Shown here piece after piece: positions 1-24,136 of a stretch of DNA of 24,136 nt. The notes beneath the pieces were generated by a model, which had not been told where the DNA came from, searched no databases, and saw nothing but the letters and a program-made list of their open reading frames with translations. Location of the stretch: positions 1 to 24,136 of IMG/VR virus record IMGVR_UViG_3300021959_000380. One strand, written 5' to 3'. Source of the stretch: a virus. Positions within the stretch are counted from its first letter, which is position 1, and every line of letters begins with the position of its first letter. The position numbers and the translations under genes were made by a program.

Positions 1-770
1 TTACTTGAATCATTTATGTTTACTAATTTATAAATACTGTTTTTACAAAAAATAATTAAGTCTGCACGAAAAGGTCTAAGACCAATAACTTTATCGTCTA
101 GCTTAATACTTCCTGCTCCAGTACCTACAAAATCATCAGGAGCATCCGTGTGGCTGTAATAAATAGTATTAGGATTATTACTGTCTCCTGAAACTACTAA
201 GTGCCTATCGTGCATAGTACAAACTGTAGGATATACTGAACCAGAAACAGTCACTTCTTTTGCAAAATAAGTTCTAGTAGTTAAGGCTCCAGAGCCTGTC
301 ATTTTAAAATAGAAAGGCTTAGAAGAGGAGCCTTCATCTGTAATTATTAATTCTCCGTAATCACTATCTCCTTCATATAATGCAAAAGTACATTGGCCTT
401 GTCCTGTTCTAGCTAAAATACTTCTACCTATAAAAGTAGAATAGTTATCACCAGCGCTGTGTACAGAAGCTCTGTTAATTTGTAACCATGTTATACCATC
501 TAATGTAAAATAAACATTAGTTCCTGAAGTAGCTATCAAACCATCTGCATATACAAAAAGACCTAATATTGGTGAAGTTCCGTTAGGTCTTGTAGCATCA
601 TCTCCACCAAAAGCTGAAAAGCCATTAATTCTTCGGTAGCCTCCGTCTGAGTCTACTTCAAAATTTTCTAAGTCTGTTGCTAGTCCCGGCTGAGATAACA
701 TCTCAAATTGATTAAGGTTTGTGTTTAAACCTCCGCGACAAGAAACACCAAAGGGTAACGAAGCTGCCAT
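1..770 (-). CDS. Probable tail / DNA-stabilisation protein, beta-rich (3' end missing)
   Basis: The gene runs off the left edge; 256 codons are visible and no stop codon is reached. The start ATG shares a base with the stop of the upstream gene (TAATG), and AAGG lies 8 bases before it. The protein opens with a Gly/Asn-rich segment (GVSCRGGLNTNLNQFEM), then PGLATDLENFEVDSDGG followed by YRRINGF. After that come many short beta-strand-like repeats rich in G, T, Y and F (LFVYADGLIATSG, TWLQINRASVHSAG). This resembles phage stopper, tail-tube or packaged-DNA-stabilisation proteins with beta-propeller folds, which follow the adaptor gene in podoviruses. There are no membrane segments. The position at the end of the structural operon fits a tail component. 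The family call is inferred from pattern and position; a tail fibre is the main alternative. Confidence 0.55.
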   Translation of the reverse strand, partial: MAASLPFGVSCRGGLNTNLNQFEMLSQPGLATDLENFEVDSDGGYRRINGFSAFGGDDATRPNGTSPILGLFVYADGLIATSGTNVYFTLDGITWLQINRASVHSAGDNYSTFIGRSILARTGQGQCTFALYEGDSDYGELIITDEGSSSKPFYFKMTGSGALTTRTYFAKEVTVSGSVYPTVCTMHDRHLVVSGDSNNPNTIYYSHTDAPDDFVGTGAGSIKLDDKVIGLRPFRADLIIFCKNSIYKLVNINDSS

Positions 771-1540
771 TAAACAAACCTTATTCTATCGTCTTTAAAG
801 TATCCGGGTGCTGGCTCCATTAAGTTTAGCTTCATATTCTTAAGACCTTTTTTATAATCTTCATTTGAAAAAGCAGCAGCTTGTGGATTATCTTTAAATT
901 GATGTACATAATATCTAGCCCTATTAATTAAAACAGGAACATATAAATCTGGAAAAACTATCTCGTCAGTATAAGCACTTAAGGCCGTGGGTAAAGCATA
1001 GGCATAAAACCAAATTTTATATGCTTTATCAGGAATAGGGCTTAGGCCAAACTTACGATTATCAGGACTTTTAATAACTCTATCAGGAGTACCATAACTT
1101 TGAGTATCTGCATCATCGTTATTTTGACCAATCCTAAAATAATCTTTCCACTCTTCAATAGTTGTATATCTTAAATTTCTAGATGTGTAAGGAGAAGTTT
1201 CTCCTGAAACACCTATTGTAGTAAGTAAAAAGTTATCCCAATCAATATAACTGTAGTCAGTTGTTAAACTATCTGATGCAGGTTTAAGTTCATACCAGCG
1301 TGTGCCAGCTACAGTTTCAATATTTACATTTCCATAATTAGGGTCTGAGGTTCCGCTTTCTGCAACGGCTAAAAAAGGCCATTGTGCTTCTTCATTAACC
1401 ATGTCTAAATATGCTCGGTTAATAAGATCTTTAACATGACTTTGAATTCCTACAGACGTAGCAAAGTCTGCGCTGGTTAATTCAACTTCATTAATTTCAC
1501 GCAGAATTTCATTACACAATTGTAAATATGTAGTAGCCAT
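770..1540 (-). CDS. Head-tail adaptor-like structural protein
   Basis: This is a 256-residue soluble protein. The N-terminal half has the pattern LCNEILREINEVELTSADF, then INRAYLDMVNEEAQWPFL at about residues 41-58. That pattern is common in small podovirus adaptor or gp11-like proteins (tail tubular protein A in T7 terms), where helices pack against the portal ring. The second half has Tyr/Trp-rich strands (YSYIDWDNFLL, YTTIEEWKDYFRIG, YKIWFYAYALP) and a final helical stretch. It is translationally coupled: its ATG overlaps the stop of the 48-residue gene upstream, and its stop overlaps the next start. It has no strong Shine-Dalgarno of its own. It lies between the capsid gene and the beta-rich tail gene, the usual place for adaptor proteins. 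The exact family is not proven; another small connector or tail-completion protein is possible. Confidence 0.6.
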   Translation of the reverse strand: MATTYLQLCNEILREINEVELTSADFATSVGIQSHVKDLINRAYLDMVNEEAQWPFLAVAESGTSDPNYGNVNIETVAGTRWYELKPASDSLTTDYSYIDWDNFLLTTIGVSGETSPYTSRNLRYTTIEEWKDYFRIGQNNDDADTQSYGTPDRVIKSPDNRKFGLSPIPDKAYKIWFYAYALPTALSAYTDEIVFPDLYVPVLINRARYYVHQFKDNPQAAAFSNEDYKKGLKNMKLNLMEPAPGYFKDDRIRFV

Positions 1541-1686
1541 TATTTTTTATGAACCTTTTGTATTGGAAAGTCTACTGCTTTACTTGCACCTTTGTGTGGC
1601 TTAAAGCCGTCTTTAGGGTCTTTCATAATTTTGTAAGACTTACCGCTTTTCATCCAATGATAACCTTCAGGTGCAGGTACTTTCAT
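1540..1686 (-). CDS. 48-residue basic protein, unknown function
   Basis: This short reading frame fills the gap between two structural genes and is joined to both by TAATG overlaps. The product begins MKVPAPEGYHWMKSG and ends FPIQKVHKK; it has about 12 lysines in 48 residues, many aromatic or proline residues, no cysteine and no membrane segment. The upstream stop codon overlaps its start and its own stop overlaps the start of the adaptor gene, so translation is probably coupled, with no clear ribosome-binding site of its own. It may be a small virion or assembly protein. I do not recognise a named family. The perfect fit into the operon is the main evidence that it is real. Confidence 0.7.
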   Translation of the reverse strand: MKVPAPEGYHWMKSGKSYKIMKDPKDGFKPHKGASKAVDFPIQKVHKK

Positions 1687-2096
1687 TAGTAAGTCACGCT
1701 TTTATTTTTACCGGCTTTTGCACTACAAGCTTTTTCCATAGCAGCAATGTCAGCTTTACCACTTTTAGATTTTCCACCGTGAGCGTAACCGCCTCTAGGC
1801 TTTTCCATTTTCTTTTTCATATCGCTTTGCATGTTTTCTACCATAGTGCCGCCACCCATATAACCGCCTCTTTTATACATACTTCTCTCCTGATTAAAAA
1901 TAGAAGGTTTAGATTTTTCAAATAAAGCTACAGCGTTCCACATTGTTGGTTTACCATAGTTTGGTCGCTTATCCATTTTAATTTTATTGTCAAATAAACG
2001 CATAGTAGCCTCCTCACGCTTTATACCGCCAGACATCATTATACTTCTTCCTGTATACTTATTAGGTACATAACCTTTTTTTGGAACTTTATTCAT
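1686..2096 (-). CDS. Gly/Lys-rich structural-operon protein with nested in-frame starts
   Basis: The frame encodes 136 residues, very basic and rich in Gly, Met and Lys, especially at the C-terminus (MYKRGGYMGGGTMVENMQ, then YAHGGKSKSGK). No family is recognised. The first ATG overlaps the upstream stop and is preceded only by a weak GGAA. Two further ATG codons in the same frame have much better sites: GGAGG 5 bases before the ATG at 2003 (105-residue product) and AGGAG before the ATG at 1880 (64-residue product). The residues before each (KREEAT and NQERS) are simply the translation of those Shine-Dalgarno sequences. The locus may therefore make two or three nested proteins, or be a fusion of formerly separate small genes. 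A low-complexity virion protein is plausible. Confidence 0.6.
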   Translation of the reverse strand: MNKVPKKGYVPNKYTGRSIMMSGGIKREEATMRLFDNKIKMDKRPNYGKPTMWNAVALFEKSKPSIFNQERSMYKRGGYMGGGTMVENMQSDMKKKMEKPRGGYAHGGKSKSGKADIAAMEKACSAKAGKNKSVTY

Positions 2097-2284
2097 TAAT
2101 CTTGTTCCATACTAAAAGTTTTAGAAGTTTCTCTAGCTATTTCTAATTCATTCTTATTACCAAAGATACGATCATAATTTTCCTGATACTTATCCTTATC
2201 AAAACCCTTACGAAAACGACTATCCTTAGATACAATCGCTTTTCTAAACATTACTGGATTTTCATTATTACCTATCTGTGGCAT
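2096..2284 (-). CDS. 62-residue hypothetical protein
   Basis: This is a small charged protein (MPQIGNNENPVMFRKAIVSK at the start, ERETSK-like charged helix near the end). It has no cysteine, no membrane segment and no recognised family. AAGGA lies 7 bases before the ATG, a good ribosome-binding site. It is the first gene after the terminator that follows the capsid gene, so it is expressed by read-through or by a promoter I could not identify. Its stop overlaps the next start (TAATG), showing it belongs to the same translational unit as the downstream small genes. The role is unknown; it is probably virion or assembly related by position. Confidence 0.6.
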   Translation of the reverse strand: MPQIGNNENPVMFRKAIVSKDSRFRKGFDKDKYQENYDRIFGNKNELEIARETSKTFSMEQD

Positions 2285-2299
2285 ACTAAATTCCTTTGT

Positions 2300-2328
2300 A
2301 AAAAAAGATTGGGGGCTTTTACACCCCC
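2300..2328 (-). terminator. Rho-independent terminator after the capsid gene
   Basis: On the minus strand a G5/C5 stem with an 8-base loop (arms at 2328-2324 and 2315-2311) is followed by AATC and seven T's. It starts 8 bases after the major capsid stop codon and ends just before the ribosome-binding site of the next gene. This probably makes a partial terminator that keeps capsid transcripts more abundant than those of the downstream tail genes. The stem is short, so efficiency is uncertain. Confidence 0.75.
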
Positions 2329-2335
2329 GTTCTTA

Positions 2336-3325
2336 TTAGTCGATTCCGTAGAAAGCTGAAACCAGAGCCTCTGGTCGCAGTACTTTGGCACCGTATACGT
2401 GAAGACCACGCACGATATCACCAAAGCTATCCGGGTCACGAATTACTTCAGTGCTGGTAATCGTCTGAGCCGTAGCTGTAGAAGACATATGACCAGCAAG
2501 ACATTGACCTGCAGCGTTAGAAGTTGCAGCAATGTTGTTAGTTTTGTACATGTCAAAACCACGAAGCTTACCAGAGCTTACCAAGCCATTACGGATGGAA
2601 CCCTGACCAGCGTTGTAGTCAACTGACAAGAGCTTAGAAGAACTTTGTACAAGTACTTCATAGAACTCAGGATTAGCCAAGAACCAACGACCTTCTTCAG
2701 GAACATTAGCTTCGTCAAGAAGACGGGCCATGTGAGAAAGAACGTCGATAGGGTCATGCTCACTAGTACCGAAACCGATGTCCAAGTTACCAGTACCGTC
2801 AAAGGTGCCAGCAGCAAGGTCAGTTGCGCTATCAGAACCAAGGATGTGGTTCGGGCTTGAAGCAGAAACACCAGCGATCATAGTAGCAATTACGCCTTCG
2901 TCAAAAGCATCACGCAAAGCGTAAGCTGCTGAAGAGGTTGCTACATCGCGGAAGTTTACGTGCGACATGTTTGTTTCAATATCATCAACGATGAACTTAA
3001 ATGCGTTAGCAGTATCAACAACAAGACTAACTTCTTGGTCGGTCAAAGCTGTTTTAGTGATATCTGCACCACGCTCATACTGATAAACAGTGATGACAGG
3101 TTCTTTGATGATTCGTACAGTGTCACCATAGCCAGAAATCTCACCAGCGTAATCGGTATTCGTAATAGCTTCTGCTACTGACGACTTCCGAAAGAAGTTG
3201 AGTACTTGCTTTGAATATACTTTTGGTAGGAAAAACGAGTTAGTTTGTCCTGATACTGAGTTACCAAAGTTACCATCGGTATCTGTACTTTGCTCAAATA
3301 GAGCGTCTGATTGGTTATAAGCCAT
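2336..3325 (-). CDS. Major capsid protein (HK97-fold type)
   Basis: This 329-residue protein is directly downstream of the scaffold gene and directly upstream of a terminator, the classic place of the major capsid gene. The sequence has the features of podovirus capsid proteins: a flexible polar N-terminal arm (about residues 1-28), FFLPKVYSKQVLNFFRKSSV, then YGDTVRIIKEPVITVYQYER (an E-loop-like strand region), and a helical domain with RDVATSSAAYALRDAFDEG near residues 125-143. The C-terminal part includes EEGRWFLANPEFYEVL and RGLHVYGAKVLRPEALV. Its bases are noticeably less AT-rich than the neighbouring small genes, as expected for a highly expressed gene. AGGAG lies 9 bases before the ATG. 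The fold is inferred from family resemblance. Confidence 0.9.
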   Translation of the reverse strand: MAYNQSDALFEQSTDTDGNFGNSVSGQTNSFFLPKVYSKQVLNFFRKSSVAEAITNTDYAGEISGYGDTVRIIKEPVITVYQYERGADITKTALTDQEVSLVVDTANAFKFIVDDIETNMSHVNFRDVATSSAAYALRDAFDEGVIATMIAGVSASSPNHILGSDSATDLAAGTFDGTGNLDIGFGTSEHDPIDVLSHMARLLDEANVPEEGRWFLANPEFYEVLVQSSSKLLSVDYNAGQGSIRNGLVSSGKLRGFDMYKTNNIAATSNAAGQCLAGHMSSTATAQTITSTEVIRDPDSFGDIVRGLHVYGAKVLRPEALVSAFYGID

Positions 3326-3351
3326 GTTATATTACTCCTAAGTAGAAAAGA

Positions 3352-4209
3352 TTATCCTCTACGAACTCTTCCCTCTTCCATAGCAAGTTTGATTTCATCT
3401 TCGACTCTATCAAATTGATCAAGGGACATTTTCGCAATTTCACTTTCTGTCCAGATCTTAGCTTCCTTAGCATCTACATTGGTTGTTTTGGTAGATACCA
3501 TATCTGCTGCAGAACCTGTCTGCTGACGAGCTGAACGTCTTTTTCGAGTACTTTGTCCTTTACCAGTTTCTAACTTATAAAGATCTAACGCTTTAACAGC
3601 TAAAGTAACATTATTAGGATTATTATAAATCCAATCTTGTATTTGCTCAGGTTGTTCTTTAGCCCAGTCATGAAAGTTATCGTCTCCTCTGATATCATCA
3701 AAGTCAGGATGTCTTTCTTGAAGAGCTGCTTCAGCTTCCCGCGCTGCAATTTCTGCTTCTCGTTGTTCAATAACAGAAAGCTTAGATCGCAAGGCTTCTA
3801 CTTCTTGCTGACTCCTCATATGAGCTACAGTTTCTACTGTGTCATACAGATCAGGGTATTCTTCTCTAAAACGATCTAGGTCTTCTTGAGACTTAGGAGC
3901 TTGATATACAGGTTCGGCTGCTCTAGCCTGTTCCATAAGTTCTTGCTCTTTACGTTTAAATTCAGAAAGTTTCTGATCATAATGTTTCTTTAAATCGTCA
4001 TAACGCTTTTTATAGTTAGTGTTTGGTTCATCCTCAGTAGAAGGGGCCTTTCTTCGGGTAGCCTTCTGCTGTTGAGGTTCTTCATCTTCTTCCGGGTAAT
4101 ACAAGCTTTCTGCAGCACTTAAAGATTTTTTCCTTTCTTGTGTGTGCCAAGGTTTACGTGCATTATATGGATTTGCGACTTCTTCCTCTTCGTATGCCTG
4201 TTCGGACAT
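3352..4209 (-). CDS. Scaffolding protein (capsid assembly)
   Basis: The product is 285 residues from the ATG at 4209, which has AGGAG 7 bases upstream; a longer frame from a TTG at 4260 has no ribosome-binding site and is rejected. It is highly charged and almost wholly helical. Residues about 60-165 form a coiled-coil-like stretch rich in K, E, R and Q (KKRYDDLKKHYDQKLSEF, then LRSKLSVIEQREAEIAAREA), followed by a conserved-looking FDDIRGDDNFHDWAKEQPEQ segment and a basic C-terminal region (TRKRRSARQQ). No cysteine is present. A charged coiled-coil protein between portal and major capsid is the usual scaffolding protein, which guides prohead assembly and then leaves. The C-terminal basic and helical end would be expected to touch the capsid protein. 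Confidence 0.85.
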   Translation of the reverse strand: MSEQAYEEEEVANPYNARKPWHTQERKKSLSAAESLYYPEEDEEPQQQKATRRKAPSTEDEPNTNYKKRYDDLKKHYDQKLSEFKRKEQELMEQARAAEPVYQAPKSQEDLDRFREEYPDLYDTVETVAHMRSQQEVEALRSKLSVIEQREAEIAAREAEAALQERHPDFDDIRGDDNFHDWAKEQPEQIQDWIYNNPNNVTLAVKALDLYKLETGKGQSTRKRRSARQQTGSAADMVSTKTTNVDAKEAKIWTESEIAKMSLDQFDRVEDEIKLAMEEGRVRRG

Positions 4210-4227
4210 GGTACTCTCCTTTTCTAC

Positions 4228-4299
4228 GGGGCTTGTTTCTTGCAAGGTAGCCAATTTCAAACGTCTTTAAAATCTGGGGCTTGATACTACAAGGTAGCC
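4228..4299 (-). repeat. Tandem pair of a 24-base element in the scaffold 5' leader
   Basis: Two copies lie in the 97-base gap before the scaffold gene, at 4299-4276 and 4252-4228 (minus strand). Each reads GGCTACCTTG, then 6 or 7 variable bases, then CAAGCCCC. Within each copy CTTG can pair with CAAG, with GG and CC closing outside a bulge, so a small hairpin is possible. The copies are about 47 bases apart. They may be protein-binding sites, RNA stem-loops controlling the scaffold-capsid transcript, or phage promoters; the sequence does not decide. Confidence 0.6.
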
Positions 4300-4306
4300 G
4301 TACTAT

Positions 4307-6022
4307 TTATCGCCTAAGGCTAGGAACCTGATTAGACATTAACATAGACTTATTAACTTCGTCATCTGTTGATCTAAGCTGGCCCATAGCTTCAAGCTCC
4401 TTTTCGGGGTCTTTAGGCATTCCTAAAAGACCTCCTAGTTGGAAACCTCCACGGGCTTCCCCACCATCTGCCATTCGTTCTGCATCATCCATCATCATCT
4501 GAAGATTATCTGCACCGATTTGGTCAGTGGCTTTTCTGGTAATAACAAACTCTCCGTCGCTTAAACGCGCAGGGATTGAGTCTGATACACCTGTTCCGGG
4601 GCCTTCTACCTCTCCAGCCCCAGAAAACTCTGATGCAGTCGTTACGACCTTATCAAAGATTTCACTGAGCTTTGGATCTGATTCCAAAGCCCCTATTAAG
4701 TATTCTTGTTCTGTTATATCTAAAGATTCATCGAGTACAAAGTCCATGTAATTTTCTTCCATTTGTTCATCTGGAAGTTGGGATTCTGCTGCGTTTGCTT
4801 GTTCTTCTGGTGTATAAGTATCTTCAGGTGCAACAAGCATTGAACCTTCTGCTTTTTTAACTCTTCCAAAAATAATCTGTCTCATTTCTTTTTGATCTTG
4901 GGGCGAAACAGTTTGTTGAATAGCTTGCATAACTGTTGATTTATCAGCCCCTTTAAGAAACATAATAGAGTCTTGTTGGCTCTTTGATGTAGGATCTTGA
5001 GCATCTGTAACTTTATTTATGATGATGGCTTTCTCAGCTTCTTTTGCTTTACCTTCACCGCCCAGCATAGATCCTTCTGCTTTTTTAATTCTTGGTCCTA
5101 ATTCAGGAATAAAATCTTCAAAAGCTGCATAGTCATCTTCTGATAGACTATCTGTAAACTTTCTTAAGTCTTTTGCACTTAATGAATTCATATAGTCTTC
5201 AATATCATCAATGTCATCAAAGTACTGAAGATTTTCTGCTACATCTTCAGGAGTCATTCCTTCAATAGCAGCCGTATTGTATTCCATCATTTCAGATTCA
5301 AAATCATCAGCAGCGCCTAACTTAGCTCTAGATTTTGCAGGAAGAACTTCTAATACTTTATTGAATTCATCATCAGATAGTTCATCTAACATATAAGGAT
5401 TAGATTCAACTTCTTGCATAATTATTCTTTGTTGTTCTTCACCTTTTATAGTTTTATCTTTTAATTTTTTAGCAACTTCAGGAGCTTCTTTAGCTAACTT
5501 AACAGCCATAAAGTCTGCTACTTCGCTAATAATTTTACCACCTAAACCTTTTTTCTCACGGCCTTTAGATTTTTTTTCTTTAGTATTATAAGCCCTGCCT
5601 TCAAACTCAAAGAAAGAGGCTCCTGCTTTTTTAGCTTCTTTTTGCATTTCTCTAAACGCTTTTGCAGATTCTGAGTCTTTTTTATAAACAGGATAATCTT
5701 CTGGGTTTATTCTTTCATCTATAATTTTAAGTTCTATATCATCAGCTTTTGCTTTTTCTATAACAGAAGGTAGTTCTTTATTAGAAATAGTATATATAAG
5801 ACCACCAACTCCTACTGTTGTCGCAGAACCAACTGCTGCGCCTTTTGCTTGGCCTTTAGCGTATTCAGAAGTTTGTTGAGCAGCTTTTTTAATTTGTTCC
5901 TGACCTAAGTTTCTAGGTTTTAAAACTTTAGAGGCAAACTGGCCTACTGTTCTAAGTAACAGTGGTACACCTCCTAAAACATATTCTGTACGTTCTGGTG
6001 GGTTTAACATACTTTTAGGCAT
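4307..6022 (-). CDS. Large structural-operon protein with SDSIPA motif, function unknown
   Basis: This 571-residue acidic protein lies between portal and scaffold. Residues 1-45 contain VLGGVPLLLRTVGQFASKVL; residues about 60-79 form a Gly/Ala-rich hydrophobic stretch that could be a membrane or amphipathic segment. The middle (about 200-310) is acidic and repetitive (MLDELSDDEFNKVLEVLP, LSAKDLRKFTDSLSEDDY). Near residues 474-492 is GPGTGVSDSIPARLSDGEF, a motif I recall from many phage virion-associated proteins of unknown function. The peptide KKAEGSML occurs twice, ending at residues 320 and 396. Both copies encode a ribosome-binding site plus in-frame ATG (see findings). GGAGAG lies 5 bases before the ATG at 6022. 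It could be an internal virion protein. It is not recognised further. Confidence 0.65.
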   Translation of the reverse strand: MPKSMLNPPERTEYVLGGVPLLLRTVGQFASKVLKPRNLGQEQIKKAAQQTSEYAKGQAKGAAVGSATTVGVGGLIYTISNKELPSVIEKAKADDIELKIIDERINPEDYPVYKKDSESAKAFREMQKEAKKAGASFFEFEGRAYNTKEKKSKGREKKGLGGKIISEVADFMAVKLAKEAPEVAKKLKDKTIKGEEQQRIIMQEVESNPYMLDELSDDEFNKVLEVLPAKSRAKLGAADDFESEMMEYNTAAIEGMTPEDVAENLQYFDDIDDIEDYMNSLSAKDLRKFTDSLSEDDYAAFEDFIPELGPRIKKAEGSMLGGEGKAKEAEKAIIINKVTDAQDPTSKSQQDSIMFLKGADKSTVMQAIQQTVSPQDQKEMRQIIFGRVKKAEGSMLVAPEDTYTPEEQANAAESQLPDEQMEENYMDFVLDESLDITEQEYLIGALESDPKLSEIFDKVVTTASEFSGAGEVEGPGTGVSDSIPARLSDGEFVITRKATDQIGADNLQMMMDDAERMADGGEARGGFQLGGLLGMPKDPEKELEAMGQLRSTDDEVNKSMLMSNQVPSLRR

Positions 6023-6245
6023 CTTTTCTCTCCAATTCTGCTTTCACGTTATCCTTCAACTGCTCTAGGCGTTCCAGAGAATTCAGCCTCCCCTGACTGC
6101 GGTACAGCTCCAGTTCCGATGTTGCCACCGCCAGTACCCGTAACTCCAGTGTCTTGGCCTTCTGGAGGTACTCCTTCAGGGCCTCCCATGCCTCCGGGTT
6201 GTTCACTACCGGGGCCAGCTTCCGGGCCAGTTGCTTGTCCAACAT
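6015..6245 (-). CDS. 76-residue helical protein overprinted on the portal 3' end
   Basis: The frame begins inside the portal gene, in a different frame, overlaps its last 197 bases, and ends 8 bases into the next gene. The product (start MLDKQLARKLAPVVNNPEAW) is a well-formed amphipathic or coiled-coil helix pair with regular Leu/Ala/Glu spacing (YLQKAKTLELRVLAVATSEL, LERLEQLKDNVKAELERK). That is not expected from a chance frame. AGGA lies 10 bases upstream of its ATG. The Shine-Dalgarno of the downstream gene is inside this frame, so translation of the two is probably coupled. Over the same bases the portal frame encodes only a Gly/Pro/Glu-rich tail. I recall similar short helical proteins of the form 'LAxxLAPVxxxxxAWxAL' in this place in related podoviruses, but cannot verify this here. 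Confidence 0.75.
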   Translation of the reverse strand: MLDKQLARKLAPVVNNPEAWEALKEYLQKAKTLELRVLAVATSELELYRSQGRLNSLERLEQLKDNVKAELERKDA

Positions 6246-8226
6246 TATTTTGCATTCCTATGATTTGGGCCATTAGTGCTGCTTCTTCAGGATCATTAAT
6301 CAATTCATCTGGATCAAGATCAAGGCTGTAAGCAAGTTCGCTGATTAGCTTGTTCATTTTAATAAAAGGTGCAATAGCAGGATTCTGAGCAGTCTGTAAG
6401 AACATAGTCAATCTTTGGCTACGTACTTCTTTCTGCATCAAGCTATTTGTACCCGTGGCTTTTACTTCTAAATCACCTTTAACATCTAACTTAGACTCTA
6501 GGAATTGCATGTTCCATTGGAAGTATGCTTCGCCCATAGGCTTAAGTAAGAAGTCATCAAGATTCTTAATTACAGTTTTAATATTAAGGGATGCTGCGCC
6601 AAGTAGCATGGACATACCTGAAGCAGTTCGCGTCATGCTCTGAACGCCCGTTTGACCGTGTGAATAGCTTGGAATACCTGTTTGTTCGTCTGCAAGCTGT
6701 CTGAACTTATCAAACATCATCATGTTTTCTTGTGAGGTATTAGGAAACTTCAAGCCGTTGATAGCTGTTCCGGGCATTCCTGCTTGTCTTCGGAATACTT
6801 TACCCGGATATATTTCCATGCTTTGACCACCCACAAGAGCAGTTTCGTCTACATCAAAGACTAACGATCCTGATAACGCTAGGTTGTCTATTGCCATGCG
6901 AGCGTGACCATTCATGATCTTTTGAGAATCATCCATATTCTCAGCAACCCCAATGCCAAAGAAGCTATAGGGATTTCGCTCGTAGGGAAAGGCATGATAA
7001 GGCAACCTGAAAGGCGTGAACGGATTAACCACTGCTCTTAACATTTGACCATTGCAGATCCAAGCGTTTACTTGTACTTCATCTAGGTCATCTACTTCCT
7101 CTGGTATATCCATACCAACTTGGCGAGCATATTCTGCATCCATAACTCCCCAATACTCTAGAACCTCGAACTGTCCTGACCCTGATTCGTCTGAGCGGTG
7201 GTCATCTTTTAGTTCTTGCTCATAGTCTTTTTCTTCGTAATTAGGCCCCATTACTAGAGCTTCACGAATTGCATCTTTATTAAAGTATGGCATCTTTGCT
7301 AAAGACCGTAACTTGGTACGGTTCATTCTGTGTCTGTGAAAAATGTACTCTGCTTCGTTTATGTTTGTAGCGTTAGGATCAGGAAAGAAATCCCATATGC
7401 TGACAAACTCAATACGAGGAACGCGCACATCAACTGGAGAATATCTCCTAAGTCCTTCTTCATCTTCCTCCCACCGGCTAAGTGTCTTGTTAAAGTTAAA
7501 TGGTCCTTTTATAATGCCCGTTCCAAATAAGGCAGATTCAAATAAAGCATTGCGAATTTCGCTGGCTCCATTTGATTCTTCAATTTGATCATGTATTAAT
7601 TTTTCTAAACGCCTAGCAGCTTCTTTAGCAGGACTTACTTGTGGTATTTGTGGGTCTGTTGTTGGCCCATCTTTAAGTTGTTCTTCTGCTTTCTTCTCAA
7701 TTGATTCTTCTTCAAAACGTCCTGACCCGTAGGTCGCTCCGGGCTTAAGTACACGCCCGTCACCTTCGTAACCAACGTCAAAAGGATTCTCCTTTTCCTG
7801 TTCTTCTTGACTTGTTTCAATTCCCGGTAAAGGATTTTGTGCATCTAAGTGTGCATACTCGCTAATACCCTCAGGTACTTTAGTTTCTGAAATACCGATT
7901 GGAAATTTACCGGCTCCAAAAATAACATCTACAAGCTGTCCGAAAGCTGCTAAGACTTTTGTTTTAGTTACTTTTACAAATACTCTAGACTTTTCAGATT
8001 CTCTAAAACGTACATTTTTACCGTAAAGACCACGATAATTGTGATAACCGTCTAGCCAGCGTTGTTCGTCTAAGTCTCTAGCACTTTCAGCTTGTTCGTA
8101 CCGATCCATAAGAAGACCAACAAAGTTATTACGCAAAGACTCTTCTAGAGTCAATTGCATACCTTGTTCGTCTTCTACTTGCTCAAAGTATAGCTCGTTT
8201 GCTGTTAAGCTATTTTCTTCTGTCAT
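6049..8226 (-). CDS. Portal (head-tail connector) protein
   Basis: The gene encodes 725 residues from ATG 8226; a TTG two codons earlier (8232) is less likely. The portal forms the dodecameric ring through which DNA enters and leaves the head, and the terminase docks on it. Visible family features include the N-terminal helix LLMDRYEQAESARDLDEQRW with YRGLYG, the VFVKVTKTKVLAAFGQLVDV segment, the wing/stem region (IEFVSIWDFFPDPNATNI), and RTASGMSMLLGAASLNIK near residues 560-580, typical of podovirus portals. A long acidic insert (about residues 120-200) is rich in E, G and P. The last about 65 residues are a Gly/Pro-rich tail that shares its DNA with the 76-residue gene. Large terminase and scaffold genes lie on either side in standard order. 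Confidence 0.88.
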   Translation of the reverse strand: MTEENSLTANELYFEQVEDEQGMQLTLEESLRNNFVGLLMDRYEQAESARDLDEQRWLDGYHNYRGLYGKNVRFRESEKSRVFVKVTKTKVLAAFGQLVDVIFGAGKFPIGISETKVPEGISEYAHLDAQNPLPGIETSQEEQEKENPFDVGYEGDGRVLKPGATYGSGRFEEESIEKKAEEQLKDGPTTDPQIPQVSPAKEAARRLEKLIHDQIEESNGASEIRNALFESALFGTGIIKGPFNFNKTLSRWEEDEEGLRRYSPVDVRVPRIEFVSIWDFFPDPNATNINEAEYIFHRHRMNRTKLRSLAKMPYFNKDAIREALVMGPNYEEKDYEQELKDDHRSDESGSGQFEVLEYWGVMDAEYARQVGMDIPEEVDDLDEVQVNAWICNGQMLRAVVNPFTPFRLPYHAFPYERNPYSFFGIGVAENMDDSQKIMNGHARMAIDNLALSGSLVFDVDETALVGGQSMEIYPGKVFRRQAGMPGTAINGLKFPNTSQENMMMFDKFRQLADEQTGIPSYSHGQTGVQSMTRTASGMSMLLGAASLNIKTVIKNLDDFLLKPMGEAYFQWNMQFLESKLDVKGDLEVKATGTNSLMQKEVRSQRLTMFLQTAQNPAIAPFIKMNKLISELAYSLDLDPDELINDPEEAALMAQIIGMQNNVGQATGPEAGPGSEQPGGMGGPEGVPPEGQDTGVTGTGGGNIGTGAVPQSGEAEFSGTPRAVEG

Positions 8227-8241
8227 ATTCAAGTTCTTTTT

Positions 8242-8589
8242 TTAAAATCGTTTAGAATAAGTAATACCATAATAAGTACCGCGACCACCACCTTTAGGTC
8301 GGCTAATGTTTGCTTTAATAGAAGAATTTTTACCAAACGTCCTAGACACACTTCCTGAAGTACTGCCGCCTTTATTTCTAGTTACGTTTATATTTGTTTT
8401 AGGAAGATTTAAGTTTAAAGTTGTGGCTACATTTCGACCATCTTGTTGAGTTGCTGAAGCAATTAATTTTTTTGAAGTTGGTGTAGTTACTGTAGATTTT
8501 ACTCCCTGTTGGCTATTACCGTCTAATTTAAAAATATCTGAAAATTTTGTAGGGCCGCCTCCGTTAGAATACTTTTGTCTTTTTTTCAT
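8242..8589 (-). CDS. 115-residue basic beta-rich protein, unknown
   Basis: This protein lies between large terminase and portal, with 3 bases separating it from the terminase stop. The product begins MKKRQKYSNGGGPTKFSD and is rich in Lys, Asn, Ser, Thr and Gly, with strongly basic ends. The central region alternates polar and hydrophobic residues (NVATTLNLNLPKTNINVTRN), suggesting beta-strands, and the C-terminus is GRGTYYGITYSKRF. It has no cysteine, no signal peptide and no membrane segment. The ribosome-binding site is poor (GGAT about 9 bases upstream), so translation may depend on ribosomes leaving the terminase gene. No family is recognised; a minor virion or DNA-contacting protein would fit its charge. 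Confidence 0.6.
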   Translation of the reverse strand: MKKRQKYSNGGGPTKFSDIFKLDGNSQQGVKSTVTTPTSKKLIASATQQDGRNVATTLNLNLPKTNINVTRNKGGSTSGSVSRTFGKNSSIKANISRPKGGGRGTYYGITYSKRF

Positions 8590-8592
8590 ATA

Positions 8593-10275
8593 TTAATATC
8601 CAAAATCTGCATCTGCAGGTGTATAAGCTTGTTCAAGACGTATATGCCTCAACTGAGCTAGTGGGTCGTTTACCCGTGGCCTAGACATAATAAGATACCG
8701 TAAGGCATCATATGCGTGATCAGGTGCATGAGTATCAACATCTTCAGGGTTTGATTTATCTAAAGGAATGCCTTGAAGCTCGCGTATCAGGCTAGGACAG
8801 CTACTGAAAATCTGTAATCGTGGTCTTCCGCTTGGCTGCAGCCTCAAGTATTCGTGAATCTGAATTTTACCCTGTATTCTGTTTTTATCTGCTCTACGTA
8901 GCTTATGGCCCTGTCGAACTAATGTTTCTCCGACTGTAGGGCCTGTAGTCCCTGTTCTAGCCCACGCAGCAGTATCTAGAACTCCTTGGACAGAAAAAGG
9001 GTCCGAGAGTTCCATCTGTGTTATTATAGAGCCTAAATCCTCTCCTGTCAAGCCCTTACGGTATAATTCTCGATAGACTATTAAGGTTCCGTCACTTGGG
9101 TCTATTGCAGCCCAAACACAGGCTGATTCACTGGCGTAACCATAATCGATACCTTTTACCCTATCCCAGTGTATTGGAATAGTAAAAGGTGGTATTACAT
9201 GTTCCTCTAGGCTAAATTCGGTAAAAGCTGCCCCCTCGTTTACGTCCCAGTTTCCTTCAAGTAATTGCTTACGTTGCGTTGGGGGCAAGGCTTTAAGCAT
9301 TTGCTCGTAACGACCATCCGTTGCTAAGAATGGATTATCTTCTAGACGAGCCGGTATAAACTTTCTTGTTAACCCGTCTGTACCCATAAAGCTAGTATCG
9401 GGGTCTGAGGGTTCAATATATCTTTTCTTTACCCAATGTGCGCCTACGCCACCGGGGTTAGCAGTACAACGCATATAAGGTATAATTTCACTATCTGTAG
9501 TACGAAGTCGAGAGGCTAAGTAGTTCCAAGAAAACTCAGTAGGCAAATGAGTAATTTCATCAAAACCTATCCAACTATATGCTTGACCCTGATAACGGTA
9601 TACATCTGCATCACGTTCAAGGAAACCAAACTCTATCTTAGCTCCGCTTGGGAAGTTCCAAAGTTTTTCTACTTCCCGGTACTTACAACCCGGAAAAGCC
9701 TTTGGATATAACTCCCTTGACTTGTCTATCAACTCTCGTAGCTCTGGCATAGACCGCCTAATGATTAAGGCCCTATGAGCGGCCCTGTGAGCGTATCTGA
9801 GAGGATCTACGAGCATGGCATAGGATTTACCGCCCCCGGCTGCTCCACCGTATAGAACGTCTGTCTCGGACGCTGCTAGGAACTCTGTTTGAGGCCCTTC
9901 GTTCGGAGCAAATATAACTTTATCTTTAGCTTCTTCTTTTAAAGCTTTAGGAGTCCCTTCAAGATCTTCTTCTGTTGTTATTTTACTTGCGTTAGGATCT
10001 TCTAGTTTCTTTAGGGTTGTTTTACTTCTCTTGACAGACTCTTTATAGGATTTTAATTTTGACTCGGCACTAGCTATCTTTTTTTCTTTTTCACGTATAG
10101 CTTTGTTAGTAACCAGTTTAGCCTTGGTATGGCTATGATAATTATATCCTCGACCTTTAGCACCCTTTGGTCTACCTCCTTTTAATCGAGGTGTACCGTC
10201 TTTCTTAAATATAAAAGAACCTTCTGAGTCTTTTAGATATTTATCTGGATTAACTTCCCAGTCTTGCATCTTCAT
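8593..10275 (-). CDS. terL: Terminase large subunit (packaging ATPase-nuclease)
   Basis: The gene encodes 560 residues from ATG 10275; a TTG one codon earlier is also open, and an ATG at 10269 is possible. It packages DNA into the prohead and cuts the concatemer. The ATPase domain shows Walker A GGAAGGGKS (Lys about 150), Walker B WIGFDE (Asp 239, Glu 240) and the coupling motif TANPGG (about 271-276). The nuclease domain has GIDYG (Asp 377), VLDTAAW (Asp 434) and HAYDAL (Asp 523), the usual acidic triad. The first about 115 residues are an unusual, highly basic region (RLKGGRPKGAKGRGYNY, then KKIASAESKLKSYK), longer than the classic N-terminus; they may bind DNA or the small subunit. The start overlaps the upstream gene by 26 bases. 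Confidence 0.95.
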   Translation of the reverse strand: MKMQDWEVNPDKYLKDSEGSFIFKKDGTPRLKGGRPKGAKGRGYNYHSHTKAKLVTNKAIREKEKKIASAESKLKSYKESVKRSKTTLKKLEDPNASKITTEEDLEGTPKALKEEAKDKVIFAPNEGPQTEFLAASETDVLYGGAAGGGKSYAMLVDPLRYAHRAAHRALIIRRSMPELRELIDKSRELYPKAFPGCKYREVEKLWNFPSGAKIEFGFLERDADVYRYQGQAYSWIGFDEITHLPTEFSWNYLASRLRTTDSEIIPYMRCTANPGGVGAHWVKKRYIEPSDPDTSFMGTDGLTRKFIPARLEDNPFLATDGRYEQMLKALPPTQRKQLLEGNWDVNEGAAFTEFSLEEHVIPPFTIPIHWDRVKGIDYGYASESACVWAAIDPSDGTLIVYRELYRKGLTGEDLGSIITQMELSDPFSVQGVLDTAAWARTGTTGPTVGETLVRQGHKLRRADKNRIQGKIQIHEYLRLQPSGRPRLQIFSSCPSLIRELQGIPLDKSNPEDVDTHAPDHAYDALRYLIMSRPRVNDPLAQLRHIRLEQAYTPADADFGY

Positions 10276-10474
10276 CAATCTTATTTTTTAGACCTTGATA
10301 GCTTAACTTACGTCCTGTTTTGTATTCAATCCAAGCAGAACCTTCTCTAAGACTTAATACTTTATTTTTAACTAAACCTTTTATTTCTTCTAAAGCTTCT
10401 AGTTCTTCAGGAATCTCAATTAGTTTATCTTGATCTTTAACATAACCAAAAGGTGCAGGGCCTTTACGCTTCAT
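10250..10474 (-). CDS. 74-residue protein resembling a serine-recombinase accessory domain
   Basis: The start is ATG 10474, with AAGGTG 6 bases upstream; the longer TTG start (10489) would sit on this ribosome-binding site. The product opens MKRKGPAPFGYVKDQDK, continues LIEIPEELEALEEIKGLV, and has SLREGSAWIEYKTGRKLS and YQGLKNKI. This follows the pattern of the 'Recombinase' domain that follows the catalytic domain in large serine recombinases (APFGY, then a Glu-rich helix, then SLRE and a helix-turn-helix), but no catalytic resolvase domain is present. Standing between the two terminase subunits, it could be a DNA-binding packaging factor. The overlap with terS is 11 bases and with terL 26. 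The family resemblance is read by eye and moderate in confidence. Confidence 0.6.
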   Translation of the reverse strand: MKRKGPAPFGYVKDQDKLIEIPEELEALEEIKGLVKNKVLSLREGSAWIEYKTGRKLSYQGLKNKIDEDARLGS

Positions 10475-10853
10475 CAAATTCACCTTCAATTATTACTTCT
10501 TTTTTAGAAGGTAATATAAATAAACCCCCTTCTGATTTATGATTAACATCTAAGCGTTCTGTTTTACCTAACCCTACTCTATCTAAAATAGTTTGAGCAG
10601 CTTGTAGTCTCATGTTAGCCTGTGGAATAGGTACATCTGAATTCATTACTTCAACAAGTTTTAAAGCAGCTTTTGGAGCTGACTGAGCTAGGATTCCTTC
10701 AGCTAAGTCTAGTATTTCTTTTTTAAGAGATTTTACAACCTGATAATGACCACTATTATACCCAGCCAACTCCGCTGCCTTCTTCGGATCACCCCCTTGT
10801 TCTACCAAGTGGTTTAAGAAAGACTGTTGTTTTTCTGTAAGTTCTTTATTCAT
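10464..10853 (-). CDS. terS: Terminase small subunit (DNA recognition)
   Basis: The product is 129 residues from ATG 10853. A longer frame (10907) would read through the promoter and is rejected. Residues 1-35 contain ELTEKQQSFLNHLVEQGGD followed by KKAAELAGY, the N-terminal helix-turn-helix of small terminases, which recognises the phage packaging site. A helical middle (EILDLAEGILAQSAPKAALK, then NMRLQAAQTILDRVGLGK) matches the oligomerisation region typical of this family. The C-terminus is Lys/Glu-rich and would dock the large subunit. It is the first gene of the minus-strand operon. The predicted transcription start falls on or next to the A of the ATG, and there is no Shine-Dalgarno sequence, so the message looks leaderless. 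Confidence 0.87.
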   Translation of the reverse strand: MNKELTEKQQSFLNHLVEQGGDPKKAAELAGYNSGHYQVVKSLKKEILDLAEGILAQSAPKAALKLVEVMNSDVPIPQANMRLQAAQTILDRVGLGKTERLDVNHKSEGGLFILPSKKEVIIEGEFDEA

Positions 10854-10860
10854 GTCATTT

Positions 10861-10888
10861 ATTATAGTGCTGTTGACGTATTTGTCAA
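10861..10888 (-). promoter_or_regulatory. Sigma-70 promoter for the packaging/virion operon
   Basis: On the minus strand a perfect TTGACA (10888-10883) and a perfect TATAAT (10866-10861) are separated by 16 bases. Transcription would start about 7 bases after the -10 box, at or next to the A of the terS ATG (10853). Both boxes match the E. coli consensus exactly, so host RNA polymerase should recognise it strongly. The -35 box lies inside one arm of the inverted repeat at 10881-10908, suggesting repression or coupling with the divergent promoter. Confidence 0.85.
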
Positions 10889-10908
10889 GTAAAAAACAAC
10901 TTGACAAA
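10881..10908. promoter_or_regulatory. Inverted repeat (probable operator) joining divergent promoters
   Basis: A perfect 10-bp inverted repeat: TTTGTCAAGT at 10881-10890 and ACTTGACAAA at 10899-10908, with an 8-base A-rich spacer. Each arm supplies the TTGACA -35 hexamer of one of two promoters pointing away from each other. A dimeric regulator bound here would block both; alternatively the symmetry is a shared polymerase landing site. The octamer ACTTGACA recurs downstream at 11047-11054 and 11245-11252. Confidence 0.75.
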
Positions 10909-10929
10909 AAGCTATTCTGACTATATACT
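10901..10929 (+). promoter_or_regulatory. Sigma-70 promoter towards the early/replication genes
   Basis: A perfect TTGACA (10901-10906) and TATACT (10924-10929, five of six) are separated by the optimal 17 bases. The predicted start is near 10936, inside an imperfect inverted repeat. The first coding region follows about 800 bases later, so this promoter would drive a long leader or non-coding RNA through the hairpin array. Confidence 0.75.
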
Positions 10930-10932
10930 AAC

Positions 10933-10954
10933 GTAATCGGTCCACCCCGGTTAC
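10933..10954. repeat. Inverted repeat over the early transcription start
   Basis: GTAATCGG (10933-10940) pairs with CCGGTTAC (10947-10954) around a 6-base loop. Pairing is perfect in RNA if one G-U pair is allowed. It sits at the predicted start site of the plus-strand promoter, so it could be an operator or a 5' stem-loop of the transcript. Confidence 0.5.
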
Positions 10955-10978
10955 ATATAGATATATAGTATGTACTGT

Positions 10979-11039
10979 CTTTAAATACCCGCTATAAATA
11001 CTTTAGAATACCCGCCCAAAAACTTTAGAGTCCCGCCCC
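10979..11039 (+). repeat. Three tandem 22-bp iterons
   Basis: CTTTAAATACCCGC at 10979, CTTTAGAATACCCGCCC at 11001 and CTTTAGAGTCCCGCCCC at 11023 repeat at exactly 22-base intervals, about two helical turns. The consensus is CTTTARA(A/G)T(A)CCCGC. Such spacing suggests several copies of one protein binding the same face of the DNA, as at replication origins or cooperative operators. They lie 50 to 110 bases downstream of the early promoter. Confidence 0.6.
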
Positions 11040-11149
11040 GAGTATTACTTGACACTCTGAAGTTCTGTAAAATGTATAAGCATTAGTATATATAGGGGGG
11101 CGGGGGCATGGCCTCCTGCGTACCCCTTAGACTCAGCAGACTTCAGGAC

Positions 11150-11532
11150 TACTCTAAAGATACTTTAGAGTAACTTCGAGCTTTACTTCTCTGAAGTAAC
11201 TTTAAAAACTCTAAAGAATCTCTAGAGATTCTCCTAAATGTTTCACTTGACAAATTCTGGAGGATTCTAAAAGTCTTTAAAGTTTTAACTTTAAAGGTCT
11301 TGAAATCAAAGATTTCAAAGACTTGGGAAGTTTTCCACTCCTAGAATCTTCATAACATGAAGATTTATCAAGTTAACTACAAAGTAGTTAAAAAAAAGTC
11401 AACCAGAAATCTCCTCGCCTACATAGCGCGACCCCATAATCTTTGATTATGAATTATTTTCACTTTACTTCCCGCCAAAAATTTCCAACATGTGCGTGTA
11501 CATACATCACGCGAGAATGCTACGAAGTAGCA
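11150..11532 (+). repeat. Array of about ten hairpins, mostly with 3-base loops
   Basis: Consecutive inverted repeats with different arm sequences. Left arm and loop: 11150 TACTCTAAAG, ATA; 11183 TTACTTC, TCT; 11215-11232 an 18-bp perfect palindrome; 11275 CTTTAAAGTT, TT; 11297 GTCTTGAAATC, AAA (one bulge); 11345 AATCTTCAT, AAC; 11373 TTAACTAC, AAA; 11435 CATAATC, TTT; 11494 GCGTG, 9-base loop; 11518 TGCTAC, GAA. Arms of 6 to 11 bp are perfect except the bulge. Seven of ten have a triloop. The geometry is kept while the sequence is not, which suggests selection for structure in RNA or in single-stranded or supercoiled DNA. None has the T-tract of a terminator; two are followed by eight A's. 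Confidence 0.75.
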
Positions 11533-11753
11533 AAAAAAAGTTCTTGACATTGTTTTGGAGGTTTGCCATCGCTACCCGCGCTACCTGCGACGCTACACAG
11601 GCTTTCTTCGCATCTCAACACCCGCATTATGCGCTAGTGATTGATCGCCCACCAGAAAGTTGTTGACTTCGATTTCGATCTATGAGCCTAATGGAAAACG
11701 TCAAAGCGGCAAGGGGTCGCCGAGACTTAACCCAAACACAGGAGATGTACACA

Positions 11754-12272
11754 ATGACAGCACATACACAAAAGAAAGATCGACTCTGCTCTGCCAAGCA
11801 ATTCCGAGCCATAGTTTATAAATTCGCAAAGGTTGTACAGGAGCAGAAGAGTATACCTGACATGTACTGGTTTAGACTGTGGAAGCAGGTCGAAGCAGTC
11901 TTAGCTTCAAATAACCCGAAGGGTGTTACGAGTTTTCAGATTTCGGAGTGGTTTGAGTCTGATACATTGCCCGGCTATTTGCTTGCAAATTTACAGTTAG
12001 ATTTTGAGGGTCGTGGCAAGGCTAAAACGCACAAAGCTAATCGTAAGGTGAAGGCTGCACCCAAGCCTAAGGCGACTAAGACAGCACCTAAGCCGAAGGC
12101 AGAGCCGAAGCCTAAAGCGACACCAAAGCCTAAAGCAACGGCCAAGTCTAATGATCTTAAAGATCTTGAGATTCGGATGACGTTTGTTGAGGGTCAGGTT
12201 TCGGAAATGTCTGAATCTATAGAAACTATTAAATCAGGAATGGAATCTATCCTTGCTCATTTGCAAGGGTAA
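11754..12272 (+). CDS. Basic (KPKA)-repeat protein, first early gene
   Basis: The start is ATG 11754, with AGGAG 9 bases upstream; an upstream ATG at 11682 is open but has no ribosome-binding site. The 172-residue product has three parts. Residues about 1-80 are globular, with KQFRAIVYKFAKVV, MYWFRLWKQVEAVL and VTSFQISEWFESD. Residues about 85-130 are a tail of KPKA repeats (KAAPKPKATKTAPKPKAEPK) like histone H1 or bacterial H1-like proteins, which bind DNA. The last about 40 residues form a coiled coil (LEIRMTFVEGQVSEMSESIE) that would make it oligomeric. It is the first gene after the hairpin array. A DNA- or host-nucleoid-binding role is an inference from composition only; no family is recognised. 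Confidence 0.7.
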   Translation: MTAHTQKKDRLCSAKQFRAIVYKFAKVVQEQKSIPDMYWFRLWKQVEAVLASNNPKGVTSFQISEWFESDTLPGYLLANLQLDFEGRGKAKTHKANRKVKAAPKPKATKTAPKPKAEPKPKATPKPKATAKSNDLKDLEIRMTFVEGQVSEMSESIETIKSGMESILAHLQG

Positions 12273-12277
12273 TCTAA

Positions 12278-12334
12278 ATAACTTAAAAGCTCTTATTAAC
12301 TCTCAAGTTTCTTGAGAGAGTTAATAAGAGCTAA
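12278..12334 (+). repeat. 57-bp hairpin repeat, copy 1
   Basis: Identical over 57 bases to 12687-12743. Its core (12288-12332) is a long hairpin: a 20-base left arm pairs with a 22-base right arm (2-base bulge) around a TTT triloop. It begins 5 bases after the stop of the basic protein gene. There is no T-tract on the plus strand, so it is not a standard terminator for that gene; only a short T4 run follows on the minus strand. It could be an RNA-processing or stability element, or the recombination boundary of the cassette it flanks. Confidence 0.9.
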
Positions 12335-12336
12335 AG

Positions 12337-12346
12337 GGCCGCGGCC
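12337..12346. repeat. 10-bp GC palindrome
   Basis: GGCCGCGGCC is a perfect all-GC palindrome between the first hairpin repeat and the ribosome-binding site of the next gene. In such an AT-rich region this is unusual. It could be a protein-binding site or, as RNA, a clamp on the start region. No function can be assigned. Confidence 0.5.
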
Positions 12347-12358
12347 AAAGGAAATGAT

Positions 12359-12544
12359 ATGAATTTTATTGCAGGTATATTGTTTAGTTTATCTTTGTTT
12401 TTTATATATTATGCCAGTCAAAATTATGAGACTGAGATTGGTGTTGTTATAATCTGTAGTTTATCAGGATTAATGATTGGTCTTATTTTAACAATCTTTA
12501 TGTTGGCACCAAAATCTAAGAAAAGAAGGAAGTATTATGTCTAG
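12359..12544 (+). CDS. 61-residue membrane protein with two membrane segments
   Basis: AAGGA lies 6 bases before the ATG. The product has two hydrophobic segments, about residues 3-20 (FIAGILFSLSLFFIYYA) and 28-50 (VVIICSLSGLMIGLILTIFM), a short polar turn between them, and a basic C-terminal tail (KSKKRRKYYV). Two segments, small size and a basic end resemble class II holins, but small phage membrane proteins of other kinds (superinfection exclusion, membrane stress) look alike, and no lysin gene is nearby. It is the first gene of the cassette between the two 57-bp repeats and overlaps the next gene by 8 bases. Confidence 0.7.
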   Translation: MNFIAGILFSLSLFFIYYASQNYETEIGVVIICSLSGLMIGLILTIFMLAPKSKKRRKYYV

Positions 12545-12686
12545 GTATGAGACAGCAGAATGGAAAGAATTAGTAAGTCTACAAAATAGAATGCCTCAAC
12601 AGGACATTTTAACTATTACTGGTTTTATGGACCATAAGGAATTTATAGAACATCTTGAAAGATACCGTGAGTTTTTGGGAGTTTAG
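12537..12686 (+). CDS. 49-residue hypothetical protein in the repeat-bounded cassette
   Basis: The ATG (12537) overlaps the last codons of the membrane protein gene, with GGAAGTATT just before it. The product, MSRYETAEWKELVSLQNRMP at its start, continues with helix-forming residues (HKEFIEHLERYREFLGV) and is acidic, with no cysteine or membrane segment. Its stop is the base immediately before repeat copy 2, so gene and repeat are tightly joined. No family is recognised. It would be made together with the membrane protein and could be its partner. Confidence 0.6.
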   Translation: MSRYETAEWKELVSLQNRMPQQDILTITGFMDHKEFIEHLERYREFLGV

Positions 12687-12743
12687 ATAACTTAAAAGCT
12701 CTTATTAACTCTCAAGTTTCTTGAGAGAGTTAATAAGAGCTAA
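12687..12743 (+). repeat. 57-bp hairpin repeat, copy 2
   Basis: Identical to 12278-12334 at all 57 positions, including the 2-base bulge and TTT triloop, and 409 bases further on. The flanks differ (A versus G before, A versus T after), so the repeat is sharply bounded. Lack of any mismatch points to a recent duplication, gene conversion or strong constraint. Confidence 0.9.
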
Positions 12744-12753
12744 TGAGCCGATT

Positions 12754-12891
12754 TGGTTTTCTGGGTTTGGTAACTTGCTGTAGATAGGCTACGGAAAAAA
12801 GAACCCTGTAAATAAATCCTCCGCGTAGAGGTTAGGTTTTATAAATAGCAGAGTTGCTCCTGTGAAATTATAAACGTGATTCAGAAAACCA
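12754..12891 (+). ncRNA. Candidate structured RNA or leader with closing stem
   Basis: A 199-base gene-free stretch (12744-12942). TGGTTTTCTG (12754-12763) pairs perfectly with CAGAAAACCA (12882-12891), enclosing three possible stems: CTGTAG/CTACGG at 12778-12794 (6 bp, one G-U), CCTC/GAGG at 12818-12831 inside AACC/GGTT at 12802-12838, and AGCA/TGCT at 12847-12858. This looks like a multi-branch RNA. I recognise no known riboswitch or RNA class. It may be a leader, a separate RNA or the 3' end of the cassette transcript. Found by eye, not folded by software. Confidence 0.35.
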
Positions 12892-12907
12892 TTTAATATC
12901 CTAAGTA

Positions 12908-12916
12908 TGATATAAA
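12908..12916 (+). promoter_or_regulatory. Possible extended -10 promoter
   Basis: TGATATAAA matches TGn plus TATAAT at five of six positions, 26 bases before the next ATG. The -35 region is poor. It would start transcription near 12923, giving a short leader with AGGAG before the gene at 12943. Confidence 0.4.
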
Positions 12917-12942
12917 ACTGCTTACCCATTTTAGGAGAATAT

Positions 12943-13182
12943 ATGAAGACTATATTGCACGTTAATCAGCATAACATCCGAGCTAATAGTAAAGGTGCTT
13001 ATGTAAAAGACTTACCCGTTCTTACTGTTAAAGATTATAAACAAAATAGAAAAGGTAATGAGGCAACAGTTAAAGATGCCGAAGGTAATGTTGTTGCTAA
13101 ATTAGTTTATCGTCCTGATAAACCTTTGAGTTGTGGTGCTAAAGTTTGGATTGAAACTGAATTAAATGTGGAGGTAGTATAA
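12943..13182 (+). CDS. 79-residue conserved-looking phage protein, unknown
   Basis: AGGAG lies 5 bases before the ATG. The product begins MKTILHVNQHNIRANSKG and ends with PLSCGAKVWIETELNVEVV, with alternating beta-strand-like segments between (LPVLTVKDY, EGNVVAKLVYRPDKP). I recall this pattern (HVNQH at the start, PLSCGA.VWIET near the end) in many phage genomes as a conserved hypothetical protein, with no assigned function. It is small, soluble and probably a beta-barrel. Its stop overlaps the GP88-like gene by one base (TAATG), so the two are translated together and may act together. Confidence 0.75.
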   Translation: MKTILHVNQHNIRANSKGAYVKDLPVLTVKDYKQNRKGNEATVKDAEGNVVAKLVYRPDKPLSCGAKVWIETELNVEVV

Positions 13183-13787
13183 TGTCTATACATTTCAGTA
13201 CGATGACAGGGAAACTTAAAGGGATTCCTGCAATAAATACTAACACTGTGACTAATGAGTTTTGTATCAAAATGAATAAAGCTGATGCAATTTGTAAATC
13301 TTGTTACTCAATGAACATGCTCAGCGGCTCCAGAAAAAACTGCCAGCCAGCCTTTGAAAGAAACTCAGTATTATTATCTATGGCAATACTAGATTACTCT
13401 GAGATTCCTACAATCAATGCAGCCTTCTTTAGGTTTCATGGTCACGGCGAATTAATAAATTATGTTCACATGGTTAACTTTCACAGAATAGCTTTAAAGA
13501 ATCCACACTGTAACTTTGCACTGTGGACAAAGCGACGGGATATCATTCGGCAGTATAAAAAACACAATGAGACTCCAGACAATCTTATATTAATTTATTC
13601 TAATCCAACGGTAAATGTTGTTAGAATAATGCCACCCAAAGGGTTTGATAAAGTCTTTAATGTTGTTCAAAAGGATCAGTATCAAGACGCACAAAACTGT
13701 ACAGGTCAAAACTGTATTGATTGTTTGGCTTGCTACAAACAAAGCGGTACAAATGTTATCACTGAAGCTATCAAAAAGAGGAGTTAA
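13182..13787 (+). CDS. GP88-like cysteine-rich protein (putative metal or Fe-S binding)
   Basis: GGAGG lies 7 bases before the ATG. The 201-residue product has two cysteine clusters. The first, residues about 28-41, is CIKMNKADAICKSCYS; the second, near 170-186, is CTGQNCIDCLACYKQ. Between them are RFHGHGELINYVHMVNFHRI and NFALWTKRRD, which follow the pattern of the phage 'GP88' family (CxxCY, R-x-H-x-x-G-D/E, then a YTK/WTK strand in a barrel-like fold). That family has no proven activity; the clustered cysteines suggest an iron-sulfur cluster or zinc. It sits in the early region and is coupled to the 79-residue gene. A role in host takeover or nucleotide chemistry is possible but not shown. 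Confidence 0.65.
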   Translation: MSIHFSTMTGKLKGIPAINTNTVTNEFCIKMNKADAICKSCYSMNMLSGSRKNCQPAFERNSVLLSMAILDYSEIPTINAAFFRFHGHGELINYVHMVNFHRIALKNPHCNFALWTKRRDIIRQYKKHNETPDNLILIYSNPTVNVVRIMPPKGFDKVFNVVQKDQYQDAQNCTGQNCIDCLACYKQSGTNVITEAIKKRS

Positions 13788-13788
13788 T

Positions 13789-14043
13789 ATGCCATCAAAT
13801 GAACCCGGAAAGTTTAATGTAAGCTCTAGATATAAGGAGTATATTATTGATTTAATTAATGAATCTCACAATCAACTTAGGAATGAGTTTAAATATTCTA
13901 ATCAGAATCAGTGGCGTGATGCTCGGAAAGCTCGGAACAAATACAACGAAGTTATCGTGGAGTTTAAAAAGAATTTGTTCATGGAATTGAGCGGATACGA
14001 AACTGCCGAAAAGAATTTAGAAAGAATGAAGAGGTTTAAATAA
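13789..14043 (+). CDS. 84-residue charged helical protein, unknown
   Basis: GAGGAG lies 5 bases before ATG 13789; a longer frame starting inside the GP88-like gene is rejected because it has no ribosome-binding site and reads through that gene out of frame. The product begins MPSNEPGKFNVSSRYKEY and is mostly helical and basic (NQWRDARKARNKYNEVIVEF, then ETAEKNLERMKRFK). No motif is recognised. It overlaps the next gene by one base. It belongs to a run of small early genes whose products in other phages often modify host functions; that role is only an inference from position. Confidence 0.65.
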   Translation: MPSNEPGKFNVSSRYKEYIIDLINESHNQLRNEFKYSNQNQWRDARKARNKYNEVIVEFKKNLFMELSGYETAEKNLERMKRFK

Positions 14044-14270
14044 TGTATTATGCCTGTCGAAGTGATTCGGAAAGTGGTATTTATGCAATGAGTAAAACTA
14101 TACAGGGCTTTGCCAAGTCGTTTACTGAAGGTGTTGAAGTTATTATTTATATGTCGCACCCTAATACTGTTGATTATGGTATGTATTACACGGTTCAAGA
14201 CGGCAAGGTTAGGCGAAAAAAACCACAAACCCTACATGATATTGGAATGCAAAGGAAGCTCGGCCTATGA
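14043..14270 (+). CDS. 75-residue hypothetical protein
   Basis: The ATG overlaps the upstream stop (TAATG). The product starts MYYACRSDSESGIYAMSKT and contains a VEVIIYMSHPNTVDYGMYYT strand pair and a basic C-terminus (VRRKKPQTLHDIGMQRKLG). It is probably a small alpha/beta protein; one cysteine, no membrane segment. No family is recognised. It overlaps the next gene by 4 bases (ATGA), so the two are coupled. Confidence 0.6.
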   Translation: MYYACRSDSESGIYAMSKTIQGFAKSFTEGVEVIIYMSHPNTVDYGMYYTVQDGKVRRKKPQTLHDIGMQRKLGL

Positions 14271-14524
14271 CAAAATATCCATTTTATGGTAATTATAGTA
14301 GTGTTATGAAATTTGAAGTTGGTAGAGTAAAAGGATCTTGTGTGATCCATTACAGACCTCCACAATATGAACCACCTAATATGATTTGTTATCCTGAAGA
14401 GGTAGAGTTTACTCATGTTGATGTTAATGGTAAATACATACCTTTTGAAAATATCAATGATGTTTTATTTAATATAATGCTAGAAGCATTTGAGGAGCAT
14501 AAAGAAAGTGGACATAACTATTGA
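14267..14524 (+). CDS. 85-residue hypothetical protein
   Basis: The ATGA overlap with the upstream stop sets the start. The product is Tyr/Pro-rich (MTKYPFYGNYSSVMKFEVG, then CVIHYRPPQYEPPNMICYPE), with a beta-rich first half and an acidic helical end (INDVLFNIMLEAFEEHKE). Two cysteines lie about 17 residues apart. No family is recognised. Its last codons carry the GAGGAG ribosome-binding site of the next gene. Confidence 0.6.
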   Translation: MTKYPFYGNYSSVMKFEVGRVKGSCVIHYRPPQYEPPNMICYPEEVEFTHVDVNGKYIPFENINDVLFNIMLEAFEEHKESGHNY

Positions 14525-14687
14525 AGTTAAAAACAACTACGGGAATCTTATGTATTATCCTGTTTGTGAAAAAGCAGATTTGTTCGCAAGAATATCTGGC
14601 AAAAAAACACTAACAGAACAGTGCATTAAAGATATTAAATCACTAGGTTACACCATTAAAGTAAAACAACAGGAGCTTTCAGTATGA
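14508..14687 (+). CDS. 59-residue hypothetical protein, GTG start
   Basis: I place the start at GTG 14508, with GAGGAG about 10 bases upstream; a TTG at 14490 would have no ribosome-binding site. The product (VDITIEVKNNYGNLMYYPVC near the start, then LTEQCIKDIKSLGYTIKVKQ) looks like a small alpha/beta domain: strand, helix, strand. I do not recognise the family. It overlaps the gene before by 17 bases and the DUF932 gene after by 4. The start is the least certain part of the call. Confidence 0.6.
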   Translation: MDITIEVKNNYGNLMYYPVCEKADLFARISGKKTLTEQCIKDIKSLGYTIKVKQQELSV

Positions 14688-15637
14688 ATAATGTAGTAAA
14701 TTTGTTTGGTAACTCTCAGGTATTTAACGATAACGATTATGGTCCTGCCGACTTCGACATCGCTAAAGCTGATTTAGTTTATTATCCTGACCAGTACACA
14801 GAATTAAAATCTACTAAACATGTTCTGTATCGGACTGATACTGGTGCTGAGTTGGGTGTTCACGGTTCAAGGTATTCATCATTATATGATTTATCTTATA
14901 AGCGAATGATCGACAACCAACGATCCATCATAGCTAGGTCAGACTTAAATACTTCGGGTATTACTGAAGACATTCAAGTATCTCATAACGGTGCCAAATG
15001 TTTTGTTAGGCATACTTTGCCCAATGAGTTTATTGAAACTCCTGATGGCGATAATGCTTCATTAAACTTCCTAACTGTTAGCAGTCTTGATGGGACTATG
15101 CCCTTTGTCTGCACTGTTGGAGCTAATCAGTGGGCTTGTATGAATGGTCAGATCTTCGTGTCTAAAGCTGCCAGCATCTATAAGTCAAGACATACGAAGA
15201 AACTAGACATTGACCAAGGCGCTAAACTAATCTCTAAGGCTGTAACGATTCTCCAGTCGGAAGCAGAAATCTGGAAAGGTTGGTCTAATACTAAACTAAA
15301 TAATCAGGAAGCCTTTTTGTTATTTGCTAGGGCAGCCGGTGCTACGGCAGTCTTTAAGCGACTTGAAGAATACCCTGATGATAACTATGCAAGAGCTTTG
15401 TTGGACGGTCAAGTTAGTAAGAACTCTGCTCTAATGTATATGTGGGATCGTTGGACTAAGCATTACCGTGGTGCTTTAGGTCACAATCAATGGTCAGTTT
15501 ATAATGTATTAACTGATTGGTCTACCCATGCTCCAGCAGCAGGCCGTCAGTCTCAAGTTAATATAGCTTCAATATCTTATAAGCGTGGCGAAAAGGTTCG
15601 TGAAACAATCATTAATAACTTTAAGGATGCGGCATGA
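14684..15637 (+). CDS. DUF932 family phage/plasmid-like protein
   Basis: AGGAG lies 8 bases before the ATG. The 317-residue product matches the pattern of the DUF932 family of phage and plasmid proteins. It includes LYRTDTGAELGVHGSRYSSL near residues 48-67, a central beta-rich core with SLNFLTVSSLDGTMPFVCTV and ANQWACMNGQIF, then a helical C-terminal half (AVTILQSEAEIWKGWSN) and YNVLTDWSTHAP near residue 275. The biochemical role of DUF932 is not established; members are common in early or metabolic parts of phage genomes. Two cysteines lie in the core. It is coupled by 4-base overlaps to genes on both sides. I am confident in the family and make no claim about activity. Confidence 0.8.
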   Translation: MNNVVNLFGNSQVFNDNDYGPADFDIAKADLVYYPDQYTELKSTKHVLYRTDTGAELGVHGSRYSSLYDLSYKRMIDNQRSIIARSDLNTSGITEDIQVSHNGAKCFVRHTLPNEFIETPDGDNASLNFLTVSSLDGTMPFVCTVGANQWACMNGQIFVSKAASIYKSRHTKKLDIDQGAKLISKAVTILQSEAEIWKGWSNTKLNNQEAFLLFARAAGATAVFKRLEEYPDDNYARALLDGQVSKNSALMYMWDRWTKHYRGALGHNQWSVYNVLTDWSTHAPAAGRQSQVNIASISYKRGEKVRETIINNFKDAA

Positions 15638-15906
15638 AAAGTAACACAGCAAAGATTGACCTAGATGCAGACTACGTACTTGAGGCTTACACACGGGACT
15701 ATGTTTGTATAGATGGTGTGTATAAAGTTTCAAATAAGAAAAGGATTCTAGGTTGTTTCACTACTTTCAGGGATTACAACGACCCAGAAGAACATCTCAG
15801 AGAAATATTAAATCTAAGAGATTCCCTTCTCGCAGCGTATGCATATTACCCTGACGGTGATGTAACTGTGGAGTTAATTATAAAAGATGAATTGGTGAAC
15901 GGATGA
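15634..15906 (+). CDS. 90-residue hypothetical protein
   Basis: The ATGA overlap with the DUF932 gene and AAGGA 6 bases upstream set the start. The product begins MKSNTAKIDLDADYVLEAYT and has KRILGCFTTFRDYNDPEEHL and AYYPDGDVTVELIIKDEL, an acidic alpha/beta pattern. No family is recognised. The end overlaps the next gene by 4 bases. Its tight linkage to DUF932 suggests co-expression. Confidence 0.6.
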   Translation: MKSNTAKIDLDADYVLEAYTRDYVCIDGVYKVSNKKRILGCFTTFRDYNDPEEHLREILNLRDSLLAAYAYYPDGDVTVELIIKDELVNG

Positions 15907-16220
15907 GTATGACAATAAAAGAAGCAGCTAATATAACTAATAAAAACATAACAGAATTTACCGAATGGATCTTTAATATGAAAGGCCCTTCACACATTAC
16001 AAAAGAAGAAGACGAAGTTGTCCATTGTATTTATACAGATGGTGACGGTGGAGTAGTATATATTAAAGGATATTCTGAAATGTTTGGGTCAGATGGATTT
16101 ACATTACAGGCAGTAGAAGAAACAAACTATTGTGATTTTCCATTTGATTATTTAATTAGTATGATTACTAATGTTGAAGCCCAGACTAGACATTTAGATT
16201 GGGTATATAACGGAGATTAA
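15903..16220 (+). CDS. 105-residue acidic hypothetical protein
   Basis: The start at ATG 15903 overlaps the upstream stop; a second ATG two codons later is possible. The product opens MSMTIKEAANITNKNITEFT, is strongly acidic (EEDEVVHCIYTDGDGGVVYI) and ends VEAQTRHLDWVYNGD. Small acidic phage proteins can mimic DNA or bind host factors, but nothing here proves that. Two cysteines, no membrane segment, no recognised family. Its final codons hold the GGAGA ribosome-binding site of the small gene at 16222. Confidence 0.6.
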   Translation: MSMTIKEAANITNKNITEFTEWIFNMKGPSHITKEEDEVVHCIYTDGDGGVVYIKGYSEMFGSDGFTLQAVEETNYCDFPFDYLISMITNVEAQTRHLDWVYNGD

Positions 16221-16221
16221 T

Positions 16222-16368
16222 ATGAACATTGACATAGATATTTTTGATTGCTTAATTGATACTGTTAAAAGAACAACAGACTTAGAAGGAGTTTATAACG
16301 ATAAGACTGGTAAGTTTTTTACATGGGAAGAAATCCACAAAGCAAGGGAAGAAAATGATGCTTATTAA
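16222..16368 (+). CDS. 48-residue acidic hypothetical protein
   Basis: GGAGA lies 5 bases before the ATG, which follows the upstream stop by one base. The product (MNIDIDIFDCLIDTVKRTTD at its start, then FFTWEEIHKAREENDAY) is an acidic helical peptide. Its stop lies 14 bases into the next gene. The ribosome-binding site and fit into the operon are the only evidence that it is expressed; no family is recognised. Confidence 0.6.
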   Translation: MNIDIDIFDCLIDTVKRTTDLEGVYNDKTGKFFTWEEIHKAREENDAY

Positions 16369-16615
16369 TTTAGACTGGGACACAGTAGAAACAATCGGCA
16401 TAGAGTTCGTTAAAGAATCCTATGTCGCATTACTTGAAACAATGCAGGGCTACGATCATTACAACGATGCCCATCGCGTAGACATTATGAAAGATGAATG
16501 GCGCGTGGAATGCTTTGAAACTATTTTAAAATACATACTACCTGAAGGGGAATCCAATGCGTTTATCACAGAGCAAAAGCAGAAACATCTTAGCCAGACT
16601 GACCTCTTTCGTTAA
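16355..16615 (+). CDS. 86-residue hypothetical protein
   Basis: GGGAAG lies just before two adjacent ATG codons (16355 and 16358); either may be used. The product (MMLINLDWDTVETIGIEFVK, then VECFETILKYILPEGESNAF) is acidic and largely helical. No motif is recognised. It overlaps the gene before by 14 bases and the small membrane-protein gene after by 59 bases in another frame, an unusually deep overlap. Confidence 0.6.
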   Translation: MMLINLDWDTVETIGIEFVKESYVALLETMQGYDHYNDAHRVDIMKDEWRVECFETILKYILPEGESNAFITEQKQKHLSQTDLFR

Positions 16616-16727
16616 AGATTGTGTTGTTGATCTAGTCGAAGGCTATGTCAGTACCGAAGATTTGATTAAAATTTATATCTGCGTTATAATCTTCTCAGTA
16701 TTCTTTATAGCAGGAGTAGCATCATGA
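16557..16727 (+). CDS. 56-residue single-pass membrane protein
   Basis: AAGGGG lies 6 bases before the ATG, inside the preceding gene. The N-terminal half is basic and amphipathic (MRLSQSKSRNILARLTSFVK); residues about 37-55 form a clear membrane segment (IKIYICVIIFSVFFIAGVA) reaching almost to the C-terminus. The stop overlaps the thyX start by 4 bases (ATGA), so it bridges two genes exactly as expected for a real member of the operon. A tail-anchored protein with its bulk in the cytoplasm is likely. It could be a lysis or exclusion protein, but no family is recognised. Confidence 0.65.
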   Translation: MRLSQSKSRNILARLTSFVKDCVVDLVEGYVSTEDLIKIYICVIIFSVFFIAGVAS

Positions 16728-17365
16728 AAGTAGAAATGATTGATCTTATGGGCGATGACAAGACCGTTGTAAATAGTGCAAGGGTTTCGTTCGCTAATGT
16801 GGTAGATGAGTTTGGCCCAAGAGACAAAAAGCTACTGGCTTATCTGGCTCGTCACGATCACTGGACACCCTTCGCTCATGTTCAAGCACAGTTTAGAATT
16901 AGTGCGCCGATCTTCGTGGCTAGGCAACTCGTTAAGCATCAGGTTGGTATGTGCTGGAATGAACAGAGTCGTAGGTACATAGACTTTTTACCTGAGTATC
17001 ACTGGCCTAAACTGTGGCGAAAGAAAGCAGACAACAAAAAGCAAGGCTCATCGGATGTAGTCTTTGTAGGTGATGAACATACAAGATTCCAAGAAAAGTA
17101 TGCTGACTTAGTTACTCAGGCTGAAGCTATTTATGACAACATGATTGCCAGTGGCGTAGCACCAGAGCAAGCACGAATGGTTCTGCCACAGTCTATGATG
17201 ACTGAATGGATTTGGACAGGATCATTAGTTGCATTTGCTAGGGTAGTTAAGTTACGATCTAGTGACGATGCACAGTTTGAGTGTCGTGAAATAGCCAAGA
17301 TGATTGATGATGAATTCAAAAGATGTCCCCAACTTAAATACTCATGGAGTGAATTATGTCGATAG
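16724..17365 (+). CDS. thyX: Flavin-dependent thymidylate synthase (ThyX)
   Basis: The 213-residue protein makes dTMP from dUMP using methylene-tetrahydrofolate and FAD, acting as a tetramer in the cytoplasm, and supplies thymidine for phage DNA synthesis. Visible features are NSARVSFAN near residue 17, the HWTPFAHVQAQFRISAPIFV segment at 46-65 with the flavin-contacting His, and the signature region 71-85 with NEQSRRY (Ser 82). The family's RHR triplet reads KHQ (71-73). The C-terminal half holds QARMVLPQSMMTEWIWTGS and an AFARVVKLRSSDDAQFECRE stretch typical of ThyX. Its length is normal for the family. AGGAG lies 11 bases upstream, within the small membrane-protein gene. Confidence 0.92.
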   Translation: MKVEMIDLMGDDKTVVNSARVSFANVVDEFGPRDKKLLAYLARHDHWTPFAHVQAQFRISAPIFVARQLVKHQVGMCWNEQSRRYIDFLPEYHWPKLWRKKADNKKQGSSDVVFVGDEHTRFQEKYADLVTQAEAIYDNMIASGVAPEQARMVLPQSMMTEWIWTGSLVAFARVVKLRSSDDAQFECREIAKMIDDEFKRCPQLKYSWSELCR

Positions 17366-17547
17366 GAACAAATGTTTTTGTACACAACACGGCTACAATT
17401 AAAATTAAAAAGTCTTTGGCGGGTGAAACACAGTCTAAAGATACTTGGGATATTATAATTGAAGACAACAAAGGTGAGAGGGTTACTATCTATTGCTGGG
17501 GCGATGATGCTGTACTCACTGGAGACTTAACAGGAGAGAATGTATGA
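17356..17547 (+). CDS. 63-residue hypothetical protein
   Basis: The start overlaps the end of thyX by 10 bases, with GGAG about 8 bases upstream. The product (MSIGTNVFVHNTATIKIKKS, then WDIIIEDNKGERVTIYCWG) looks like a small beta-rich domain. No family is recognised. The GGAGAG ribosome-binding site for the next gene lies in its last codons. One cysteine, no membrane segment. Confidence 0.6.
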   Translation: MSIGTNVFVHNTATIKIKKSLAGETQSKDTWDIIIEDNKGERVTIYCWGDDAVLTGDLTGENV

Positions 17548-17786
17548 ATCCTAATGAAGAAGGTTGGATAGAAGGCATGTCAGATTTTTATGTTGCTTTT
17601 GATGACGCATGGTCTAGGATGTTTGTTATGATATTAGGTACGGCATTGCCGGACACCAAAGTAAAAGAAGCATTCCTTGAGTTTGTTAAAGACTGGTCTA
17701 TGCATGTTGATGGAAACCTTTCTGCCAGTGAGAGTGACATCATCGAATTATTCCCTGACTTTTTAGATACCTTGGTGGCTGATTAA
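17544..17786 (+). CDS. 80-residue acidic hypothetical protein
   Basis: The ATGA overlap and GGAGAG 5 bases upstream set the start. The product begins MNPNEEGWIEGMSDFYVAFD and is acidic and helical throughout, ending SDIIELFPDFLDTLVAD. Net negative charge and small size resemble phage inhibitors of host proteins, but no family is recognised. It overlaps the next gene by one base (TAATG). Confidence 0.6.
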   Translation: MNPNEEGWIEGMSDFYVAFDDAWSRMFVMILGTALPDTKVKEAFLEFVKDWSMHVDGNLSASESDIIELFPDFLDTLVAD

Positions 17787-18067
17787 TGTTTGTAGAAGAT
17801 ATATTAAAACAAAAAGAGTTTCTTTTAAAACCTAAAAGAAGTGATAAGTTTGTTGTGCCTTTGTACAAGGATGGTTGGAGATACTGCCATATAAGTCTAG
17901 GAAACAAACACGCCTTTGTAAGGCCACTTACAGGGGACAAACGCAGTAAAATATCTAGAAAAAAATTACAGGAGGAGCTATGTGATACTTATTGGTGGGC
18001 TGCTAGGTGCCACTCATCCCGTGGTCTTAAAAAGAAACCTAGAAATTGGCATAGAGAATATGCTTGA
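17786..18067 (+). CDS. 93-residue basic hypothetical protein
   Basis: Coupled to the upstream gene by TAATG, with GGTGG weakly before the ATG. The product is basic (MFVEDILKQKEFLLKPKRSD, then WRYCHISLGNKHAFVRPL) and ends with a Trp/Arg/Lys-rich segment (YWWAARCHSSRGLKKKPRNW), suggesting nucleic-acid contact. Three cysteines. No family is recognised. It is the last gene before the promoter-like sequence ahead of the single-strand-binding protein gene. Confidence 0.6.
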   Translation: MFVEDILKQKEFLLKPKRSDKFVVPLYKDGWRYCHISLGNKHAFVRPLTGDKRSKISRKKLQEELCDTYWWAARCHSSRGLKKKPRNWHREYA

Positions 18068-18091
18068 CGTTCTTTACAGAACTGTTAAACT
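18064..18091 (+). promoter_or_regulatory. Possible internal promoter before ssb
   Basis: TTGACG (18064-18069, five of six) and TAAACT (18086-18091, four of six) with a 16-base spacer, ending 30 bases before the ssb start. The spacer contains the inverted repeat GTTCT/AGAAC (18069-18082), a possible operator. It would give the replication genes their own transcription. Moderate match only. Confidence 0.4.
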
Positions 18092-18121
18092 TACTAAACT
18101 TTAACTAAAGAGGAAAGTGTT

Positions 18122-18541
18122 ATGGCTATAGTTTCTGGCGTTGCATATTGGGCGAGCATCACTCAACCAAATACAACTTATGAACCTGTATACACAGTGA
18201 ACGTGGTTGTCGATGACGATACTGCTGATAAATTTAGGGCAGAAGGTTACACTGTTAAAGACAAAGACGAGGGTCCGACAATCGTTATTAAACGTAAAGT
18301 TCATGGCCCTAATGGTATGGTCAGGTCTGCACCTGAGCTTATGGATCGCAGTAAGATGCCTATGGATTGCCAAGTTGGTAATGGCTCTACTGTTAACGTA
18401 CAGTACAAGCCTTGGGAAGTTACTCGTCAGGGTAAAGTCTACAAAGGTTTGGACTTGCAAAAGGTTCAAGTAGTTAACCTAGTACCTTACGGTAACGTAG
18501 ATGAGTTTGATGTAATTGATAATGAAGAGGAGGCTCTATGA
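18122..18541 (+). CDS. Single-stranded DNA-binding protein (gp2.5-like)
   Basis: AGAGG lies about 9 bases before the ATG. The 139-residue product has an OB-fold-like pattern: SGVAYWASITQPNTTYEP then YTVNVVVDDDTADKFRAEGY and GPTIVIKRKV, with later strands (STVNVQYKPWEV, VQVVNLVPYG). It ends with an acidic tail (VDEFDVIDNEEEAL) such as SSB and T7 gp2.5 proteins use to touch polymerase and primase-helicase. It coats single strands during replication and recombination. Its position just before the primase-helicase and PolA genes supports the call. The next gene overlaps by 4 bases and GAGGAGG for it lies in this tail. Confidence 0.82.
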   Translation: MAIVSGVAYWASITQPNTTYEPVYTVNVVVDDDTADKFRAEGYTVKDKDEGPTIVIKRKVHGPNGMVRSAPELMDRSKMPMDCQVGNGSTVNVQYKPWEVTRQGKVYKGLDLQKVQVVNLVPYGNVDEFDVIDNEEEAL

Positions 18542-18768
18542 GCAGTTTTACTTACAAGACAGATGACGGTCTTTATGACGTTGAGTTGCTAGAAGACCAA
18601 GCTAAGATAGCATTCAACTATCTAGCTGAAGTCGAAGCAGAAATCCAAACCCTTGGTAAACGTGTTGATGTACTCAGGGCGGCTTCAAAAAGCTTTCATG
18701 AAGTCATACAAGGACACTTAACAGAAGATGCTCTAGTGAGCGAAGAGGAGGATAACGGGGGCGAATAG
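18538..18768 (+). CDS. 76-residue acidic helical protein near replication genes
   Basis: GAGGAGG lies 4 bases before the ATG. The product begins MSSFTYKTDDGLYDVELLED, then has a coiled-coil-like helix (FNYLAEVEAEIQTLGKRVDV) and a strongly acidic C-terminus (EEEDNGGE), similar in charge to the SSB tail. No family is firmly recognised. Its stop codon lies inside the loop of the hairpin at 18757-18773, so ribosomes finishing this gene would melt that hairpin. It may be an accessory replication factor by position. Confidence 0.65.
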   Translation: MSSFTYKTDDGLYDVELLEDQAKIAFNYLAEVEAEIQTLGKRVDVLRAASKSFHEVIQGHLTEDALVSEEEDNGGE

Positions 18769-18782
18769 CCCCCTTATTATTT
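18757..18782 (+). terminator. Terminator-like or attenuator hairpin before the primase-helicase gene
   Basis: GGGGGC (18757-18762) pairs with GCCCCC (18768-18773) around the loop GAATA, followed by TTATTATTT. Loop and stem contain the UAG stop of the upstream gene. It could be a weak intrinsic terminator or a translational control, because it also lies between a distant GAGGAGG (18745-18751) and the ATG at 18783, which has no near ribosome-binding site. Confidence 0.6.
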
Positions 18783-20426
18783 ATGAGCTTTGTAAAATAT
18801 AAATTGCCATGTCCTAACTGCGGCGGTAGCGATCCAGTATCTATGAATGAAGATGGGTCTGCATGGTGCTTCAGTTGTGAAACTCGTTTTAAAAATTATG
18901 AGAAAGCTATGAACGGTGAAACAGTCAGTGACTTTAAAACTTATAAGAACAACTCAATGAATGATGTCGAGGGAGAATTTATTGCATTAAAGGACAGGTC
19001 GATATCTTTAGATACGGCTAAGAAGTTTGGGGTAAAAGCACATACCAATAGCAAGGGCGAAATAGTTAAGCACTACTACCCCTATTACAACGCTAATGAA
19101 ATTTCAGGTTACAAAGTACGTGAGGCAGGTAAGATCTTTAACTGGAAGGGCGACTCTAGAAGTTCTAGTTTGTTCGGTCAACAAGCCTTTCAAGAAGGCG
19201 GTAAGTATATAACAATTACCGAGGGCGAGTGTGATGCCATGGCTACTTATGAGCTTATGGGTTCTAGGTGGCCTGTAGTCTCGGTAAAGAATGGTGCTGC
19301 CGGTGCAGTAAAAGACGTTAGAGAAAACATAGAGTTTTTAGAAAAGTTTGGGACTGTTGTAATATGTTTCGACAATGACAAGCCGGGACAGGAAGCAGCA
19401 CGTAAAGTCGCCAAGCTACTAACTCCGGGTAAAGCTAAGATCTTTCAGTTTCCTGATGAGTTTAAAGATCCTAATGACATGCTACGTAATGGGCAGCATC
19501 AATCCTTTGTCACATCTTGGTGGGCTTCTAAGGTCTATACGCCTTCAGGAGTTCTTAACTTATCAGACAATCTAAATAAACTAAATCACCGAGAAAAGAA
19601 AGACTGTGTTCCATACCCTTGGTCAGGTCTAAACGAAAAGCTTTATGGGCTACGACAGGGTGAGCTGGTAACACTGACTGGTGGTACAGGCTTAGGTAAG
19701 TCTAGCATCACTAGAGAATTAGAACACTGGCTTATCAAAGAGACTCAAGACAATGTAGGAATCGTGGCTCTTGAAGAGGACTGGAAGCGTACCGCTGACG
19801 GCATCCTTTCTATTGAGGCTAATCAAAGACTATACATTGATCAGATCCGTGAAGACCTCGGTGAAGAGTATGACAACCTAAGTAATAAATTCTTTGAGCA
19901 GCACAAAGATCGTGTCTGGATCTATGCACACTTTGGTGCTAGTGACTTCGATGAAATCATGTCTAGAATTAGATACATGATTATAGGTTGTGGTTGTAAA
20001 TGGGTAATTGTAGATCACTTACATATGCTGGTTTCCGCATCGGATGAAAGCAACGAACGTATTCTAATTGATAGAATTATGACGCAGTTAAGAAAGCTTG
20101 TAGAACAAACAGGCGCTGGGCTAATCTTAGTATCTCATCTAAGAAGACTTGAGGGTAACAGGGGCCATGAGAATGGTGTCGAGGTTAACCTTAGTCACCT
20201 TAGAGGCTCCGGTGGTATAGCTCATATATCAGACTGTGTTATCGCTTTGGAGCGTAATCAACAAGCAGACAATCCTTTAGAAGCACAGACAACCCACATG
20301 CGTATTTTAAAGTCTAGATACACTGGTGATGTTGGAATGGCGACTCACTTGCTATATGATAAAGAAACTGGTAGGTTATCTGAAACCTTTCCTGATGAAG
20401 ATGAAATAGAGGAGATAGAGCTTTGA
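18783..20426 (+). CDS. Bifunctional primase-helicase (T7 gp4-like)
   Basis: The 547-residue protein unwinds the fork and makes primers for PolA. Domains in order: a zinc-binding domain with Cys 10, 13, 29 and 32 (CPNC then CFSC); a TOPRIM primase core with ITEGECDA (Glu 147) and ICFDNDKPG (Asp 197, Asp 199); then a RecA-like hexameric helicase with Walker A GGTGLGKSS (about 300-308, Lys 306), Walker B WVIVDHLHM (Asp 411), LVSHLRR (449-455) and a later region GSGGIAHISDCVIALERN with a likely arginine finger. The C-terminal tail is acidic (EDEIEEIEL), as in T7 where it contacts polymerase. The length matches T7 gp4 (566). No Shine-Dalgarno lies close to the ATG. The end overlaps the polymerase start by 4 bases. 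Confidence 0.95.
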   Translation: MSFVKYKLPCPNCGGSDPVSMNEDGSAWCFSCETRFKNYEKAMNGETVSDFKTYKNNSMNDVEGEFIALKDRSISLDTAKKFGVKAHTNSKGEIVKHYYPYYNANEISGYKVREAGKIFNWKGDSRSSSLFGQQAFQEGGKYITITEGECDAMATYELMGSRWPVVSVKNGAAGAVKDVRENIEFLEKFGTVVICFDNDKPGQEAARKVAKLLTPGKAKIFQFPDEFKDPNDMLRNGQHQSFVTSWWASKVYTPSGVLNLSDNLNKLNHREKKDCVPYPWSGLNEKLYGLRQGELVTLTGGTGLGKSSITRELEHWLIKETQDNVGIVALEEDWKRTADGILSIEANQRLYIDQIREDLGEEYDNLSNKFFEQHKDRVWIYAHFGASDFDEIMSRIRYMIIGCGCKWVIVDHLHMLVSASDESNERILIDRIMTQLRKLVEQTGAGLILVSHLRRLEGNRGHENGVEVNLSHLRGSGGIAHISDCVIALERNQQADNPLEAQTTHMRILKSRYTGDVGMATHLLYDKETGRLSETFPDEDEIEEIEL

Positions 20427-22168
20427 AGTCTTTAGTCTTTGACATTGAGACAGATGATCTTAATGCAACAAAAATATGGTGCTTGTCTGCCTTAGATATA
20501 GATACAGAAGTTCAAGTATCTTTCGGCCCTTCTCAGTTAAAGGAGGGCTTAGAACTTCTTAAGAATGCAGATAAGCTTATTGGTCACAACATCATAGGCT
20601 TTGATGTTCCTGTAATAAAAAAACTTACAGGTGTTGATCTAACAGATAAGGAGCTTGTAGATACTTTAGTTTTGTCACGCCTCTTTAATCCTGTACGAGA
20701 AGGTAATCACGGCCTTGAACGCTGGGGCTATGCTCTTGGTTCGCCTAAGATTGAGTTTGAAGAATACACAAGATATTCTGAAGAGATGCTTAAGTATTGT
20801 GAGCAAGATGTATTTCTTAACTACAAAGTTTACAATGAGTTAAAGAAAGAATCTAAAGGCTTTACAAAACAAAGCGTTGTTATAGAACATGAGGTATGTA
20901 AGATACTTTCAAAGCAAAGAGACTATGGCTTTCTGCTTGATGTAGAAGCTGCCTCTAAGTTACTAGCCCATCTTAATTCTAGAATAGATACAATTACTAA
21001 TGAGATACAGAAAGTATTTGTACCTAAGAAAGAATACAAAAAGATTTATCGGCGCTACAGCCCTAAAGGTAAGTTACTTAAAATAGGTCTGGATAACTTT
21101 GGTAAAGGCGTAAGGCTTACAACTGAAGAACATAAAACTTTAGAGCATGAAAGCCATGTAACAAGAGTATACACTAAAGACTTTAACCCCGGATCAAGGC
21201 AACAGATAGGTGAATACTTACAGGAGTTTGGTTGGAAGCCTCAAGAGTTTACACCTACGGGACAACCTAAAATAGATGAAAAGATATTGTCTGAGATTAA
21301 AGACATTAAAGAAGCAGAAGTAATAGCAGAATACTTAATGATTCAAAAAAGAGTTGCTCAAGTTAACTCTTGGTTAGATGAGTTAAATGAAGACACAGGA
21401 AGGGTGCATGGCTTTGTTAACCACAACGGAACCATTACAGGTAGGATGACACATAGAGGCCCTAACATGGCCCAGATACCCAGCCTGTCCTCTTCGTATG
21501 GTAAAGAGTGTAGGGCTTGTTGGTCAGTGCCTGAAGGTTATAAATTAGTAGGCATCGATGCTAGTGGTCTTGAGTTGAGAATGCTTGCTCACTATATGAA
21601 TGACAAGGAGTATACCGATGAAATCCTTAATGGAGACATACACACCGCTAATCAAAAACTTGCAGGACTTGAATCAAGAAATCAGGCTAAGACTTTCATC
21701 TATGCCCTTCTATACGGAGCAGGAGATGCTAAACTTGGAACAGTGGCAGGGGGAGGTAGAAATACTGGAAGGAACCTTAGAAAATCATTTATTGATAATC
21801 TCCCATCATTTAAGAATCTTAAAGATAGAGTCTCTAGAGCATCAGCAAAGAATTACCTCAAAGCATTAGACGGACGTAAGCTTTACATTAGATCAGAACA
21901 CAGTGCTTTAAATACATTGCTACAAGGTGCTGGAGCTATTGTCATGAAGCAAGCATTGATTTTATTAAAAGATAAGATTAGAGATTTAGATGCTCAGTTC
22001 GTAGCCAATGTTCATGATGAGTGGCAAATAGAAGTAAGAGAAGATCAAGCTGATGAAGTAGGTAGACTGGGTGTTGAAGCAATTATTGAAGCTGGTAAAG
22101 TGCTTGAACTTAAATGTCCTTTGGACGGTGAGTATAAGATAGGAGCTAACTGGAGTGAAACACACTAG
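20423..22168 (+). CDS. polA: DNA polymerase, family A (PolA)
   Basis: The 581-residue replicative polymerase has a 3'-5' proofreading domain and a polymerase domain. Exonuclease motifs are FDIETD (Asp 7, Glu 9), HNIIGFD (Asp 61) and YCEQD (Tyr 125, Asp 129). Polymerase motif A is DASGLELRML (Asp 379), the O-helix is RNQAKTFIYALLYG (Arg 419, Lys 423, Tyr 427), and motif C is VANVHDEWQI (His 531, Asp 532, Glu 533). It lacks a 5'-3' exonuclease domain and is shorter than T7 gp5 (704). The start is a TTG with GAGGAG 8 bases upstream; the first motif begins at residue 6 and no in-frame ATG exists before residue 122. Tyr 427 corresponds to E. coli Phe 762. Confidence 0.95.
   Translation: MKSLVFDIETDDLNATKIWCLSALDIDTEVQVSFGPSQLKEGLELLKNADKLIGHNIIGFDVPVIKKLTGVDLTDKELVDTLVLSRLFNPVREGNHGLERWGYALGSPKIEFEEYTRYSEEMLKYCEQDVFLNYKVYNELKKESKGFTKQSVVIEHEVCKILSKQRDYGFLLDVEAASKLLAHLNSRIDTITNEIQKVFVPKKEYKKIYRRYSPKGKLLKIGLDNFGKGVRLTTEEHKTLEHESHVTRVYTKDFNPGSRQQIGEYLQEFGWKPQEFTPTGQPKIDEKILSEIKDIKEAEVIAEYLMIQKRVAQVNSWLDELNEDTGRVHGFVNHNGTITGRMTHRGPNMAQIPSLSSSYGKECRACWSVPEGYKLVGIDASGLELRMLAHYMNDKEYTDEILNGDIHTANQKLAGLESRNQAKTFIYALLYGAGDAKLGTVAGGGRNTGRNLRKSFIDNLPSFKNLKDRVSRASAKNYLKALDGRKLYIRSEHSALNTLLQGAGAIVMKQALILLKDKIRDLDAQFVANVHDEWQIEVREDQADEVGRLGVEAIIEAGKVLELKCPLDGEYKIGANWSETH
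22139..22166 (+). repeat. 28-base duplicated polA-end/start-site repeat, copy 1
   Basis: ATAGGAGCTAACTGGAGTG followed by AAACACACT matches the copy at 22451-22478 at 25 of 28 positions. This copy encodes the last polymerase residues (IGANWSETH) and, in another frame, the AGGAG and GTG start of the next gene. Confidence 0.8.
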
Positions 22169-22454
22169 CACGTACAACTGGAGTTATGATAGAACTAACT
22201 CAAAGGGCGAGAAAAAATTTAAACATACTACAAACGAAAGTGCTGAAGATGTAATGGCTTATCTTGAAAAACAAGGTATAGAGTTTGAATATAAGCAAGG
22301 TGGTAGAATGTTCTGGATATACTATCAAGAAAAGGTTTGCTCTTATTACTACACGACAGGCAGATGGGCATACTATTCTAAGACTTGGCCGCCCCCTAAA
22401 CATTATGTAGCTAAGGGGATAAAAGATTTTTTAGAAAGGTTTATTTTAATATAG
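22155..22454 (+). CDS. 99-residue hypothetical protein inserted after polA
   Basis: The start is GTG 22155, with AGGAG 9 bases upstream inside the end of polA. The product begins MKHTSTYNWSYDRTNSKGEK and is rich in Tyr, Trp and Lys (RMFWIYYQEKVCSYYYTTG, RWAYYSKTWPPPKHYVAKG). Residues about 27-50 look like strand-helix (SAEDVMAYLEKQGIEFEY). No family is recognised. It stops at the start of the second 28-base repeat, so the gene sits exactly between the two repeats. This suggests it was gained by recombination or duplication at the polA 3' end. Confidence 0.65.
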   Translation: MKHTSTYNWSYDRTNSKGEKKFKHTTNESAEDVMAYLEKQGIEFEYKQGGRMFWIYYQEKVCSYYYTTGRWAYYSKTWPPPKHYVAKGIKDFLERFILI

Positions 22455-22478
22455 GAGATAGCTGGAGTGGAACACACT
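22451..22478 (+). repeat. 28-base duplicated polA-end/start-site repeat, copy 2
   Basis: It differs from copy 1 at 3 of 28 positions. In the frame that corresponds to polA it still reads IGDSWSGTH then stop, a remnant of a polymerase C-terminus. It also supplies AGGAG and the GTG start of the nuclease gene at 22467. Confidence 0.8.
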
Positions 22479-22958
22479 GAAATTGAGCTAACAAAATACG
22501 AACAAAAAATAGCTGAGTTTATTGCTAAAGTAAGAACTAAAAGCTCTAGAGCAGCAGGTATTAAAAATCTTAAGGTAGGCCCTCAGTCTGCTCAACAAAC
22601 TGAACTTGAAGGCGCTGGGTCTGAGTTAGCCGCAGCTAAGATTTTAAATGTGTGGCCTGATTTAAATCCGGATAAACCAGCTATTGAAGATTTTATTTAT
22701 AAAAACTTAACTGTAGATGTAAAGACAACTAAGTATCCTAATGGTAGACTTATATTACCTTTATATAAAAAGAATAAAGCTTGTGATTATTATATGCTTA
22801 TGATAGGCTCATTTCCAACGTATAAGTGTGTGGGTCTTGCGTCTAAAGAAAAGTTAATTGACGATTCTAATATAGCTTCTTTTGGTAGAAACCTACACCA
22901 TACTTTAGAACAGAATGAGTTAAAAAGTGTGGAGGATTTTATAAATGAAATTAATTAA
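22467..22958 (+). CDS. PD-(D/E)XK-type nuclease-like protein
   Basis: The start is GTG 22467, within repeat copy 2, with AGGAG 9 bases upstream. The 163-residue product has a helix with EGAGSELAAAKIL (Glu 53), then DFIYKNLTVDVKTT (Asp 84, Lys 86), the spacing of the catalytic site in PD-(D/E)XK nucleases. Later strands (GRLILPLYKKNKACDYYML) and a helical C-terminus follow. The N-terminal 45 residues are helical and basic. The substrate is unknown: an endonuclease acting on replication or recombination intermediates, or on host DNA, would fit its place after polA. It overlaps the next gene by 14 bases. Confidence 0.65.
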   Translation: MEHTEIELTKYEQKIAEFIAKVRTKSSRAAGIKNLKVGPQSAQQTELEGAGSELAAAKILNVWPDLNPDKPAIEDFIYKNLTVDVKTTKYPNGRLILPLYKKNKACDYYMLMIGSFPTYKCVGLASKEKLIDDSNIASFGRNLHHTLEQNELKSVEDFINEIN

Positions 22959-23244
22959 CATAAAAGAAAAACATGACTCCAGTAGGATAGGAGACTTAGC
23001 AGAACACTACGCTATCACTTGGTTATGGGATAACGGCTATCATGTGTTTAAGAACTGTGGTTGTACAGGGCCTATTGATATTGTAGCTTTAGATCCTGAA
23101 GGAAAGGTTATTCTAATAGATGTAAAGTCTTATAAAGATGGTAGGCTTTCTGGTAAAACAGAAATACAAAAGAAACTTAATGTTCAATATTTACATTACA
23201 ACTCAGAGACACGTAAATGTAGATTTGTAAGGCATAGAAAATGA
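22945..23244 (+). CDS. Small PD-(D/E)XK endonuclease (resolvase/YraN-like)
   Basis: GGAGG lies 9 bases before the ATG. The 99-residue product is a minimal PD-(D/E)XK fold: IGDLAEHYAITWLWDNGYHV (Glu 20) then GPIDIVALD (Asp 45) then VILIDVKSYK (Asp 59, Lys 61). This resembles small Holliday-junction resolvases and YraN-like proteins, and fills the place of T7 gp3 endonuclease, which resolves branched DNA before packaging. The C-terminus has KLNVQYLHYNSETRKCRFV, the strand that usually closes the core. The four catalytic positions are all present. The exact substrate is inferred. It overlaps the exonuclease gene by 4 bases. Confidence 0.78.
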   Translation: MKLINIKEKHDSSRIGDLAEHYAITWLWDNGYHVFKNCGCTGPIDIVALDPEGKVILIDVKSYKDGRLSGKTEIQKKLNVQYLHYNSETRKCRFVRHRK

Positions 23245-24083
23245 TCGTAGAAGATATTTATAGTACCTTAGATAAACTTAATGATGGTCCTTTAGACTTA
23301 TCTGAAGAGGTAGTAGAAGAGTTTGGAGAGGCTATAAAAAATGTAATTAAAGAATGGTCTAAACCTCAAGACAGGAAAGGTTTTTACTTACGGATGTCTA
23401 ACATAGGTAAACCTGCTAGACAGTTATGGTTCGACCAAAAAACTGAATCAGAAAACAGAAGACTAGACCCCTCTTTATTTATTAAGTTTCTTTATGGACA
23501 CCTTCTAGAAGAAGTACTTCTTTTGTTAGTCCGTATGTCGGGCAACAAAGTCACTGATGAACAGAAAGAAATAGAGGTTTCTGGCTTAAAGGGACATATG
23601 GATTGTAAGATAAACGGTGAAGTAGTAGATATTAAATCTGCTTCTGGTTTTTCTTTTAGTAAATTTGCTAAAGGACTTTTAGCCGAGGATGATCCTTTTG
23701 GTTATCTAGCACAGCTTACCGCCTATGAACATGCAGAAGGCACAGACAACGGCGGCTTTCTTGTTATTAACAAAGAAACGGGACAGCTTTGTTTTTACCA
23801 ACCAGAAGAACTAGATAAGCCTAACATCACAAAACATATTAAAGATCTTAAGCATAAACTTACTTTAGTTAACCCTCCTGCTTTGTGTTATCAGCCCATA
23901 CCTGAGGGTAAGTCGGGCAACATGAAGCTTCCTAAGAACTGTTCTTACTGTCCTCATAAGTTTGAATGTCATAAAGATTCTAATGATGGTAAAGGACTAA
24001 GAACTTTTAGATACGCTAAAGGTAATGTATACTTTACTAAAGTTAGAAAGTCTCCAAAGGTTGATGAAGTTTATGAACGCTAA
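23241..24083 (+). CDS. Cas4/RecB-like exonuclease with Cys cluster
   Basis: The 280-residue product has the RecB/Cas4 nuclease pattern: GHLLEEVLL (Glu 90/91), GHMDCKINGEVVDIKSAS (Asp 121, Asp 130, Lys 132) and YLAQLTAYEHA (Gln 158). It has a C-terminal cysteine group at 216, 234, 237 and 243 (CSYCPHKFEC), like the iron-sulfur cluster of Cas4 and AddB-type nucleases, though the usual N-terminal Cys is replaced by the segment KPARQLW. It would degrade DNA ends, supplying the role of T7 gp6 in host DNA breakdown and recombination. AAGG lies 8 bases before the ATG. It overlaps the next gene by 11 bases. Confidence 0.8.
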   Translation: MIVEDIYSTLDKLNDGPLDLSEEVVEEFGEAIKNVIKEWSKPQDRKGFYLRMSNIGKPARQLWFDQKTESENRRLDPSLFIKFLYGHLLEEVLLLLVRMSGNKVTDEQKEIEVSGLKGHMDCKINGEVVDIKSASGFSFSKFAKGLLAEDDPFGYLAQLTAYEHAEGTDNGGFLVINKETGQLCFYQPEELDKPNITKHIKDLKHKLTLVNPPALCYQPIPEGKSGNMKLPKNCSYCPHKFECHKDSNDGKGLRTFRYAKGNVYFTKVRKSPKVDEVYER

Positions 24084-24136
24084 ACAAATTAAAAAAATAA
24101 ATAAACTATCAGACAAGCTGCTTATTAAATGGTTAA
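24073..24136 (+). CDS. Start of a gene cut by the window edge
   Basis: An ATG at 24073, overlapping the exonuclease end by 11 bases, opens a frame that runs to the right edge with no stop (21 codons seen). The visible part is MNAKQIKKINKLSDKLLIKW, basic and helical. The overlap style matches the rest of the operon, so a real gene is likely. Too little is visible for any assignment. Confidence 0.5.
   Translation, partial: MNAKQIKKINKLSDKLLIKWL

Follow-up and report, generated by a model that had tools for sequence, protein, structure and literature searches.

A fixed-site array of perfect inverted repeats with changing arm sequences, adjoining an early gene family, in marine phages related to HTVC103P

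Background

The promoters of the bacteriophage N4 virion RNA polymerase are DNA hairpins with a short stem, a 3-nt loop and a conserved sequence, and are served by a dedicated giant polymerase carried in the virion. The single-strand initiation hairpins of phages G4 and phiX174 and the ssi/sso sites of plasmids are few and sequence-specific. The mitochondrial genome of Nematomorpha, in which perfect coding palindromes occur, is copied by a T7-related replisome. Template switching between the arms of an inverted repeat leaves inversion of the loop (spacer) and homogenisation of the arms (PMC8604942, PMC8794818), and the T7 replisome switches templates at inverted repeats in vitro, its 3' exonuclease driving the switching (PMC9484634).

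Here, we describe an array of short inverted repeats in a 24,136-base virus record from an uncultured marine phage (the window), together with its counterparts in related phages. The template-switch repeats of yeast genes and of rRNA and miRNA genes resemble this array in their perfect arms, compensatory multi-base changes and reverse-complemented loops, but they are scattered single events (PMC8604942, PMC8794818), whereas the phage array gathers up to about 20 hairpins at one fixed site. The Nematomorpha palindromes are, like the array, perfect, present also inside coding sequence and either sharply perfect or absent, but their arms reach 142 bp and they are spread over genes (PMC6649704), whereas the phage array combines short arms, minimal loops, a single locus and a link to one protein family. 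Chloroplast flip-flop small inversions, so far as the available part of their description goes, share with the array the inversion of loops between near-identical genomes, but involve single terminator-like hairpins rather than an array at a module boundary. The short stems, 3-nt loops and DNA-hairpin character of the N4 promoters recur here, but neither a conserved hairpin sequence nor a giant virion RNA polymerase is seen with the phage array. With the G4/phiX174 and ssi/sso sites the array has in common DNA hairpins near replication functions and stable triloops of the C-GNA-G type, but its hairpins are many and diverse in sequence, and an initiation role here is putative.

If the reading that we favour is right, the array is a natural case of a DNA shape conserved while its letters are rewritten, and is therefore invisible to ordinary sequence comparison. 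Loop flips would then serve as markers by which template switching could be counted directly within one genome family, and a marine phage lineage would have a candidate protein that binds hairpin DNA. Without any function, the array would still mark a clear hotspot, at one fixed genomic site, where palindromes arise and where mutation bias could be tested against selection.

Methods

Scans with terminase subunits retrieved several hundred loci, of which 286 were anchored at the terminase, 180 were non-identical and 119 remained after dereplication. Kinship among the sequences was handled by dereplication and by matched pairs, without a tree. Hairpins of the window array were counted as perfect inverted repeats that do not overlap and have a spacer of at most 4 nt. 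The arms of the rightmost hairpin (hairpin 9) were compared among relatives by eye.

Results

The DNA polymerase of the window phage is about 50-53% identical, and its terminase 64-67% identical, to those of the pelagiphages HTVC103P, HTVC104P and HTVC115P. The HTVC103P-related group carries packaging genes of the HMO-2011 type, and its G+C-richer members have been designated "group IV", with unknown hosts (PMC8528129); because its G+C content is 38%, the window phage probably belongs to group IV. Structural genes run leftwards and replication genes rightwards, and at the divergent junction of the packaging and replication modules the order from left to right is two back-to-back sigma70-like promoters, a conserved block, the hairpin array and the first early gene, ORF1. 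Both promoters were read in the sequence: a leftward one for the packaging genes (TTGACA-16-TATAAT; 10861-10888, minus strand) and the strong rightward P_R (TTGACA-17-TATACT; 10901-10929, plus strand), which has a counterpart of the form TTGACA-17-TATAMT in nearly all relatives. The position given in the initial annotation of this DNA, between packaging and replication modules and downstream of a strong promoter, is supported. Further to the right, the phage encodes relatives of a T7-type replisome, all on the plus strand: a gp2.5-like single-strand DNA-binding protein (18122-18541), a T7-gp4-like primase-helicase (18783-20426) and a T7-like DNA polymerase with a 3'-5' exonuclease motif (20423-22168), the last belonging to a class of enzymes for which template switching at inverted repeats is known.

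The conserved block (11048-11127, plus strand) is 80 nt long, follows the pattern GTNNACA-N18-AAAATGTATA-N5-GTATATATA-(G/C tract)-TGGCCACCTGCC and was recognised in 90 of the 119 dereplicated loci. Within the window the core of the block is found at a single place, and the block contains an AT-rich stretch, TATATATA, followed by the G/C tract. Beyond the block related phages differ completely, which makes it a boundary marker. Among relatives, the G/C tract reads GGGGGNGGGGG, GGGGTACCCC or CCCCNCCCC at the same place, as if half-tracts had been inverted, and the sequences on either side of it, TATATATA and TGGCCACCTGC, stay fixed. The part of the leader between P_R and the block holds an imperfect 22-nt tandem repeat (CTTTAGAATACCCGCCCAAAAA; 10979-11038) with CCCGCCC motifs, whose distance from the block differs among close relatives such as L142, L146, L148 and L149, so that its copy number may vary.

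The array itself (11150-11532) comprises nine perfect inverted repeats. Hairpin 1 (11150-11172) has 10-bp arms and the loop ATA, hairpin 2 (11183-11199) 7-bp arms and TCT, hairpin 3 (11215-11232) 9-bp arms with a spacer of 0 and hence the physical loop CTAG, hairpin 4 (11275-11296) 10-bp arms and the spacer TT, and hairpin 5 (11300-11318) 8-bp arms and AAA. Hairpin 6 (11345-11365; 9 bp, loop AAC) carries TCT in L009 and L123 and different arms in L006; hairpin 7 (11373-11391; 8 bp, loop AAA) carries the inverted loop TTT in L009 and compensatory arms in L129. Hairpin 8 (11435-11451) has 7-bp arms and the loop TTT, and hairpin 9 (11518-11532) 6-bp arms and GAA, its site in relatives reading CACTAC-TAC/GTA-GTAGTG or TAGAAC-TAC-GTTCTA. 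The 383 nt form only the core of a wider zone: in relatives, hairpins extend to and into the first early gene.

The array is real, strong and non-random. The initial annotation had counted ten hairpins with arms of 5-11 bp, seven of them triloops; the seven triloops stand, while the count is corrected to nine and the arms to 6-10 bp. Against these seven triloops with arms of at least 6 bp, 2,000 dinucleotide-preserving shuffles gave a mean of 0.145 and a maximum of 3, and against the nine hairpins with spacers of 0-4 nt a mean of 0.75 and a maximum of 5. Folding the segment alongside shuffled controls, as had been proposed, gave an RNA folding energy of z = -8.1, equalled by 0 of 100 shuffles. 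Other 383-nt stretches of the window outside the zone hold at most 3 hairpins, versus nine here. As the annotation also held, these are not normal terminators: the stems are AT-rich, A runs follow two of the hairpins on the plus strand, and the intrinsic signature of a GC-rich stem followed by a T run is absent from the array hairpins. Nor is the array dispersed in the manner of REP or MITE-like elements, since its arms differ and its hairpins cluster at one site. The arms, described earlier as unrelated, do differ in sequence but draw on a common vocabulary across relatives (AAAGTCT, AGAATCT, CTCTAAA, AAACTCT), and are purine-rich outside and pyrimidine-rich beside the loop.

Of about 100 dereplicated HTVC103P-related relatives, most have hairpin arrays at this junction; the number of hairpins per relative ranges from 0 to 23, and arms are up to 33 bp long. 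Arm sequences differ between phages while pairing is kept, with physical loops of 3-4 nt, so that the earlier suggestion that the geometry itself is selected is borne out to the extent that geometry, not sequence, is conserved; the alignment of related phages, in which missing pairing would have counted against that suggestion, supports it in most relatives. Where a relative is complete or nearly so, its hairpins are concentrated at this single site, with densities of 7.4/kb in the zone, 1.0/kb in other intergenic DNA and 0.3/kb in coding sequence, and peak 100-400 nt after the conserved block. The notion that hairpins accumulate wherever coding constraint is absent is insufficient, other intergenic DNA being 7-fold poorer. 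Across 112 dereplicated regions, 247 perfect 8-bp stems were found versus 5.1 in shuffles. Spacers of 0, 1, 2, 3 and 4 nt (52, 29, 64, 83 and 65 cases) were all strongly enriched and those of at least 5 nt were much nearer background, a range that matches physical loops of 3-4 nt.

Hairpins are few or absent in about a third of the relatives that share the replisome and, in most cases, the block; the array is thus neither essential for replication in the family nor the essential origin of the whole family, and the proposal that a T7-like replisome alone makes arrays was rejected on the same ground. The cultured phages HTVC104P and HTVC115P have no comparable array at this junction. In L066, L125, L160, L257 and L289 hairpins also fill the ORF1 coding sequence; in L066, about 14 perfect hairpins are superimposed on it at about 600-1100 nt from terS, so that codons and pairing are constrained there at once.

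A hairpin selected as RNA tolerates G:U pairs but not A:C pairs. Among single non-Watson-Crick pairs in the stems of the 112 regions, the excess of G:T and A:C was 49.9 vs 44.2 at 8 bp, 15.3 vs 21.0 at 10 bp and 0.9 vs 12.8 at 12 bp, whereas E. coli rRNA and tRNA subjected to the same test gave 27 G:T against 14.2 expected and 15 A:C against 14.9. Single changes in stems counted by pairwise comparison comprised 13 A:C and 8 G:T. Because G:T and A:C are about equally tolerated, unlike in rRNA, the Watson-Crick constraint is strand-symmetric and looks DNA-level, a reading to which the enrichment of all spacers from 0 to 4 nt and the inversion of loops also point. Between the strands the loops are almost in balance, with 168 purine-rich and 132 pyrimidine-rich (p = 0.04). 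Folded DNA, not RNA, thus appears to be what evolution has kept; a mild excess of G:T over A:C at stems of 6-7 bp with loops of 3-9 nt makes a minor RNA component possible.

Loops on the same stems are inverted between phages, as in the pairs AAA/TTT, GAA/TTC and TAC/GTA: exact reverse complements account for 14 of 38 changed homologous loops in independent pairs and for 13 of 63 triloop allele pairs. In one comparison (L157 vs L124), a change from AAA to TTT in one loop is the sole difference over the aligned first 1.6 kb. Divergence per site is about three times lower in stems than in linkers (1.95% vs 5.9%, with 34 unalignable hairpins left out), and the stems contain 20 compensatory double changes versus about 3 expected, by our own estimate, from linker divergence. 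The array therefore combines the excess of perfect arms, the spacer inversion and the excess of compensatory changes that characterise inverted repeats maintained by template switching. These sequence patterns lend good support to a folded DNA form and to loop flipping, and template switching probably operates at this array. With arm conversion alone, pairs would be expected to change as fast as neutral sequence; the observed stems change more slowly, which favours, though not decisively, a constraint on pairing and hence selection.

ORF1 (11754-12272, plus strand), the first early gene, encodes a protein of 172 aa. Members of the family found in array-bearing phages have an N-terminal helical domain, a linker rich in Lys, Pro and Ala, and a long C-terminal helix (coiled coil), and the AlphaFold2 model has a pLDDT of about 90 in the N-terminal domain and C-terminal helix and below 50 in the linker. 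The structure had no match in the PDB or among viral structures, the protein belonged to no Pfam or PHROG family, and no match was found in isolated phages and none confirmed in bacterial genomes; ORF1 is a previously undescribed early protein without known fold. Its presence is associated with arrays (Mann-Whitney p = 3e-8), and in 39 disjoint terL-matched pairs the ORF1-bearing partner was richer in hairpins in 33 and poorer in 5 (p = 2e-6). Loci retrieved by ORF1 alone carry 9.4 hairpins per kb upstream of it versus 0.7 downstream. In pairs with 93-100% identical terminases, the sequence is shared as far as the block or slightly beyond it and differs completely from there on, which points to exchange of array and ORF1 as one unit. 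Their co-inheritance may come from adjacency alone, that is, from linkage, although the alternative early genes of array-less phages come without arrays. In L306, L323, L297, L020 and similar array-less relatives, 0.8-1.1 kb upstream of terS, ORF1 is replaced by another early protein family with an LTVKDGELVDV-like motif.

Discussion

The explanation that we favour, tentatively and with rather less than even confidence, is a DNA-level hairpin zone within a block-array-ORF1 module, kept perfect by template switching and used in early replication or control. The region downstream of the block would become single-stranded, at a replication start or in an R-loop, or strongly negatively supercoiled, and each inverted repeat would then close into a compact hairpin whose loop measures 3-4 nt. 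The T7-like replisome would switch templates as it copied the folded arms, and so yield perfect Watson-Crick stems, compensatory changes and flipped loops, with selection preventing stem decay. The folded hairpins, together with ORF1, would most likely serve early replication or early control as sites of docking or initiation.

We infer that the phage uses this folding, that ORF1 may bind the hairpins and that the zone may be where replication starts. A replication-initiation or early-control zone is the most likely function on points that are each circumstantial: the block is single-copy in the window and passes from AT-rich sequence to the G/C tract and then to folded DNA; a strong promoter points into the zone at a divergent module junction; and the phage brings its own replisome, but an RNA polymerase has not so far been found. 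A cruciform or single-strand initiation site, one of the roles suggested initially, is our leading functional guess from sequence. The GC-skew minimum lies at the array, but it coincides with the switch of coding strand and so proves nothing about an origin. The more specific proposal of a sequence-independent hairpin array, recognised by ORF1 to start replication or to switch early expression, and thus of a shape-defined cis element continually rewritten by template switching, is somewhat unlikely. The array may also have a packaging or pausing role.

The main rival, and a real one although we consider it somewhat unlikely, is a non-functional mutational hotspot in which template switching by the T7-like replisome or transcription-linked R-loops, acting in a weakly constrained and highly transcribed leader, create and perfect palindromes, which are then maintained in the manner of parasitic elements, a proposal made for the Nematomorpha mitochondrial coding palindromes (PMC6649704). 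Loop inversion and compensatory changes are just what template switching leaves, hairpin numbers vary from 0 to 23, and in some relatives the hairpins run into the ORF1 coding sequence; besides the Nematomorpha precedent, R-loop-driven quasipalindrome mutation is described in the available part of PMC3820800. A hotspot of this kind, however, fits poorly with the roughly sevenfold poverty of other intergenic stretches of the same genomes, with array-less relatives that have the same polymerase, primase-helicase and single-strand DNA-binding protein, with the tight link to one ORF1 family, and with stems that change about three times more slowly than linkers, unbiased arm conversion alone predicting the neutral rate. 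If the array were a structured early RNA, as also suggested initially, P_R would transcribe it as a 5' leader, and its hairpins would act on stability, antitermination, processing or the translation of ORF1. This is improbable: the location between a strong upstream promoter and ORF1, the folding z-score, the mild G:T excess at short stems and the C-G closing pairs and GNA loops, which also make good RNA loops, agree with it, but A:C is tolerated as well as G:T in 8-12 bp stems and in pairwise changes, in contrast to the E. coli rRNA control, loops invert freely, no canonical RNA tetraloop dominates, and an Rfam scan of the window and five relatives returned no match.

Two further readings take the palindromes as protein sites or promoters. 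That they are linear operators of a dimeric protein, or part of a packaging (pac/cos) region, rather than folded hairpins, is more doubtful still; arms share words such as AAAGTCT and AGAATCT, and the array adjoins terS with its conserved GC-rich block, but the interchangeable use of spacers from 0 to 4 nt, which in linear DNA would shift half-sites around the helix, the lack of a common consensus and the loop inversion, which implies folding, disfavour it. Contig ends, moreover, do not pile up at one position and no discrete genome end was seen; a genome end here was rejected, because contig ends scatter over the region, their mild excess inside the array probably reflecting assembly breaks. 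N4-type hairpin promoters for a phage RNA polymerase, which the initial annotation had raised as promoters read as hairpins, are highly improbable. Short stems and 3-nt loops recall them, and 7 of the 9 array loops have the 3 nt that, with a 5-7 bp stem, define the N4 type, but the arms here are 6-10 bp, stem and loop sequences are not conserved, and loops vary and invert. No protein longer than 1,610 aa, of the kind of the N4 virion polymerase, was present in three long relatives, whose contigs may be incomplete, and a search of 15 records for the T7-type RNA polymerase domain (PF00940) found none, with an uninformative control.

Other features of the early region

A 201-aa protein with several cysteine pairs and no PHROG match is encoded at 13182-13787 and, among the long relatives compared, is found only in the closest one (G001). 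A 55-nt element occurs in two near-identical copies (12280-12335 and 12689-12744), each directly after a stop codon. It had been considered as a cassette boundary, which was rejected because L009 and others also have two copies; two are likewise present in L123, and those of L009 show compensatory changes in the outer stem. The element is itself a hairpin of ~20 bp, CTCTTATTAACTCTCAAG-TTT-CTTGAGAGAGTTAATAAGAG, with a one-base bulge; in contrast to the array it is conserved in sequence, and it may be a terminator or an RNA-processing hairpin.
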